64,000 nt of DNA from Herbiconiux gentiana (lineage in GTDB: Bacteria > Actinomycetota > Actinomycetes > Actinomycetales > Microbacteriaceae): assembly GCF_024978135.1 (NCBI RefSeq), contig NZ_JANTEZ010000011.1:1-64000 (forward strand). Reading direction: 5' to 3'. Under the pieces are notes generated by a model, which worked only from the letters and a program-made list of their open reading frames with translations, searched no databases and was not told the origin of the DNA. Below are positions 1 to 64,000 of the stretch, in pieces (position 1 is the stretch's first letter; every line of letters begins with the position of its first letter). The translations under genes were made by a program, and so were the position numbers.

Positions 1-2
1 TC

Positions 3-1412
3 GGCGTCGGCAGCGGCGAGGTGCTGGTGCCGATGCACCAGGTGGGCGCCGACGTCGTGGGCGCCGCCCTGGCGCTGCCGCTCCCCGCGATCACGGCCGC
101 CCCCGCGTCCGAGACCGTCGACCCCGCCCCCGCCGAGGAGGTGCGGGCCTGCCCCGGCCCCCTCGTGCGCCTCTCCGACGAGTCGGGTCAGGACGCCACC
201 GCCATCTCCGGCGTCGGCACCGCCCAGACCGGCGAGGCCGCCTCCACCCCCGAGGCGGCCATCGACGTCAGCGCCCTGCTCTCGCCCGACGACCGCACCT
301 CCACCGCCGACTCCGCGCCGCTCCGCATCGCGCTGCCGGCCGACGAGGCCGCCACCGGCGACACGCTCTTCGCCGCCGCCCAGTCGCAGAACATCGCCGA
401 GGGAGACCTCGTCGGCCTCGCCACCGCCGCCTGCGGCGAGGCCTCGGCCGACAGCTGGTTGGTAGCCGGTTCGACCACGGTCGGCCGCACCAGCTTCGTG
501 GTGCTGGGCAATCCGGGCGACGTGCCGGCGGTCGTCGACCTCGCTCTCTACGGGGAGCAGGGGCCGATCGACGCGCCGGGCGCCTCGAAGATCGACGTGC
601 CCGCGCGCTCGACGCGCATCCTGTCGCTGGCCGGGCTCGCGCCCGACCTCGCCTCACCCGTGCTGCACGTCACCGCCGAGGTGGGTGCCGTCACGGCCGC
701 GCTGCAGCAGAGCGTCGTGCGGGGTCTGGCGCCCGGCGGCGTCGAGCTGGCCGGTGCCACCGCGGGGGCGTCGACCGAACAGGTGATCGCGGGCATCCGC
801 GTGTCAGGCACCTCGTCGATCGCCGAAAAGGTGGGCAGCCCCGAGACGGCCGATCTGCAGAGCGTGCTGCGCCTGGTCGTGCCGGGCGCCGACCCGGCGT
901 CGGTGACGATCAAGGTCGCCGAGGAGCGCACCGGCGGCACCGAGACCGAGTACCAGCTCGGGCTGACGCCGGGCGTGGTGACCGAGTTTCCGCTGCAGGA
1001 CATCCCCGACGGCCTCTACTCCGTCACCATCGACTCCGACCAGCCCGTGGTGGCCGGCGCGCGCACCTCGACGATCGTCAACGGGACGACCGACTTCGCC
1101 TGGTACCAGCCGGTCGAGCAGCTCGACTCGCCGTTCTTCGTCACCATCGCCGACGGGCCGGGCGCCCGGCTGCACCTGGTGAACGAGAGCGAGGGTGACG
1201 CCGACGTGGTGTTCACCAAGACCGACGGATCCGAGTCGAGCGGCACCTTCGTGCCCGGCGCCCGCTCGCTCTCGCTCGAGCCCGGCTCGTACCTCGTCAC
1301 GTCGTCGGTGCCCGTGGGTGCGGTGGTGAGCTACTTCGGCGACGGCGTGCTCTCGTCGTACACGATCGCCCGGCCCGGCCCCGAGGCGACGCCGATCACG
1401 GTCTACCCCTAG
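3..1412 (+). CDS. DUF5719 family envelope protein, 5' end outside window
   Basis: The frame is open to the left edge, so the true start is not in the window; the first internal GTG is at 21 but is probably not the start. The first visible residues form a hydrophobic stretch (DVVGAALALPLPAITA) that reads as the end of a signal anchor. About 430 extracytoplasmic residues follow, rich in Ala, Gly, Ser, Thr and Val, with an early CPGP motif. Length, composition and position next to the metallopeptidase-like and DUF3499 genes fit actinobacterial DUF5719 proteins, which usually follow a large glycosyltransferase gene. The role is unknown; a cell-envelope role is inferred from the exported region only. 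Confidence 0.75.
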   Translation, partial: GVGSGEVLVPMHQVGADVVGAALALPLPAITAAPASETVDPAPAEEVRACPGPLVRLSDESGQDATAISGVGTAQTGEAASTPEAAIDVSALLSPDDRTSTADSAPLRIALPADEAATGDTLFAAAQSQNIAEGDLVGLATAACGEASADSWLVAGSTTVGRTSFVVLGNPGDVPAVVDLALYGEQGPIDAPGASKIDVPARSTRILSLAGLAPDLASPVLHVTAEVGAVTAALQQSVVRGLAPGGVELAGATAGASTEQVIAGIRVSGTSSIAEKVGSPETADLQSVLRLVVPGADPASVTIKVAEERTGGTETEYQLGLTPGVVTEFPLQDIPDGLYSVTIDSDQPVVAGARTSTIVNGTTDFAWYQPVEQLDSPFFVTIADGPGARLHLVNESEGDADVVFTKTDGSESSGTFVPGARSLSLEPGSYLVTSSVPVGAVVSYFGDGVLSSYTIARPGPEATPITVYP

Positions 1413-1413
1413 C

Positions 1414-1438
1414 CGGGGCGGCGGCGCAGCCGGCCCCG
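1414..1438. terminator. Possible bidirectional hairpin between convergent genes
   Basis: CGGGGC at 1414-1419 can pair with GCCCCG at 1433-1438, and the 13-nt loop contains further CGGC/GCCG pairing. It sits just after the DUF5719 stop and just before the stop of the convergent metallopeptidase-like gene. No T tract follows, so termination is inferred only from position and pairing. Confidence 0.35.
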
Positions 1439-1442
1439 TGCC

Positions 1443-1883
1443 TCAGAAGTGCCGGAACCGCTCCGGCGCCAGATCCCACGGATCCTTGCCCAGCAGCTCC
1501 GCGACCGCCCGGAACACGCACGACTCGATCGCGAGCCGCCGATGCGTCTCGTCGTCCTCGTGCAGCCGCGACATCCGCTCGATGGGCAGCCGGAACATGA
1601 TCACCCGCGATGTCGTGACCGCCCAGCGGTCGACGTGGTCGGGCGAGCCGAAGCTGCCGAACGGCATGGTCGCCACCTCGAACCGCACCCCGTCGAGCTC
1701 GGCCGGCCAGAGGCTCTTGAGGTACTCGGCGGTCGACGCGACGGTCTGGTCGAAAAGATCGATGCGCGTGCGCAGGAACGGCAGGTGCGGCCCCGCCACC
1801 GACGAGCGCAGCTCGCGCCCGTGCCGGCTGCGGCTGCGCGCCCGCACGGCCGCCGATCGCGGAGACCTGCGGGAACGTGCCAT
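1443..1883 (-). CDS. Metallopeptidase-family protein lacking HExxH
   Basis: A 146-residue protein with a very basic N-terminus (MARSRRSPRSAAVRARSRSR) and a compact C-terminal domain. Overall pattern and neighbourhood match the actinobacterial zincin-like metallopeptidase family, which has a minimal zincin fold. The zinc-binding HExxH helix of active members is absent: the equivalent C-terminal helix reads IESCVFRAVAELLGKDPWDL, with no histidine pair. That is common in the actinobacterial branch of the family and suggests a non-catalytic or altered role. It converges on the DUF5719 gene. The family call is fairly safe; peptidase activity is doubtful. Confidence 0.65.
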   Translation of the reverse strand: MARSRRSPRSAAVRARSRSRHGRELRSSVAGPHLPFLRTRIDLFDQTVASTAEYLKSLWPAELDGVRFEVATMPFGSFGSPDHVDRWAVTTSRVIMFRLPIERMSRLHEDDETHRRLAIESCVFRAVAELLGKDPWDLAPERFRHF

Positions 1884-2006
1884 GCCCCCAGTCTAGAGCG
1901 GCGCCGACCGGCTCCGACCGGCATCGGCCCGGCGCCGGCTGCTCCTGCGGGCGACACGGTGCGCGCCTGCGGCCCGGTGTCGGAGGCCGCGGTTAGGCTG
2001 GCAGCG

Positions 2007-2213
2007 ATGACGAACAGGGAATGCTCTCGGCCCTCGTGCCGTGGTGAGGCCACCACGACGCTCACCTACGACTACGCCGATTCGCTCATCGTCGTCGGCC
2101 CGCTCAGCCCCGTCGCCGAGCCGCACAGCTACGACCTCTGCGCCCGCCACATCGACCGCTTCTCGGCCCCTCAGGGCTGGCAGGTCATGCGGCACGTGTT
2201 CATCGAGAACTAG
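2007..2213 (+). CDS. DUF3499 family protein
   Basis: A 68-residue protein starting MTNRECSRPSCRGEAT and ending WQVMRHVFIEN. Two Cys at 6 and 11 and a later CARH (45-48) resemble a small zinc-ribbon, typical of DUF3499. The ATG at 2007 follows a TAGGCT box (1994-1999) by 7 nt, so the mRNA is probably leaderless; there is no Shine-Dalgarno sequence. Longer versions of the frame begin upstream inside the antisense of the metallopeptidase gene and are not supported. Its last 14 bases overlap the end of the convergent DUF2834 gene. Function unknown; it is conserved beside the metallopeptidase-like gene in actinobacteria. Confidence 0.8.
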   Translation: MTNRECSRPSCRGEATTTLTYDYADSLIVVGPLSPVAEPHSYDLCARHIDRFSAPQGWQVMRHVFIEN

Positions 2214-2634
2214 ACGCTCCCGCTGCCGGCGGGGTTCCGGATGCGCGTTCCGCCCGCTCCCCGGCGAGCCGCCGTTCGCGCGCCGAGAGGAACAGCGGGA
2301 ACGCGAACGCCAGCGCCACGAGCGGCACCAGCAGCACGTAGAGCCAGAGGCCGCGCATCCGGAGCCGACGCCCCTCGACGACCATGAGCACGATGGCGGC
2401 GACCGCCACCACGGCGAGGTCGACCCCGAGCGAGTCGACCGACGGCCCACTGCCGAACCACTCGCCGAGGAAGTCGCGCCGCTCGACGATCGCGACGACG
2501 TTGAACGTCCAGGTGCCGACGAGGCCCACCACCGCCAGCACGAGGTAGACCACGGCGGCGGGCGTCCACCGCCCCGGGGCATGGCCGCGACCGGCCGCGC
2601 GAACGCCCCCGCTCCCGGCGCTCCCGGCGCTCAC
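2200..2634 (-). CDS. DUF2834 domain membrane protein
   Basis: From the GTG at 2634 the protein has 144 residues with three hydrophobic segments: VVYLVLAVVGLVGTW, DLAVVAVAAIVLMVV and LWLYVLLVPLVALAFAFPLF. The loop FNVVAIVERRDFLGEWF between the first two is the typical DUF2834 region. No ATG lies upstream of the first helix in this frame, so a GTG start is required. The start sits inside the first copy of a 29-bp tandem duplication whose second copy carries the stop of the upstream membrane-protein gene. The function of the family is not known. Probably transcribed with the two genes upstream. Confidence 0.7.
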   Translation of the reverse strand: MSAGSAGSGGVRAAGRGHAPGRWTPAAVVYLVLAVVGLVGTWTFNVVAIVERRDFLGEWFGSGPSVDSLGVDLAVVAVAAIVLMVVEGRRLRMRGLWLYVLLVPLVALAFAFPLFLSARERRLAGERAERASGTPPAAGASSSR

Positions 2635-2684
2635 GCGCGCACCCCGTCGCTCCCGGCGCTCACGCGCGCACCCCGTCGCTCGCC
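2627..2684. repeat. 29-bp tandem duplication across a gene junction
   Basis: A 29-bp unit containing CGCTCACGCGCGCACCCCGT occurs twice in a row (TCAC cores at 2631 and 2660). The right copy holds the TGA of the multi-helix membrane-protein gene (2660-2662); the left copy holds the GTG start of the DUF2834 gene (2634). As 29 is not a multiple of 3, the same bases are read in different frames in the two copies. Confidence 0.8.
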
Positions 2685-3784
2685 ACGCCCACCGTCTCGC
2701 CCGCCCCGTGCGACGACGACGCCGCCACCGCCGCCGCACCCGACGCCGCAGCCGCAGCGGCACCCGACGCCGCAGCGGCGCTCGACGGCGGGGTCGGCGC
2801 CGCACCCGACGGCCCTCGCTCAGGCCACGGCGCCGCCGCCGCCCCTCGACCCACCCGGGCCGCCCGAACCAGCACCGCCGCCGCCGCGAGGAGCACCCCG
2901 CCCGCCACCGCCCAGCCCGCCACGAGCACCGCGCCCGACGGCTGCATGATCGACTGCCCCGCCAGCGCCTGCGCGGTCAGCACCGCGAGCCCGCCCGCGT
3001 ACCCCGCCACGACCACGACCACGAGCCGCCGCCGCACCCGGTCGTCGGCAAGCACCCGCACCCGCCGCCCGAGCAGGTCGAGCCCGATCGCGACGAGCGG
3101 GATCAGCTGCAGCGCGTGCATGCCCACGAAGTGCGGGATGCGGAGGTCGCCCGCCACGGTGCTCCACCCGAGCACCGGCAGCCCCGGCCCGCCGTCGGCG
3201 AGCCCCACCGTGTGCGCCCCGACCACACCCTGCCAGTCGTCGAGCTGTGCGGCCGTCGGCCCCGTCATCAGGAAGGCCAGCCCCATGCCGACCAGGGCGA
3301 GCGCGGCCCCCGCCCGCACGGCGAGGGTGAGCGACGGCGTCGGCAGCCGGAACCAGAACAGCAGCACCGTCGTCACGAAGGTCGCGACGTAGAGCACGGT
3401 GATCGAGACGGCCATGGTGGCCCAGACCGCCGCCGAGAATCCGCTCGAGACGTTGAAGTGGCTCGTGGTGCCCGCGGCCGCCGCACCCACGATGGCCACC
3501 TGCTCCACCGCGAGGGCCACCGCGATCACGATGCCGGCCCCGTGCGCCAGCCGCCGGAAGCGGGGGAGGTGCGCTATCAGCCACGCCCACGTGACGCTGT
3601 ACACGAGGATCGACAGCGAGAACTTCAGCGGCTTCAGCCACACCTCGGCCCCCGTCACCTGCCGCGGGTCGACGAGCGCGCCCACGAGACAGACGACCGA
3701 GCACAGCACCATCAGGGCGGCGACGGCCATCAGCGGCCGGTGCCAGCCGAAGGCCCGCAGCAGGGCGGGGCGGGAAGCGGTCAT
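2660..3784 (-). CDS. Multi-helix integral membrane protein, function unknown
   Basis: A 374-residue protein with eight to nine hydrophobic helices, for example MAVAALMVLCSVVCLVGALV, FSLSILVYSVTWAWLIAHL and AALALVGMGLAFLMTG. A polar motif DLRIPHFVGMHALQLIPL sits before a late helix and may carry functional His residues. The last ~60 residues are a low-complexity Ala/Ser/Pro tail. Its ATG overlaps the stop of the MerR gene by 4 bp (ATGA at 3781-3784), so the two are translationally coupled and this gene is the likely target or partner of the regulator. I cannot assign a transported substrate or enzyme activity. Confidence 0.7.
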   Translation of the reverse strand: MTASRPALLRAFGWHRPLMAVAALMVLCSVVCLVGALVDPRQVTGAEVWLKPLKFSLSILVYSVTWAWLIAHLPRFRRLAHGAGIVIAVALAVEQVAIVGAAAAGTTSHFNVSSGFSAAVWATMAVSITVLYVATFVTTVLLFWFRLPTPSLTLAVRAGAALALVGMGLAFLMTGPTAAQLDDWQGVVGAHTVGLADGGPGLPVLGWSTVAGDLRIPHFVGMHALQLIPLVAIGLDLLGRRVRVLADDRVRRRLVVVVVAGYAGGLAVLTAQALAGQSIMQPSGAVLVAGWAVAGGVLLAAAAVLVRAARVGRGAAAAPWPERGPSGAAPTPPSSAAAASGAAAAAASGAAAVAASSSHGAGETVGVASDGVRA

Positions 3785-4404
3785 CGGAGGTTCCTCTCAG
3801 CGGTGCGGTGGGCCTGGGCGATGCGCCGGAGGCCGAGGGAGAGCGTGTCGCCGAGCACGGTGCCGACGACCATGAGCTCGGTGCGGTCGGCCCGGTCGGC
3901 GATGGCGCCCACCGCGTCGAGATCGGCCGAGGCGACCGTGGCGGCGGCCTCGGCGTAGCGGTCGAGGTAGTCGTCGGTGAGCGGATGCCCCGCCTTCGCG
4001 AACGCGTCGATCGTCTGCGCCACGATGCGGCGCCCGACGTTGTCGCCGCAGTGCGCCCACCCGGCGCGCTCGATCACCCCGTCGGCGCGCTCGTAGCTCT
4101 CGGCCCCCGGCTCGGAGACCCCGGGCACCGCGTCGCGCGACAGCGCGTTCTGCGCGGTCTCGAAGGTCTCCGCGATCGGCCGCTCGTCGTCGAGGGCCTC
4201 GAGCACGGCCGACACCGAGCCGATCGAGAGCTTGCCCACCTCGAGCAGGGCCCGGATGAGCCTCAGCCGGTGCAGGTGCGAGTCGTCGTAGCTGGTGCGG
4301 TTGCCGCCCTCCCGGGTGCCCGCCGGCAGCAGCCCCTCCCGCACGTAGTACTTGATCGTGGCGGCGGGGGTGCCCGAGACGTCGGCGAGGGCGGAGATGA
4401 GCAT
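3781..4404 (-). CDS. MerR family transcriptional regulator
   Basis: A 207-residue DNA-binding protein. The N-terminal winged helix is clear: LADVSGTPAATIKYYVREGLLPAGTREGGNRTSYDD matches the MerR pattern, including the Y-REGLLP wing entry. Residues 40-70 (RLRLIRALLEVGKLSIGSVSAVL) continue the helical dimerisation part. The C-terminal half is an alpha-helical effector domain without the Cys pairs of metal sensors, so the ligand is unknown. It heads a leftward operon with the overlapping membrane protein and probably the DUF2834 gene. The palindromic region upstream suggests autoregulation. Confidence 0.85.
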   Translation of the reverse strand: MLISALADVSGTPAATIKYYVREGLLPAGTREGGNRTSYDDSHLHRLRLIRALLEVGKLSIGSVSAVLEALDDERPIAETFETAQNALSRDAVPGVSEPGAESYERADGVIERAGWAHCGDNVGRRIVAQTIDAFAKAGHPLTDDYLDRYAEAAATVASADLDAVGAIADRADRTELMVVGTVLGDTLSLGLRRIAQAHRTAERNLR

Positions 4405-4410
4405 GCGCCG

Positions 4411-4440
4411 ATAGTAGCACTACCGGTAGCGCCACTACCA
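4411..4440 (-). promoter_or_regulatory. Palindromic operator/-10 region of the merR operon
   Basis: On the minus strand this reads as interleaved inverted repeats around the perfect decamer CTACCGGTAG (4420-4429), flanked by GTAGTG on one side and TGCTAC on the other. A TACTAT box (4411-4416) lies 6 nt before the merR ATG, giving a likely leaderless transcript. MerR proteins typically bind such symmetric elements at their own promoter; binding is inferred. Confidence 0.55.
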
Positions 4441-4477
4441 GCTCGAATACGACGACCTTCTGGGCGGGCCGGACCGA

Positions 4478-5404
4478 TCAGCGGTCGGGGAACCCGTTCG
4501 GCAGACCCCTCAGCACCGGGTCGACGCGCGAGAGCCGCTCCCGCTCGATCATCAGCGCGCGGTACTCCCGGTCGCGCCGCAGGGCGGCGACCCCCACCAG
4601 GAAGGTCTCCGGATGCACGTTCGGCAGCGGGGACACGAACGGCGACGTCTCGGCGGCGAGCTCGTGGGCGAGCCGGGCACGCGTGGCCGGGGTCATCCGC
4701 GAGGCCTGGGTGAGGAAGGCCACGAGCCGCCGGGACAGGCGGTCGGGCAGCTTCGCCACGTCGGCGGTCTGCGCCCAGAGCGCGAGCTCGGCCGGCACCC
4801 CGACGGAGAAGGGCCGCGGGGCGGGCACCCGCTCGTGCTGGCTGTAGGTGCCGGCCAGCAGGTCGCCGAGCCGCTTCGAGCGGGAGTTCAGCAGCGAGGT
4901 CACGAAGGCGAGCCCGCCGAAGGTGGCGAAGATCTCGACGAAGCCGAGCAGGCCGCGGATGATGCTGTGCCGCAGGGCGATGGATCCTCCGTCGTCGCGC
5001 ACGATGCGGGCGCCGATGACGAGCCGGCCGAGGGAACGGCCGCCCGAGGCGAACTCGACCACGATCGGGGCGATCACGAGGAAGGCGATCACGAGGGCGA
5101 TCGACAGCGCCTGGGTGAGCGCCGGATCGAACGCGACCCCGCTGGCCACCACCGCGGAGAAGACCCAGATGGCGCCGATGAGCGGGAGCACGTAGGCGGC
5201 GAAGTCGATGGCGCCGCTGGCGCTCCGCAGCAGGAAGCTCGCGGGCCGCACGTCGAGGGCGACGGCCTCGCCGGTGAGCAGCTCGTCGTCGGCGACCGAG
5301 GCGCTCGACCCCGAGGCGCCCGACACCGAGGCGCTCGACCCCGAGGCGCTCGCGCTCGCGCTCGCTCCCACCGCGCTTGTTCCCCCCACGGACGGCTGCG
5401 ACAT
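4478..5404 (-). CDS. RDD family membrane protein
   Basis: From the ATG at 5404 the protein has 308 residues (an in-frame ATG at 5413 would add three). A Ser/Ala/Gly-rich tail of ~30 residues is followed by the RDD domain: ASFLLRSASGAIDFAAYVLPLIGAIWVFSA, a second helix ALSIALVIAFLVIAPIVVEF, then GRSLGRLVIGARIVRDDGGS and a third hydrophobic segment. The C-terminal ~120 residues are soluble and helical. RDD proteins are small membrane proteins, often paired with SpoIIM-like partners, as here: the SpoIIM gene starts 17 bp away on the other strand. The exact role is unknown; some RDD proteins are linked to ion transport. Confidence 0.8.
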   Translation of the reverse strand: MSQPSVGGTSAVGASASASASGSSASVSGASGSSASVADDELLTGEAVALDVRPASFLLRSASGAIDFAAYVLPLIGAIWVFSAVVASGVAFDPALTQALSIALVIAFLVIAPIVVEFASGGRSLGRLVIGARIVRDDGGSIALRHSIIRGLLGFVEIFATFGGLAFVTSLLNSRSKRLGDLLAGTYSQHERVPAPRPFSVGVPAELALWAQTADVAKLPDRLSRRLVAFLTQASRMTPATRARLAHELAAETSPFVSPLPNVHPETFLVGVAALRRDREYRALMIERERLSRVDPVLRGLPNGFPDR

Positions 5405-5421
5405 GAATATCATCTAATCAG
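5405..5421. promoter_or_regulatory. Very short divergent promoter region
   Basis: Only 17 bp separate the two start codons. On the plus strand TATCAT lies 11 nt before the SpoIIM ATG; on the minus strand TAGATG lies 7 nt before the RDD ATG. Both are plausible -10 boxes of leaderless transcripts, so the two promoters would overlap back to back and extend into each other's coding sequence. Read by eye; not a firm promoter call. Confidence 0.4.
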
Positions 5422-6417
5422 ATGGATCTTGACGCGTACTCCGAAGCCCATCGCGACGAGTGGACTCGTCTCGATGACCTCGGGCGACGGCGCTCGTTCT
5501 CGGGCCGCGAGGCCGACGAGCTGATCGAGCGGTACCAGTCGGGGTCGACCCAGCTCTCGGCCATCAAGACGGTGGCGGGCTCCACGGCCCAGGGCGACCG
5601 CTTGTCGGTCTCGCTCTCGCGGGCCCGGCTGCGGTTCACCGGCGCCGGGTCGAACCTGCTGCGGCAGCTGCCGCTCTTCTTCGCGGTGCAGCTTCCCGCC
5701 GCCCTCTACCGGTTGCGCTGGCTCACCCTCGCCGTCGCGGTCGCGACCGTCGTGATCGCCGGGCTCTATGCGATCTGGATCTCGCAGAACCCCGCGGTGC
5801 TGGCCGCCCTCGGCGACGACGCGACGTTGAAGAAGCTGGCGGAGGAGGACTTCGTCGACTACTACTCCGAGAATCCGGCGGCCTCGTTCACGGGGCTCGT
5901 CTGGACGAACAACGCCTGGATCGCCGCCCAGTGCATCGCCTTCGGCATCCTCGGCTTCTACGTGCCCGCGATCATCATCAGCAACGCCCAGAACCTGGGC
6001 GTGAACGCCGCCGTCATGTTCGAGTACGGCCACGGCGACATCTTCTTCCTCTACATCATGCCGCACGGGCTGCTCGAGCTGACGGCCATCTTCGTGGCCG
6101 CGGCGGCCGGGCTCCGCATCTTCTGGGCCTGGGTCGCGCCCGGGGCGAAGACCCGTGGGCGCTCGCTCGCCGAGAACGGGCGGTCGCTGTTCACGGTGGC
6201 GATCGGCCTGGTGTTCGTGCTGTTCGTCTCGGGGGTCATCGAGGGCTTCGTGACACCGGCGCCCTGGCCCTGGCCCGTGAAGATCGGCATCGGAGCGCTC
6301 GCTCTGCTGGCGTTCCTGTTCTACATGGTCGTCATCGGCGGCCGGGCCGCGCGGGCGGGCCAGACGGGCGACCTCGAGGAGTTCGAGGCGGGGGCCACCC
6401 AGCTCGTCGCGGGCTGA
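5422..6417 (+). CDS. Stage II sporulation protein M family membrane protein
   Basis: A 331-residue protein matching the SpoIIM (DUF95) family. A soluble N-terminal part (about 1-95) contains the LIERYQSGSTQLSAIKT region, followed by about six hydrophobic helices. The central motif FIxxN-type region appears as NAWIAAQCIAFGILGFYVPAIIISNAQNLGVNAAV, and PHGLLELTAIFVAAAAGLRI is the family signature. In spore formers SpoIIM works in engulfment; in non-sporulating actinobacteria the homologue is of unknown function and travels with RDD, DUF58 and MoxR genes, as here. It converges on the DUF58 gene. Confidence 0.9.
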   Translation: MDLDAYSEAHRDEWTRLDDLGRRRSFSGREADELIERYQSGSTQLSAIKTVAGSTAQGDRLSVSLSRARLRFTGAGSNLLRQLPLFFAVQLPAALYRLRWLTLAVAVATVVIAGLYAIWISQNPAVLAALGDDATLKKLAEEDFVDYYSENPAASFTGLVWTNNAWIAAQCIAFGILGFYVPAIIISNAQNLGVNAAVMFEYGHGDIFFLYIMPHGLLELTAIFVAAAAGLRIFWAWVAPGAKTRGRSLAENGRSLFTVAIGLVFVLFVSGVIEGFVTPAPWPWPVKIGIGALALLAFLFYMVVIGGRAARAGQTGDLEEFEAGATQLVAG

Positions 6418-6453
6418 GCGGATGGCCCGGCCACTGGCATCCTGGACGGCCCG

Positions 6454-7761
6454 CTAGAGCCGACCGGCCGCCTTCAGCGCGATGTACCGGTCGGCGAGGG
6501 CCGGTGGCAGCTCGGCCGGCGACCCGGTGATGACGTCGGCGCCGAACCGCTTCAGCACCGTGGTCACACGGGCCGCGTCGAGCAGCGCCCGCTCGGCCGC
6601 CGCCGCGCGGTAGACCTCCTCGCGATCGCCGCGGTGGTGCACGCCGGCGGTCACGTCGGGATCGGTCACCGAGCTCACGACGACGGTGTGGTCGCGGGTG
6701 AGCTGCGGCACGATCGCCATCAGCTCGCGGGAGATGCCGGGGGAGTCGATCGCCGTGGCGAGCACGACCAGCGAGCGCTGCGTCGTGCCCTGTCGCACGA
6801 GGCCGGGCACCGCCGTCCAGTCCATCTCGATCAGGTCGGGATCGATCGGCGCCATCACGTCGACCATCCGAGAGAGCAGTTCGGGGCCGGACGCCCCGTG
6901 CACCCGGCCGCGCAGCCGGCGGTCGTAGAGGATGACGTCGACCCGGTCGCCCGCGCGGGTGGCGAGAGCCGCGAGCAGCAGCGCGCTCTCGAACGCGGTG
7001 TCGATGCGCGGCTCGTCGTCGATGCGCGCGGCCTGAGTGCGCCCGGTGTCGATCACGATCACCACACGCCGGTCGCGCTCGGGCCGCCAGGTGCGCACCA
7101 TCACGTCGCTGTGCCGGGCGGTGGCCCGCCAGTCGATGGAGCGCACGTCGTCGCCCCGCACGTACTCGCGCAGGCTGTCGAACTCGGTGCCCTGGCCCCG
7201 GATCATCACGCTCGCCCGCCCGTCGAGCTCGCGCAGCCGGGCCAGCCGGGAGGGCAGGTGCTTGCGGGCGTTGAACGGGGGCAGCACGCGGATGCGCCCC
7301 GGCGCCGTCAGGGTCGCCTGGCGGGCGGCCAGCCCGAGCGGTCCGAGGCTCCGCACGGTGATGCGCTCGGTGCGCCGCTCGCCGCGCCGGAAGGGCGTGA
7401 GGGTCAGGGTCAGGGCCCGGCGCTCTCCGGCGGGGATCGTGACCGGCAGGCGTGCGGTGCTCGCCCCGGCCGAGGGCTGCCAGGCGTCGCGGACGACGGC
7501 TCTGAGCATCCGTCGACCGGTGTTGGTGAGGTACAGGGTGCTCGTGGCCGTGTCACCGAGTCGCACCCGGGCCGGCAGGGTGCGGTCGACGCCGAGGCGC
7601 CGGGGTGAGGCGGCGGCGACCAGGTCGATCACGACGAGCACCACGACGAGCACGATCCAGGCCAGCAGCGCCTCAAGCGCGCGGTCGTAGAACTCGCCGA
7701 TCAGCACCACCGGCACGACGCCGAGGGCCACGAGGGCGACGAGCCGCCCCGTGACCGTCAC
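6454..7761 (-). CDS. DUF58 domain protein of a MoxR module
   Basis: A 435-residue protein. Two adjacent hydrophobic segments near the N-terminus (10-22, 32-50) anchor it in the membrane. A beta-rich middle region leads to the DUF58 signature GTEFDSLREYVRGDDVRSID (191-210) followed by WRATARHSD. A von Willebrand A-like core with VVIVIDTGR (233-241) follows; the usual DxSxS metal site is changed to DTGRT. DUF58 proteins work with MoxR AAA+ ATPases in assembling or activating envelope or enzyme complexes. It starts with GTG, 34 bp after the MoxR stop, and is last in the operon. Confidence 0.88.
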   Translation of the reverse strand: MTVTGRLVALVALGVVPVVLIGEFYDRALEALLAWIVLVVVLVVIDLVAAASPRRLGVDRTLPARVRLGDTATSTLYLTNTGRRMLRAVVRDAWQPSAGASTARLPVTIPAGERRALTLTLTPFRRGERRTERITVRSLGPLGLAARQATLTAPGRIRVLPPFNARKHLPSRLARLRELDGRASVMIRGQGTEFDSLREYVRGDDVRSIDWRATARHSDVMVRTWRPERDRRVVIVIDTGRTQAARIDDEPRIDTAFESALLLAALATRAGDRVDVILYDRRLRGRVHGASGPELLSRMVDVMAPIDPDLIEMDWTAVPGLVRQGTTQRSLVVLATAIDSPGISRELMAIVPQLTRDHTVVVSSVTDPDVTAGVHHRGDREEVYRAAAAERALLDAARVTTVLKRFGADVITGSPAELPPALADRYIALKAAGRL

Positions 7762-7795
7762 GGCCGGGCCGCCTCTGCCGGGTGGGGGAGCCTCA

Positions 7796-8776
7796 TCAGA
7801 TCGGCACCCGCACCTGCGTGAGGATCGACCGCAGGATGGCGTCGACCGACACGCCCTCGAGCTCGGCCTCGGGCCGCAGCTGGATGCGGTGCCGGAGCAC
7901 CGGCAGCACCATCGCCTGCACGTGGTCGGGCGTGATGCCGGGCGAGCCGTTCAGCCAGGCCCAGGCCTTGGCCGCCGCCAGCAGCGCGGTCGAGCCGCGC
8001 GGCGAGACGCCGAGCTTGACCGACGGGCTCTGCCGGGTGGCCCGCGCGAGGTCGACGATGTAGCCGAGCACGTCGGGGGAGGCCTGCACCCGCGCCACCG
8101 CGCGCTGCGCCTGGGTGAGCTCGGCCGCGCCGAGCACCGGTGTGACCCCCGCCGCGGTCAGGTCGCGCGGGTTGAACCCGCCCGCGTGCCGGGTCAGCAC
8201 GTGGACCTCGACCGCGCGCTCGGGCAGGTCGAGCACGAGCTTCAGCAGGAAGCGGTCGAGCTGCGCCTCGGGCAGCGTGTAGGTGCCCTCGTACTCGATC
8301 GGGTTCTGCGTGGCGGCGACGAGGAACGGGTCGGGCAGCGCACGCGTGACGCCGTCGGCGCTCACCTGACGCTCCTCCATCGCCTCCAGGAGCGACGACT
8401 GCGTCTTGGGGGGCGTGCGGTTGATCTCGTCGGCGAGCAGGATGTTCGTGAACACCGGCCCCTCGCGGAACGAGAACTCGCCGGCCTTGGCGTCGTAGAT
8501 CAGCGAACCGGTCACGTCGCCCGGCATCAGGTCGGGGGTGAACTGCACGCGCTTGGTGTCGAGACTGAGCGCCTGGCTGACGGAGCGCACCAGCAGCGTC
8601 TTGGCGACACCGGGCACACCCTCCAGCAGCACGTGGCCGCGGGCCAGCAGGGCGATGATCATGCCGGTGACGGCGCCGTCCTGGCCGACCACGGCCTTGC
8701 CGACCTCGGTGCGCACCTGGGCGAGGGTGCGCCGCAGCTCGTCGTCGCTGGGGGCTGCGGTGTACTGGTCTGTCAT
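7796..8776 (-). CDS. MoxR family AAA+ ATPase
   Basis: A 326-residue AAA+ ATPase of the MoxR type. Walker A is GVPGVAKT (53-60), Walker B is ILLADEINR (112-120) with the family extension TPPKTQSSLLEAMEE, sensor 1 lies at ATQNP (155-159), and the LPEAQLDRF motif (168-176) follows. The C-terminal lid helices contain SPRGSTALLAAAKAWA. MoxR ATPases act as chaperones that remodel partner complexes together with DUF58/VWA proteins. All key ATPase residues are present. It lies between DUF4350 and DUF58 genes in a leftward five-gene operon. Confidence 0.93.
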   Translation of the reverse strand: MTDQYTAAPSDDELRRTLAQVRTEVGKAVVGQDGAVTGMIIALLARGHVLLEGVPGVAKTLLVRSVSQALSLDTKRVQFTPDLMPGDVTGSLIYDAKAGEFSFREGPVFTNILLADEINRTPPKTQSSLLEAMEERQVSADGVTRALPDPFLVAATQNPIEYEGTYTLPEAQLDRFLLKLVLDLPERAVEVHVLTRHAGGFNPRDLTAAGVTPVLGAAELTQAQRAVARVQASPDVLGYIVDLARATRQSPSVKLGVSPRGSTALLAAAKAWAWLNGSPGITPDHVQAMVLPVLRHRIQLRPEAELEGVSVDAILRSILTQVRVPI

Positions 8777-8833
8777 CGGTGGTTCCTCACTGCTTCGCGG
8801 AGCTGGGTGGTCGACTGGGCCGGGATCATGGGG

Positions 8834-10051
8834 TCAACGGGGGGTGTTCGCGGCGACCTGCTGCTCGAGCACGAGCAGACGGTCGGAGTAGTCGAGGAGC
8901 TCGCGCTCCGAGCGCGGCACCGCTCCGACGAGGATGTCGTACACCTCGTCGACCCCTCGGCCGGTGCTGTTCGCGACGGAGCGGCTGACCTCGACGACGT
9001 CGGCGTACCGCGGCAGGTTCAGCGCCGTGGTGAGCCGGGAGATCGTGCCGATGCGCAGCGCGTCGAGCGCCCGGCCGTGGGCCGACTGCCGCGCGTACAG
9101 GCGCGCCCGGCCCTCCATCGTCTCCGACGCCCGCACCGTGACGGGCAGGTTCTCGACGACCACGGGGCCGAAGCGGCGGCCGCGCCAGATGCCGGCGGCC
9201 ACGGTGGTGAGCAGCAGCACCAGGATGACCGGGGTGACCCAGCCCGGGGTCAGTTCGCCGAGCGTGGGGGTCGCCCCGTCGAAGTCCTCGTAGCCGGGCT
9301 GGTACCAGACCAGGGTCTCGTGCGTGCCCAGGAGGCCCAGCACGAGGGCCGCGTTGCCCTGCAGCGCGACGGAGTCGTTCGTCAGGGCGTCGCCGGCTCC
9401 GAGCACGGTGACCGTCCCGGCGCCCGCGGGCTGCTGCAGCAGGGAGTAGGAGTCGTCGCCCGCGGGGAAGCAGCGAACGGTGTCGGCTCGGGTCGCCTCG
9501 GCGTCGGCGTCGAGCAGGCGGTAGGCCCAGGAGGGCTGGGAGATCGTCCCGGCGCGCTCGGCGGCCGGCAGCGCGCATCCGGCACCCACCGTGGAGTCGT
9601 CGGCGGCGGCCCCCGCGTTCGCGATGCCGTCGGCCATCGACTCGAGCTCGTCGGAGCCGGGTTCGACGAGCACCAGGTCGGCGCCTCCCTCGGCGAGGGC
9701 GCGCACGGCGTCGCGGCCGTCGTCGTCGAGGTAGCCCGAGGCGTCGGAGAACAGGATGCCCGCCCGCCCGCCCGCCTCCTCGACCGCCGACCGGGCCTCG
9801 TCGAGCGTCGTCGCCTCGACCACGTCGACGCCCTGCTGGCGCAGCACCTCGGCGACGGCGCGGCTGCCGGTCGCACCGGCGTTGCCGATCGAGAAGCGCT
9901 CGCCGTCGGGGATGCCCGAGGCGCTGGAGAAGACGGTGAACAGGGCGCCGAGGATCGCCAGCACGATGGCGGCGATCCAGAACAGCCGGCGCCTGAGGGT
10001 CGTGCGGAGGCGCGGTGTCTCGGTGATGGCCTCGGCCGGGGCGATGCTCAT
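8834..10051 (-). CDS. DUF4350 domain membrane protein
   Basis: From the ATG at 10051 the protein has 405 residues. A first helix (about 29-45, LFWIAAIVLAILGALFTVF) is followed by an extracytoplasmic domain containing GSRAVAEVLRQQGVDVVEA, characteristic of DUF4350, and a second helix GWVTPVILVLLLTTVAAGIW. The cytoplasmic tail RRFGPVVVENLPVTVRASET followed by helices is also typical. The ATG overlaps the DUF4129 stop (10048-10051), showing translational coupling. The family is found with MoxR-DUF58 modules; its function is unproven. The frame remains open upstream, but that part is antisense-free shadow of DUF4129. Confidence 0.85.
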   Translation of the reverse strand: MSIAPAEAITETPRLRTTLRRRLFWIAAIVLAILGALFTVFSSASGIPDGERFSIGNAGATGSRAVAEVLRQQGVDVVEATTLDEARSAVEEAGGRAGILFSDASGYLDDDGRDAVRALAEGGADLVLVEPGSDELESMADGIANAGAAADDSTVGAGCALPAAERAGTISQPSWAYRLLDADAEATRADTVRCFPAGDDSYSLLQQPAGAGTVTVLGAGDALTNDSVALQGNAALVLGLLGTHETLVWYQPGYEDFDGATPTLGELTPGWVTPVILVLLLTTVAAGIWRGRRFGPVVVENLPVTVRASETMEGRARLYARQSAHGRALDALRIGTISRLTTALNLPRYADVVEVSRSVANSTGRGVDEVYDILVGAVPRSERELLDYSDRLLVLEQQVAANTPR

Positions 10052-10734
10052 CGCACCAGCTCGCCGGGCACGGCCTCGAGCGCGACCGGTCGCTCGGCCT
10101 GCAGCCGGCGGTCGAGCAGCACGATGCGGTCGTAGTCGGCCCGGTCGGCCGAGCGGTCGAGGTAGCGCACCCCGTCGAACAGTCCGGCTCCGTCGGCGAG
10201 CTCGCCCCGGGCTCCGGGGAAGGAGGTGGCGGCGCGGCGGGAGAAGTCCTGCGCGGTGGTGCCGGGGGAGGTCGTGACGATGGTGCGTTCGGTCAGCCCC
10301 CGGGCCAGGCCGCGGAACGCCTCCTCGACGGCCACCGTGAAGTCGCCGGCGGCGGCCGCCCGCGCGGCGGAGGCGCGGAGCTCGGCGGCGGAGCGGGTGT
10401 CGTCGGTGCCGAACAGGCCGCCGATCTCGACCCGGCTGCGGCGGTTCAGGCGCGGACGGCCGTAGACGAGGAACACGACCACCAGCACCACGACCACGAT
10501 GACGACCCCGATCAGCGGGATCAGGCCGCCGAAGCCCGAGCCGTCGGGCACCCGGAGGGACGAGAACCAGTCGGCGACCGCCTGCGACACCCGGTCGAAC
10601 CAGGTCGGCTGGGCGGCCTGGTAGGGCGCCTTGCTGAGCTCGCCGATCATCCACTCGCGTGCCTCGTCGGCGCCCGGCTCCACCGGCACGTCGGCGACGA
10701 CGGCGGTCGTGGCTGCCGCGAGGGCGGAGATCAT
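10048..10734 (-). CDS. DUF4129 domain membrane protein
   Basis: From the ATG at 10734 the protein has 228 residues. A signal-like N-terminus (MISALAAATTAVVADVPV) leads to a short exported segment, one transmembrane helix (IPLIGVVIVVVVLVVVFLVY) and a cytoplasmic DUF4129 domain with SAAELRASAARAAAAGDFTVAVEEAFRGLARGL and the conserved TAQDFSRRA region. DUF4129 proteins resemble the C-terminal part of transglutaminase-like envelope proteins but lack that catalytic domain. Its ATG overlaps the upstream membrane protein's stop by 4 bp. In actinobacteria it is the constant partner of DUF4350, MoxR and DUF58. Confidence 0.87.
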   Translation of the reverse strand: MISALAAATTAVVADVPVEPGADEAREWMIGELSKAPYQAAQPTWFDRVSQAVADWFSSLRVPDGSGFGGLIPLIGVVIVVVVLVVVFLVYGRPRLNRRSRVEIGGLFGTDDTRSAAELRASAARAAAAGDFTVAVEEAFRGLARGLTERTIVTTSPGTTAQDFSRRAATSFPGARGELADGAGLFDGVRYLDRSADRADYDRIVLLDRRLQAERPVALEAVPGELVR

Positions 10735-12005
10735 GCCCGGGGCCCGGTGGGCGACGCGGTGGTGGCGTAGGGGTCGGGCCAGGCGTCGAGGCCGTCCTGG
10801 CGCGACTCGACGAAGCGCTGCAGCTCGAGGTCGAGCCCCTCCTTGCGCATGCGCAGGTCGAGGTAGACCACGGCGACCGTGGCGGCCTGCACCACGGAGG
10901 TGACGGCACCGAGCAGCAGGCTCAGGGCGAGGAACAGCACGTAGAGCACGATCAGCGCCGCGATGCCCGCCCCCGTGTTGTTGGGGTCGATCACGGTCAG
11001 GACCATGGGCAGCAGGAAGGAGAAGGGCGCCTGGATGATCTGGCCGGCGGCCGAGAGGATGATCGAGACGAGCGCGATCACTCCGAAGGTGCGCCAGAAG
11101 TTGCCGTTCGTGAGGCCCCACGACCGCCGCACGGCGGCCACCAGACCGGCCCGCTCGAGCACGATCACGCTCGGGACGAGGGCGAGCTTCGTGGCGAGCC
11201 AGGCGCCGAGCACCGCGAGGGCGAGGGCGAGCAGGATCGCGACGACGACACCCACCGCGAGCCCCACCGATCCGCCGACGAGGTTGGCGAGCAGCACGAT
11301 GCCCACCAGCAGGGCGACCACCACGATCACGGCGGCGACCGTGATGGCGAACCAGCCCGTGAGGGGGAGGGTGCGCTTGAAGGCGGCCTTCCAGAGCTCG
11401 CCGAGCCGGCGCTTCTCACCCAGGGTGGCGCGGGCCACCTCGAGCACGAGCACCGCCTGCAGGAGGGCCGAGGCGAACAGCGAGAGCACGAGCGGCACGA
11501 CGAAGGAGACGAGCACGATGCCGACGCTGCCGGCGTTCACCGCGTCGGCGTCGGCCTGCCCCTCGGCCGAGACCGAGCGCGAGATCGCCCAGAACACGGC
11601 GGCCCCCACGAAGACACCCGTGACCAGCACGATCACGAGCTGCACCAGCAGCCCGGAGCCGAAGGTGGCCTTGGGGTTGCGGCGCACCGCCTGGAACGGG
11701 GCGCCGAGCAGCGTGCCGAAGCCGAGGGGGCGCAGCGGGATGAGCCCGGGCTTCGGGGGCGGGGCCCACTGCGGCGGCGGGGCGGCGTAGCCGGTGCTCG
11801 GGGCGGCGTACTGCCAGGCCGGGGGCTGCTGCGGCACCGGTGGCGCGTACTGCCCGTACTGCGGAGCGGCGGGCGGCGCGTACTGCCCGTACGGCGGCAC
11901 GGGCGGCAGCGCCGAGGGCGGCGGCGTCACGGGCTGATCGGCCCGGGCATCCGGCTGCTCGCCGGGCTCAGCGCCGGGCGCGGCCCAGCTGCCTCCATCG
12001 CTCAT
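10731..12005 (-). CDS. Glycerophosphodiesterase-type membrane-domain protein
   Basis: From the ATG at 12005, preceded by GAGGAG, the protein has 424 residues. About 110 N-terminal residues are a Pro/Gly/Tyr/Gln-rich tail with YGQYAPP repeats; the remainder has six to seven hydrophobic helices. LGFGTLLGAPFQAVRRNPKA is the typical opening of the domain also fused to some glycerophosphoryl diester phosphodiesterases, but no phosphodiesterase domain is present. It is first in the DUF4129-DUF4350-MoxR-DUF58 operon and diverges from mtrA. It is probably an envelope scaffold; this is inferred from context, and the biochemical role is unknown. Confidence 0.75.
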   Translation of the reverse strand: MSDGGSWAAPGAEPGEQPDARADQPVTPPPSALPPVPPYGQYAPPAAPQYGQYAPPVPQQPPAWQYAAPSTGYAAPPPQWAPPPKPGLIPLRPLGFGTLLGAPFQAVRRNPKATFGSGLLVQLVIVLVTGVFVGAAVFWAISRSVSAEGQADADAVNAGSVGIVLVSFVVPLVLSLFASALLQAVLVLEVARATLGEKRRLGELWKAAFKRTLPLTGWFAITVAAVIVVVALLVGIVLLANLVGGSVGLAVGVVVAILLALALAVLGAWLATKLALVPSVIVLERAGLVAAVRRSWGLTNGNFWRTFGVIALVSIILSAAGQIIQAPFSFLLPMVLTVIDPNNTGAGIAALIVLYVLFLALSLLLGAVTSVVQAATVAVVYLDLRMRKEGLDLELQRFVESRQDGLDAWPDPYATTASPTGPRA

Positions 12006-12160
12006 CGGCACTCCTCGACCTCTGTGACGACCCGACCCCCACGCCGACGCCCCGACTTGATGCCCCCATGCTTTCACACTCGCTCGGAGTTCGCCCGGCA
12101 AGCGCCCGGGTGGCCCGGGCATCCGCCGGACGCCGACCCTGCTCGACTACTCTGGTCGCC

Positions 12161-12838
12161 ATGGACCCTCGCATTCTCGTTGTCGACGACGACACGGCCC
12201 TTGCGGAGATGATCGGCATCGTGCTGCGCGCGGAGGGCTTCGACCCCGTGTTCTGCGCCGACGGCTCGGAGGCGCTCGACGCCTTCCGCGATGCCAAGCC
12301 CGACCTCGTGCTGCTCGACCTGATGCTGCCCGGCATGGACGGCATCGAGGTCTGCGGCCTGATCCGGGCCGAGTCCGGCACCCCCATCATCATGCTGACC
12401 GCGCGCACCGACACCTCCGACGTCGTGAAGGGCCTCGAGTCGGGCGCCGACGACTACGTGGTCAAGCCCTTCAATCCCAAGGAGTTGGTGGCACGCATCC
12501 GCACCCGCCTGCGCCCCGCGCCCGAGTCGACGCCCGAGACCCTGCAGATCGGCGACCTCACCCTCGACGTGGCCGGCCACGAGGTGCGCCGCGGAGCATA
12601 CCGCATCAACCTCACCCCGCTCGAGTTCGACCTGCTGCTCGCCCTGGCCTCCAAGCCCCAGCAGGTGTTCACCCGCGAGATGCTGCTCGAGCAGGTCTGG
12701 GGCTACCACTACAAGGCCGACACCCGCCTGGTGAACGTGCACGTGCAGCGGCTGCGCGCCAAGGTCGAGGAAGACCCCGACAACCCCAAGATCGTGATGA
12801 CCGTGCGCGGGGTCGGCTACCGCGCCGGGTCGTCCTGA
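12161..12838 (+). CDS. mtrA: Response regulator MtrA
   Basis: A 225-residue OmpR/PhoB-type response regulator. The receiver domain shows the acidic pocket VVDDD, phospho-acceptor Asp53 in LVLLDLMLPGMDG, and Lys102 in VVKPF. The C-terminal winged helix contains LTPLEFDLLLALASKPQQVF and RLVNVHVQRLRAKVEEDPDNP. MtrA controls cell-wall metabolism and division genes in actinobacteria, and the following mtrB-lpqB genes make this identity firm. The ATG follows a TACTCT box by 7 nt with no Shine-Dalgarno, so the mRNA is probably leaderless. A longer frame upstream is antisense to the membrane-protein gene. Confidence 0.97.
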   Translation: MDPRILVVDDDTALAEMIGIVLRAEGFDPVFCADGSEALDAFRDAKPDLVLLDLMLPGMDGIEVCGLIRAESGTPIIMLTARTDTSDVVKGLESGADDYVVKPFNPKELVARIRTRLRPAPESTPETLQIGDLTLDVAGHEVRRGAYRINLTPLEFDLLLALASKPQQVFTREMLLEQVWGYHYKADTRLVNVHVQRLRAKVEEDPDNPKIVMTVRGVGYRAGSS

Positions 12839-12842
12839 TGCC

Positions 12843-14582
12843 GTGACCGACGGGCGGGGCATCCGTCGCCCCTCGGCGGTGCTGCGCGACTGGCGCTCGT
12901 GGCCGCGCCGCACGGTGCGCGCGTGGCGGCGCTCGCTGCAGTTCCGCACCGTCGTGATCACCGTCGCGCTCTCGGCCGTCGCCGTGCTCGTCACCGGCAG
13001 TTACATGTCGATCTCGATCGGCAACGACCTGTTCCAGTCGCGCCTGCAGCAGGTGCTCGTGGAGTCGAAGAACGCGGCCTCGGCGGCGCAGACCATCTTC
13101 GACTCCTCCGACGCGGGGGGCGAGGCCTCGACGATCTCCCTGCTCTCCTCGGCGAAGTCGGCCATCATCGCCTCGTCGTCGAGCCGGCTGATCGCGCTCT
13201 ACGCCACGCCGGGCCAGTCCACCGGCGAGACCACCGTGCTCTCGTTCGCGAGCCCCGAGCTCGCCGGCAATGGCGTCATCACGCAGCAGCTCCAGGATGC
13301 GGTGGCCGGCGACACCGACGACCAGCAGTACTGGCAGTCGGTGCCGTTGCCCGATCAGACCGGGGGGACCGACCCGGGCATCGTGGTCGGCTCCCCGCTC
13401 ACCATCCCGGGCGCCGGGCAGTTCGAGCTGTACATCGGCTACAACCTCGCCGAGGCCGAGCAGACGCTCGTGTTCGTGCAGCAGACGCTGCTGCTGTCGA
13501 GCCTCGCGCTGATCATCCTGATCGGGCTGATCGCCGGCCTGATCGTGCGGCTCGTCGTGAAGCCCATCCGCACCGCCGCCGAGACGAGCGAGAAGCTCGC
13601 CGCCGGGCAGCTCGAGGTGCGCATCCCCGAGCGGGGGCAGGACGTCATCTCCACCCTCGCCCGCTCGTTCAACGGGATGGCCGACAGCATGCAGGCCCAG
13701 ATCACCCAGCTGGCCGAGCTGTCGCAGGTGCAGCAGCGCTTCGTCTCCGACGTCTCGCACGAGCTGCGCACCCCGCTCACCACGATCCGGCTCGCCGGCG
13801 ACGTGCTCTACGACCAGCGCGAGAGCTTCCCGCCCGCCACCGGTCGCACGGCAGAGCTGCTGCACACCCAGACCGAGCGCTTCGAGCTGCTGCTCGGCGA
13901 CCTGCTGGAGATCAGCCGCTTCGACGCCGGCTCCGCCTCGCTCGACACCGAGCCCACCAACCTCGTGCGCCTCGCCGAGGACGCCATCGAGCAGATGGAG
14001 TCGCTCGCCGAGCAGGCCGGGTCGCCGCTGCGCCTCGTCGCCCCGGGCGGGTACTTCGAGGCCGAGGTGGATGCGCGGCGCATCCGCCGGATCGTGCGCA
14101 ACCTGCTCGGCAACGCGATCGAGCACGGAGAGGGCAAGCCGATCGTGGTCAGCGTCGACAGCGACGAGCGGTTCGTGGCGCTGTCGGTGCGCGATTACGG
14201 CAGCGGGATGACCGAGGAGGAGGCCGAGCGCGTGTTCGACCGGTTCTGGCGGGCCGACCCGTCGCGGAAGCGCACGATCGGGGGCACCGGGCTCGGGCTC
14301 GCGATCTCGCTCGAGGACGCCACGCTGCACAAGGGGGCGTTGGAGGTGTGGTCGCGGCCGGGGGCCGGGAGCTGCTTCCGGTTGACGCTGCCGCGAGTGC
14401 AGGGGCGGGTCGGGGCCGGCGCGGGCTCGGGTTCCGGTCTTGGTGCCGGTGCAGTGGTCGCGGGCGGGCAGTCCTCGCCCCTGCCGCTGGTGCCGGGCGA
14501 CGCGTTCGGCGAGGCCCCGGCCGTGGCCGAGCTGCGCGCGCCCACCGGTTCGACGTCGATGGTGGGGGACGACCGTGGCTGA
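12843..14582 (+). CDS. mtrB: Sensor histidine kinase MtrB
   Basis: A 579-residue membrane kinase starting at GTG, 4 bp after mtrA. Helices at about 36-53 and 214-238 flank an exported sensor domain, followed by HAMP (to ~290), the phospho-acceptor motif FVSDVSHELRTP with His306, and an HATPase domain with NLLGNAIEHGEG and GGTGLGLAI. The C-terminal ~70 residues after the ATPase are Gly/Ala/Ser-rich and poorly conserved. It phosphorylates MtrA; LpqB, encoded next with an 8-bp overlap, modulates the pair in related bacteria. Confidence 0.96.
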   Translation: MTDGRGIRRPSAVLRDWRSWPRRTVRAWRRSLQFRTVVITVALSAVAVLVTGSYMSISIGNDLFQSRLQQVLVESKNAASAAQTIFDSSDAGGEASTISLLSSAKSAIIASSSSRLIALYATPGQSTGETTVLSFASPELAGNGVITQQLQDAVAGDTDDQQYWQSVPLPDQTGGTDPGIVVGSPLTIPGAGQFELYIGYNLAEAEQTLVFVQQTLLLSSLALIILIGLIAGLIVRLVVKPIRTAAETSEKLAAGQLEVRIPERGQDVISTLARSFNGMADSMQAQITQLAELSQVQQRFVSDVSHELRTPLTTIRLAGDVLYDQRESFPPATGRTAELLHTQTERFELLLGDLLEISRFDAGSASLDTEPTNLVRLAEDAIEQMESLAEQAGSPLRLVAPGGYFEAEVDARRIRRIVRNLLGNAIEHGEGKPIVVSVDSDERFVALSVRDYGSGMTEEEAERVFDRFWRADPSRKRTIGGTGLGLAISLEDATLHKGALEVWSRPGAGSCFRLTLPRVQGRVGAGAGSGSGLGAGAVVAGGQSSPLPLVPGDAFGEAPAVAELRAPTGSTSMVGDDRG

Positions 14583-16305
14583 GCGCGTTCTCGCCGGGAG
14601 CGGCTCGCCGCGCATCCGCTCGCTCACCCGGTGGCTGGGAGCCCTGCTCGCCCTCGTGGTGCTGGCCGGGCTCGCCGCGTGCACCGGCATCCCGCGCTCG
14701 GGCGACGTGCAGCCGGGCGACGCGATCGGCACCGACGACGACATCGACGTGGTGTTCCTCGCGGAGGGACCGACGGCCGGAGCGTCGCAGCAGGCCATCC
14801 TGAACGGCTTCATCCAGGCGGCCAAGAGCCCGCAGGACGACTACGCCATCGCCCGCCAGTACCTCACCCCCGCCGCCGCCGCGAGCTGGAAGCCGAACGA
14901 GAAGACGCTCGTCGACTCGGGCACCCGGCCGACCAGCCGAAGCGACGAGTTCACCCTGCAGATGACGGCGACTCCCGTGGCGACGGTCGACGCCTCGGGC
15001 ATCTACGCGACGAGCCCCTCGAACGCGCCGACGTCGCTGAGCTTCGGCTTCACCCAGCAGGACGGCGAGTGGCGCATCAACGGCCTCGACGACGGCACGG
15101 TGATCGAGGACGTCTTCTTCGACCAGATCTTCAGTTCGTACTCCCTCTACTTCTTCGACCCCACCTTCACCTACCTCGTGCCCGACCTGCGCTGGTTCGC
15201 GACCTCGTCGGCGGTGGGCACCCGGGTGGTGAAGGCGCTGCTGAAGGGCCCGGTGGCCTGGCTCGGCGGCGGTGCCGTGGTGTCGGCGTTCCCCGAGGGC
15301 ACGACGACGACCTCGGTGGTGACCGCGTCGGGGCAGACCCGGGTGGAGCTGTCGAGCAATGTGCTGCAGTCCGACGAGACCGACCTGCGGCGCATGCAGG
15401 CGCAGCTGCGCTCGAGTCTCAGCGGGCTCGCCTCGGCGTCGAGCGTGGTGATCTCGGTCGACCAGAACGTGGTGCCGTTCCCGGCCTCCGACTCGACGGT
15501 CGCCGATGCGACCCCGCGGGTCAACTCGCTGCCGCTCGTGGTCAGCGACGGCGAGTTCGGCTACCTCAGCGGCGGCGCGGTGAGCCCGATCGAGGGGATC
15601 AGCGAGGGCGTGAAGTCGGTGCAGCCCCAGTCGGCCGCCTACTCGGCGGTGTCGGGCACGGTGGCGGTGAAGGCCGGAAACGGCTCCGTCGTGGCGGTGC
15701 GCGAGACCTCGGGCGGCGTGCCGATCGTGCAGCAGATCGACACCCGGCCGGGCCTGATCGACCCGGCCGTCGACCCGTGGGGCTTCGTCTGGTCCATCCC
15801 GTCGGGGGAGCCGACGGCGGTGCTGGCCGGGGGCGCCTCGACCGACGCGCCCCTGTCCATCCCCACCACCTGGGACGGCGCCTCCAGCATCACGAGCTTC
15901 GAGATCTCGCGCGACGGCACCCGCGCCGTGGCGTTCCTCGAGGTCGCGGGGGCGGCGAAGCTCGTGGTGGCCGCGGTCATCCGCGACCAGAACGGGGTTC
16001 CGCAGCAGCTCGGGCAGGCCGTCGAGCTCACCACCGGGCCGGGCACGCCGATCGACGCCACCTGGGTCGACCAGTTCTCGGTCGCCTCGGCGACGGCGCT
16101 GCCCGGCGAGGTGCGGGTGGTCGCGCAGCAGCTCGGCGGGCGCTCGACGAACCTCGGTGCGCCGTCCTCGGCCGTGTCGCTCTCGGGGTCGAACGACCTC
16201 GACGGCCTGCGGGTGCTCGGCACCGACGGCAGCCTGCTGCAGCAGCGGGGGAGCGCCTGGCAGGCGACGACGAGCGGGGTGTCCGAGCTCGGGGTGCAGA
16301 ACTAG
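14575..16305 (+). CDS. lpqB: Lipoprotein LpqB
   Basis: From the GTG at 14575, overlapping the end of mtrB by 8 bp, the protein has 576 residues. The signal ends in LAGLAAC with the lipidated Cys36. An N-terminal ~130-residue region and a GerMN-like domain (TRVVKALLKGPVAWLGGGAV) follow; the C-terminal ~280 residues are repetitive beta strands fitting the LpqB propeller domain. LpqB is an MtrB-associated lipoprotein in actinobacteria that influences cell-wall stress signalling. A start further upstream would run antisense-like through mtrB coding sequence; the overlapping GTG is the better choice. Confidence 0.94.
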   Translation: MAERVLAGSGSPRIRSLTRWLGALLALVVLAGLAACTGIPRSGDVQPGDAIGTDDDIDVVFLAEGPTAGASQQAILNGFIQAAKSPQDDYAIARQYLTPAAAASWKPNEKTLVDSGTRPTSRSDEFTLQMTATPVATVDASGIYATSPSNAPTSLSFGFTQQDGEWRINGLDDGTVIEDVFFDQIFSSYSLYFFDPTFTYLVPDLRWFATSSAVGTRVVKALLKGPVAWLGGGAVVSAFPEGTTTTSVVTASGQTRVELSSNVLQSDETDLRRMQAQLRSSLSGLASASSVVISVDQNVVPFPASDSTVADATPRVNSLPLVVSDGEFGYLSGGAVSPIEGISEGVKSVQPQSAAYSAVSGTVAVKAGNGSVVAVRETSGGVPIVQQIDTRPGLIDPAVDPWGFVWSIPSGEPTAVLAGGASTDAPLSIPTTWDGASSITSFEISRDGTRAVAFLEVAGAAKLVVAAVIRDQNGVPQQLGQAVELTTGPGTPIDATWVDQFSVASATALPGEVRVVAQQLGGRSTNLGAPSSAVSLSGSNDLDGLRVLGTDGSLLQQRGSAWQATTSGVSELGVQN

Positions 16306-16392
16306 TACGGCACATCCGGTCGGGTCGGCGCAGTTCTGCACAGGTGGCCGGATGCGCGTCCCGCCCGGTCGGGGCTCGTGCACTCTGGGCGC

Positions 16393-17121
16393 ATGACCCG
16401 TGACGTCCTGCGCAGCTGGCTCGGTGAGGCGGCCGCCGTCGTGTCGCCCGTGCGCTGCGCCGGATGCGGGGCGGCCGACATCGGGGTCTGCGCCGCGTGC
16501 CGGGCCGCCGTGCTGCCGTCGGTGCGTGGAGTGCAGGTCGGCGGGCTGACCGTCGTCGTGGCGCTCGAGTACGGCGGGGTGGTCGCTCGGCTGCTGGGGG
16601 CGGTGAAGGAGCGGGGGCGGACGGATGCGCTGGGGGTGCTGGCGGGGGCGATGGGGGTGGCGCTGCGGGCTGGCGTTGTCGGGTGCGCTGGTGTTGGCGG
16701 TGTTGGCGGTGTGGCGGGGGTCGCGACTTCCGTCGTGCTCGTGGCGGTGCCGTCGGCGCGGGCGGCGGTGCGGCGTCGGGGCTTCCGGCCGGTCGACGAG
16801 CTGGTGCGGCGGAGCGGCTCGGGGCGGCCTGCGCGCCGGGGTCTCGTGCTGGTTCGGGACGTGGCCGACCAGGCCGGGCTGGGGGTGGAAGAGCGTCGGG
16901 CGAACCTCGAGGGGGCGCTCCGGGCATCCGCTCGCCTGGCCGGTCGCCGGGTGCTCATCGTCGACGACGTGGTGACCACGGGGGCGACGATCGGCGAGGC
17001 GCGGCGGGCCCTCGAGGCGGTCGGTGGCGAGGTCGCGGGGGCCGTCTGCCTCGCCTACACCAGGCGGCGGGACGGGCGCGAGAGCACTCAGGTGACGCCG
17101 GGTCGACCGGCAGGGAACTAA
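16393..17121 (+). CDS. ComF family phosphoribosyltransferase-like protein
   Basis: From the ATG at 16393 the protein has 242 residues. A four-Cys zinc finger (Cys22, 25, 33, 36) at the N-terminus is followed by a type I phosphoribosyltransferase fold with the PRPP loop VLIVDDVVTTGAT. The motif VPSARAAVRRRGFRPVDEL also matches ComF-family members. ComF is needed for DNA uptake in competent bacteria; in actinobacteria the gene always sits between lpqB and hpf and its role is unclear. CACTCT lies 6 nt before the ATG, weakly supporting a leaderless start; an in-frame GTG at 16378 is the alternative. Confidence 0.88.
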   Translation: MTRDVLRSWLGEAAAVVSPVRCAGCGAADIGVCAACRAAVLPSVRGVQVGGLTVVVALEYGGVVARLLGAVKERGRTDALGVLAGAMGVALRAGVVGCAGVGGVGGVAGVATSVVLVAVPSARAAVRRRGFRPVDELVRRSGSGRPARRGLVLVRDVADQAGLGVEERRANLEGALRASARLAGRRVLIVDDVVTTGATIGEARRALEAVGGEVAGAVCLAYTRRRDGRESTQVTPGRPAGN

Positions 17122-17164
17122 CCGGTGACTATCCGGAGCGGGCGTACTACGGTGAGGGTCACAA

Positions 17165-17198
17165 GGCGCGAAGGGCCCCGGCTTGTCGGGGCTGCGCC
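17165..17198 (+). promoter_or_regulatory. Stem-loop in the hpf leader
   Basis: Outer arms GGCGC (17165-17169) and GCGCC (17194-17198) enclose an inner stem GCCCCG/CGGGGC with loop GCTTGT. The structure ends 13 nt before the AGGAGG ribosome-binding site at 17212-17217. It could be a terminator of the upstream comF gene, but no T run follows and it may be part of the hpf 5' leader. Function inferred. Confidence 0.5.
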
Positions 17199-17222
17199 AC
17201 CCAATATGGCTAGGAGGTCTCC

Positions 17223-17972
17223 ATGGAAGTCAACATCACTGGAAGAAACCTAGGGATCACGGATCGCTTTCGCGAGTACGCGAGCGAGAAGGCGGAGAAG
17301 GTCGCGCATCTCGCCGACAAGGCTCTCGCCCTCGAGATCAAAGTGAGCCGCCACAACTCGGCCAACGGCACCCAGAGCGGCGACGATCGGGTGGAGCTCA
17401 CGCTCATCGGCCCCGGCCCGCTGGTGCGTGCCGAGTGCGCGGCCTCCGACAAGTACGCGGCGTTCGACCTCGCGCTCGCCAAGCTCATGCAGCGCGTGCG
17501 GCGCGCCAAGGATCGCAAAAAGGTGCACCGCGGTCAGCACCGGCCCGTGTCGGTGCACGAGGTCGCGACCGGAGCGTTCAGCGCGCTGAGCGTCGAGCCC
17601 GCCGGGGTCGAGGTGCTCACCGGGGTGCCGTCCGCGCGTGGCGATGACGAGGCGCCCGCCGTCGGGTCGTCGTCGTCGTCCGCTCCGGGTGACGGGTCGT
17701 CGTCGTCCGCGTCGGCCGACGGTGAGGACGACTACTGCCCGGTGGTCATCCGCAAGAAGGTCTACGGGGCGGCACCGATGACGGTCGACGACGCGCTCTA
17801 CCACATGGAGCTCGTGGGCCACGACTTCTACCTGTTCATCGATTCCGAGACGAACAGACCGAGTGTCGTCTACCGCCGCAAGGGCTGGGACTACGGCGTG
17901 ATCGGCCTCGACGAGAACGCCGCGGCCTTCGCCGAGCTCACCTCCGAGACGATCGGAGCCTCCGCCCGCTGA
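17223..17972 (+). CDS. hpf: Long-form ribosome hibernation promoting factor
   Basis: A 249-residue protein. The N-terminal RaiA/HPF domain (about 1-100) begins MEVNITGRNLGITDRFREYA and binds the 30S decoding region; a Ser/Ala-rich linker (about 140-170) is unusually long and acidic; the C-terminal dimerisation domain (about 172-235) contains IRKKVYGAAPMTVDDALYHM and GHDFYLFIDSETN. The long form pairs two 70S ribosomes into 100S particles in resting cells. A strong AGGAGG site 5 nt before the ATG fixes the start. The position between comF and secA is conserved in actinobacteria. Confidence 0.96.
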   Translation: MEVNITGRNLGITDRFREYASEKAEKVAHLADKALALEIKVSRHNSANGTQSGDDRVELTLIGPGPLVRAECAASDKYAAFDLALAKLMQRVRRAKDRKKVHRGQHRPVSVHEVATGAFSALSVEPAGVEVLTGVPSARGDDEAPAVGSSSSSAPGDGSSSSASADGEDDYCPVVIRKKVYGAAPMTVDDALYHMELVGHDFYLFIDSETNRPSVVYRRKGWDYGVIGLDENAAAFAELTSETIGASAR

Positions 17973-18041
17973 TCCCGCGGGGCCCGACTGGGGCCACGGA
18001 GCACTCACCGGATCTCCCGCCGACGCTCAGGGACGAGCAAC

Positions 18042-18047
18042 TAGTAT
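18042..18047 (+). promoter_or_regulatory. -10 box of the secA promoter
   Basis: TAGTAT here is a good actinobacterial -10 hexamer. The transcript would start near 18054 and carry a leader of about 45 nt with GGGAGAG at the ribosome-binding position before the secA GTG at 18099. No convincing -35 box was found. Confidence 0.5.
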
Positions 18048-18098
18048 GGCTATCGCTCATGCGATCCGTACGAGCCCGAAAGCAGTGGGAGAGTCTCC

Positions 18099-20978
<2,880 letters not shown>

Positions 20979-20994
20979 CCCGCCCGAACGCCCT

Positions 20995-21031
20995 CGACGT
21001 CCCCACCCGCTGCTGCGGCGTGGGGACGTCG
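20995..21031 (+). terminator. secA terminator hairpin
   Basis: A perfect 12-bp inverted repeat, CGACGTCCCCAC (20995-21006) and GTGGGGACGTCG (21020-21031), encloses a loop that itself pairs (CCGC/GCGG). It begins 16 nt after the secA stop. Only a short TCGTT follows, so it is a rho-independent terminator without a strong T tract, common in high-GC genomes. Confidence 0.8.
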
Positions 21032-21061
21032 TCGTTGCGGGCCCGTGGCCCTCGACGGAGA

Positions 21062-21170
21062 TGTCGCCGTCGGGTGGCCTGGTCGTCGTGCGCGCTCGTC
21101 GCCGTCGGGTGGCCTGGCCGTCGTGTGGCCTGGAAGTCGTGTGCGCCCGTCGCCGTCGGGTGGCCTCACC
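21062..21170. repeat. Degenerate tandem repeats downstream of secA
   Basis: GTCGCCGTCGGGTGGCCT recurs at 21063, 21098 and 21149, separated by related CGTCGTG-containing spacers (steps of 35 and 51 bp; the longer step contains an extra partial unit). The stretch lies between the secA terminator and the end of the Rv3235-like gene and shows no coding frame that I trust. Apart from the secA terminator and these repeats I see nothing else in 20979-21248. Confidence 0.75.
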
Positions 21171-21248
21171 GTCGCGCACGCGCCAGTCGACATCGCGCGG
21201 GGGAGGTGCGCTGGTCCGACGTCGGCGAAGCGGTTCGGCGGTCGTCGC

Positions 21249-21893
21249 TCAGAGCACGTGGACGGCGCTCGCCCGCCACCGGGCGCCGAGCGCCTCGAGT
21301 CGCAGAGCCACGGCGCGGGAGCGCGCCCGGCCGTGCACGATGACCACCGCCTCGACGACGCCCTCGCTCGGCTCGCAGAGCACCGTCGACCCCAGGGTGA
21401 ACGAGAACCGCCCGGGAGACTCGCCCCGGAGCGTGCGGGCACGACGTGCCAGCACCACCCGTTTCATCAGGTGAGCGTGCACATCCGTCGACAGCCAGCG
21501 GGCGATCTGGTCGATGTCCCGCGTGCCGGCCAGCACCTCCACCACGCAGCGTGCCAGCGTCTCGGCCAACGGGCGCGGGTCGGGCAGCAGCCGCGCCTCG
21601 CCGCCGCCCGGCCGGGTCGGATCGCCGCGGGTCGAATCGCCGTGGGGTGCATCGTCGTGGGGTGCACCGTCGTCAGGCGCATCGCGGTCGGGCCGGTCGT
21701 CGTCGGGCAGGTGGCCACCCGTCGGGTCGCCGTTGATCAGCTCGTCGTCGACGGGCGTGCCGCGCAGCGACCCGGCACCCGGAGGAGCGGCGGGCCGGAA
21801 CGCGGGCTCGGCCCGCGCGATGGCGGGTGGAACCGGCGTCACCACTCGGGTGCGCTCGCGCACCGGCGTGGCGGCGAGGGAGGGAGAGGTCAC
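21249..21893 (-). CDS. Rv3235-like conserved protein
   Basis: From the GTG at 21893 the protein has 214 residues. About 110 N-terminal residues are disordered, with Asp/Pro/Gly repeats (DDAPHGDSTRGDP); the conserved C-terminal domain contains ARCVVEVLAGTRDIDQIARWLSTDV and AVVIVHGRARSRAVALRLE, the pattern of the actinobacterial Rv3235 family. AAAGGAG 6 nt before the GTG fixes the start and lies within the end of the upstream 51-aa ORF, with which it overlaps (GTGA). The domain function is unknown. It lies downstream of secA in related genomes too. Confidence 0.8.
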   Translation of the reverse strand: MTSPSLAATPVRERTRVVTPVPPAIARAEPAFRPAAPPGAGSLRGTPVDDELINGDPTGGHLPDDDRPDRDAPDDGAPHDDAPHGDSTRGDPTRPGGGEARLLPDPRPLAETLARCVVEVLAGTRDIDQIARWLSTDVHAHLMKRVVLARRARTLRGESPGRFSFTLGSTVLCEPSEGVVEAVVIVHGRARSRAVALRLEALGARWRASAVHVL

Positions 21894-22045
21894 GGTTGCT
21901 CCTTTCGCCCGCATGCTTGAAGTAAGCATTGCTCAATAAGGTGTCGGCGGCTGTACTCAACCAGTGTCGAGATTGCTTGTCCAGATGCGTTTGTGCCCTG
22001 TGGAATTCCCCCGGTGGCGCCCGTCACTGAGTGGGAATTGCTCAT
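21890..22045 (-). CDS. 51-residue small protein upstream of the Rv3235-like gene
   Basis: The ORF runs from ATG 22045 (MSNSHSVTGATGGIPQGTNA) to a TGA that overlaps the GTG of the next gene as GTGA. GAGGG lies a few nt before the ATG. The C-terminal half (ISTLVEYSRRHLIEQCLLQACGRK) would form an amphipathic helix. Base composition is lower in GC than its neighbours. I recognise no family. The coupled overlap and the positioned ribosome-binding site argue that it is translated, perhaps as a leader that couples translation of the downstream gene. It could also be fortuitous. Confidence 0.5.
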   Translation of the reverse strand: MSNSHSVTGATGGIPQGTNASGQAISTLVEYSRRHLIEQCLLQACGRKEQP

Positions 22046-22282
22046 AACGCCCTCGCGGCGACCGATGGTGGACTGTGTCTCGGAACCACACAGGTTCAGA
22101 CTTCCGGCCGGGGTGCCCGTTCCCCCCGACTGCCGCATCCCCGGCCGGAATGAAACTGCTCCCGCGGTCGCTTCGTAGGGAAACGCGGCCGCGGGAGCGC
22201 CTTAGCCGTACCCCGTCTGTTCTACGGGCTTGGCGCCCGCATCGCATCCACCACCCGGGCGCCGCGCGGCGGCGCAACGGCT

Positions 22283-22348
22283 CCGCAACGGCTCGGCCAC
22301 AGCGCCGCAACGGCGCCGCAACGGCTCGGCCACAGCTCCGCGACGGCG
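22283..22348. repeat. Two 33-bp tandem repeats upstream of pdtaS
   Basis: The 33-bp unit starting CCGCAACGGCTCGGCCACAG occurs at 22283-22315 and 22316-22348 with only two differences; a related CGCAACGGCT lies just before. The repeat ends 18 bp before the pdtaS -10 box, thus covering the region where a -35 element or activator would bind. Confidence 0.85.
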
Positions 22349-22365
22349 TCCGCGAGCACGCACCG

Positions 22366-22371
22366 TAGGCT
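22366..22371 (+). promoter_or_regulatory. -10 box of pdtaS
   Basis: TAGGCT lies 7 nt before the GTG start, giving a leaderless transcript. The same arrangement is seen before mtrA, mscS-type, leuB, DUF3499 and other genes in this window. Confidence 0.6.
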
Positions 22372-22378
22372 AGAACCC

Positions 22379-23872
22379 GTGTCAACTCTCAGCGACCTCG
22401 TCACCACCCACGGCCGTTCCACCGAGGCCGACGTCGAGTGGCTGCACCTCCTCGTCAGCGACTGCCAGCTGCTGGCCGACCTCGCCTTCGCCGACATCGT
22501 GCTCTGGGTGCCGACGCACGAGGGCACCTTCGTGGCCGTCGCCCACTCCCGCCCGTCGAGCTCCGCGACCCTCTTCTACCGCGACTTCGTCGGCCAGACC
22601 ATCAAGCCCGAGTGGCGCAAGCAGGTCACCGACGCCTTCGAGAGCGCACAGATCGTCGACACCGCAGCGCCCGACTGGTACGAGGAGACCCCGACCCGGG
22701 TGCGCGCCGTCCCGGTGCTCCGCCGTCTCTCGGTGAGCGAGCAGACCACCACCGACCGCCCCGTCGCCGTCATCACCCGGCACACCAACCTCAGCGAGGC
22801 GCGAACCCCCAGCCGCCAGGAGCTCACCTTCAACGAGTGCGCGAACGATCTGTTCGCGATGATCTCCGCCGGCGACTTCCCCGACCTGGGCGCACCGACC
22901 GGGCCGCGCCGCGGGGCGCCCCGCGCATCCGACGGCCTGATCAGGCTCGACGTCGACGGCATCGTGACCTTCGCCAGCCCGAACGGCCTGTCGGCGTTCA
23001 ACCGCATGGGCTTCGCGGGGGAGCTCGAGGGGCAGTCGCTCGCCGAGGTCACGACCGGGCTGCTCGCCGGACGGCTGATCGTCGACGAGTCGCTTCCGCT
23101 CGTCGTGACCGGGCGCGCGCCGTGGCGCACCGACATCGAGGCGCGCGGGGTGACCGTGTCGCTCCGGGCGATCCCGCTGCGCACCCGGGGGCACCGCTTC
23201 GGCGCCATCGTCATGACCCGCGACGTGACCGAGCTGCGCCACCAGGAGCGCGAGCTGATCACGAAGGACGCGACGATCCGCGAGATCCACCACCGCGTCA
23301 AGAACAATCTCCAGACGGTGGCGTCGCTGCTGCGCATCCAGGCCCGTCGCACCCACTCGGACGAGGCGCGCGACGCCCTCACCCAGGCGATGCGCCGCGT
23401 GGCCGCGATCGCCGTCGTGCATGACACCCTCTCGGAGGGCCTGAACCAGCGCGTCGACTTCGACACCGTGTTCGACCGGGTGCTGCTGCTCGTCGCGGAG
23501 GTCGCGTCGGCGCACAACACCACCGTGCACCCCAAGTCGACCGGAAGCTTCGGCGTGCTGCCGAGCGAGTACGCCACGCCGCTCGCGCTCGCGCTGACCG
23601 AGCTCGTCACCAACGCCGTCGAGCACGGGCTCGCCGGACAGGAGGGCGAGGTCGAGATCGTCGCCTCTCGCTCCGAGGAGACCCTCACGGTCGAGGTGCG
23701 TGACAGCGGAACCGGCCTGCCCGAGGGCAAGGTCGGCTCGGGGCTCGGCACGCAGATCGTGCGCACGCTGATCCAGGGCGAGCTCGGCGGCACGATCGAC
23801 TGGCACACCATGGTGGGCACGGGCACGGTCGTGACGATCGAGATCCCGACGCGCTGGCTGAAGAAGCCGTAG
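22379..23872 (+). CDS. pdtaS: PdtaS-type sensor histidine kinase
   Basis: A 497-residue soluble kinase. An N-terminal GAF-like domain (about 1-150), a PAS-like domain (about 185-290, LIRLDVDGIVTFASPNGLSA) and a HisKA_2 domain with REIHHRVKNNLQTVASLL (His304 the likely phospho-acceptor) are followed by an HATPase domain (LTELVTNAVEHGL, DSGTGLPEG, GSGLGTQIV). The architecture matches PdtaS, which signals to the RNA-binding antiterminator PdtaR; pdtaR is not in this window. It converges on whiB1 across a shared hairpin, as in mycobacteria. GTG start, probably leaderless. Confidence 0.93.
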   Translation: MSTLSDLVTTHGRSTEADVEWLHLLVSDCQLLADLAFADIVLWVPTHEGTFVAVAHSRPSSSATLFYRDFVGQTIKPEWRKQVTDAFESAQIVDTAAPDWYEETPTRVRAVPVLRRLSVSEQTTTDRPVAVITRHTNLSEARTPSRQELTFNECANDLFAMISAGDFPDLGAPTGPRRGAPRASDGLIRLDVDGIVTFASPNGLSAFNRMGFAGELEGQSLAEVTTGLLAGRLIVDESLPLVVTGRAPWRTDIEARGVTVSLRAIPLRTRGHRFGAIVMTRDVTELRHQERELITKDATIREIHHRVKNNLQTVASLLRIQARRTHSDEARDALTQAMRRVAAIAVVHDTLSEGLNQRVDFDTVFDRVLLLVAEVASAHNTTVHPKSTGSFGVLPSEYATPLALALTELVTNAVEHGLAGQEGEVEIVASRSEETLTVEVRDSGTGLPEGKVGSGLGTQIVRTLIQGELGGTIDWHTMVGTGTVVTIEIPTRWLKKP

Positions 23873-24016
23873 CGGCCCGGCGGCGCTCCGCCGGTTCCGG
23901 ATGCGCGGCCGCGCCAGGCGCGGTGGGTGGCGTTCATCCGCAGACGCGGTGGTGCCCGCGAGCTACGGATGCGCGGCATGCCACGGCCGGTGGCCGAGGG
24001 GCCGCTGCAGACGCGG

Positions 24017-24050
24017 CGACGCCCGGCCCCTCGGGGGAGGCCGGGCGTCG
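24017..24050. terminator. Bidirectional terminator between pdtaS and whiB1
   Basis: CGACGCCCGGCC (24017-24028) and GGCCGGGCGTCG (24039-24050) form a perfect 12-bp stem with a 10-nt loop. It lies 144 bp after pdtaS and 30 bp after whiB1, convergent genes, so it can end both transcripts. Confidence 0.85.
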
Positions 24051-24079
24051 TCGCGTCGGGTCGGAGCGGTGCGGTGGCG

Positions 24080-24328
24080 CTAGGAGGCCCGGCGGGCGCG
24101 GGCGGCGCGGCGCTTGAGGGCGCGGCGCTCGTCTTCGCTGAGGCCACCCCAGACACCCGAGTCCTGGCCGGTCTCGAGGGCGTACTGCAGGCACACCTCC
24201 GTGACGGAGCAGCGTGCGCACACGGCTTTGGCTTTGTCGATCTGATCGACGGCCGGCCCGGTGTTCCCGACGGGGAAGAACAGTTCGGGGTCGGCGGTCA
24301 GGCAGGCGGCTTTGTCGCGCCAGTCCAT
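24080..24328 (-). CDS. whiB1: Iron-sulfur transcription factor WhiB1
   Basis: An 82-residue WhiB protein. The four cluster ligands are Cys9, Cys37, Cys40 and Cys46 (C-x27-CxxC-x5-C), followed by the turn GVWGG and a basic C-terminus RRALKRRAARARRAS for DNA binding. MDWRDKAAC and ELFFPVGNTGPA match WhiB1, the essential nitric-oxide-responsive member that binds the principal sigma factor. A good AAAGGAG site precedes the ATG. The long upstream region carries palindromes (24409-24449) that may control it. Confidence 0.95.
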   Translation of the reverse strand: MDWRDKAACLTADPELFFPVGNTGPAVDQIDKAKAVCARCSVTEVCLQYALETGQDSGVWGGLSEDERRALKRRAARARRAS

Positions 24329-24408
24329 AGCGGGAGCTCCTTTGTTGCATGGTGCTGCGGTCGAACGACCGAGTGATTCGGGTAGAAGGTCAAAGGCACG
24401 GTAGACGT

Positions 24409-24428
24409 TGCAGTCAGATCAGACTGCA
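24409..24428. promoter_or_regulatory. 20-bp palindrome upstream of whiB1
   Basis: TGCAGTCAGATCAGACTGCA is symmetric except for one A-A pair beside the central GATC. It lies 81 bp upstream of the whiB1 ATG and 89 bp upstream of the opposite membrane-protein start. A second shorter inverted repeat GCTCAC-N6-GTGAGC follows at 24432-24449. The regulator is unknown. Confidence 0.6.
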
Positions 24429-24453
24429 CCCGCTCACGTCACTGTGAGCAACA

Positions 24454-24483
24454 TTGACCTCAAATATGGTCGCATACTGGTAT
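24454..24483 (+). promoter_or_regulatory. Possible promoter of the 24517 membrane-protein gene
   Basis: TTGACC at 24454-24459 and TGGTAT at 24478-24483 are separated by 18 bp and could act as -35 and -10 boxes; the region is locally AT-rich. The transcript would start near 24490 and leave a short leader containing GGGAG before the GTG at 24517. Confidence 0.4.
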
Positions 24484-24516
24484 TTGCAAATCAAGGGTTT
24501 TCTCGGGAGTGCAGGC

Positions 24517-24963
24517 GTGGTTGACGAGGCGAACGACAGACGAACACCCGATGAACGCCTCACCGGCGAGCGTGTCGCAGCCCGTCGGCGGCCACCGCTG
24601 CTGACCCTTCTCGCGGTGATCGTGGGTGCCGAGGCGCTCGTCATGGCGGGCGTCGTGGTCTGGCTTCTGATCGAGCTGCTGACCGAGCAGCCGGCGTCGT
24701 ACGAGACCGCGCTGGCGATCGTCGTGCTCGCCGCCATCGCCGCGCTCTTCCTCGCGTTCGCCGCGATCCACACGCTGCGCGCCGCCGCCTGGACCCGCGC
24801 GGGCACCCTCACCTGGCAGCTCTTCCAGATCGTGATCGCGATCGGCTGCTTCCAGGGCATCGTCGCGACACCGGCGGTGGGGTGGTGGCTGCTCGTGCCC
24901 GCCCTGCTGGCGCTCGTGCTGCTGTTCACGCCGTCGGTGGTGGCGGCGACTCGCCGCATCTGA
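24517..24963 (+). CDS. Small integral membrane protein, unknown
   Basis: From the GTG at 24517 (GGGAG 9 nt upstream) the protein has 148 residues: a polar ~30-residue head with PDERLTGERVAARRRPP and four hydrophobic helices, LLTLLAVIVGAEALVMAGVVVW, TALAIVVLAAIAALFLAF, TLTWQLFQIVIAIGCF and WWLLVPALLALVLLF. Longer frames start at an ATG near 24454 but would cover the promoter region. Proteins of this shape are common next to whiB1 or elsewhere in Microbacteriaceae but have no assigned function. No operon partner is evident. Confidence 0.7.
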   Translation: MVDEANDRRTPDERLTGERVAARRRPPLLTLLAVIVGAEALVMAGVVVWLLIELLTEQPASYETALAIVVLAAIAALFLAFAAIHTLRAAAWTRAGTLTWQLFQIVIAIGCFQGIVATPAVGWWLLVPALLALVLLFTPSVVAATRRI

Positions 24964-25002
24964 CCCGCTGCCAATGACCCGGCAGCGACCGCCGCGCAGC
25001 CG

Positions 25003-25485
25003 CTACGCGTCGATCTTCAGCTTCTTGCGCAACGACGCCACGTGCCCGGTCGCCTTGACGTTGTAGAGCGCGAGCGTCACGACGCCCTGCTCGTCGAGCA
25101 CGAACGTCGACCGCAGCACGCCCGTGACCGTCTTGCCGTAGAGCGACTTCTCGCCCCACGCCCCGTACAGCTCGTGCACGGCCTTGTCGGTGTCGGACAG
25201 CAGCGTGAAGTTCAGCCCCTGCTCCTCCTCGAAGCCCTTCAGCTTCGCCGGCTTGTCGCGAGAGATGCCGAGCACCGTGTAGCCCGCGCTCTTCAGCGAG
25301 TTCAGGTTGTCGCGGAAGTCGCACGCCTCGGTCGTGCACCCCGGCGTGCCCGCCTCGGGGTAGAAGTACACGATGACTCGCTGCCCGCGGTAGTCGGAGA
25401 GCGAGCGCTCGACCCCGTCGGCGTCGAGCAGGGTGAAGTCGGGAGCGGGCTGTCCGGCGGCGATGCGCGAGGAGGTGTCGGTCAT
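25003..25485 (-). CDS. bcp: Thioredoxin-dependent peroxiredoxin, Bcp type
   Basis: A 160-residue peroxiredoxin that reduces hydrogen and organic peroxides. The motif TPGCTTEAC holds the peroxidatic Cys50 and the resolving Cys55 (C-x4-C), typical of Bcp/PrxQ. APDFTLLDADG and YFYPEAGTPG are also family hallmarks, and the length is normal. The chosen ATG (25485) gives the standard N-terminus MTDTSSRIAAGQPAPDF; an ATG at 25503 is in frame. A TACTGA-like box close to the start fits a leaderless mRNA. The GAGTA site at 25546-25560 lies 60 bp upstream and could affect this gene as well as the divergent lipoprotein. Confidence 0.93.
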   Translation of the reverse strand: MTDTSSRIAAGQPAPDFTLLDADGVERSLSDYRGQRVIVYFYPEAGTPGCTTEACDFRDNLNSLKSAGYTVLGISRDKPAKLKGFEEEQGLNFTLLSDTDKAVHELYGAWGEKSLYGKTVTGVLRSTFVLDEQGVVTLALYNVKATGHVASLRKKLKIDA

Positions 25486-25545
25486 GGCATCAGTATTTCG
25501 CATCCCTCCGACACCGCGCCCTCGCAGGGTCGAAGACCGCAGATT

Positions 25546-25560
25546 GAGTAAGAACTACTC
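25546..25560 (+). promoter_or_regulatory. GAGTA-N5-TACTC site 1
   Basis: GAGTAAGAACTACTC, a 15-bp inverted repeat with 5-bp arms and 5-bp spacer, flanked by T on the left and CTCA on the right. It ends 37 nt before the lipoprotein ATG at 25598. Identical arms and spacing occur at 26516 and 29471. Confidence 0.7.
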
Positions 25561-25597
25561 CTCACGCCCAGCGGATGCTCGCCCCGACCATGGCCTC

Positions 25598-26104
25598 ATG
25601 ACCAATCGATCCCTACCTCTCGCCCTGGCCGCCGCAGCGACAGCAATCGTCCTCTCCCTCACCGGCTGTGCCGGCGGCGGCACCTCCGACCCCACGCGCG
25701 CGGTCGGCGACCCGGGCTCGTCCCACTCGGCCCCTCCCGGAGTCAAGACCGACGTCTTCACGGTCGAACCCGGCGACTGCGTCGACGACACCGACGACGA
25801 GAACGTCACCGAGCTCCCCGTGGTCGACTGCGCCGGTCCGCACGACTTCGAGGCATTCACGTCCTTCGAGTTCGATCCGGGGGAGTACCCAGGCGATGAC
25901 GCCGTGCACTCGCACGCGCAGGAGGCCTGCGCGGCTGCGATGGGCGAGTTCGTCGGTCTCTCCTACGACGACTCCACGCTCGACGTGCAGTACCTCACGC
26001 CCACCGAAGACTCCTGGAACGGCCTCGACGACCGCACGGTCGTCTGCCTCGTCTACGACCCCGCCGGTAAGCTCACCGGCACGGTCGAGAACGCCGCGAT
26101 CTGA
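25598..26104 (+). CDS. Septum-formation-like lipoprotein
   Basis: A 168-residue exported lipoprotein. The signal MTNRSLPLALAAAATAIVLSLTGC ends in a lipobox with Cys24. After a Gly/Ser/Pro linker comes a globular domain with paired cysteines: VEPGDCVDD, PVVDCAGPHDFEAF, AQEACAAAMGEF and RTVVCLVYD. The CAGPHDFE box resembles the domain of actinobacterial septum-formation-related proteins (CxxPHxxE), a weak but useful match. It carries GAGTA site 1 upstream, suggesting control by the nearby LuxR protein. No clear Shine-Dalgarno; the start was chosen for the signal peptide. Confidence 0.7.
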   Translation: MTNRSLPLALAAAATAIVLSLTGCAGGGTSDPTRAVGDPGSSHSAPPGVKTDVFTVEPGDCVDDTDDENVTELPVVDCAGPHDFEAFTSFEFDPGEYPGDDAVHSHAQEACAAAMGEFVGLSYDDSTLDVQYLTPTEDSWNGLDDRTVVCLVYDPAGKLTGTVENAAI

Positions 26105-26175
26105 CCCTCCAGCCCTCCGCTCCGGCACCCGTTGCGGGGCATCCACACCGACTCCGGCGGGGTGCGCGACGCCGG

Positions 26176-26205
26176 TTCGCGAACCCCGTCGGAGCATGCT
26201 AATGT
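26176..26205 (+). promoter_or_regulatory. Promoter of tRNA-Lys
   Basis: TTCGCG (26176-26181) and TAATGT (26200-26205) are separated by 18 bp and lie 25 bp upstream of the tRNA. The region is AT-richer than its surroundings. Assigned by position and similarity. Confidence 0.45.
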
Positions 26206-26230
26206 TGTCGACTGGCTCACCAAGAGCCAC

Positions 26231-26306
<76 letters not shown>

Positions 26307-26310
26307 CACC

Positions 26311-26341
26311 GAAACCGCCCAGGCCAGATCTGGGCGGTTTC
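26311..26341 (+). terminator. Terminator after tRNA-Lys
   Basis: GAAACCGCCCA (26311-26321) pairs with TGGGCGGTTTC (26331-26341), an 11-bp perfect stem with a 9-nt loop, 4 nt after the CCA end. The stem includes TTTC at its 3' end. Confidence 0.85.
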
Positions 26342-26515
26342 GTCGTTAAGCCGTAGGGGCCTCCGGGGGTTCACCGCAGTCGATCGGATCCCGGTGACCG
26401 GGCGCGACAGACGGTCGTGCAGGGCCGACTGCTGAGTAGTCGCTCAGGCACTACGCAACGCGAGCCCGGGGGCTACGTAATCCCGCCGGAAACCCCGATG
26501 CGGGGTCGAAATCGT

Positions 26516-26530
26516 GAGTAGAACCTACTC
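26516..26530 (+). promoter_or_regulatory. GAGTA-N5-TACTC site 2
   Basis: GAGTAGAACCTACTC ends 36 nt before the LuxR-family start at 26567, almost the same distance as site 1 to its gene. A related inverted repeat, CTGAG-N6-CTCAG, lies 84 bp upstream at 26432-26447. Autoregulation by the LuxR protein is inferred. Confidence 0.7.
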
Positions 26531-26566
26531 AGGCGCACAGCCCTGGCGCCCGAGAAGGAGAACCCC

Positions 26567-29455
26567 ATGGCACCTCGATCCGCAGCGACGTCGACGTCGC
26601 GCAGCACCAAGCAAGCCCTGTTCGCACCGGGCGGTCACCGCCTGCACGGCCGCGACCGCGCGTTCGCCCAGACCGTCGCGGCCCTCACCGCCCGAGGCCG
26701 CCGAGCCGTCGTGCTCGTCACGGGCCGGCCGGGCGTCGGCCGCACGGCGTTCCTCGACGCGGTCACAGAGGCGGTGGCGGCCGAGTTGACCGTCCACGTC
26801 ATCCGCGGGCGGTCGGATCTACGGAGCGTGCCGCTCGGCGCGCTGGCGCCGGTGCTCGCGACGCTGCCGATCGGCGGAGGCGACAGTGCAGCCGTGGTGG
26901 AGTTCCACCGCGCGATGAACGAGCCGGGCATCCTTCTGGTCGTCGACGACGCCGACCACCTCGACGCCGCCAGCCGCTGTCTGCTCGAGCAGGTCGTCAA
27001 CGCGGGCCAGGCCTCGGTCCTCGTGGCCAAGGCGACCCGCGAGTTCCGCGGCGCCGCCCGAGGCCGCCGTGGCCGTCGCACGGACGCCCACGACGACGAA
27101 GCTGCCCCCCGCGACGAGAAAGCGGCCGTCCGCGGCGAGGCGGCGCCCTCCCGAGGCGAGGAGCCCCGCAGCGAGGAGATCGGCGCCCAACGCGAGGTGA
27201 CCCATCGCGAGGAGACCCAAGGCGAGGAGGCTGACGTCGACGCCGCCGCGTTCTGGCGGCACGCCGGGGTCGTCGTCGATCTTCCGCCGCTGTCGGCCGC
27301 CGACGCCCTCGCCATCGTGAAGGACCGCCTCGGCCGCAGCGTCGGGTCGGCGGCCGCCGACGAGATGGTGCGGCTGGCCGCCGGCAGTACCCGCACGCTG
27401 GTGGAGCTCGCCGAGGCCGCCGTGGGGGTCTGCGACCTCGCCGACGACGCGGGGGAGTGGCGCACCGCCTGGACCGTGCTCTCCGACGGCATCATCGCCT
27501 CGCTGCCCGTCGACCCGCTGGCGGCCGACGAGTTCGTGGGCGACCTCCTGGCGCTGCTCGCGGTCTCCGGTGAGCTGCCGGTCGAGCAGGGCGGCACCTC
27601 GGGCGTGAGCGCCCGCGCGACACGCCTCGCCGAGGCCGCGGGCTACGTGGAGACGAGAAAGGGCGACGGGCGGGTCTGGGTCGGGCTCGCGCATCCGCTC
27701 TTCGCGCCCGTGATGCGCAGCACGGTCTCAGAGGCGGAATTGCCCGGATTCTCGGCCGCCGGAGCCGACATGCTCGACGGCTACCCCGAGCACGTGGTGC
27801 GGCGCTCGCTGCTGCAGCTCGCGGCGGGGCAGCCCGTCGCGGCGCCGACCCTGCTCGAACTCGCCCGCCGCGAGCTGAGCGAGCAGCGATACTCCACCGC
27901 CATCACGCTCGGCGCCCACGCGGTGGCCGGCGGCGCGGCGGAGCCCGTGCTGCGCGCCACCGGCGAGTTCGTGCGGGCGCAAGCGCTGTCGCAGATCGGC
28001 CGCATCCGCGAGGCGTCGGAGTACTTCGCCGCCGCCTGGCGGGCCGTCGAGCAGGCCGGCCCCGACGCGCCCGAGCCCTTCCTGGCGCAGCTCGCGCAGG
28101 CCGAGGGCAATCACCTCGCCTTCCGCACGCTGCAGCCCAAGCTCGCGGTCACCCGGGTCGAGCCCGTGCTCGCGCACATCGGCGACGCCTCGCTGCGGGC
28201 GCACGTCGAGTCCGACCTCGTGAAGTGGCGGCTGATGGCCGGGACGGGCCTGTCGACCGAGCTCGAATCGGTCTCGGTGCTCGGGCCCGTCGAGACGCCG
28301 AGCGACCTCAACCTGCTCATCCTCACCGCGACCCTGCACACGATGGGCGGCAACCTCACGCTCGCCGGTGAGGCGGTTCAGCGTGGGCTCGCCGAGTGCG
28401 ACCGCTTCCGCGACGTGCTGCCCAACGCGCGCGACCTGCTGCAGCTGAGCGAGGTGCTGGTGCTCTCGTTCACGGCGAGGTTCCCGGATGCTCGGGCCGC
28501 CGCCAGGGCCAACTTGGCCCGCGCGGAGGAATCGAACCCCAGCGCCCGCGGCATGTGGAAGTTCGCGCTCGCGATGATCGAGCTGCACACGGGGTCGCCC
28601 GCGCGGGCGTGGAAGTACATCCAGGAGGGGCGGCGCGACCTGGTCTGGCGCGACATCGCCGGGCTGCTGCCCACGGCCGACGCGCTGTCGGCGGCGATCG
28701 CCGCCCGCACGGGACGGTTCGCGATCGCCCGCAGCTGGCTCGACCAGCTCACCGCGACCGAGGTGCGCGACCCCCGGGTCGAGCTCTACGCCTCGCTCGC
28801 GCGGGCGTGGGTGTCGGCGTCGGCGGGGCGGCCGGGGTTCGCCATCCGGAGCCTCGGGCCTGCCCTGCACAAGGCCGCCGACGGCGGGCAGCGGTACCTG
28901 GCCGCGCTCGTGGCCTACGAGGCGGTGCGGATCGAGCCGGTGGTCGGAGCGACGGTGATGCTGCCGCACCTCATCGCAGCCCGGAGCGCCTTCCCGATCT
29001 GCGAGTCGCACGCTCGGGCGATCATCGCGCGGAACGACGTGCTGCCGATCGCGAAGGAGCTGGCCGAGGCCGGGCTGCTCGGGCCGGCGATCGACGCGGC
29101 GCGCTGGGCCGCCGACCACTGCGACGGTGACCTCGTGCGGGCGTCGCGGGCGCACCGGCTGGCCGACTCGTGGACGGTGCGGGCGGGGGTGGCGATGGCG
29201 CATCGACGGCGGCAGACGCATCCGCGGGTGATGCCGCTGACCGACCGGGAGTGGCAGCTGGCCTCAGGGGCGGCGTCGCACCGCACGAGTGCCGAGCTCG
29301 CGGCCGAGTACGGCATCTCGGTGCGCACGGTCGACAACCACCTGGCGCGCATCTACAAGAAGCTGGGTATCGCCAGCCGGCGGGAGCTCGCGGCGGAGCT
29401 GAGCGCGCTGCAGCTCGAGAACCCGTACGAGGAGCACTCGCTCACGGCCGAGTGA
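26567..29455 (+). CDS. Large ATPase-type LuxR family regulator
   Basis: A 962-residue regulator of LAL-like architecture: N-terminal AAA ATPase, long helical repeat middle and a C-terminal LuxR helix-turn-helix (about 895-950, LTDREWQLASGAASHRTSAE then YGISVRTVDNHLARIYKKLG). The P-loop reads GRPGVGRT (53-60), with Arg in place of the catalytic Lys; Walker B is GILLVVDDAD (121-130). A charged low-complexity insert rich in RGEE/REET motifs (about 163-222) interrupts the ATPase domain. AAGGAG precedes the ATG. Targets are unknown, but GAGTA-N5-TACTC sites flank the gene. Confidence 0.88.
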   Translation: MAPRSAATSTSRSTKQALFAPGGHRLHGRDRAFAQTVAALTARGRRAVVLVTGRPGVGRTAFLDAVTEAVAAELTVHVIRGRSDLRSVPLGALAPVLATLPIGGGDSAAVVEFHRAMNEPGILLVVDDADHLDAASRCLLEQVVNAGQASVLVAKATREFRGAARGRRGRRTDAHDDEAAPRDEKAAVRGEAAPSRGEEPRSEEIGAQREVTHREETQGEEADVDAAAFWRHAGVVVDLPPLSAADALAIVKDRLGRSVGSAAADEMVRLAAGSTRTLVELAEAAVGVCDLADDAGEWRTAWTVLSDGIIASLPVDPLAADEFVGDLLALLAVSGELPVEQGGTSGVSARATRLAEAAGYVETRKGDGRVWVGLAHPLFAPVMRSTVSEAELPGFSAAGADMLDGYPEHVVRRSLLQLAAGQPVAAPTLLELARRELSEQRYSTAITLGAHAVAGGAAEPVLRATGEFVRAQALSQIGRIREASEYFAAAWRAVEQAGPDAPEPFLAQLAQAEGNHLAFRTLQPKLAVTRVEPVLAHIGDASLRAHVESDLVKWRLMAGTGLSTELESVSVLGPVETPSDLNLLILTATLHTMGGNLTLAGEAVQRGLAECDRFRDVLPNARDLLQLSEVLVLSFTARFPDARAAARANLARAEESNPSARGMWKFALAMIELHTGSPARAWKYIQEGRRDLVWRDIAGLLPTADALSAAIAARTGRFAIARSWLDQLTATEVRDPRVELYASLARAWVSASAGRPGFAIRSLGPALHKAADGGQRYLAALVAYEAVRIEPVVGATVMLPHLIAARSAFPICESHARAIIARNDVLPIAKELAEAGLLGPAIDAARWAADHCDGDLVRASRAHRLADSWTVRAGVAMAHRRRQTHPRVMPLTDREWQLASGAASHRTSAELAAEYGISVRTVDNHLARIYKKLGIASRRELAAELSALQLENPYEEHSLTAE

Positions 29456-29860
29456 CCGCCGCGCGAAGTCGAGTAGTGATTACTCATCACACCCCTCTCG
29501 GCCCGGCGGACAGAATGACAGAGGCATCACGCCGGGTCATCTCCGGCGCGGTCGTGGCCGGCAGAAGTCGGCGCAGCCCCGTTCAATCGTCAGCTCGGGG
29601 TGGTGGGCGATCGCGCGATGACCGACGGGTGGGGGCGGCCTTCGGGTGGTCGCCTCCGCCCGTCACCTCATCGCCCGGTTCCCGGCGGCACCTCGCCGCG
29701 CGGATGCCCGGTGGCCCCGCGCCACGGCGGAGCGCCGCGGCGAGCCAGGTGAGCGGTGCCGGCGCGGCCGCACGAAGTGCGCAGCGGAGTGGCTCGCGCG
29801 AAGCCGTGTCTCCGCGGTGAGGCCGTTGCGGCTCGGGGGCAGGGCGATACTGTGAGATCC
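29456..29860. other. 405-bp intergenic region
   Basis: Contains GAGTA site 3 at the left and the -10 box GATACT (29846-29851), 9 nt before the glucose-6-phosphate dehydrogenase start. An open frame at 29515-29820 (102 codons, Arg/Ser/Gly-rich) has weak third-position GC bias and no ribosome-binding site, so I do not call it as a gene, although it lies 29 nt after site 3. Nothing else is recognisable. Confidence 0.5.
29471..29485 (+). promoter_or_regulatory. GAGTA-N5-TACTC site 3
   Basis: GAGTAGTGATTACTC, same arms and spacing as sites 1 and 2, 16 bp after the LuxR-family stop. Site 1 and this site also share the downstream pattern TCAC-N-CCC. Possible targets are a short transcript in the region 29500-29860 or the downstream dehydrogenase gene. 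Confidence 0.65.
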
Positions 29861-31237
29861 ATGACGCAACGTGTCGACACGCTCCTGATCTTCGGAGCCA
29901 GCGGGGACCTGACGGCCCGCCTCCTCCTCCCCGGACTCGCCCAGCTGCTCACCTCGCAGCCCGAGCGCTCCCTCACGCTCATCGGTGCCGGCGGCGCGGA
30001 CTGGAACGACGAGGAGTGGCGGAAGGTCGTCACCGATTCCTTCTCCCAGGTCGACGCCAAGGGCGCGGCCGTCGAGTCGCTGCTGAAGGGCACCCGCTAC
30101 GTCAAGGCCGACGTCACCGACCCCGCCGAGCTCACGAAGCTGCTCGGCCTGGCGACCGGAACCCCCGCCATCTACTTCGCCCTGCCGCCCGCGGTGGCCG
30201 CCAAGTCCGTCACCGCCTTGCAGGGCGTCGACATCCCGAAGGGCCTCACGCTCGCCCTCGAGAAGCCCTTCGGCATGGATGTCGCCAGCGCCGAAGCGCT
30301 CAACGGCGAGCTGGCGAAGCTCGTGCCCGAGAACCAGGTGCACCGGGTCGACCACTTCCTCGGCCGGTCGACGGTGTTCAACATCCTCGGTCTGCGCTTC
30401 GCGAACCGCATCTTCGAGCCGCTGTGGAACGCGGAGCAGATCGCGAAGATCGACATCGTCTACGACGAGATGCTCGCCCTCGAGGGCCGGGCCGGCTACT
30501 ACGACTCGGCGGGCGCGCTGATCGACATGATCCAGAGCCACCTGCTGCAGGTCATGGCCGTGCTGGCGATGGAGCCGCCGTCGACGCTGGGGCAGAACGA
30601 TCTCCGCGACGCCAAGGAGCTCGTGCTCCGCGCCACCCACGTCTGGGGCGACGACCCCACGGCGTCCAGCCGCCGCGCTCGGTACACCGCCGGCACCATC
30701 GACGGCCGTGAGCTGCCGAGCTACGCGGACGAGAAGGGCGTCGACCCCGCCCGCGAGACCGAGACGCTCGCCGAGGTCACACTCGAGATCCAGACCTGGC
30801 GCTGGAAGGGTGTTCCGATCACCCTCCGCTCGGGCAAGGCCATCGGGGAGCGCCGTCGCGAGATCGTGATCACGTTCAAGCCGGCGCAGCAGGTGCCGGT
30901 GGGGCTGACCGGGGTGAACACGCCGACGGTGCTGCGCATCTTCGTCGCGCCCGACGCGATGTCGCTCGAGATCGACATCAACGGTCCGGGCGACCCGTAC
31001 GAGCTGGAGCGGGCGAGCCTGGAGGCGACGTTCGGCGACGGGCAGCTGCTGGCCTACCGCGAGGTGCTGGCGGGCATCCTCGACGGCGACCCGTCGCTCA
31101 GCGTGCGCGGCGACTCCGCGGTGGAGGGCTGGCGCATCCTGGCGCCGGTGATCGCCGCGTGGAAGTCCGACGAGGTTCCGCTCGACGAGTACCCCGCGGG
31201 CAGCGAGGGGCCGAGCAGCTGGAAGCCCATCGGCTGA
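29861..31237 (+). CDS. zwf: Divergent glucose-6-phosphate dehydrogenase
   Basis: A 458-residue enzyme predicted to oxidise glucose 6-phosphate with NAD(P)+. The dinucleotide site is GASGDL (12-17), and the substrate motif RVDHFLGR (162-169) matches the canonical R-I-D-H-Y-L-G-K, but the usual Lys is Arg, and the canonical RKL after GASGDL is RLL. Other conserved parts (LALEKPFG, YYDSAGALIDMIQSHLLQ, ITLRSGKAI) are present. This is the shorter, divergent group found as a second copy in actinobacteria; it is not in a pentose-phosphate operon here. Activity is likely but not certain. GATACT lies 9 nt before the ATG. Confidence 0.82.
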   Translation: MTQRVDTLLIFGASGDLTARLLLPGLAQLLTSQPERSLTLIGAGGADWNDEEWRKVVTDSFSQVDAKGAAVESLLKGTRYVKADVTDPAELTKLLGLATGTPAIYFALPPAVAAKSVTALQGVDIPKGLTLALEKPFGMDVASAEALNGELAKLVPENQVHRVDHFLGRSTVFNILGLRFANRIFEPLWNAEQIAKIDIVYDEMLALEGRAGYYDSAGALIDMIQSHLLQVMAVLAMEPPSTLGQNDLRDAKELVLRATHVWGDDPTASSRRARYTAGTIDGRELPSYADEKGVDPARETETLAEVTLEIQTWRWKGVPITLRSGKAIGERRREIVITFKPAQQVPVGLTGVNTPTVLRIFVAPDAMSLEIDINGPGDPYELERASLEATFGDGQLLAYREVLAGILDGDPSLSVRGDSAVEGWRILAPVIAAWKSDEVPLDEYPAGSEGPSSWKPIG

Positions 31238-31285
31238 GGCGAACGGCTGGGAGGCGAGGGGCGGAGAAGCCCTGAGCCCCGAGCC

Positions 31286-31834
31286 CTACGCCGAGGTGCG
31301 CACTCCGCTGCCGAGCCGTTTGGCAGCCGCAGCCGCCTCGACCTCGGCGTGGTGCGCCACGAGGGCGCGCAGAGCGTCGTCGTCGCGCGGATCGAGGGTC
31401 GGAGCATCCGGAACAGCACCGGCAGACTGGCCAGTACTCACAGGCTGCCCAACACCCACCGCCGCGACCATCCCGGCGAGCCGCCGATCCACCTCGACCC
31501 GATCCACGGGCGCGAGTGCCGGCCGAACCGGCTGGGCGATCCGCGCCCGAGGCGTGAACACGGGAGCAGCCACCGGCGCCGGAGCCGCGACCGCGGTGGT
31601 GGTCTTCACCGAGATGCCGTTCTCGGCGAGCGTCGCGACGATGTCGCGGGCGACCGAGCGGGCCAGGGCGGTGTGGAAGATGTCGTCGGTGTCGGAGGTG
31701 CTGCGGCGCGTGATCGCGTACGATCCCAGCGGGCCGAAGTTCTCCATCAGGGTCTGGTTGACGAGTTCGTAGAGGCGTTCCTGGCTCACAACACTCTCGC
31801 GCTGAGCCTTCGCGCGACGCCTCCAGCCGATCAT
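31286..31834 (-). CDS. Conserved hypothetical protein, MIGWRRR type
   Basis: From the ATG at 31834, preceded by AAGGGAG, the protein has 182 residues. The N-terminal ~85 residues look folded: QERLYELVNQTLMENFGPLG and RSTSDTDDIFHTALARSVARDIVATLAENGIS. A Pro/Ala-rich linker and a helical C-terminal segment (DDDALRALVAHHAEVEAAAAAKRLG) follow. No signal or membrane segment. I do not recognise a characterised family; proteins of this form appear in Microbacteriaceae only, as far as I can tell. The convergent neighbour is the dehydrogenase gene and the divergent one a mechanosensitive channel. Confidence 0.6.
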   Translation of the reverse strand: MIGWRRRAKAQRESVVSQERLYELVNQTLMENFGPLGSYAITRRSTSDTDDIFHTALARSVARDIVATLAENGISVKTTTAVAAPAPVAAPVFTPRARIAQPVRPALAPVDRVEVDRRLAGMVAAVGVGQPVSTGQSAGAVPDAPTLDPRDDDALRALVAHHAEVEAAAAAKRLGSGVRTSA

Positions 31835-31944
31835 CGCAACTCCCTTCGCGCCACCCTTGTGTGAACAGTGTGCGGGCTGGGCATCCCGGGGGTCGCTCGA
31901 CACGCCGCAGGCAGGGTCTCGATGCCCTGATTAGGCTGGAATTC

Positions 31945-33126
31945 ATGGCAATCGAACGAACCTGGACCGCCTTCGCCGTCTCGACCGTCTCCGCCCTCGT
32001 CGCGGCCGTCGTCGTGACGGCGCTCGTGACGCTCATCGTGCGGGCGGCCGGCCGCCGCCGCCGCTGGCCGAACGCGCTCGTGCGCCGGTCGCGCATCCCG
32101 TTCCGCATCTTCCTCTTGGTGGTGCTGCTCTGGATCGGGGTCGACCTGACCATCCCGGTCGGCGACTACCAACCCGTCGTCGACCAGCTCTTCCTGATCG
32201 CGACCATCGCGCTCGGCGCCTGGCTCGTCTGCAGCCTTGCGATGTTCCTCGAGGACGTCGCCCTCGCCCGCTACACGATCGACCGGCCCGACAACCGCAT
32301 CGCGCGGCGGCTGCGCACTCAGGTGCTGATCCTGCGCCGGCTCGGCATGGCGGTGGTCATCGTGCTGGCGATCGGGGCGATCCTGCTCACCTTCCCGGGC
32401 GCGCAGGCGGTCGGCACGAGCGTGCTCGCCTCGGCCGGGCTCGTATCGATCATCGCCGGTCTCGCGGCGCAATCGACGCTGTCGAACGTGTTCGCGGGCA
32501 TGCAGATCGCCTTCAGCGACGCGGTGCGGGTCGACGACGTCGTGATCGTCGAGGCGGAGTGGGGCCGCATCGAGGAGATCACCCTCACCTACGTCGTCGT
32601 GCACCTCTGGGACGACCGGCGCCTGGTGCTCCCGAGCACCTACTTCACCTCGCAGCCGTTCCAGAACTGGACGCGGCGCAACTCCGAGCTGCTCGGCGCC
32701 GTCGAATTCGACCTCGACTGGCGGGTGACGCCGCACGAGATGCGGGCCGAGCTCGACCGCATCCTCGCCCGCACCGACCTCTGGGACGGGCGGGTCTCGG
32801 TGCTGCAGGTGACGGATGCGGTCGGGGGCTACGTGCGCATCCGCATCCTGGTGACGGCCGTCGACGCGCCCACGCTGTTCGACCTGCGCTGCTTCGTGCG
32901 CGAGGAGATGATCGTCTGGCTGCACCGCGAGAGCCCGCAGTCGCTGCCGCGCAACCGCGTGCGCATCGTCGAGGACGAGCCCGACATCACCCGCCGGGCG
33001 CCGCGCGACGACACGCGCGGGCACGAGGCGTCCGGCCTGTTCCACGGCGACGTGGGGGCCGAGGGGCGGGCGAGTCTGTTCACCGGGCCCATCCAGACCT
33101 CGCGCATCGAGCCCGACGAGCGGTAG
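31945..33126 (+). CDS. MscS-family mechanosensitive ion channel
   Basis: A 393-residue membrane protein. Three to four N-terminal helices precede the pore helix ASAGLVSIIAGLAAQSTLSNVFAGMQIAF, the MscS signature, then the beta domain DAVRVDDVVIVEAEWGRIEEITLTYVVV and the YFTSQPFQNWTR region, and an alpha/beta C-terminal domain. Such channels release solutes under hypo-osmotic shock. TAGGCT lies 7 nt before the ATG (probable leaderless mRNA). The C-terminal 40 residues are polar and not conserved. No operon partner. Confidence 0.92.
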   Translation: MAIERTWTAFAVSTVSALVAAVVVTALVTLIVRAAGRRRRWPNALVRRSRIPFRIFLLVVLLWIGVDLTIPVGDYQPVVDQLFLIATIALGAWLVCSLAMFLEDVALARYTIDRPDNRIARRLRTQVLILRRLGMAVVIVLAIGAILLTFPGAQAVGTSVLASAGLVSIIAGLAAQSTLSNVFAGMQIAFSDAVRVDDVVIVEAEWGRIEEITLTYVVVHLWDDRRLVLPSTYFTSQPFQNWTRRNSELLGAVEFDLDWRVTPHEMRAELDRILARTDLWDGRVSVLQVTDAVGGYVRIRILVTAVDAPTLFDLRCFVREEMIVWLHRESPQSLPRNRVRIVEDEPDITRRAPRDDTRGHEASGLFHGDVGAEGRASLFTGPIQTSRIEPDER

Positions 33127-33152
33127 TCAGCGCACCGCCAGACCGGGCTGAT

Positions 33153-33590
33153 TCAGGATGCGCTGGGCGGCGTCATGGGCTTCCGCGGCGTTTTGGGGGC
33201 CGCGGCGTCGGCCGGGGCATCCGGGGTCTCGTAGGGGCGGGTCTGCGTCACGTCGTCGTGGCCGGCGGAGGGCGACGCGGAGGGCGACGGAGCAGGGGCA
33301 GCAGGCGGCGCTGCGGCAGCCGGCGCGGCAGCCGACGGCGCGGCGGCTGGAGGCTCGGCGGTAGCCGGGCCCTCCCCGACCCGCGTCACCGGCCACACGA
33401 ACCGCGCCGACTCCCCGTTCTTCGCCAGATACACCTGCGCTGCGCGCGTGCCGAACCACAGGAACCGCACCAGCAGCGCGATCAGCAGCAGCACGAGCAG
33501 GAACGCGATCGCCCCCGCGACGAGCGAGAACACACCGCCGATCACGTGCAGCAGGGCCGAGAGCACGCCCCCGCCGGGCCCATAGCTCAT
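33153..33590 (-). CDS. Small membrane protein with disordered tail
   Basis: A 145-residue protein: one long hydrophobic segment (about 9-45, ALLHVIGGVFSLVAGAIAFLLVLLLIALLV) with the cytoplasmic side FLWFGTRAAQVYLAKNGESARFVWP, then a tail of about 75 residues made of Ala, Pro and Ser. The start is one base after the stop of the 63-residue gene upstream, so both form a leftward pair. No family recognised. Confidence 0.65.
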   Translation of the reverse strand: MSYGPGGGVLSALLHVIGGVFSLVAGAIAFLLVLLLIALLVRFLWFGTRAAQVYLAKNGESARFVWPVTRVGEGPATAEPPAAAPSAAAPAAAAPPAAPAPSPSASPSAGHDDVTQTRPYETPDAPADAAAPKTPRKPMTPPSAS

Positions 33591-33591
33591 C

Positions 33592-33783
33592 TCAGCGGCC
33601 CAGCTCGCGGGCGTCCTCGTCGCTCTGCAGCACGCTGCCGACCGCGAGCGCGAGCGTGATGCCCCAGCTCAGCCACATCAGCACGAGCCGCCAGTCGCGC
33701 GGCCCCTTGCGGGTGGTCTGCACCACCGAGAAGCCACCGATGATCGAACTGATGATGCTGCTGTTCAGGATGAATTTGCGCAC
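33592..33783 (-). CDS. 63-residue membrane protein
   Basis: Start GTG at 33783 with GGGGAGA just upstream; the longer frame to 34173 runs antisense through otsA and is rejected. The protein MRKFILNSSIISSIIGGFSV continues with QTTRKGPRDW and one clear helix VLMWLSWGITLALAVGSVL, ending in an acidic stretch. Function unknown; it is followed after one base by the larger membrane protein, suggesting a joint role. Confidence 0.65.
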   Translation of the reverse strand: MRKFILNSSIISSIIGGFSVVQTTRKGPRDWRLVLMWLSWGITLALAVGSVLQSDEDARELGR

Positions 33784-33919
33784 GGTCTCCCCGTTCTCGA
33801 ACGTCGTGCTGCCTACGCTACCCCGGGCCGCCGAGAGGTGCCCCTGGTAGGGTGAACGAAGGAGATCCGGCCCGGATCCGTGCGGATCCGCTCGCCTCGC
33901 CGACTCGCTGAACGGACAC

Positions 33920-35485
33920 ATGCCTTCCTCGAAGAACCCCCCGACAGACTCATCCGCCGCCTTCCCCTTCGTGGTCGTGTCGAACCGCCTGCCGGTCGAC
34001 CGCCAGGTGCACGCCGACGGCACGCTGTCGTTCCGCACCTCGCCGGGCGGCCTCGTCACGGCCCTGGAGCCCGTGATGCGCGAGGCCGACGGCGCCTGGA
34101 TCGGCTGGACCGGCTCGGCCGACGACGAGACCGACCCGTTCGAGCACGACGGCATCCACCTCATCCCCGTCACGCTGACGGCCGACGACGTCGAGCTCTA
34201 CTACGAGGGCTTCTCGAACGACACCCTGTGGCCGCTGTACCACGACGTGATCGCGCCGCCGGCCTACCACCGCGAATGGTGGGAGAGCTACGTCACGGTG
34301 AACCAGCGCTTCGCCGACCGCGCCGCCGCGGTGACCGCCGAGAACGGCACGGTCTGGGTGCAGGACTACCAGCTGCAGCTCGTGCCGAAGATGCTCCGCG
34401 AGCAGCGGCCCGACCTCACCATCGGCTTCTTCAATCACATTCCGTTCCCGGCATACGGCATCTACTCGCAGCTGCCGTGGCGCACCCAGATCATCGAGGG
34501 CCTGCTCGGCGCCGATGTCATCGGCTTCCAGCGCACGGCGGATGCCGGCAACTTCACGAGGGCGGTGCGCCGCCTGCTCGGGCATCAGACCAAGGGCACC
34601 GTCATCGACGTGCCGGTCGAGGCCGAGGCCGAGGTGAAGAGCGCGAAGCACCGCATCTCCCGGGTGCGCGACGACAAGCTCGTGCGCACCGTCGTGGCGA
34701 AGGCGTTCCCCATCTCGATCGACGCCGCCCGCTACGAGGAGCTCGCCCGCCGTCCCGACATCCAGGAGCGCGCCCGCGAGATCCGCGAGGGCCTCGGCAA
34801 CCCGAAGGTCGTGATGCTCGGGGTCGACCGCCTCGATTACACCAAGGGCATCGGCCACCGCCTGAAGGCGTTCGGCGAGCTCCTGGCCGACGGCACGGTC
34901 GACGTCGAGGACGTCACGCTCGTGCAGGTCGCCAGCCCCAGCCGCGAACGGGTCACCGCCTACCAGAACCTCCGCGACGAGATCGAGCTCACGGTCGGCC
35001 GCATCAACGGCGACTTCGGCACCATCAGCCACACCGCCATCAGCTACCTGCACCACGGCTACCCCCGCGAGGAGATGGTCGCCCTCTACCTCGCCGCCGA
35101 CGTGATGCTCGTCACCGCCCTGCGCGACGGCATGAACCTCGTCGCCAAGGAGTACGTCGCCTCGCGCTTCGACAACGACGGCGTGCTCGTGCTGAGCGAG
35201 TTCGCCGGCGCGAGCGACGAGCTGCGCACGGCGCTCCGGGTCAACCCGCACGACATCGAAGGTCTGAAGGAGTCCATCCTCCAGGCCGTCGCGATGCCCA
35301 AGAGCGAGCGGTCGAGACGGATGCGCGCCATGCGCAAGCGCGTGCAGGAGAACGACGTGGCGCGGTGGTCGTCGTCATTCCTCGCCACGCTCACCACGCC
35401 CTCCGACGGTCTCGCGCTGCCGAAGGCCAACAAGGCGGCCCCGGTGATCGACACCGACGCGGCCCTCGACGAGGCCGCCGAATGA
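33920..35485 (+). CDS. otsA: Trehalose-6-phosphate synthase OtsA
   Basis: A 521-residue glycosyltransferase family 20 enzyme that joins UDP-glucose (or GDP-glucose) and glucose 6-phosphate to trehalose 6-phosphate. Visible signatures are FVVVSNRLPV at the start, WVQDYQLQLVPKMLRE, FFNHIPFPAYGIYSQLPWR, MLGVDRLDYTKGI and the nucleotide-sugar site DVMLVTALRDGMNLVAKEYV. A Ser/Pro-rich 12-residue head and a ~35-residue variable tail are extra. The otsB start overlaps its stop (ATGA), so the two steps of trehalose synthesis are coupled. A TAGGGT box lies about 70 nt upstream. Confidence 0.96.
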   Translation: MPSSKNPPTDSSAAFPFVVVSNRLPVDRQVHADGTLSFRTSPGGLVTALEPVMREADGAWIGWTGSADDETDPFEHDGIHLIPVTLTADDVELYYEGFSNDTLWPLYHDVIAPPAYHREWWESYVTVNQRFADRAAAVTAENGTVWVQDYQLQLVPKMLREQRPDLTIGFFNHIPFPAYGIYSQLPWRTQIIEGLLGADVIGFQRTADAGNFTRAVRRLLGHQTKGTVIDVPVEAEAEVKSAKHRISRVRDDKLVRTVVAKAFPISIDAARYEELARRPDIQERAREIREGLGNPKVVMLGVDRLDYTKGIGHRLKAFGELLADGTVDVEDVTLVQVASPSRERVTAYQNLRDEIELTVGRINGDFGTISHTAISYLHHGYPREEMVALYLAADVMLVTALRDGMNLVAKEYVASRFDNDGVLVLSEFAGASDELRTALRVNPHDIEGLKESILQAVAMPKSERSRRMRAMRKRVQENDVARWSSSFLATLTTPSDGLALPKANKAAPVIDTDAALDEAAE

Positions 35486-36255
35486 CGGGCGCGCCGACCT
35501 CCGCGGTGCTGCAACGCCTCGCCTCGACCGAGGTGCTCCTGGTCGCCCTCGACTTCGACGGCACGCTCGCCCCCATCGTCGACGTGCCGGCGGATGCCCG
35601 GGCGCTCCCCGAGGCGAGCGCGGCCGTGCTGGCGCTGCTCGACCTCCCCGGCACCCACGTGGCCTACGTCTCGGGGCGAGCGATGGACAGCCTCGCCGCC
35701 GTCAGCGACCTCCCCGACGAGGCGCTGCTCGCCGGCTCGCACGGCGTCGAGGTGCGCACCGACGGCCGGGTCGAGCTCGACCTCAGCGACACCGAGCGGG
35801 CCGAGCGCGAGCGCCTCGGCCCCCTGCTCGCCGACATCGCCGAGCCGCTCGACGGCGTCTGGATCGAGGAGAAGCCCGCGGGCTTCGCGATCCACACCCG
35901 CCTGGCCGACGAGGCCGCGACCGCTCGAGCCGAGGAGCAGGCGCTCGCCGCGGCCGACGCCGAGGCGCACGGCATCACCGTGCGGCACGGCCAGGACATC
36001 CTCGAGTTCTCGGTGCGCGGCACCACGAAGGGCGACGCGGTCTCGCGCCTGCGCGAGCACACCGGGTCGACCGCCGTGCTGTTCGCCGGTGACGACGTCA
36101 CCGACGAGGACGGCTTCGGCGCGCTGAGCGGCGACGACGTGGGGGTGAAAGTGGGCTCCGGGGCGACCTCGGCCGCCTTCCGGGTCGACGGCCCCGCCGA
36201 GATGGCCGCCGTGCTGGCCGAACTGGGGGTGCTTCGACGCGATCGGGGTGCATGA
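35482..36255 (+). CDS. otsB: Trehalose-6-phosphate phosphatase OtsB
   Basis: A 257-residue HAD-superfamily phosphatase that removes the phosphate from trehalose 6-phosphate. HAD motif I is [12 protein letters not shown] with nucleophile Asp24 and acid/base Asp26; motif [12 protein letters not shown]; substrate region [11 protein letters not shown] and [10 protein letters not shown]; motifs III and IV in [10 protein letters not shown] and [12 protein letters not shown]. All catalytic residues are present and the length is normal. It starts inside the otsA stop codon. The ATG was chosen for this overlap. Confidence 0.95.
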
Positions 36256-36286
36256 GCATCCGTTCGGCGGTTCTAAACTACGTAAC

Positions 36287-37981
36287 ATGCCGGAAATAGA
36301 CATGAAGCCTCGCAGCCGCACCGTCACCGATGGGATCGAAGCCCTCACCTCGCGCGGCATGCTGCGCGGCGTCGGAATGGGCGACGGCGACTGGGAGAAG
36401 CCCCAGATCGGCATCGCGAGCTCGTGGAACGAGATCACGCCCTGCAACCTCTCGCTCGAGCGTCTCGCGCGGGCCTCGAAAGAGGGTGTGCACTCCGGCG
36501 GCGGCTACCCGCTGCAGTTCGGCACCATCTCCGTCAGCGACGGCATCTCGATGGGTCACGAGGGGATGCACTTCTCGCTCGTCTCGCGCGAGGTCATCGC
36601 CGACTCGGTCGAGACCGTGATGATGGCCGAGCGCCTCGACGGTTCGGTGCTGCTCGCCGGCTGCGACAAGTCGCTGCCCGGCATGCTGATGGCCGCGGCC
36701 CGCCTCGACCTCGCGTCGGTCTTCCTCTACGCCGGATCGATCGCGCCCGGCTGGGTGAAGCTATCCGACGGCACCGAGAAGGACATCACGATCATCGACT
36801 CCTTCGAGGCCGTCGGCGCCGTGCGCGCCGGCCGTATGTCGATGGAGGACGCGCACCGCATCGAGTGCGCCTTCGCCCCCGGCGAGGGCTCCTGTGGCGG
36901 TATGTACACCGCCAACACCATGGCGAGCGCCGCCGAGGCGATGGGCATGAGCCTGCCGGGCTCGGCCTCGCCGGCCGCCGCCGACCGTCGCCGCGACTAC
37001 TTCGCCCACCGCTCGGGCGAGGCCGTGGTGAACATGCTGCGCCTCGGCCTCACCGCCCGCGACATCATCACCAAGAAGTCGCTCGAGAACGCGATCGCCG
37101 TGGGCATGGCCTTCGGCGGCTCCACCAACCTCGTGCTGCACCTGCTCGCCATCGCGAATGAGGCCGAGGTCGAGCTGACCCTGGCCGACTTCAACAAGGT
37201 CGGCGACAAGGTGCCGCACATCGGCGACCTGAAGCCCTTCGGACGCTTCGTGATGAACGACGTCGACCGCCACGGCGGCGTGCCCGCCGTGATGAAGGCG
37301 CTGCTCGACGAGGGTCTGCTGCACGGCGACGCCATGACCGTCACCGGCAAGACCGTGGAGGAGAACCTCGCCGAGATGGACATCGCGCCGCTCGACGGCG
37401 AGGTGCTGCGCCCGCTGTCGAACCCCATCCACAAGTCCGGCGGGCTCACCATCCTGCAGGGCTCGATGGCGCCCGAGGGTGCGGTCGTGAAGTCGGCCGG
37501 CTTCGATGCCGACGTGTTCGAGGGCCCGGCCAAGGTGTTCGAGCGCGAGCGGGCGGCGATGGATGCGCTGACCGAGGGCCGGATCGAAGCGGGCGACGTG
37601 GTCGTCATCCGCTACGAGGGCCCGAAGGGCGGCCCGGGCATGCGCGAGATGCTGGCCATCACCGCGGCCATCAAGGGCGCAGGGCTCGGCAAAGATGTAC
37701 TACTCTTGACGGACGGACGATTCTCAGGCGGCACAACCGGCCTGTGCATCGGCCACATAGCACCCGAAGCGGTCGACGCAGGTCCGATCGCCTTCGTGCG
37801 CGATGGTGATCTGATACGGGTCGATATCGCAGCTCGTTCGCTCGACCTACTTGTCGAACCAGAAGAGCTTGCAGCTCGCCGAGACGGCTGGGCTCCGCTT
37901 CCCCCGCGCTATACCCGTGGCGTTCTCGCGAAGTACTCCAAGCTCGTGCACTCCGCCGCGGAGGGCGCGATCACGGGGTGA
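36287..37981 (+). CDS. ilvD: Dihydroxy-acid dehydratase IlvD
   Basis: A 564-residue iron-sulfur enzyme that dehydrates dihydroxy-isovalerate and dihydroxy-methylvalerate, third step of valine and isoleucine synthesis. Three cluster cysteines lie in [21 protein letters not shown] and [14 protein letters not shown]. The C-terminal [21 protein letters not shown] signature is complete. TAAACT lies 7 nt before the ATG (leaderless). An ATG six codons in would also fit. It heads ilvD-ilvB-ilvN-ilvC, with 43 bp to ilvB; no leader peptide or attenuator precedes it. Confidence 0.97.
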
Positions 37982-38024
37982 CCCGCGCATCCATCTACCG
38001 TGCTCTCTGACTGAGGAAACCACC

Positions 38025-41519
<3,495 letters not shown>

Positions 41520-41531
41520 TGGCACCACCCC

Positions 41532-41563
41532 GAGGGCCCCGGAGCATCCGCTCCGGGGCCCTC
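41532..41563 (+). terminator. ilv operon terminator
   Basis: GAGGGCCCCGGAGC (41532-41545) and GCTCCGGGGCCCTC (41550-41563) form a perfect 14-bp stem with loop ATCC, about 100 bp after the ilvC stop. Confidence 0.85.
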
Positions 41564-41580
41564 TCCCGTCCCGCCGCCGA

Positions 41581-41638
41581 TCGAGCCGTCGCAAACCGCC
41601 CTCTCGCGCCTCTGAGAGGGCGATTTGCGACGGCTCGA
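41581..41638. repeat. Palindromic element, copy A (58 nt)
   Basis: Two 25-nt arms (41581-41605 and 41614-41638) pair with one C-A mismatch at arm position 16; the 8-nt loop is GCGCCTCT. Arms begin TCGAGCCGTCG and end CGCCCTCTC. A related element with identical geometry lies at 48464-48521. Copy A lies between convergent ilvC and lacI-type genes, 7 bp before the latter's stop. Confidence 0.9.
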
Positions 41639-41644
41639 CGGGCG

Positions 41645-42691
41645 CTACGGGGTGGGGAGGGGCGCCGGGGAGCGGAGGACCAGGCGGGGGCGGACGAGGC
41701 GGTGGCGGGGGTCGGTCGCCGGGCCCGCGTCGGGGCGGCCGCGGTGGGCGCCCGTGAGCAGCTCGAGCACGCCGGAGGCGACCTCGTCGAGCGGCTGCTC
41801 GACGCTCGAGAGTCCGAGGGCCTGGGCGACGGGGGTGTTGTCGTAGCCGATCACGGGGATCGCGCCCGCCGAGGCGATCAGGGCGCCGAGCGCGAGGGAG
41901 TCCGAGGCGCAGACGACGGCGTCCACGGGATCGACGCCGGGGCTCCCGGCGAGCAGGGCGCGGAGGGCGGCGCCGCCCGGGGTGACGCCGTCGGGGGTGG
42001 CGATCGCGAGGGGCGCGAGCTGAGCATCCGTGAGCCCGCTGCCGGCGAGCATGGCGTCGTGCCAGCCGCGACGGCGGTCGTCGCCGGTGCCGGAGGGGCT
42101 CGGCCAGCCGATGTAGCCGACGCGCCGGCGGCCCTGGGCGAGCAGCGCGGTCGTCGCCTCGTGCAGCCCCCACCAGCCGTCGACATCGACCCAGAGGTGC
42201 GCGGGGTCGTTCATGTCGTCGATGCCCCAGGGTCGCCCGAAGGTGACGAACGACTGCTCGTTCTCGATCAGCCACTCGGTGCGCGGGTCGCCGTGGAAGG
42301 TGCTCGTGAGCACGAAGGCGTCGACGTCGGCGCCGTCACGCAGGCGGGCGAACTGGCGGATCTCGTCGTCGGGGTCGGTCGCGGTGAAGAGCATCACGCG
42401 AAGGCCTTGAGCCGCAGCCTGCTCGGTGAGGGCGTGCAGGAAGCGGTCGAGAACGCTGCCCGAGATGCCGTCGGTCATCGGGTCGATGCGGATGCCGATT
42501 GTCGAGCTCTTGCGGGTGCGCAGACGGCGCGCGGACTCGTGCGGGCGGTAGCCCAGCTCGGCGATCGCGGTGGTGACCCGGTCGCGGGTGTCGGGCCGCA
42601 CGATGTCGGGGGAGTTCAGCACGTTCGACACCGTCTGGCGCGAGACACCGGCGACCCGGGCGACGTCGTGGATGGTGGGGAGTGCGCCCAT
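41645..42691 (-). CDS. LacI family sugar-operon regulator
   Basis: From the ATG at 42691, preceded by AGGAGGG, the protein has 348 residues. The N-terminal helix-turn-helix is TIHDVARVAGVSRQTVSNVL; then comes the periplasmic-binding-like effector domain (STIGIRIDPMTDG, VVCASDSLALGALIASAG, IGYDNTPVAQALGLSSVEQP). The ligand is probably the sugar imported by the divergent ABC system. The operator-like repeat at 42801-42818 lies between the two genes. Residues upstream of this ATG in the longer frame are not needed. Confidence 0.92.
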   Translation of the reverse strand: MGALPTIHDVARVAGVSRQTVSNVLNSPDIVRPDTRDRVTTAIAELGYRPHESARRLRTRKSSTIGIRIDPMTDGISGSVLDRFLHALTEQAAAQGLRVMLFTATDPDDEIRQFARLRDGADVDAFVLTSTFHGDPRTEWLIENEQSFVTFGRPWGIDDMNDPAHLWVDVDGWWGLHEATTALLAQGRRRVGYIGWPSPSGTGDDRRRGWHDAMLAGSGLTDAQLAPLAIATPDGVTPGGAALRALLAGSPGVDPVDAVVCASDSLALGALIASAGAIPVIGYDNTPVAQALGLSSVEQPLDEVASGVLELLTGAHRGRPDAGPATDPRHRLVRPRLVLRSPAPLPTP

Positions 42692-42784
42692 GCTCACCCT
42701 CCTGTCGCGTCGGCGGACTGTCCGTTTCACGAGGCTAACACCCGCGCCGCGCCTCGATCGGTTGCACAGCCGAAGCCCCCGGGT

Positions 42785-42818
42785 TAGGCTGGCGAGCAGG
42801 AATTTGAACGATCAAATT
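42785..42818 (+). promoter_or_regulatory. Promoter -10 and LacI-type operator of the sugar ABC operon
   Basis: TAGGCT (42785-42790) is followed by AATTTGA-ACGA-TCAAATT (42801-42818), a 7-bp inverted repeat with a 4-bp centre. It stands out as AT-rich in GC-rich DNA and has the size of LacI-family operators. It lies at about the transcription start, so binding would block initiation of the binding-protein gene at 42835. Confidence 0.75.
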
Positions 42819-42834
42819 GCACAAGGAGAACACC

Positions 42835-44076
42835 ATGCAACGACGCAGCTCCCTTGCCGTCGCGCTCGGCCTCGCCGCCGCGACCGCACTCACCCTCTCG
42901 GCCTGCGGCTCGGGCTTCGACGACGCCGGCTCGACCGGCGCCGCCCAGGACGACAGCGCCGGCCTCACCGTGCTGATCGGCTCGAGCGGCGACGCCGAGA
43001 CCAAGGCCGTCACCGACGCCGTGGCGTCCTGGTCGGAGGAGTCGGGCACGGAGGCCACTCTCAACACGGCCTCCGACCTCAACCAGCAGCTCAGCCAGGG
43101 CTTCGCCAGCGGCAAGCCGGCCGACGTCTTCTACGTCTCGACCGACGCCCTCGCAGGCTACGCCGCCAACGGCTCGCTGTACCCCTACGGCGACCAGCTC
43201 TCGAACAAGGACGACTTCTACCCGACCCTCGTCGACTCCTTCACCTACGACGGCCAGTTCTACTGCGCCCCGAAGGACTTCTCGACCCTCGCCCTGATCA
43301 TCAACACCGACCTGTGGACGGCCGCCGGCCTCACCGACGCCGACGTGCCGACCACCTGGGACCAGCTGACCGCCGTCGCGCAGAAGCTGACCACCCCCGA
43401 GCACGTCGGACTGGCCTTCTCTCCCGAATACGCCCGGGTCGGCGCCTTCATGGCCGAGGCGGGCGGCAGCCTGCTGAACGCCGACGGCACCGAGGCCACG
43501 GTCGACAGCCCCGAGAACCTGAAGGCGCTCGAGTACGTCAAGTCGCTGTTCAGCTCGGGGGTCGCGAAGTACTCCTCCGACCTCGGGGCCGGCTGGGGCG
43601 GCGAGGCCTTCGGCAAGGGCCAGGCCGCGATGACCATCGAGGGCAACTGGATCGCCGGCGGCCTGCAGGCCGACTACCCCGACGTGAAGTACACGGTCGC
43701 CTCCCTGCCCGCGGGCCCCGGCGGTGAGGGCACGCTCCAGTTCAGCAACTGCTGGGGCATCGCCGCCGACAGCCCCAATCAGGAGGCCGCCCTCGCCCTG
43801 GTCGAGAAGCTGACGAGCACCGACCAGCAGCTCGCCTTCGCCAAGGCTTTCGGCGTGATGCCGTCGGTGCAGTCGGCCGCCGAGCAGTGGAAGACCGAGA
43901 ACCCCGACAAGGCCGCCTTCCTCGACTCCGCCGACTACGCCCAGGGCGTGCCGACCCTCGAGGGCTCGGCCGACGTGATCAAGGACCTCAACTCGCAGCT
44001 GGAGTCGCTGTCCACCGGTGACCCTGCCGCGATCCTCGAGACCGCGCAGAAGAACATGGAGGCGATCGTCCAGTAG
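42835..44076 (+). CDS. Sugar ABC transporter substrate-binding lipoprotein
   Basis: A 413-residue family 1 solute-binding protein. The signal ends LTLSAC with lipid Cys24. The mature part has SGKPADVFYVSTDALAGYA, KDFSTLALIINTDLW and FSNCWGIAADSPNQEAALAL, typical for oligosaccharide or monosaccharide-binding proteins of the MalE/UgpB group. AAGGAG precedes the ATG. It is first in an operon with two permeases and a glycosidase and lacks an ATPase, which in actinobacteria is usually supplied by a shared MsiK-type protein. The substrate is probably an alpha-glucoside, inferred from the glycosidase. Confidence 0.92.
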   Translation: MQRRSSLAVALGLAAATALTLSACGSGFDDAGSTGAAQDDSAGLTVLIGSSGDAETKAVTDAVASWSEESGTEATLNTASDLNQQLSQGFASGKPADVFYVSTDALAGYAANGSLYPYGDQLSNKDDFYPTLVDSFTYDGQFYCAPKDFSTLALIINTDLWTAAGLTDADVPTTWDQLTAVAQKLTTPEHVGLAFSPEYARVGAFMAEAGGSLLNADGTEATVDSPENLKALEYVKSLFSSGVAKYSSDLGAGWGGEAFGKGQAAMTIEGNWIAGGLQADYPDVKYTVASLPAGPGGEGTLQFSNCWGIAADSPNQEAALALVEKLTSTDQQLAFAKAFGVMPSVQSAAEQWKTENPDKAAFLDSADYAQGVPTLEGSADVIKDLNSQLESLSTGDPAAILETAQKNMEAIVQ

Positions 44077-44121
44077 GACGGTCGGACCCGTGATCGCGAC
44101 AACGAGGTCGAGGAGGATCGA

Positions 44122-45303
44122 ATGAGTGCATCCGTGACGGTGCCGCCCACCGCGGCGGCACCCGGCGGCCCCGGGCCCGGCGGGAAGAGCGCCAAGAGGC
44201 CGTCGAGCAGCGGCCGCCGCGCCCCGAAGGGCATCCGCCGCTCGGAGGGCATCGCCGGCTGGCTGTTCACCGCGCCGATGCTGATCATCCTCGGCCTCTT
44301 TCTCGTCGTGCCGGTGCTGATGGCCCTGTGGGTCAGCTTCTCCGACTGGTCGGGCCGGGGGAGTCCTTTCGCGTCGAGCGTCAACTTCGTCGGCCTCGAC
44401 AACTACGACCAGCTGCTCGCCGGCGGCGGGCTCGCCGAACGCGACTTCGGCGTCGCCCTCCGCAACAACGCCTGGTACGTGCTGCTCGTGGTGCCGATCC
44501 AGACTGCGCTGTCGCTGTTCCTGGCCGTGCTGGTGAACCGGCAGGTGCTGAAGGGGCGCGGGTTCTTCCGCACCGCGTTCTACTTCCCGAGCGTGACCAG
44601 TTCGGTGGCCATCACGGTGCTGTGGCTCTTCCTCTTCGGAGCATCCGGAGCCGTCAACAAGGTGCTGTCGTGGTTCGGCGTCAACGGCCCGAACTGGTTC
44701 CAGGACCCGTCGGGCGTCGTGCACAACCTGCTCGCCGCCGTCGGCATCACGCAGGGCCCGGCCTGGATGACCGAGAACACCACACTCGGCGTCTCGTGGT
44801 GGGACTGGTGGGCGGGGCCGAGCGTCGCGATGTCGGCGTTCGTGCTGATGGCCGTGTTCACCACCTCCGGCACCTTCATGCTGCTGTTCATCGCGGCGCT
44901 GCAGAACCTCGGCGGCGACGTGCAGGAGGCGGCGATGATCGACGGCGCCAACGGCTGGCAGCGCTTCTGGCGGGTCACCCTGCCGCAGCTGAGGCCGACT
45001 CTGTTCACCGTGCTCACGCTCGGTCTGATCGGCACCTGGCAGGTGTTCGACCAGATCTACACCGGCACGCAGGGCGGTCCGGGCAAGACCACGGTCACTC
45101 CCGCCTACCTCTCGTACACCTCGGCGTTCGAGAGCCAGGACTGGGGCCGCGGCGCCGCGATCGCGTTCGTGCTGTTCGTGATCATCGTGGTGCTGACGAT
45201 CATCCAGCGCATCGTGCTGCGCGACCGGCCGGTGTCGAAGCGACGGATGCGCGCCTACAGCATCGCGAGCAGCCAGACCGCGAACAAGGAGGGCCGGGCA
45301 TGA
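44122..45303 (+). CDS. Sugar ABC transporter permease, MalF type
   Basis: A 393-residue permease with a ~45-residue polar Pro/Gly/Lys head and six or seven hydrophobic helices (LFTAPMLIILGLFLVVPVLMAL first). The cytoplasmic EAA loop, which contacts the ATPase, is EAAMIDGANGWQRFWRVTLPQL. A large insert around residues 175-235 (WFGVNGPNWFQDPSGV) is typical of the family. GAGGAGGA precedes the ATG. Its stop overlaps the second permease (ATGA). Confidence 0.93.
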   Translation: MSASVTVPPTAAAPGGPGPGGKSAKRPSSSGRRAPKGIRRSEGIAGWLFTAPMLIILGLFLVVPVLMALWVSFSDWSGRGSPFASSVNFVGLDNYDQLLAGGGLAERDFGVALRNNAWYVLLVVPIQTALSLFLAVLVNRQVLKGRGFFRTAFYFPSVTSSVAITVLWLFLFGASGAVNKVLSWFGVNGPNWFQDPSGVVHNLLAAVGITQGPAWMTENTTLGVSWWDWWAGPSVAMSAFVLMAVFTTSGTFMLLFIAALQNLGGDVQEAAMIDGANGWQRFWRVTLPQLRPTLFTVLTLGLIGTWQVFDQIYTGTQGGPGKTTVTPAYLSYTSAFESQDWGRGAAIAFVLFVIIVVLTIIQRIVLRDRPVSKRRMRAYSIASSQTANKEGRA

Positions 45304-46199
45304 GCGCCGCCGTCACGACCGCGCCGGTGACCACCGGCAGAGCGCCGAACAACCGGCGGCCCCGCCGGAGCGGACGCTTCGTCGCGAGCACCTCGGTGCT
45401 CTACGCCATCCTCGTCGTCATCGCGATCGTCTACATCTTCCCGTTCCTGATCGACGTTGCCACCTCGTTCAAGACCGACGCCGAGGCGGCGAGCGACCCG
45501 CTCTCCCTGATCCCGCAGACCTGGACGACGGCCGCCTACGAGCGCCTGTTCCTGAACTCCGACTTCCCGACCTGGTTCGCGAACTCGGCGGTCGTGACGG
45601 TGTTCGTCACCGCCGGGCGGGTGTTCCTCGCCTCCCTCGCCGGGTACGCGCTGGCGCGGCTCGACTTCCGCGGCCGCAACGTCATCTTCGCCGGACTCGT
45701 CGCGGTGATGTCGGTGCCGCTCGTGGTGCTGCTCATCCCGAAGTTCCTCGTGATCAACCAGCTCGGCATCTACGACTCCTACGCGGGCATGATCATCCCG
45801 CTGCTGGTCGACGCCGCCGGGGTGTTCATCATGAAGAACTTCTTCGAGTCGATCCCCGCGAGCGTCGAGGAGCAGGCCCGCATCGACGGCGCCGGCACTT
45901 TCCGCATCTTCTGGTCGGTGGTGCTGCCGATGGCACGGCCCGCGCTGATCACCATCGTGATCCTGTCGTTCCAGGGCTCGTGGAACGAGCTCTCGCACTT
46001 CATCGTCTCGACCCAGTCGCCCGAGCTGACGACGCTCACCAAGGGCGTCGCCTCGCTCGCCTCTGGGCAGCTCAGTCAGGGCACCCAGTATCCGCTGAAG
46101 CTGGCGGCGGCGGCGATCATGACCGTGCCGGTCGCGGTCATGTTCTTCATCTTCCAGCGCCGCATCATGAACGCCAGCGAGGGGGCCGTCAAGGAATGA
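45300..46199 (+). CDS. Sugar ABC transporter permease, MalG type
   Basis: A 299-residue permease with six helices. The N-terminal tail is basic and unstructured; the first helix is VLYAILVVIAIVYIFPFLI. The EAA loop reads EEQARIDGAGTFRIFWSVVLPMARP. The start overlaps the first permease by 4 bp and its stop overlaps the glycosidase start (ATGA at 46196), so all three are coupled. Confidence 0.93.
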   Translation: MSAAVTTAPVTTGRAPNNRRPRRSGRFVASTSVLYAILVVIAIVYIFPFLIDVATSFKTDAEAASDPLSLIPQTWTTAAYERLFLNSDFPTWFANSAVVTVFVTAGRVFLASLAGYALARLDFRGRNVIFAGLVAVMSVPLVVLLIPKFLVINQLGIYDSYAGMIIPLLVDAAGVFIMKNFFESIPASVEEQARIDGAGTFRIFWSVVLPMARPALITIVILSFQGSWNELSHFIVSTQSPELTTLTKGVASLASGQLSQGTQYPLKLAAAAIMTVPVAVMFFIFQRRIMNASEGAVKE

Positions 46200-48454
46200 C
46201 CGCCGTGCTCCCCTCCCCGTCGACCTCCCAGGAGATCCCCGCCATGCCCCTGCCCTCGCAGCCCGTGCAGCCTCTGCAGCCCTTCCTCAACGACGCCACC
46301 GTGGTGCTCGCCGCGCCGACCCAGGCGTGGTCGGCGGCCTCGGGGGCGATGACGGAGTCGATCCACGGTGTCTACCACTCCGACTCGCGGGTCGTTCGCG
46401 GTCTCGCCCTCGAGGTCGGCGGGTCGGCGGTCGAGACGGTCTCGCACTCGGTCGTCGACGCGTCGACCACCGTGTTCACGGCTTTGGTGCGCTCGATCGA
46501 CGACTCGAGCGCCGACCCGCGGGTGCGCCTCGACCTGCGCCGCTCGGTGGCGCCGGGCGGTCTCGCCGAGCGGCTGCGGTTCAGCTCGGCGCTGGGGCAC
46601 GAGGTGGTCACCGAGGTGCGGCTGACCCTCGTCGCCGACGGGGCGCCGATGCAGGTCGTGAAGGCGGGGCTCGCGGGCTCCGGCGTCGACACGGCTCCGG
46701 ATGCCCGTGCCGCCCTCCCGGCGGTGACCGCCGTCACCCGTGACGGGGCCGTGCTCCTCGCGGCCGGCAGCTGGTCGGCGCGGCTCGACGCCCCCGGCGC
46801 GGCGATCGCGGTGGCGGCGCCCGGATCGGCCGCCGCGGCCGACGCCGAGGCGCCCGACCGCGCATCCGTCGCCGACGCCGAGGGGCCGGCTCGCGCCGCC
46901 GTCGCCGACGCCGAGGGGCCCGCCCGCGCATCCGTCGCCGACCCCGCCGCCCGCGTCACCCTCACCTGGCCGCTGGTCATACCGGCGCACGGCACCGCCA
47001 TGCTCACCTGGGCGCTCGCGCTCGACGACCGGGCCGCCGTCGTGACGGGTGCCTCCGGCTCGCCCGAGTGGGCCGACGCCAGCGTCGACGCCGGCGACAG
47101 CCGCCTCGCCCGGTGGAACCGCCGCGCCCTCGACGACCTCACCGCCCTGCGGATGGAGACGAGCCGCGCCCCGGGCGAGCCCTTCCTCGCGGCCGGCGCG
47201 CCCTGGTTCTTCACCCTGTTCGGCCGCGACTCGCTCTGGGCCGCCCGCCTGCTGCTGCCGCTCGGCACCGAGCTCGCCGCCTCGACCCTGCGCGTGCTCG
47301 CCGGGCTGCAGGGCGAGCGCACGGTGGGGGAGACCGCCGAGCAGCCGGGCAAGATCATGCACGAACTCCGCCCCGGCGAGCTCCGGATGCCGGGGGAGGG
47401 CATCACGCTCCCTCCGCTCTACTACGGCACCGTCGACGCCACCGCCCTCTGGGTCGTGCTGCTCGCCGAGGCGCGTCGCTGGGGGCTGTCCGACGACGAG
47501 GTGCGGCCGCTGCTGCCGAACCTCAGGCGCGCCCTCGAGTGGATGCGCGACCACGGCGACAGCGACGGCGACGGCTTCCTCGAGTACGCCGACACGACGG
47601 GGCACGGTCTCGCGAACCAGGGCTGGAAGGACTCCGGCGACTCGGTGCAGTGGCGCGACGGACGCCTCGCCGAGGGCCCGATCGCCCTCTGCGAGGTGCA
47701 GGGCTACGCCTACCAGGCGGCCGTCGAGGGGGCCGAGCTGCTCGACGCGTTCGGCGAGCCGGGCGGAGACGAGTGGCGTGCCTGGGCGGCGGCGCTCGCC
47801 GATCGCTTCCGGGCCTCCTTCTGGATCGAGCACGACGGCGGCCGCTACCCCGCGATCGCGCTCGACGCGGCGAAGCGACCGGTGGACACGCTGACCAGCA
47901 ACATCGGGCACCTGCTCGGCACGGGCATCCTGAACGCCGACGAGGCCGCCGACGTCGCCCGGCTGCTCGTCGACGAGCGGCTCGACTCGGGTTTCGGCCT
48001 GCGCACCATGGCCACCGACTCGGCCGGATTCTGGCCGCTCAGCTACCACGGCGGCACCGTCTGGGCGCACGACACGGCCATCGCGGTGCAGGGGCTCGCC
48101 CGGGAGGGCTTCCGCGCCGAGGCCGCGACGCTCGGCCGGGGGCTGCTGCGCGCGGCCGAGGCGTTCGGCTACCGCATGCCCGAGCTGCACTCCGGCGACT
48201 CGGCGGCGGTCGTCGACGTGCCGGCGCCGTACCCCGCGGCGTGCCGGCCGCAGGCGTGGTCGGCGGCGGCCGCCGTGGCGGTGGCGGTGGCGGCGACGGA
48301 TGCGCGTCCCGCGCCCGACCGCCGGACCCTCCTCGTGGCGCCGCTCGCCGACGCCGCCCTCGGCCACGTCACGATCGACGGCCTCCGCGTCGCGGGCCGC
48401 CCCTTCCGCGTGGACGCGACCCCCACCTCGGCGACGGCCACCCCGCACACCTGA
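46196..48454 (+). CDS. Glycogen-debranching-type glycosidase
   Basis: A 752-residue protein. The N-terminal domain (about 25-290) fits the glycogen debranching enzyme N-terminal family (HGVYHSDSRVVRGLALEVGG). The C-terminal (alpha/alpha)6 barrel contains PWFFTLFGRDSLWAARLLLP, GEGITLPPLYYGTVDATALWVVLLAE and NQGWKDSGDSVQW, typical of amylo-alpha-1,6-glucosidase-like enzymes. An 11-residue unit (DAEGPARASVA) is repeated three times at about 220-252. No signal peptide, so the imported oligosaccharide is cut in the cytoplasm. Exact specificity is unknown. Confidence 0.85.
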   Translation: MTAVLPSPSTSQEIPAMPLPSQPVQPLQPFLNDATVVLAAPTQAWSAASGAMTESIHGVYHSDSRVVRGLALEVGGSAVETVSHSVVDASTTVFTALVRSIDDSSADPRVRLDLRRSVAPGGLAERLRFSSALGHEVVTEVRLTLVADGAPMQVVKAGLAGSGVDTAPDARAALPAVTAVTRDGAVLLAAGSWSARLDAPGAAIAVAAPGSAAAADAEAPDRASVADAEGPARAAVADAEGPARASVADPAARVTLTWPLVIPAHGTAMLTWALALDDRAAVVTGASGSPEWADASVDAGDSRLARWNRRALDDLTALRMETSRAPGEPFLAAGAPWFFTLFGRDSLWAARLLLPLGTELAASTLRVLAGLQGERTVGETAEQPGKIMHELRPGELRMPGEGITLPPLYYGTVDATALWVVLLAEARRWGLSDDEVRPLLPNLRRALEWMRDHGDSDGDGFLEYADTTGHGLANQGWKDSGDSVQWRDGRLAEGPIALCEVQGYAYQAAVEGAELLDAFGEPGGDEWRAWAAALADRFRASFWIEHDGGRYPAIALDAAKRPVDTLTSNIGHLLGTGILNADEAADVARLLVDERLDSGFGLRTMATDSAGFWPLSYHGGTVWAHDTAIAVQGLAREGFRAEAATLGRGLLRAAEAFGYRMPELHSGDSAAVVDVPAPYPAACRPQAWSAAAAVAVAVAATDARPAPDRRTLLVAPLADAALGHVTIDGLRVAGRPFRVDATPTSATATPHT
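46836..46942 (+). repeat. Three 33-bp in-frame repeats in the glycosidase gene
   Basis: The segment encodes DAEAPDRASVA, DAEGPARAAVA and DAEGPARASVA in succession; DNA copies share GCCGACGCCGAGG. As each unit is 33 bp, copy-number changes keep the frame. It lies in a loop of the N-terminal beta domain. Confidence 0.8.
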
Positions 48455-48463
48455 CGCCGACCA

Positions 48464-48521
48464 TCGAACCGTCGAAAAACGCCCTCTCGGGGTCGGGAGA
48501 GGGCGATTTTCGACGGCTCGA
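48464..48521. repeat. Palindromic element, copy B (58 nt)
   Basis: Arms at 48464-48488 and 48497-48521, loop GGGGTCGG. Arms begin TCGAACCGTCG and end CGCCCTCTC; mismatches lie at positions 5 (A-C) and 16 (A-A). Relative to copy A, the base pair at position 12 is A-T instead of C-G, a compensated change. It starts 9 nt after the glycosidase stop. Confidence 0.9.
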
Positions 48522-48551
48522 CGAGAGGGTCGGCCCGGGTAGGGTGTGGGG

Positions 48552-49022
48552 ATGAGCGACGCGCGGGACGAGGAAGGGCTGGGGTGGGCCGGGGACGACG
48601 ATCCGACGCTCGCGCCCGAGGTTCGGGGCGGGCCGGGGGCGGCGCCGCGGCGCACCGTGCTCGACGAGGCCGAGGACGCGGAGGACCGCGCGGCCGAGCA
48701 CGAGCTCGAGGAGGCGGAACGCGCATCCGCTCAGCTGAGCTCGGTGGCGCTGATCGGGCTCGGCGTGCTCGGCGGGGTCTACCTGCTCTACACGATCGGC
48801 TGGGCGGTGTTCTTCAGCCGCTACGAGCTGGCGATCGACGTGACGTTCGGCGTGTTCAGCGACCTGATCGCGCGCACGCTCGCGATCGCCGCCGCGCCGC
48901 TGTGGTTCGTGGCGACGCTGCTGCTGACGCAGCGCCGCGACCTGCGGTACCGCTTCCTCTGGCTCGTGATCGGAGTGCTCGTGCTCGTGCCCTGGCCGTT
49001 CCTGATCGGGGGAGCGGCATGA
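48552..49022 (+). CDS. Membrane protein with acidic head, unknown
   Basis: From the ATG at 48552 the protein has 156 residues: an acidic ~60-residue cytoplasmic head (EDAEDRAAEHELEEAERASA) and three hydrophobic helices (LIGLGVLGGVYLLYTIGWAVF, LIARTLAIAAAPLWFVATLLL, FLWLVIGVLVLVPWPFLIGG). TAGGGT ends 6 nt before the ATG (leaderless). Its stop overlaps the next gene (ATGA). Similar pairs precede serA in Microbacteriaceae; no function is known to me. Confidence 0.7.
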   Translation: MSDARDEEGLGWAGDDDPTLAPEVRGGPGAAPRRTVLDEAEDAEDRAAEHELEEAERASAQLSSVALIGLGVLGGVYLLYTIGWAVFFSRYELAIDVTFGVFSDLIARTLAIAAAPLWFVATLLLTQRRDLRYRFLWLVIGVLVLVPWPFLIGGAA

Positions 49023-49366
49023 CCGCCGCGACCGCCGGCGCCCCGGCCGCGCCCGCCAAGCGCGGCTTCCGCACCTTCGGCCGCTCGGGCTGGGCGGTGG
49101 CCGTCGTCTCCGCCTTCCTGTACGCGTACCACCTGTGGGGCGGCCTGGCGAACCTGATCGGCGTCGTCTCGCTGCTGAACAGCTACGGCACCGCGCCCGA
49201 CGCCGGGCTCTGGACGCTCATCATCGGCTACGCCGTCGTGCCGATCGTCGTGTACCTCGCGGCGCTTCTCGTGGGCCGCACCCTGCGCAACTGGGAGCGC
49301 GCGGTGGTCTTCGCGGTCGGCTTCGCGGTCGTCTCGGTGGTGTCGCTGAGTCTGCTGTCGATCTAG
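49019..49366 (+). CDS. Small membrane protein, unknown
   Basis: A 115-residue protein with three helices: GWAVAVVSAFLYAYHLWGGL, LWTLIIGYAVVPIVVYLAALLVG and AVVFAVGFAVVSVVSLSLLSI. The ATG overlaps the previous stop, so the two membrane proteins are coupled and may act together. No family recognised. Confidence 0.7.
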   Translation: MTAATAGAPAAPAKRGFRTFGRSGWAVAVVSAFLYAYHLWGGLANLIGVVSLLNSYGTAPDAGLWTLIIGYAVVPIVVYLAALLVGRTLRNWERAVVFAVGFAVVSVVSLSLLSI

Positions 49367-49385
49367 GGACCGGCCGGGCGCCTCT

Positions 49386-49784
49386 TCAGAAGAACGCCAC
49401 CAGAAGGATCAGCCCCGCCAGCACGATCTGCGCGATCAGCCGCGGCACGAACGGGACGGCGAGCGACCCGAACCGCTCCCGCCGCGTCGCCGCGTAGGCG
49501 TTCGCCGGGAAGACCGCCGCGAGGAACACCACGAGCGCGATCCCCGCGACGATCCGCGTCGGCGGGAAGACGAGCCCCAGCCCGCCCGCGATCTCGCACA
49601 CGCCGGTGAGGTACACCAGGTTCAGCGGGGCCAGGATGCCCGTCCCGCGGATCCGCGGAGGGATCATCGCGGCCATCGTGCGGGCCGAGCGCGGCACGAA
49701 GTGATTCACGCCCATCAGCACGAACACGGCGGCGATCAGCAGGCGGAGCACGTCGAGGACGACGCCCGACGTCATGAAGTCCAT
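49386..49784 (-). CDS. DoxX family membrane protein
   Basis: A 132-residue four-helix protein: LDVLRLLIAAVFVLMGVNHF, IPPRIRGTGILAPLNLVYLTGVCEIAGGLGLVF, GIALVVFLAAVFPANAYAA and LIAQIVLAGLILLVAFF. The AAVFVxxGxxHF and GxxEIxGGLGL patterns fit DoxX-like proteins, some of which take part in thiol or superoxide stress responses. It is convergent with the membrane pair and divergent from serA. Confidence 0.82.
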   Translation of the reverse strand: MDFMTSGVVLDVLRLLIAAVFVLMGVNHFVPRSARTMAAMIPPRIRGTGILAPLNLVYLTGVCEIAGGLGLVFPPTRIVAGIALVVFLAAVFPANAYAATRRERFGSLAVPFVPRLIAQIVLAGLILLVAFF

Positions 49785-49848
49785 CGGCCCATTCTGCCTG
49801 CACTACGCTGGACGGGTTCCCCGCCGATGAACCCGAAGGACCCGCCCC

Positions 49849-51438
49849 GTGTCGAAGCCGGTCGTGCTGATCGCCGAAGAATTGTCCCCCGCCACCGTCG
49901 ACGCCCTCGGGCCCGATTTCGACGTGCGCTCCGTCGACGGCACCGACCGACCGGCGCTGATCGCCGCCCTCGCCGACGCCCACGCGGTGCTCGTGCGCTC
50001 GGCCACGAAGGTCGACGCGGAGGCCATCGCGGCCGCCCCGCAGCTGAAGGTCGTCGCCCGTGCCGGCGTGGGTCTCGACAACGTCGACATCAAGGCCGCC
50101 ACCACCGCCGGCGTGATGGTCGTGAACGCGCCCACCTCGAACATCATCTCGGCCGCCGAACTGACGGTCGGCCACATCCTGAGCCTCGCCCGCCACATCC
50201 CCGCCGCGCACGCCGCGCTCGCGCAAGGGCAGTGGAAGCGCTCCGCCTACACCGGCGTCGAGCTGTTCGAGAAGACCGTCGGCATCATCGGGCTCGGCCG
50301 CATCGGCGCCCTGATCACCGCCCGACTGCAGGCCTTCGGCGTGAACGTCATCGCCTACGACCCCTACGTCACCAGCGCCCGCGCGCAGCAGCTCGGCGTC
50401 ACCCTCGTCACCCTCGACGAGCTGCTCGCCCAGAGCGACTTCATCACCATCCACATGCCGAAGACGCCCGAGACCACGGGCATGATCTCCGACGAGCAGC
50501 TGGCGCTGATGAAGCCCACCTCGTTCATCGTGAACGTCGCCCGCGGCGGCCTCATCGACGAGGATGCGCTGTACCGCGCCCTGACGTCGAAGACCATCGC
50601 CGGGGCCGGCCTCGACGTGTTCGTCAGCGAGCCGCCGAAGGAGTCGCCGCTGCTCGCCCTGCCGAACGTCGTCGTCACCCCGCACCTCGGTGCCTCGACC
50701 GACGAGGCGCAGGAGAAGGCGGGCGTCTCGGTCGCGAAGTCGGTGCGCCTCGCGCTCTCGGGCGAGCTCGTGCCCGACGCCGTCAACGTCGCCGGCGGTG
50801 TCATCGACCCGTACGTGCGCCCCGGCATCGCCCTCGTCGAGAAGCTCGGCCAGGTCTTCTCGGGGCTCGCCGGCAGCCCGCTCACGAGCGTCGACGTGGT
50901 GGTCAAGGGCGAGCTCGCCGACTACGACGTCAGCGTGCTGAAGCTCGCGGCGCTGAAGGGCGTGTTCACGAACGTCGTCAGCGAGACCGTGTCCTACGTC
51001 AACGCCCCGCTCCTCGCCGAACAGCGCGGGGTCGCCGTGCGCCTGATCACCGACCCCGAGTCGGCCGAGTACCGCAACGTCATCACGCTCACCGGCGCGC
51101 TCAGCGACGGCTCGCAGATCTCGGTCTCGGGCACGCTGACCGGCTCGAAGCAGATCGAGAAGATCGTCGAGATCAACGGCTACGACGTCGAGGTGCCGTT
51201 CGCGAAGCACCTGATCGTCATGCTCTACACCGACCGCCCCGGCATCGTCGCGGTCTACGGCAAGGAGTTCGGCGAGGCCCAGGTCAACATCGCGGGCATG
51301 CAGATCGCGCGCCACGAGGCCGGCGGCAAGGCGCTGAGCGTGCTGACCGTCGACTCCCCGGTGCCCGACGGGCTGCTCGACACGCTGCGCGACGCGATCG
51401 AGGCCGACGTCATGGTCGAGGTCGACATCACCGCCTGA
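49849..51438 (+). CDS. serA: D-3-phosphoglycerate dehydrogenase SerA
   Basis: A 529-residue enzyme for the first step of serine synthesis. The NAD motif is VGIIGLGRIGALI, with catalytic Arg in IVNVARGGLIDEDAL, Glu in VSEPPKESPL and His in VTPHLGASTDEAQEKA. The long type is shown by an intervening domain (about 320-450) and a C-terminal ACT domain (KHLIVMLYTDRPGIVAVYGKEFGEAQVNI) for serine feedback. GTG start. Other genes nearby (leuB, ilvE) make this an amino-acid synthesis region. Confidence 0.97.
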   Translation: MSKPVVLIAEELSPATVDALGPDFDVRSVDGTDRPALIAALADAHAVLVRSATKVDAEAIAAAPQLKVVARAGVGLDNVDIKAATTAGVMVVNAPTSNIISAAELTVGHILSLARHIPAAHAALAQGQWKRSAYTGVELFEKTVGIIGLGRIGALITARLQAFGVNVIAYDPYVTSARAQQLGVTLVTLDELLAQSDFITIHMPKTPETTGMISDEQLALMKPTSFIVNVARGGLIDEDALYRALTSKTIAGAGLDVFVSEPPKESPLLALPNVVVTPHLGASTDEAQEKAGVSVAKSVRLALSGELVPDAVNVAGGVIDPYVRPGIALVEKLGQVFSGLAGSPLTSVDVVVKGELADYDVSVLKLAALKGVFTNVVSETVSYVNAPLLAEQRGVAVRLITDPESAEYRNVITLTGALSDGSQISVSGTLTGSKQIEKIVEINGYDVEVPFAKHLIVMLYTDRPGIVAVYGKEFGEAQVNIAGMQIARHEAGGKALSVLTVDSPVPDGLLDTLRDAIEADVMVEVDITA

Positions 51439-51491
51439 CCGGGCGGCGAAGGGCCAGGCCGGCCCGTCGCGACCGCCGCCCCGCGCGGCAA

Positions 51492-51497
51492 TAAGCT
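51492..51497 (+). promoter_or_regulatory. -10 box of leuB
   Basis: TAAGCT ends 6 nt before the leuB ATG, the same leaderless spacing as for several other genes of this window. Confidence 0.55.
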
Positions 51498-51503
51498 GGG
51501 CGC

Positions 51504-52580
51504 ATGGAACGAACCATCAAGCTCGCGCTCATCCCCGGTGACGGCATCGGGCCGGAGGTCGTGGCCGAGGCCGTCAAGGTGCTCGACGCGGTCGCCCCCG
51601 GCGCGGGGGTGGAGTTCGACAAGACGACCTTCTCGCTCGGCGCCGCCCGCTTCCTCGAGACGGGCGACGTGCTCACCGACGACGACCTGGCCGCGATCGC
51701 GTCGAACGACGTCATCCTGCTCGGCGCCGTCGGCGGCGTTCCCGGCGACCCGCGGTTGAAGAACGCGAACATCGAGCGGGGCCTGCTGCTGAAGCTGCGC
51801 TTCTCGCTCGACCACTACGTCAACCTCCGCCCCACCGTCATCTACCCGGGCGTGCCCTCTCCGCTCGCCGAGCACGGCGAGGTCGACTTCGTCGTCGTGC
51901 GCGAGGGCACCGAGGGCCCCTACGTCGGCAACGGCGGCGCCATCCGCACCGGCACGCCGCACGAGATCGCCAACGAGGTGTCGATCAACACGGCCTACGG
52001 GGTCGAGCGGGTCGTGCGCGACGCGTTCGCGCGAGCATCCGCCCGTCGCAAGAAGCTGACCCTCGTGCACAAGACCAACGTGCTCACCTTCGCCGGCGGG
52101 CTCTGGAAGCGCGTCGTCGACGAGGTGGGGGCCACCTTCCCGGAAGTGGCCGTGGACTACCTGCACGTCGACGCCGCGACCATCTTCCTCGTCACCGACC
52201 CTGCTAGATTCGATGTCATCGTCACGGACAACCTCTTCGGCGACATCCTCACCGATCTGGCCGGCGCGATCAGCGGCGGCATCGGCTTGGCGGCCTCGGG
52301 CAACATCAACCCCGACGGCGCGTTCCCCTCGATGTTCGAGCCGGTCCACGGATCCGCGCCCGACATCGCCGGCCAGCAGAAGGCCGACCCCACCGCCGCG
52401 ATCCTCTCGGCGGCGCTGCTGCTCGACCACCTCGGGCTGACGGATGCGGCCGACCGCGTGCGCACCGCGGTGGTCGCCGACATCGCCTCGCGAGACGGCC
52501 GGCCGGCACGCACGACAGCCGAGATCGGCGACGCGGTGGTGGCGGCCCTCGGCGCCCCCGAAACCACACCGACCCACTGA
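51504..52580 (+). CDS. leuB: 3-Isopropylmalate dehydrogenase LeuB
   Basis: A 358-residue NAD-dependent decarboxylating dehydrogenase of leucine synthesis. [22 protein letters not shown] opens the fold, [15 protein letters not shown] and [19 protein letters not shown] line the substrate site, [24 protein letters not shown] holds metal-binding Asp residues, and [13 protein letters not shown] the NAD site. ilvE follows after 13 bp. leuA, leuC and leuD are not in this window. Confidence 0.96.
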
Positions 52581-52593
52581 CGAAAGACAGCCC

Positions 52594-53706
52594 ATGACCA
52601 TCGCAGAGTCCTCCACGTTCCCCCTGAAGTTCGAGCTCACGCCCTCGCAGGCGGCTCGCGACGAGGCGGAGCGGGAGGTCATCCTCGCCGACCCCGGCTT
52701 CGGCAAGCACTTCACCGACCACATGATCAAGATCGACTGGACCATCGAGGACGGCTGGCACGACGCCGAGGTCATCCCCTACGGTCCGCTGATGCTCGAC
52801 CCCTCGGCGGCCGTGCTGCACTACGCCCAGGAGATCTTCGAGGGGCTCAAGGCCTACCGCCACGCCGACGGCTCGATCTGGACCTTCCGGCCGGGCAAGA
52901 ACGCCGAACGCCTGCAGCGCTCCGCCCGCCGCCTCGCGCTGCCCGAGCTCGCCACCGAGGACTTCGTCGAGTCGCTGAAGCAGCTCGTGGCCGTCGACGG
53001 ATCGTGGGTGCCGAGCGCGCCCGAGACGAGCCTCTACATCCGCCCGTTCATGATCGCGAACGAGTCGTTCCTCGGCGTGCGGCCCTCGCAGCGCGTGGCG
53101 TACTACGTGATCGCGAGCCCGGCGGGTGCCTACTTCCACGGCGGCGTCGCCCCGGTGTCGATCTGGCTGTCGACCGAGTACTCGCGCGCCGGCCGCGGCG
53201 GCACGGGGGCGGCCAAGTGCGGCGGCAACTACGCTGCCTCGCTGCTGCCGCAGCAGGAGGCCTACGAGAACGGATGCGCGCAGGTGCTCTTCCTCGACGG
53301 GGAGACCGGTCAGCACATCGACGAGCTGGGCGGCATGAACATCTTCTTCGTGCACGCGGGCGGGAAGATCGTCACCCCGCGTCTGACGGGCACCATCCTC
53401 GAGGGCATCACGCGCGACAGCATCATCCAGCTCGCGACAGACCGTGGGCTCACCGTGGAGGAGCGCGACGTGACCGTCGAGGAGTGGCGCCAGGGTGTCG
53501 CCGACGGAACGATCACCGAGGTTTTCGCGTGCGGCACCGCCGCGGTGATCACGCCCATCTCGGCGCTGAAGTCGGCCGACGGCGTGATCGGCGACGAGAA
53601 CGCCCCGGCCGGTGAGCTGACCATGTCGATCCGGCAGGAGCTGACCGACATCCAGTACGGCCGCATCGCCGACCGCCACGGCTGGCTGACTAGGCTCGAC
53701 GCATGA
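52594..53706 (+). CDS. ilvE: Branched-chain aminotransferase IlvE
   Basis: A 370-residue fold-type IV aminotransferase for the last step of valine, leucine and isoleucine synthesis. The pyridoxal-phosphate lysine is Lys208 in GTGAAKCGGNYAAS; other signatures are YAQEIFEGLKAYRH, SLYIRPFMIANE and VFACGTAAVITPI. The ATG at 52594 is 13 bp after leuB. Its stop overlaps the start of the fumarylacetoacetate-hydrolase-type gene by 4 bp. Confidence 0.96.
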   Translation: MTIAESSTFPLKFELTPSQAARDEAEREVILADPGFGKHFTDHMIKIDWTIEDGWHDAEVIPYGPLMLDPSAAVLHYAQEIFEGLKAYRHADGSIWTFRPGKNAERLQRSARRLALPELATEDFVESLKQLVAVDGSWVPSAPETSLYIRPFMIANESFLGVRPSQRVAYYVIASPAGAYFHGGVAPVSIWLSTEYSRAGRGGTGAAKCGGNYAASLLPQQEAYENGCAQVLFLDGETGQHIDELGGMNIFFVHAGGKIVTPRLTGTILEGITRDSIIQLATDRGLTVEERDVTVEEWRQGVADGTITEVFACGTAAVITPISALKSADGVIGDENAPAGELTMSIRQELTDIQYGRIADRHGWLTRLDA

Positions 53707-54479
53707 AGATCGCACGGTTCAGCCATCAGGGCGCCATCACCTTCGGCATCCTCGACGAGAGCGACGCGGGGGTGCCCGAGCTGGTCGTGCTGAACGGCGA
53801 CCCGATGTTCGCGGGCTTCGACACGACGGGGGAGCGCGTGCCGCTCGCCGACGCGACGCTGCTCGCGCCGGTCATCCCGCGCTCGAAGGTGATCGGCATC
53901 GGCAAGAACTACCTCGACCACGTGGCCGAGATGGGCACCGGTGAGGCACCGGCGGAGCCGCTGATGTTCCTGAAGCCGAACACCTCGGTGATCGGCCCGG
54001 GCGACCGCATCGTGCGGCCGGCCCAGTCGAACCGCGTCGACTTCGAGGGCGAGCTCGCCGTCGTGATCGGCAGCATCGCCAAGAACGTGCGGGCAGCCGA
54101 CGCGGCGAGCGTGGTCTTCGGCTACACGATCGCGAACGACGTCACGGCGCGCGACCTGCAGAAGAGCGACGGGCAGTGGACGCGGGCCAAGGGCTTCGAC
54201 ACCTTCTGCCCGCTCGGGCCCGTGATCGAGACCGAGTTCGACCTCGCCGCGGCCACCGTGGAGACGCGGCTGAACGGGGTGCTGGCGCAGAGCGCTCCGG
54301 TGACCGACATGATCCACTCGGTCGCCGAGATCATCGCGTACGCCTCGTCGGTGTTCACGCTGCTGCCGGGTGACGTCATCCTCACGGGCACGCCGGCCGG
54401 GGTCGCGGCGATCGAGGCGGGGGACACCGTCGAGATCGAGATCGCGGGCATCGGGGTGCTGTCGAACCCGGTGCTCTAA
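53703..54479 (+). CDS. Fumarylacetoacetate hydrolase family protein
   Basis: A 258-residue protein with an N-terminal small domain and the FAH core: VIGIGKNYLDHVAEMG, FLKPNTSVIGPGDRIV, VDFEGELAVVIGSIAKNV (metal-binding Glu), ANDVTARDLQKSDGQWTRAKGFDTF and GDVILTGTPAGVAAIEAGD. FAH-family members hydrolyse or decarboxylate 2-oxo or 2-keto-enoic acids, including oxaloacetate, so the exact reaction is open. ATGA overlap with ilvE suggests a role beside 2-oxo acid metabolism; this is inference. Confidence 0.9.
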   Translation: MKIARFSHQGAITFGILDESDAGVPELVVLNGDPMFAGFDTTGERVPLADATLLAPVIPRSKVIGIGKNYLDHVAEMGTGEAPAEPLMFLKPNTSVIGPGDRIVRPAQSNRVDFEGELAVVIGSIAKNVRAADAASVVFGYTIANDVTARDLQKSDGQWTRAKGFDTFCPLGPVIETEFDLAAATVETRLNGVLAQSAPVTDMIHSVAEIIAYASSVFTLLPGDVILTGTPAGVAAIEAGDTVEIEIAGIGVLSNPVL

Positions 54480-54489
54480 CGGTTCGGCG

Positions 54490-54930
54490 CTAGTCGGCCG
54501 TCGTGCTGTCGGCCACCAGCTCGAGCGCGTCGATCGCGTCGGTGAGCCGCTCGATCTGATCGGTGTCGAGCTCGTCGAAGAGCTGCAGCACCCGTTCGGC
54601 CCGCTGCTGCCGGGCGAGTGCGATCGCGACCTCGCCGGCCTCGGTGGCGGTGACGAAGAACGATCGGCCGTCGTCGGGGTCGGCGCTGCGGGTGATGAGC
54701 GCGCGGTTCTCGAGCTCGGTGAGCAGCCGGGTGATGGTCGGAGCCGCGACCCGCTCGGCCCGCGCGATGTCGCCCGGGCGGATCGGCCCCTGCCGCACGA
54801 TGATCGACAGCGCCGAGACCTGGCCGGGCGTCAGATCTCCGGCGGGACGGATGCGGCGGTTCAGCCGTCCGACCGCGACGGCGAGTCGCGCAGCGATCTC
54901 GGCTCGATCGGAGCCGGCATGGTTCGTCAT
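54490..54930 (-). CDS. MarR family transcriptional regulator
   Basis: A 146-residue winged-helix repressor: GDLTPGQVSALSIIVRQGPI, the recognition region RPGDIARAERVAAPTITRLLTELE, and wing LITRSADPDDGRSFFVTATEAG. Conserved MarR features (DxRxxxVxLT variant) are clear. It diverges from an MFS exporter, the usual target of MarR repressors, and the palindrome at 55029-55047 lies between them. Ligand unknown. Confidence 0.93.
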   Translation of the reverse strand: MTNHAGSDRAEIAARLAVAVGRLNRRIRPAGDLTPGQVSALSIIVRQGPIRPGDIARAERVAAPTITRLLTELENRALITRSADPDDGRSFFVTATEAGEVAIALARQQRAERVLQLFDELDTDQIERLTDAIDALELVADSTTAD

Positions 54931-55028
54931 TCGGGAAGCCTTCGGTCACCGGGGGATGTACCGGAAGTCTGGCACACCCGTCCGGCCTCGTCGCCCCGGA
55001 GGCCGGGGGTGGCGCGAGGCCGCCATCG

Positions 55029-55047
55029 ATGTGTACACTGTTCACAT
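55029..55047. promoter_or_regulatory. 19-bp palindromic operator between marR and MFS genes
   Basis: ATGTGTACACTGTTCACAT: arms ATGTGTACA and TGTTCACAT match at eight of nine positions around a central C. It is the only AT-rich symmetric site in this 243-bp intergenic region, 99 bp from marR and 126 bp from the exporter start. Binding by the MarR protein is inferred. Confidence 0.65.
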
Positions 55048-55173
55048 TCCGGGCCGGGGAATAGATGGGCAGCCGTCAGGGGTTGCCCAGTCAGACCCTG
55101 TGTCCACGCCGGTCGCCCCGGCCCCTCACGCTCCGCGATCCAGCCGCCTCCTCCACGTTCAGACGGGACCTCC

Positions 55174-56649
55174 ATGACCGCTACCGCTCCCTCCGAGACC
55201 CGCGTCGCACCCCGCGACCGGCTCGTCATCAACCTCCTGCTCGTCTCGGCCTTCGTCGTCATCCTGAACGAGACGATCATGGGTGTGGCCATCCCGCACC
55301 TCGTCACCGATCTCGGCATCACTGAGGTCGCGGCGCAGTGGCTCTCCACCGCGTTCATGCTGACGATGGCCGTGGTCATCCCGATCACCGGCTTCCTGCT
55401 GCAGCGGTTCAACACCCGGCCCATCTTCATCGCCGCGATGTCGCTGTTCTCCCTCGGCACCCTGATCGCCGCGATGGCGCCGGGCTTCGAGGTGCTGCTC
55501 GTCGGCCGCGTCGTGCAGGCCAGCGGAACCGCCATCATGATGCCCCTGCTGATGACCACCGTCATGACGCTCGTGCCACCGGCGGTGCGCGGCCGCACCA
55601 TGGGCAACATCTCGATCGTCATCTCCGTCGCCCCGGCGATTGGCCCGACCATCTCCGGCATCATCCTCAGCACCCTGTCCTGGCGGTGGATGTTCATCCT
55701 CGTGCTGCCGATCGCGCTCGGCGCCCTGCTGCTCGGCGCCCTGCGCGTGGTGAATGTGACCGAGCCGCGTCGGGTTCCGATCGACGTCGTGTCGATCATC
55801 CTCTCGGCCTTCGGTTTCGGCGGACTGGTCTACGGCCTCAGCACCCTGGGCGGCGCGGACTCGACCTTCCTGTCGAGCTGGCTGCCCCTGATCGTCGGGA
55901 TCGTGGCGCTGGCCTCGTTCGTGCTGCGCCAGCTGTCGCTGCAGCGACGTGACCGGGCGCTGCTCGACCTGCGCACCTTCCGCAAGCGCACCTTCACGGT
56001 GTCGATCCTGCTGATGGCGGTGAGCATGATGGCGCTGTTCGGCACCATCATCGTGCTGCCGTTCCTGCTGCAGGGGGTGCTGGGTCTGGATCCGCTGGCC
56101 ACCGGGTTGCTGCTGCTGCCGGGCGGGCTCGTGATGGGCGCGCTCGCGCCGTTCGTCGGCCGGCTCTACGACCGGGTCGGCCCGCGTCCGCTCATCGTCC
56201 CGGGCGCCATCACCGTGAGTCTCGTGCTCTGGGCGCTGACGATGGTCGACCAGAACACCTCGGTCTGGTTCGTGCTCGGGGCCCACATCGCCCTGAGCGC
56301 CGGCCTCGCGTTCATGTTCACGCCGTTGTTCACCGCCGGCCTCGGGTCGCTGACCCCGCGCCTGTACTCGCATGGCTCGGCCATCATCGGCACCGTGCAG
56401 CAGCTCGCGGGCGCCGCCGGAACGGCGCTGTTCGTGGCGCTGATGGCGAGCGTCACGGCCCAGCGAATCACGGCCGGGGCCACCCAGGTGGCGGCGACGG
56501 CGTCGGGCATCCAGGCCGCGTTCCTGTGCGGCGCGATCATCTCGGTGCTCGGGGTGGTGGCGTCGCTGTTCATGCGGCGCCCGGCCGAGAGCGTCGACGA
56601 GGGCGAGCGGATGCCCGAGGGCACCCCGGCCGCGGCGCCGACCCACTAG
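55174..56649 (+). CDS. MFS multidrug exporter, DHA2 type
   Basis: A 491-residue transporter with about 14 hydrophobic helices. Signatures of drug:proton antiporters are ILNETIMGVAIPHLVTDLGI, WLSTAFMLTMAVVIPITGFL, LVGRVVQASGTAIMMPLLMT and the motif C-like PAIGPTISGIILSTLSWRWMF. The C-terminal tail (~20 residues) is polar. GGGACC before the ATG is a weak ribosome-binding site. The divergent MarR gene and operator suggest induction by exported compounds. Confidence 0.92.
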   Translation: MTATAPSETRVAPRDRLVINLLLVSAFVVILNETIMGVAIPHLVTDLGITEVAAQWLSTAFMLTMAVVIPITGFLLQRFNTRPIFIAAMSLFSLGTLIAAMAPGFEVLLVGRVVQASGTAIMMPLLMTTVMTLVPPAVRGRTMGNISIVISVAPAIGPTISGIILSTLSWRWMFILVLPIALGALLLGALRVVNVTEPRRVPIDVVSIILSAFGFGGLVYGLSTLGGADSTFLSSWLPLIVGIVALASFVLRQLSLQRRDRALLDLRTFRKRTFTVSILLMAVSMMALFGTIIVLPFLLQGVLGLDPLATGLLLLPGGLVMGALAPFVGRLYDRVGPRPLIVPGAITVSLVLWALTMVDQNTSVWFVLGAHIALSAGLAFMFTPLFTAGLGSLTPRLYSHGSAIIGTVQQLAGAAGTALFVALMASVTAQRITAGATQVAATASGIQAAFLCGAIISVLGVVASLFMRRPAESVDEGERMPEGTPAAAPTH

Positions 56650-56735
56650 GCACGGCGCACCCGCCGCCGGCCCTGGCCAGACTCCGGGGTGGCGGGGTCG
56701 TCAGAACTGCGGTGGCGCCCAGGACCGTAGTTGCG

Positions 56736-56840
56736 TCAGAACTGCGGCGGTTCCGGCGGCGCCTGGGGCGGCTCGCCCGGAAGTCCGGGCGGGGGAGCGG
56801 GAGCGTCGGGCGGGGTCTCGGGAGGTGGCATCGTCGACAT
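56736..56840 (-). CDS. Possible 34-residue proline-rich microprotein
   Basis: ATG at 56840 with a TAGAGT box 7 nt upstream gives a leaderless ORF: MSTMPPPETPPDAPAPPPGL followed by PGEPPQAPPEPPQF. More than 40% of residues are Pro. A part of the 3' end with the stop codon (CGTCAGAACTGCGG on the plus strand) is duplicated 35 bp further on. The -10 spacing matches bona fide genes here, yet the composition could also arise by chance in GC-rich DNA. Confidence 0.4.
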   Translation of the reverse strand: MSTMPPPETPPDAPAPPPGLPGEPPQAPPEPPQF

Positions 56841-56951
56841 GTCGCCGACTCTACGACTCACGGCCCCGACCCGCCACCGCGGCTGTCGCCCTCGACCGGA
56901 GGTTGCGGACGCCGAAGGGCGGGGCCGCCGCTGCTGCCCTGCCGCGCGGGA

Positions 56952-57590
56952 TCACCCCAGGTGCAGCGCCACGGGCTCGCCGGCGCGCTCGCGCGGGTAC
57001 CACGCCACCCCGCGCGACCGCAGCGCCGGCCACGGCCGGGCCGCCGCGCTCGCCGCCAGCGCGCGCCAGCCCGAGCGGTCGTCGGTGTGCGCCATGTAGG
57101 CCGCGAGCAGCTTCGCCGTGGCCAGGGCGTCGACGGAGGCGCGGTGCGCTCCCTCCAGGTCGATGCCGAGCACCTCGCAGCAGCTCGACAGCCCGCGCCG
57201 AAGGCCGGGCAGGTAGTGACGGGCCAGCTGCATCGTGCAGAGCGAGACCGGTGCGCTCTCGAGCCTGTACCCGATGCGGGCGAGCTCGGCGAGCAGGAAG
57301 CGCTGGTCGAACGACACGTTGTGCGCCACCAGCACCCTCCCCGAGAGCAGTCCGAGCAGTTCGGGCGCGATGTCGCCGAAGCTCGGGGCGCCGGCGAGGT
57401 GGTCGGCCGTGATGCGGTGGATGCGCGTGGGCCCCGGCCCCCGCCCCGGGTCGATCAGCGTGTCCCACCGGCCGGTGATCGTGCCGTCGGGGTCGGAGTG
57501 CACGACCGCGATCTCGACGGCGCGGTCGTCTCCCGCCGCGGACAGCCCGGTGGTCTCGAAGTCGATGGTCGCGAATCCGGTGCTGCTCAT
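56952..57590 (-). CDS. DEDDh exonuclease, DnaQ-like
   Basis: From the ATG at 57590 the protein has 212 residues. Exo I is FATIDFETTG (Asp10, Glu12), Exo II LVAHNVSFDQRFL, Exo III HRASVDALATAKLL with the DEDDh His and Asp. This is the 3'-5' exonuclease fold of the DNA polymerase III epsilon family. The C-terminal ~40 residues (ARPWPALRSRGVAWYPRERA) are specific to the actinobacterial group. A longer start at 57623 is possible. Confidence 0.88.
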   Translation of the reverse strand: MSSTGFATIDFETTGLSAAGDDRAVEIAVVHSDPDGTITGRWDTLIDPGRGPGPTRIHRITADHLAGAPSFGDIAPELLGLLSGRVLVAHNVSFDQRFLLAELARIGYRLESAPVSLCTMQLARHYLPGLRRGLSSCCEVLGIDLEGAHRASVDALATAKLLAAYMAHTDDRSGWRALAASAAARPWPALRSRGVAWYPRERAGEPVALHLG

Positions 57591-57718
57591 GGTGCTCGCG
57601 ACACTAGCCCCAGCCGCCGACACCGAGCCGCCGCCACCCCGACACCGAGCCGCCGCCGCCCCGTCACCGCAGCGCTGCGCCCAGGCCGTTCAGACGGGTC
57701 CGCCCCGCGACCGACGGG

Positions 57719-58126
57719 TCAGGCCGGGCGGATGCGGAGCATCACCCGCGGCTTCTGCCGCTTCGCCGCGACGCGCTCCACCAGCATGAACACCCGGTAC
57801 TCCAGCGGATGCTTGCGCTTGAACAGCCCGCCGCCCCGCCGCACGGAGGCGCTGTCGCTCTCGATCTCGGCCAGACCCAGGCGAGCCGGCTCGCCCTCCT
57901 TCACGGCACCCATGCGGCTGCACGGGCGCAGCTCGACGCGCGGGTCGTTGCGCAGACGCTTCACCTTCCCGGTGTCGTCGGGCGTGGTCACCAGGAGGGT
58001 GTCGCCGTCGCGCACGATCCAGACCGGGGTGGAGACCGGCTCACCGCTCTTCCGGAACGTCGTCAGCGACACGAAGTGCTCCTCGCCGAGGGGCAGCAGC
58101 GGGGGAGCGGAGGGCTCCGAGGTCAC
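57719..58126 (-). CDS. PPOX-class F420-dependent oxidoreductase
   Basis: A 135-residue split-barrel protein of the pyridoxamine-oxidase-like fold. EEHFVSLTTFRKSGEPVSTPVWIVRDGDTLLVTT followed by GKVKRLRNDPRVELRPC is the pattern of actinobacterial F420-binding PPOX proteins. GTG start overlapping the upstream 50-aa ORF (GTGA). It reduces an unknown substrate with F420H2 or flavin. Confidence 0.85.
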   Translation of the reverse strand: MTSEPSAPPLLPLGEEHFVSLTTFRKSGEPVSTPVWIVRDGDTLLVTTPDDTGKVKRLRNDPRVELRPCSRMGAVKEGEPARLGLAEIESDSASVRRGGGLFKRKHPLEYRVFMLVERVAAKRQKPRVMLRIRPA

Positions 58127-58275
58127 CGCCGGTCCTCGCCGACGGCGCGGATGCTGCGCAGCTCCGCCGCCAGCTCGCCCTGCGCCGGCGAGACCTCTTC
58201 GGCCTCCCGCTCGTCGGGGGCCTCCGGATGCTCGCGCTCGTGTTCGGCCACCCAGTCCCGCATCTCGTCGCTCAT
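58123..58275 (-). CDS. 50-residue acidic small protein
   Basis: MSDEMRDWVAEHEREHPEAP then DEREAEEVSPAQGELAAELR and SIRAVGEDRR. The ATG at 58275 lies 7 nt after a TAGGGT box, and its stop overlaps the GTG of the F420-type oxidoreductase (GTGA). It is highly acidic with two predicted helices. I recognise no family. The coupled overlap plus promoter spacing make it a likely real gene, perhaps first cistron of the oxidoreductase transcript. Confidence 0.6.
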   Translation of the reverse strand: MSDEMRDWVAEHEREHPEAPDEREAEEVSPAQGELAAELRSIRAVGEDRR

Positions 58276-58313
58276 GCCCGCGACCCTACCCCAGCCGGCC
58301 GGTCAGCGGCCGG

Positions 58314-59015
58314 TCAGCGCCCGGCCGCGCGGTACTCGACCTCGGGGCGGCCGGGGGCGCCGTAGCGCTGGCCGCGCACGGCCGCGCCGGTGTCGGTGAG
58401 GTGCTCGAGGTACCGCCGGGCGGTGACCCGCGAGAGCGACAGCCGCGCCCCCAGCTCGCTGGCCGACATTCCCGCCGGCGCCGCCGAGCGCAGCACCTCC
58501 CGCACCTGCCCGAGCGTGGCCGCGGTCAGCCCCTTCGGCAGCTCCCCGCCGGTCGAACTGCGGAGCGCCGCGAACGACGAGTCGATCTCGGACTGGTCGG
58601 TGACCACCGAGCCGCCGAGCCGAGCGTGGTAGTCGCGGTAGGCGCCGAGCTTCTCGGCGAACGACGCGAAGGTGAACGGCTTGATCAGGTACTGCACGAT
58701 GCCGAGCGACACCGCCGAGCGCACGACCGCGGCGTCGCGCACCGCGGTGACCGCGACCACGTCGGTCTCGATGCCCGCGGCGCGCAGGTGCCGGCAGAGC
58801 TCGATGCCGGTGGTGTCGGGCAGGTTCACGTCGAGCAGGATCAGGTCGATCCCCGGGGACCCCGCCCCCGTGGCCTCCCGCAGCGCCCGGATCGCCGCCG
58901 ACCCCGTGTGCGCCACCCCGGCCAGCTCGAACCCGTCGAGCCGCCCGACGTAGGCGGCGTGCGCCTCTGCGGTCAGCGGCTCGTCCTCGACCACCAGCAC
59001 CCGGATCGCGCTCAC
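58314..59015 (-). CDS. CitB-type response regulator
   Basis: A 233-residue regulator of the DcuR/CitB group. The receiver opens VLVVEDEPLTAEAHAAYV, phospho-acceptor Asp62 in DLILLDVNLPDTTGIEL, and Lys in YLIKPFTFASF. The C-terminal part has a winged helix-like region GMSASELGARLSLSRVTARRYLEHL typical of the group. GTG start overlaps the kinase stop by 4 bp (59012-59015). It probably activates the neighbouring dctA gene in response to C4-dicarboxylates or citrate. Confidence 0.92.
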   Translation of the reverse strand: MSAIRVLVVEDEPLTAEAHAAYVGRLDGFELAGVAHTGSAAIRALREATGAGSPGIDLILLDVNLPDTTGIELCRHLRAAGIETDVVAVTAVRDAAVVRSAVSLGIVQYLIKPFTFASFAEKLGAYRDYHARLGGSVVTDQSEIDSSFAALRSSTGGELPKGLTAATLGQVREVLRSAAPAGMSASELGARLSLSRVTARRYLEHLTDTGAAVRGQRYGAPGRPEVEYRAAGR

Positions 59016-60616
59016 CGCGGCAGCTCCACCGTGAAGCGCGAGCCGTCGACCGCGATGCGCCCGCCGAGCCGCGCGACCGACTGCCGCACCAGGGCGAGGC
59101 CGATGCCGCGGCCGGTGGGGCGGGCATCCGTCGCCGTCTTCGTCGTGGCCCCGAACTCGAACAGCCCACGGGTCGCCGCCGGATCGGGCCCGGCGCCGCT
59201 GTCGGAGACCTCGATCACGAGCATCCGCGGGTCGTCGCCGTCGATGTCGACCGAGACGACCGGCTCGAGGCTGCCGGCGACCGCGTCGAACGCGTTGTCG
59301 ATCAGGTTGCCGGTGATGGTGATCAGCTCCTGCGGCGGCAGCGAGCTGCTGCCGATCGTCGAGGGGATGCCGACGTCGAAGCCGATGCCCCGCTCGGCCG
59401 CCTGCGCCGACTTCCCGAGCAGCAGCGCCAGCAGCACCGGCTCCTCGACCGCCGTCAGCAGCCGGTCGGCGAGCTGCTGGCTGATCGCGAGCTCGCTCGT
59501 GGCGAGCTCGGCGGCTTCGGCCGGCCGGTCGAGCTCGATCAGCGCGATGATCGTGTGCAGCCGGTTCGCGAACTCGTGCGCCTGCGAGCGCAGCGCGTCC
59601 GACAGGGTGGTCATGGTCGCGAGCTCCCCGGTCAGCTCCTGCAGGCGGGTGTGGTCGCGCAGCGTGGTCACCGTTCCGATGAAGCGAGCGGATGCTCCGC
59701 CCTCCGGCCCCGGCACGATGCGGTCGCGGTCGAGCACCAGCACGTGCGTCGCGGTGATCACGATCTCGTCGACGGCCACGTCGTCGGCCGCCAGCACCGC
59801 GGTGAGCGGCTCGGGCAGGGTGAGGCCGGCGAGCGGCTGCGGCCGCGCATCCGGAGCCTGGCGGCGGGGCAGCGGGGGCAGACCGAGCAGCTCGGCCGCG
59901 CGATCGTTGTAGAGCACGACGTCGCGGTTCGTGTTCTGCAGCACCAGACCCTCGCCGATGGAGTGCAGCACGCCCTCGTAGTAGGCGAACATGCGGCTCA
60001 TCTCCTCGGCGCCGCGGCCCCAGGTGACCCGGCGGAGGTAGCGGCTGAGCGCCCAGGAGGCGAGCGCGCCGAGCAGCAGCGCGGCGCCGGCGGCCAGCAG
60101 CACGGTCGCGATGCGGGTGCCGAGCACCACCTGGGTGGCCGAGACCGTGATGCCGGCCGAGACGAGGGCGATCACCGCACCCCCGTCGTCCTCGATCGGC
60201 ACCACCGCGCGCACCGAGGGCCCGAGGGTGCCCGTGTAGGTCTCGGTGAAGGCCTCGCCGGCGAGCGCGCGGTCGATGTTGCCGAGGAACGGCTTGCCGA
60301 TCTGGTCGGGGTCGCGATGGGTGAAGCGGATGCGGTCGGGACCCATGATGGTGACGAAGTCGATGCCGGCCGCCCGCATCACGTCGACGGCGTAGGGCTG
60401 CAGGGCGGCGGTGGGGTCGGTGCTCTGCACGCCGTTCCGCACGAACGGGTCCTGCGCCAGGGTCTCGGCGACGGCGAGCGAGCGGGCGGCGGCGTCGCGC
60501 TCGACGTCGGCCCGCGCATCCGCCCAGCTGAGCAGCACAGCGGCCGCGGTGAGGGCCATGATCACGACGAGCTGCAGGGCGAAGAGCTTCGCCGCGATGC
60601 TCCACCGTCGGACCAT
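59012..60616 (-). CDS. CitA/DcuS-type sensor histidine kinase
   Basis: From the ATG at 60616 the protein has 534 residues. Helices at about 9-30 and 168-190 flank an extracytoplasmic PAS domain whose THRDPDQIGKPFLGNID is typical of citrate and dicarboxylate sensors. A cytoplasmic PAS domain (about 212-320), the phospho-acceptor region RSQAHEFANRLHTIIALIEL (His347) and an HATPase domain (NLIDNAFDAV, GRGIGLALVRQSV) follow. It diverges from dctA, so it senses the carrier's substrate. A GAGAGG site precedes the ATG. Confidence 0.93.
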   Translation of the reverse strand: MVRRWSIAAKLFALQLVVIMALTAAAVLLSWADARADVERDAAARSLAVAETLAQDPFVRNGVQSTDPTAALQPYAVDVMRAAGIDFVTIMGPDRIRFTHRDPDQIGKPFLGNIDRALAGEAFTETYTGTLGPSVRAVVPIEDDGGAVIALVSAGITVSATQVVLGTRIATVLLAAGAALLLGALASWALSRYLRRVTWGRGAEEMSRMFAYYEGVLHSIGEGLVLQNTNRDVVLYNDRAAELLGLPPLPRRQAPDARPQPLAGLTLPEPLTAVLAADDVAVDEIVITATHVLVLDRDRIVPGPEGGASARFIGTVTTLRDHTRLQELTGELATMTTLSDALRSQAHEFANRLHTIIALIELDRPAEAAELATSELAISQQLADRLLTAVEEPVLLALLLGKSAQAAERGIGFDVGIPSTIGSSSLPPQELITITGNLIDNAFDAVAGSLEPVVSVDIDGDDPRMLVIEVSDSGAGPDPAATRGLFEFGATTKTATDARPTGRGIGLALVRQSVARLGGRIAVDGSRFTVELPR

Positions 60617-60732
60617 GTCGTCCACCTCTCGTGACCAGTATGAACACAATGCCAGGCGCGGGGGCCGCCGCGCGCATCCTGGGTCGACCGGGCACCCGAG
60701 TGACCCGGACGGATCTCGAGGAAGAGGAAGCA

Positions 60733-62160
60733 ATGGCGCTCCACACCGGCACGGCACCCCGCACGAAGCGGCGGCGCATCGACTCGTCGCACTACCTGTA
60801 CATCGCCGTCATCGTCGCCGTGGTCGCGGGAGCGACGGTCGGCCTGCTCGCCCCGGAGTTCGCGGTGGGGCTCAAGCCCATCGGCGAAGCCTTCGTCGGG
60901 CTGATCAAGATGATGATCGCGCCGATCATCTTCTGCACCATCGTGCTCGGCGTCGGATCGATCGCGAAGGCCGCCACGGTGGGCAAGGTCGGCGGGCTGG
61001 CGCTCGTCTACTTCATCGTGATGTCGACCTTCGCGCTCGGCATCGGGCTCGTGGTGGGCAACATCATCCACCCTGGTGAGGGCCTGATGATCGGGGCGTC
61101 GACGTACGAGCCGCCGGCGTCGGCCACCGAGGCGGGCGACCCCACCTCCTTCGTGCTCGGGATCATCCCGACCTCGCTGCTGTCGTCGCTGACGGCGGGC
61201 AACATCCTGCAGGTGCTGTTCGTAGCCCTGCTCGTCGGGTTCGCGCTGCAGAAGATGGGGGCGAAGGGCACGCCCATCCTCGGCGCGATCCGTCAGCTGC
61301 AGGCGCTGGTGTTCCGCATCCTCGCGATGATCATGTGGGTCGCGCCGATCGGTGCCTTCGGCGCCATCGCCGCGGTCGTCGGAGCCACCGGGTTCCAGGC
61401 CATCATCAGCCTCGGCACCCTGATGATCGCGTTCTACATCACCTGCGCGCTGTTCATCGTGGTGGTGCTCGGCTCGCTGCTCTGGGCGGTCACCCGGGTG
61501 AACATCTTCAAGCTGATGAAGTACCTGGGCCGGGAGTACCTGCTGATCGTCTCGACCTCCTCGAGCGAGGTCGTGCTGCCCCGCCTGATCGCGAAGATGG
61601 AGCACGTGGGCGTCTCCAAGCCAGTCGCCGGCATCACGATCCCGACCGGCTACTCCTTCAACCTCGACGGCACCGCGATCTACCTCACGATGGCGTCGCT
61701 GTTCATCGCCAGCGCTATGGGCACGCCGCTGGCGATCGGCGAGCAGATCTCGCTGCTGCTGTTCATGATGCTGGCCTCGAAGGGAGCAGCTGGTGTCACC
61801 GGCGCCGGCCTCGCCACCCTGGCCGGCGGTCTGCAGGCGCACCGCCCCGACCTCGTCGACGGCGTCGGCGTGATCGTCGGCATCGACCGCTTCATGTCGG
61901 AGGCCCGCGCGCTGACGAACTTCACCGGCAACGCCGTCGCCACCCTGCTCGTCGGAACCTGGACCCGCCAGCTCGACCGCGAGCAGCTCACCGCGGTGCT
62001 GGCCGGCGAACGCCCCTTCGACGAGACGACCATGAGCGCCGACGACCACCTCGGCGCCGACGAACAGGCCGAGGTCGCCCGCGAGGAGCGCCCCTCGACG
62101 GCGTCGCTCGCGGCCATCGTCGGCCCGATCGAGGAGCCCACCACCCCCACCCGCCGGTAG
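60733..62160 (+). CDS. dctA: C4-dicarboxylate transporter DctA
   Basis: A 475-residue dicarboxylate/cation symporter taking up succinate, malate or fumarate. The family signatures are SSSEVVLPRLIAKMEHVGV, ITIPTGYSFNLDGTAIYLTM and ASKGAAGVTGAGLATLAGGL, with about eight helices and two hairpins. GAGGAAG precedes the ATG. The C-terminal ~45 residues are acidic and variable. It diverges from the CitA-type kinase; the intergenic 116 bp should hold the activator site. Confidence 0.95.
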   Translation: MALHTGTAPRTKRRRIDSSHYLYIAVIVAVVAGATVGLLAPEFAVGLKPIGEAFVGLIKMMIAPIIFCTIVLGVGSIAKAATVGKVGGLALVYFIVMSTFALGIGLVVGNIIHPGEGLMIGASTYEPPASATEAGDPTSFVLGIIPTSLLSSLTAGNILQVLFVALLVGFALQKMGAKGTPILGAIRQLQALVFRILAMIMWVAPIGAFGAIAAVVGATGFQAIISLGTLMIAFYITCALFIVVVLGSLLWAVTRVNIFKLMKYLGREYLLIVSTSSSEVVLPRLIAKMEHVGVSKPVAGITIPTGYSFNLDGTAIYLTMASLFIASAMGTPLAIGEQISLLLFMMLASKGAAGVTGAGLATLAGGLQAHRPDLVDGVGVIVGIDRFMSEARALTNFTGNAVATLLVGTWTRQLDREQLTAVLAGERPFDETTMSADDHLGADEQAEVAREERPSTASLAAIVGPIEEPTTPTRR

Positions 62161-62172
62161 CGCTCCCGGGCG

Positions 62173-62198
62173 AAGGCGCGTGCTGCGGCACGCGCCTT
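62173..62198 (+). terminator. dctA terminator
   Basis: AAGGCGCGTGC (62173-62183) and GCACGCGCCTT (62188-62198) form a perfect 11-bp stem with loop TGCG, followed by TCGTCT, 12 bp after the dctA stop. Confidence 0.85.
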
Positions 62199-62229
62199 TC
62201 GTCTGGCCGGCTCCGCCTACGATTCGGGT

Positions 62230-63114
62230 ATGGCTCTTCCTCTTGGTGACACTCTGATCGGCTACCCCGACGGCGAGACGAGGGGGCAGGCGACGGTGCT
62301 CCACCGCGAGCTGCGTCCGGATGGCCGGGCCGTCGTGCTGCTCGACGCCACGCCGTTCCATCCGGTCGATCCCACCTGGCCTGACCAGGGGCCCGACCTC
62401 GGCGTGCTGGTCACGTCGGCGGACGACGGGCCCGTGCCCGTGCCCGTGCCCGTGCTCGACTGCCGCATCGCGGCGAGCGACGGCGCCGAGCTGCCCCTGG
62501 GGGAGCGCCTCCCCGTGCGGCTCGGCACCGAGGGCTGGGCCTTCGTGGTCGCCCACGTCGTCGACGGTGCCGCCCCGATCGCCGAGGGCGACCGCGTCGC
62601 CGCCGCGGTCGACGAGGAGCACCGCCGCGCCCTCTCCCTCGGCCACACCTCCTGCCACCTCGCCTCGCTGGCGCTGAACCGGGCGCTCGCCGGGTTCTGG
62701 AGCAAGGCGGTCGCGCCCGATGCGCTCGGCAGCCCAGACTTCGACCACACGGCGATCGTCACGTCGAGCATCCGCCCGCACGGCTCGATCGACGAGTACC
62801 GCCTCGGCAAGTCGCTGCGCAAGCGCGGCTTCGACTCGGCGCGTCTCGCGGCAGAGCTCGTCGCCGTCGCCGAGGCCGCGAACGGCACCCTGGCCGGGTG
62901 GGTCGCGAGTGACGCCGGGGTGCGCATCCGTCGCGACGACCGGGCCCTCTCGACCCGCCGGTTCTGGGAGTGCGAGCTGCCGGAGGGCCTCGCCTCGATC
63001 GCCTGCGGAGGCACGCACGCCGAGCATCTCGGCGAGCTCGGCACGGTGCGGGTGTCGCTCGAACTGCACGACGACGGAGCCGCATTGCGAATGATCACCA
63101 CGGAAACTGCCTAG
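62230..63114 (+). CDS. AlaX-like alanyl-tRNA editing protein
   Basis: A 294-residue protein of the metal-dependent editing-domain family. Zinc ligands are visible as HTSCH (His139, His143) and CGGTH (Cys259, His263), the HxxxH and CxxxH motifs shared with the AlaRS editing domain. Such freestanding proteins hydrolyse Ser-tRNA(Ala) or Gly-tRNA(Ala). A repeated VPVPVPV stretch near residue 70 is a local oddity. TACGAT ends 6 nt before the ATG. Exact tRNA specificity is not shown. Confidence 0.85.
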   Translation: MALPLGDTLIGYPDGETRGQATVLHRELRPDGRAVVLLDATPFHPVDPTWPDQGPDLGVLVTSADDGPVPVPVPVLDCRIAASDGAELPLGERLPVRLGTEGWAFVVAHVVDGAAPIAEGDRVAAAVDEEHRRALSLGHTSCHLASLALNRALAGFWSKAVAPDALGSPDFDHTAIVTSSIRPHGSIDEYRLGKSLRKRGFDSARLAAELVAVAEAANGTLAGWVASDAGVRIRRDDRALSTRRFWECELPEGLASIACGGTHAEHLGELGTVRVSLELHDDGAALRMITTETA

Positions 63115-63263
63115 AACAGCTAACTACTAGACGTTCTGATTTCTTCTGTGGCAAGCTGACTCCGAACTTTCTTCTGGACGGGCGTGACGATCTTCCCGGT
63201 CGACCCGTCTTAGTCATGAAGCGAACAGGCCCGACCTCCGGGCCCCAGGACAAGGAGCAGAAC

Positions 63264-63698
63264 ATGGCCACCACCACGACCGCCGGAATCCCCGCCACCA
63301 CCGCTACGTCGACCGAGACCGGTCTCGGCAAGACCGTCATCAACGACAACGTCGTGTCGAAGGTCGCCGGCATCGCCGCTCGTGAGTCCGCCGGCGTGCA
63401 CGCCCTCGGCGGCGGCGCCGCCCGCGCGTTCGGCGCCATCCGCGACGCGATCTCGAGCACCGACCTCGGACAGGGCATCAGCGTCGAGGTGGGCGAGAAG
63501 CAGGTCGCCGTCGACGTGACCATCGTCGCCGAGTACCCCGCACCGCTGCAGGACGTCGCCGACGGCGTTCGCCGCAACATCATCCAGGCCGTTGAGTCGA
63601 TCGTCGGCCTCGAGGTCACCGAGGTCAATGTGACCGTCAACGACGTGCACCTGCCGTCCGACGACGCGGATGACGCAGCCGAGGCGCGAGTCCAGTGA
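63264..63698 (+). CDS. Asp23/Gls24 family envelope-stress protein
   Basis: A 144-residue protein: Thr/Ala-rich head, then GKTVINDNVVSKVAGIAARESAGVHALGGG and VEVGEKQVAVDVTIVAEYPAPLQDVADGVRRNI, the typical Asp23 core with VTEVNVTVNDVHLP at the end. The family concerns alkaline or envelope stress. AAGGAG precedes the ATG. It starts a tightly coupled operon (GTGA and ATGA overlaps) that continues beyond the right edge. The upstream 150 bp are AT-richer and probably contain the promoter. Confidence 0.92.
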   Translation: MATTTTAGIPATTATSTETGLGKTVINDNVVSKVAGIAARESAGVHALGGGAARAFGAIRDAISSTDLGQGISVEVGEKQVAVDVTIVAEYPAPLQDVADGVRRNIIQAVESIVGLEVTEVNVTVNDVHLPSDDADDAAEARVQ

Positions 63699-63886
63699 CC
63701 GCGACCCGTACCGGCATCCTCATCGGGGCGGTCCTCGCCCTCACCTGGGTCGTCATCGGCTTCTGGGCCTTCCTCTTCGTCGCGATCGCCATGGCGATCG
63801 GGGCGGCGGTCGGCCGGGTCGTCTCCGGTGACCTCGACGTCTCACGCGTCGTCGACGCGTTCCGCGGAAAGCGCACCTCGTCATGA
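63695..63886 (+). CDS. Small two-helix membrane protein of the Asp23 operon
   Basis: A 63-residue protein with GTG start overlapping the Asp23 stop. Two hydrophobic segments (ILIGAVLALTWVVIGFWAFL, AIAMAIGAAVGRVV) and a basic end VVDAFRGKRTSS. It is of the DUF2273-like type that accompanies Asp23 genes and is probably its membrane anchor partner; inferred from operon order. Confidence 0.8.
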   Translation: MTATRTGILIGAVLALTWVVIGFWAFLFVAIAMAIGAAVGRVVSGDLDVSRVVDAFRGKRTSS

Positions 63887-64000
63887 CCGTCACCGCTGAA
63901 CGTCCGGCCGCGCCGGTCGGCTCGGCGGCGCCCGTCCCCGTGGCGGGAGCACCCGTCCGCCGCGGCCGCAACCGCATCGCGTCGAAGGCCCTGAACCGGG
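63883..64000 (+). CDS. Asp23-operon protein, 3' end outside window
   Basis: ATG at 63883 overlaps the preceding stop. The visible 39 residues are a polar Ala/Pro/Arg head (MTVTAERPAAPVGSAAPVPV and then RRGRNRIASKALNR) with no domain yet. In related operons a membrane protein with an alkaline-shock domain (DUF6286-like) or another Asp23 protein follows. Identity cannot be decided from this part. Confidence 0.7.
   Translation, partial: MTVTAERPAAPVGSAAPVPVAGAPVRRGRNRIASKALNR

Follow-up and report, generated by a model that had tools for sequence, protein, structure and literature searches.

Palindromic repeats of Herbiconiux gentiana share their arms with the flanks of an EDxHD/Vsr-like nuclease gene and look like a nuclease-based counterpart of REPIN/RAYT mobile repeats

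In the REPtron, as described in PMC3116915 and PMC8266576, a resident RAYT (TnpAREP) gene is accompanied by its own palindrome type with scattered extragenic copies, and enzyme and repeat co-evolve. A GTAG or CGTC tag is present in most REPs of one survey (Di Nocera et al. 2013), which describes those tagged with CGTC as palindromic, located downstream of genes and apparently without a dedicated transposase (PMC3733652); the main text of that article has 0 occurrences of Actinobacteria and 0 of Vsr. Among nucleases, members of the I-Bth0305I family reportedly form dimers on a target just under 60 bp long (PMC3943268), and AbiEi antitoxins are described as binding inverted repeats in the promoter from which they are themselves expressed (PMC7319586).

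The palindromes analysed here, of which three types (A, B and C) were distinguished in the source genome, resemble the REPtron (REPINs/REPs plus RAYT) of those accounts in having a resident single-copy enzyme gene adjoined by a palindrome type specific to it, several such enzyme–palindrome pairs per genome with scattered copies (three in the source genome, four in 800 kb of genome G202), extragenic inverted repeats at gene ends, and apparent enzyme–repeat co-evolution. They differ in that the enzyme is an EDxHD/Vsr-like nuclease rather than a Y1/HUH transposase, with no Y1/HUH gene found flanked, that the repeat is one continuous 25+8+25 palindrome, and that the host phylum is Actinomycetota. 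With the CGTC-tagged REPs, as far as the survey describes them, they share the position downstream of genes and CGTC in the type A arms; unlike these, they have a dedicated enzyme gene, and neither GTAG nor CGTC occurs in the type B and type C consensus arms (read by eye; single copies may carry them). The predicted fold of the catalytic domain and an EDxHD-like motif, read by eye, are shared with the EDxHD homing endonuclease I-Bth0305I, but the nuclease here was not seen in an intron or intein, its N-terminal part is partly AbiEi-like and its genome holds many cognate palindrome copies. Classical homing genes sit inside the target that they interrupt, whereas nuclease genes with both flanks lie between two complete palindromes. 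The similarity of the N-terminal part of some nucleases to the AbiEi antitoxin recalls AbiE type IV toxin-antitoxin systems, from which the present genes differ by the fusion of the AbiEi-like part to a nuclease and by palindromes on both sides as well as scattered ones. By sequence, these actinobacterial repeats look like a version of the REPIN/RAYT mobile repeats built around a nuclease; no description of such a nuclease–palindrome pairing was present among the matches listed in a search of titles and abstract starts in the open-access literature.

The window, a 64,000-nt stretch of Herbiconiux gentiana DNA, contains two type A solo palindromes without assigned strand: copy 1 at 41581–41638 (arms 41581–41605 and 41614–41638, 8-nt centre 41606–41613) and copy 2 at 48464–48521 (arms 48464–48488 and 48497–48521, 8-nt centre 48489–48496). 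Coordinates, 25+8+25 geometry and sequences of both copies, as given in the initial annotation, were re-read in the DNA and agreed. The three left-arm differences it counted fall at positions 5, 12 and 16. As had been recorded, the pair at position 12 reads C-G in copy 1 and A-T in copy 2, and neither copy pairs at position 16; a further mismatch, at position 5 of copy 2 (A.C), had been overlooked. The right arms are identical except at the base opposite position 12. In the window, the 25-nt arm pattern had 4 matches at ≤3 mismatches, versus 0.00 expected (100 shuffles); the palindrome pair is confirmed as real and far above chance. As RNA, the 66-nt stretches gave folding energies between −41 and −57 kcal/mol, with z scores of −6.9 to −10.8. 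Scanning the window against Rfam at gathering score returned one tRNA and no palindrome family.

At least 18 strong type A copies, both window copies included, were found in the source genome, and two of these flank a single nuclease gene on another contig. The genome has three nuclease paralogs, each with its own palindrome family (A, B, C) and scattered copies; similarity of the window copies to type A arms was 0.92 and 0.96, versus ≤0.58 to types B and C. The search of genome and relatives suggested earlier for these repeats thus yielded 18 strong type A copies and presence/absence differences between species, and the description as REP-like or non-autonomous mobile repeats at gene ends stands as far as copy number and species turnover are concerned. 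Its second part, a RAYT/Y1 partner, does not: the Y1/RAYT transposase (PF01797) was detected in only 1/16 Herbiconiux genomes, and no palindrome was found next to the gene there (the search control was positive in 5/14 known genomes); a Vsr/EDxHD-like nuclease gene is flanked by the repeats instead. The system is therefore no REPtron, despite its REPtron-like layout.

Selection on pairing, proposed from position 12, was assessed in 16 own copies out of 18 type A copies with 500 shuffles. Position 12 was paired in 9/16 copies; paired cells amounted to 90.0% versus 88.7% in shuffles (36/500 reached the observed value), two-sided change was seen at 4 pairs versus 3.8, and the covariation score was 0.082 versus 0.062 (26/500). 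As these statistics lie near those of the shuffles, covariation between two copies alone is not good evidence. At the level of these comparisons, covariation is weak among paralogs and clearer among orthologs, where symmetric two-sided changes were seen in two species; these would be explained equally well by arm-to-arm conversion as by selection.

The nuclease was found in 16/16 Herbiconiux genomes, several paralogs per genome being common. A palindrome lay beside 43 of 46 nuclease spans (upstream of 35, downstream of 40, on both sides of 32) and in 5/89 control windows of the same loci (Fisher p 1.6e-27); the upstream palindrome preceded the matched span by ~51–108 nt, and spans L204, L208 and L209 had no palindrome on either side. 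A nuclease cassette adjoins the citrate synthase gene in 12/16 species, with dapD on the other side in 11/12, and in G201 the dapD–citrate synthase site, at which 11 species have the cassette, is without nuclease and without palindrome. A type A cassette moving freely as a unit within the genus was rejected because the citrate synthase site is kept in 12/16 species. Outside Herbiconiux, both flanks were present at 16/29 loci, with matching arms in 12/16 versus 0/240 between loci. An exact pattern scan of named species genomes returned 7 stretches, all from Herbiconiux, but underestimates the spread since arm sequences change between lineages; a genus-only repeat was rejected, the cassette layout being wider.

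The nuclease flanked by type A palindromes is EDxHD/Vsr-like (DUF559/MTES_1575) with a partly AbiEi-like N terminus, the nuclease domain being C-terminal; a search of four nucleases against NCBIfam gave no useful family. An E-x-D-G-x-x-H-R motif was read by eye as EDxHD-like, a reading that is not exact since the residue following EY varies (D 28, E 6, N 2 in 36 nucleases). The AlphaFold model (pLDDT 94.1) resembled I-Bth0305I (3r3p; Foldseek E 0.15, probability 0.97, TM 0.57 to target), in a match confined to the catalytic domain and ranking behind three worse-fitting mitochondrial ribosomal protein matches. In the PDB structure search with this model nothing was obtained at E 0.001 or better, and a PDB profile match was 3hrl, ‘Endonuclease-Like Protein’, at E 0.036. 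The model thus points to an EDxHD/Vsr-like catalytic domain at fold level only. In six close nuclease gene pairs dN/dS was 0.09–0.33, showing purifying selection in these pairs.

Similarity of left and right arms within a gene had a mean of 0.94 (31/32 pairs at ≥0.8), versus 0.55 between genes (27/992 at ≥0.8), and different nuclease genes of one genome shared arms in 0/52 comparisons. Arm and nuclease divergence were correlated (Mantel r 0.536, reached in 0/2000 permutations). In 800 kb of G202, the four home arm types found 14 palindromes, 4 of them cassette flanks, and 14 foreign arm types found 3. Three palindromes of G011, found with the window-based model, had no match to that genome's own cassette arms, and G207 retains type A copies with no type A nuclease found there. 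These comparisons show that most nuclease genes retain a palindrome sequence specific to them on either side, that the arm sequence changes together with the nuclease protein, and that solo copies, where tested, have the same arms as the cassettes of their genome.

Between species, copy 1 was common to G207 and present in a decayed version in G201, and G201 is the one case suggesting that palindromes decay where the nuclease is broken. Copy 2 had no counterpart at the orthologous position in G201, G207 or G205 and is missing in both closest relatives compared. At orthologous solo sites, turnover of the arm type was seen. Sites lacking the palindrome had ragged edges and differed in net length by 16 to 107 nt rather than by exactly 58, and the site comparisons revealed no target duplication, for which reason classical insertion with target duplication was rejected. 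With such edges and no duplication, insertion and loss are not always distinguishable; as judged from orthologous sites, palindromes have been gained or lost by lineage.

We consider it probable that the palindromes are the solo, non-autonomous part of a two-part element composed of a palindrome-flanked resident nuclease and scattered copies, and we infer that the latter are mobilised by the nuclease. The nuclease, probably a dimer whose subunits would each contact one 25-bp half-site on either side of the variable 8-bp centre, would bind and cut the 58-bp palindrome; repair of the cut would then spread palindromes to further sites and write one over another. Newly made copies would persist mainly downstream of genes, where they would do least harm and may also end transcription.

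Placement of the copies bears on the reading, unlikely in our view, that they are bidirectional terminators of convergent genes selected for their hairpin, with the nuclease merely having a terminator on each side. Copy 1 sits between convergent genes, ilvC (ketol-acid reductoisomerase; 40403–41428, + strand) upstream and a lacI-type regulator (41645–42730, − strand) whose stop is 6 nt away, and copy 2 follows by 9 nt the end of a glycogen-debranching-enzyme-like gene (46259–48454, + strand; start codon uncertain). Among 47 own scattered copies, judged with a quick in-house gene caller, 35 lay between convergent and 0 between divergent genes (Fisher p 4e-11 and 1.5e-5); the median distance to a stop codon was 18 nt (n = 47), and 46/47 were outside called genes, with four overlapping a gene end by 10–38 nt. 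These positions, the stable hairpins and a terminator consensus scan that flagged copy 2 on the minus strand, with the T run inside the longer stem, are in keeping with termination, but the scan yielded 4 sites in the window versus 3.9 in shuffles, an ordinary G+C hairpin (read by eye) is already present between ilvC and copy 1, and G207 lives without copy 2 and without five other sites. Moreover, terminators need no genome-wide shared arms matched to one nuclease paralog, and most cassettes have one palindrome upstream of the nuclease (35/46). Termination may be a side function of the palindromes.

The upstream palindromes in 35/46 spans, at the distance given above, together with the co-divergence of arms and protein, also suit a role as operators, by which the AbiEi-like part would repress its own gene and other genes in the manner of AbiEi antitoxins at the inverted repeats of their own promoter (PMC7319586); AbiEi models do match part of the nucleases. 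This we regard as very improbable, given that solo copies avoid divergent promoters (0/47), that a second palindrome is found at the nuclease 3′ end in 40/46, and that the nuclease domain has been conserved, all 36 of 36 sequences sharing its invariant E, G, H, R, Q and D residues. An anti-phage restriction enzyme, with palindromes as decoys or self-marks that travel along but are not mobilised, is hardly to be expected either, as matches of some of the 36 nucleases to defence models (best single AbiEi model 6/36, methyl-directed REase 6/36) and the common occurrence of several paralogs per genome leave unexplained the palindromes on both gene sides, the arm-type turnover at orthologous solo sites and the conserved cassette site beside citrate synthase (12/16 species).

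Within the two-part element of nuclease and palindromes, a more specific and tentative proposal is that of a class of selfish DNA in Actinomycetota whose palindrome would be multiplied by an EDxHD/Vsr-type endonuclease instead of a transposase. A dimer would bind the palindrome and cut within its variable 8-bp centre, and repair of the break would transfer the sequence of one arm to the other and spread palindromes to further sites. If so, all copies would be homogenised to the current nuclease specificity, amounting to genome-wide concerted evolution of the arm ‘dialect’, and new copies would be seeded at convergent gene ends. Where scattered palindromic repeats come without a tyrosine transposase, the two-part element would provide a candidate for the partner enzyme, as well as a second, independent case of enzyme–repeat co-evolution for comparison with REPIN/RAYT, and the specificity of dozens of nucleases would become directly testable. 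For many members of this widespread family, whose only annotation is DUF559/MTES_1575 and which was matched in 113/396 actinobacterial genomes at E 1e-10 or better, the sequences on either side of the gene would allow a substrate to be predicted.

Copies 1 and 2 of the palindrome, at 41581–41638 and 48464–48521, were reproduced as described in the initial annotation (58 nt, 25-nt arms, 8-nt centre), and its comparison with REP-like or non-autonomous mobile repeats held: pattern and covariance searches yielded 18 strong copies of this arm type (type A) in the 3.85-Mb window genome, where the window lies on contig C3; this is a lower bound with 150 of 5112 first-look candidates scored. The arm pattern gave four matches in the window against 0.00 expected by chance, and a scan of named species genomes with the exact palindrome pattern gave seven stretches, in Herbiconiux only. 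Both window copies were assigned to type A with similarities of 0.92 and 0.96, compared with at most 0.58 for the other two arm types of this genome, B and C. Seventeen of the 18 copies are 58 nt long and one is 59 nt; of five weaker places, three match type B too. In all 32 arms of 16 copies, a block AGGGCG, a run GACG and three further single bases are invariant, a few positions are free, and 27 of 40 mismatched cells (one copy at one pair) fall on pairs 5, 12, 16 and 25; each arm thus behaves like an individually conserved half-site.

At C12:309233 and C12:310293, 1.06 kb from each other, type A copies lie on either side of one gene, and the same layout with homologous proteins was found in four other genomes with paired palindrome matches (G155, G194, G118, G022); among the neighbourhood genes of G194 and G118, there was no match besides this one. 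The C terminus of the protein matches DUF559/MTES_1575 (at E 0.01, 25 of the 36 members match MTES_1575 and 22 match DUF559), and part of the proteins resemble AbiEi (best AbiEi model, 6/36). The AlphaFold model was confident (pLDDT 94.1). In a PDB fold search with it, none of the matches reached E 0.001: ranks 1–3 were poorly fitting Toxoplasma mitochondrial ribosomal proteins, PvuRts1I, a restriction enzyme, came fourth, and the catalytic domain of the homing endonuclease I-Bth0305I came fifth (E 0.15, probability 0.97) and eighth (E 0.21, probability 0.96), with TM 0.57 to target. The sequence profile matched 3hrl, a Vsr-size 'Endonuclease-Like Protein', at E 0.036. The motif VEYDGEQHRTD was read by eye as putatively EDxHD-like; of the 36 nucleases, 28 have D directly after EY, 6 have E and 2 have N. 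Six gene pairs, chosen for closeness, gave dN/dS values of 0.09–0.33, and these proteins are therefore kept by selection.

The nuclease was present in all 16 Herbiconiux genomes searched. For 46 nuclease spans, with the fragments of broken genes joined by coordinate and 18 weak partial matches of E 2.7e-8 or weaker left out, palindromes with 20-nt arms, ≤5 mismatches and a spacer of 12–21 were sought within 400 nt and were found upstream of 35, downstream of 40, on both sides of 32 and on at least one side of 43, compared with 5/89 control windows in the same loci. The two flanks of one nuclease are alike (mean arm similarity 0.94; 31/32 at ≥0.8); between different nuclease genes a similarity of ≥0.8 was reached in 27/992 comparisons, and between genes within one genome in 0/52. 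Nuclease identity correlates with arm similarity (Mantel r 0.536, 32 genes, 0/2000 permutations). Two of three weak partial matches inspected also lie between palindromes with common outer arms, at L215:1383–1442 and 2450–2509 in G199 (TCTCCAAACGA) and at L216:873–933 and 1946–2006 in G011 (TTCGCCAC), suggesting that the layout extends to a more distant nuclease subfamily.

The window genome encodes three full-length nuclease paralogs, a fourth match being short (E 0.009). Palindromes with quite different arms adjoin the second (C11:148064–148993, L124; type B) at both ends and the third (C11:122768–123694, L123; type C) at one end, and both types have scattered copies: 57 matches to type B arms against 8 for the reversed-pattern control, and 14 to type C arms against 0. 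Close doublets of type B occur at C12:363008 and 363124 and at C11:152517 and 152562. As a prospective test, the arm types were compared in 800 kb of genome G202, picked for its several cassettes (nuclease gene plus flanking palindromes), two of them in the C4 half. Among 81 palindromes, 14 carried one of four home arm types (5, 2, 4 and 3), four of these being cassette flanks. The 14 foreign arm types, taken from cassettes elsewhere in the genus, matched three, two of these three by the G155 type, which has 17/20 bases in common with the G202 type A arm. Palindromes at L088:4069–4127, L088:4245–4303 and L096:1396–1454 of G155 have a common TCGAGTGAGCGCGAAGTGCC-like arm, with no cassette identified in G155, and may be left over from a type that was lost or not sampled.

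Genes were called with a purpose-written gene caller around 47 placed elements of the window genome (18 type A, 22 type B, 7 type C; five are cassette flanks), type B and C arm matches without enough flank or a clear partner arm being left out. The annotated placement between genes, at their ends, was borne out: 35 elements lie between convergent and 11 between tandem genes, none between divergent genes and one inside a doubtful gene call, with a median distance of 18 nt from a stop codon. Background gaps of ≥20 nt at 22 loci of the same genome were 38 convergent, 93 tandem and 44 divergent (Fisher p 4e-11 for the convergent excess); these loci were fetched around elements and are thus rich in them, which works against the contrast.

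Outside the genus, a 36-sequence nuclease profile matched 113/396 actinobacterial genomes (E 1e-10 or better) in 81/237 genera. One locus from each of the 29 best-scoring other genomes, five in the same family, was searched with a looser criterion (18-nt arms, ≤4 mismatches); palindromes lay to the left in 22, to the right in 16 and on both sides in 16, compared with 9/57 in the control. The two palindromes had arms in common (≥0.8) in 12/16 flank pairs, as against 0/240 comparisons between loci; the four non-matching pairs are probably due to chance.

Within the genus, a cassette adjoins the citrate synthase gene in 12/16 species, with the dapD end on its other side in 11/12 (dapD not within reach in G210). 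In G201 the two genes are in facing orientation and neither a nuclease nor a palindrome separates them; other DNA occupies this site in G207 and G199, and in G205 the contig ends there. The citrate synthase gene is 87–91% identical to that of the window genome in the 11 other cassette species, and the arms differ strongly. They are mostly paired, with standard pairs in 226/264 cells on one side (11 species) and 247/288 on the other (12 species); over all species pairs, which are non-independent, 308 and 437 two-sided changes preserving Watson–Crick pairing were counted, compared with 247 and 223 one-sided changes by which a pair is created or disrupted.

Both flanks of the 47 elements were sought in relatives, and 16 sites were comparable in G207: seven held a same-type palindrome (three cassette flanks; the solo copy C11:138367 in G207's own arm dialect), one another dialect and six none, and two with gaps of ~600 nt were undecided. 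Copy 2 is among the six, and is also missing at the orthologous place in G201 and the more distant G205; 12 other species, with a neighbouring gene not matched well enough, were excluded from this comparison. Absences are ragged at the edges, the net length difference ranging from 16 to 107 nt, and none of the compared sites shows a target duplication. The covariation of arms claimed in the initial annotation was weak between type A paralogs, with pairing of 90.0 vs 88.7% in shuffles (36/500 reach 90.0), but reappeared as symmetric change at sites common with G207. C11:159681 has an identical centre and differs within the palindrome solely at pair 12 (C-G vs A-T), C1:580397 is changed on both sides at pairs 12 and 16, and copy 1 at pair 5. 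One-sided differences occur as well: pair 5 of C1:580397 and pair 16 of copy 1 are intact in G207 and mismatched in the window genome, and G207 has lost the outermost pair of copy 1.

According to a review, I-Bth0305I acts as a dimer whose target is nearly 60 bp long (PMC3943268), and a similar nuclease dimer would fit the 58-bp palindrome as two 25-bp half-sites around a free 8-bp centre. A cut in the centre with repair from the other arm would account both for centres that vary in sequence at a fixed length and for arms that change symmetrically; selection on a hairpin would account for the symmetric changes too. The layout, a resident enzyme together with its own repeat, is that of REPIN/RAYT (PMC3116915), and the system would work like a REPtron. 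However, the Y1 transposase that defines REPtrons, suspected as partner in the initial annotation, occurs in 1/16 Herbiconiux genomes (window genome, C11:24558–24878, L344) with no adjoining palindrome found, and it is an enzyme of another kind that is flanked instead. EDxHD homing endonucleases have the catalytic fold in common with this nuclease, whose gene, unlike theirs, leaves its target uninterrupted. Among the matches listed in the open-access literature, none describes the pairing of nuclease and palindrome; on this basis it is regarded as a new system, though its logic has a known parallel.

At the 3′ end of ilvC, copy 1 is intact in G207 and decayed in G201 (L219), where nuclease genes are partial, split matches only (L213, L214), one case suggesting that palindromes decay without their nuclease. 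No type A palindrome was seen there in 12 other species with ilvC found (not found in G209). G203 (L224), G093 (L227) and G011 (L232) carry palindromes of other types or strong hairpins of unrelated sequence here, as if this end were a repeated target. In the window, the last bases and stop of ilvC (41407–41428) recur ~90 nt downstream at 41499–41520 (GGCAGCGCTGCGCGCTGACCTC; positions by eye), before a G+C hairpin.
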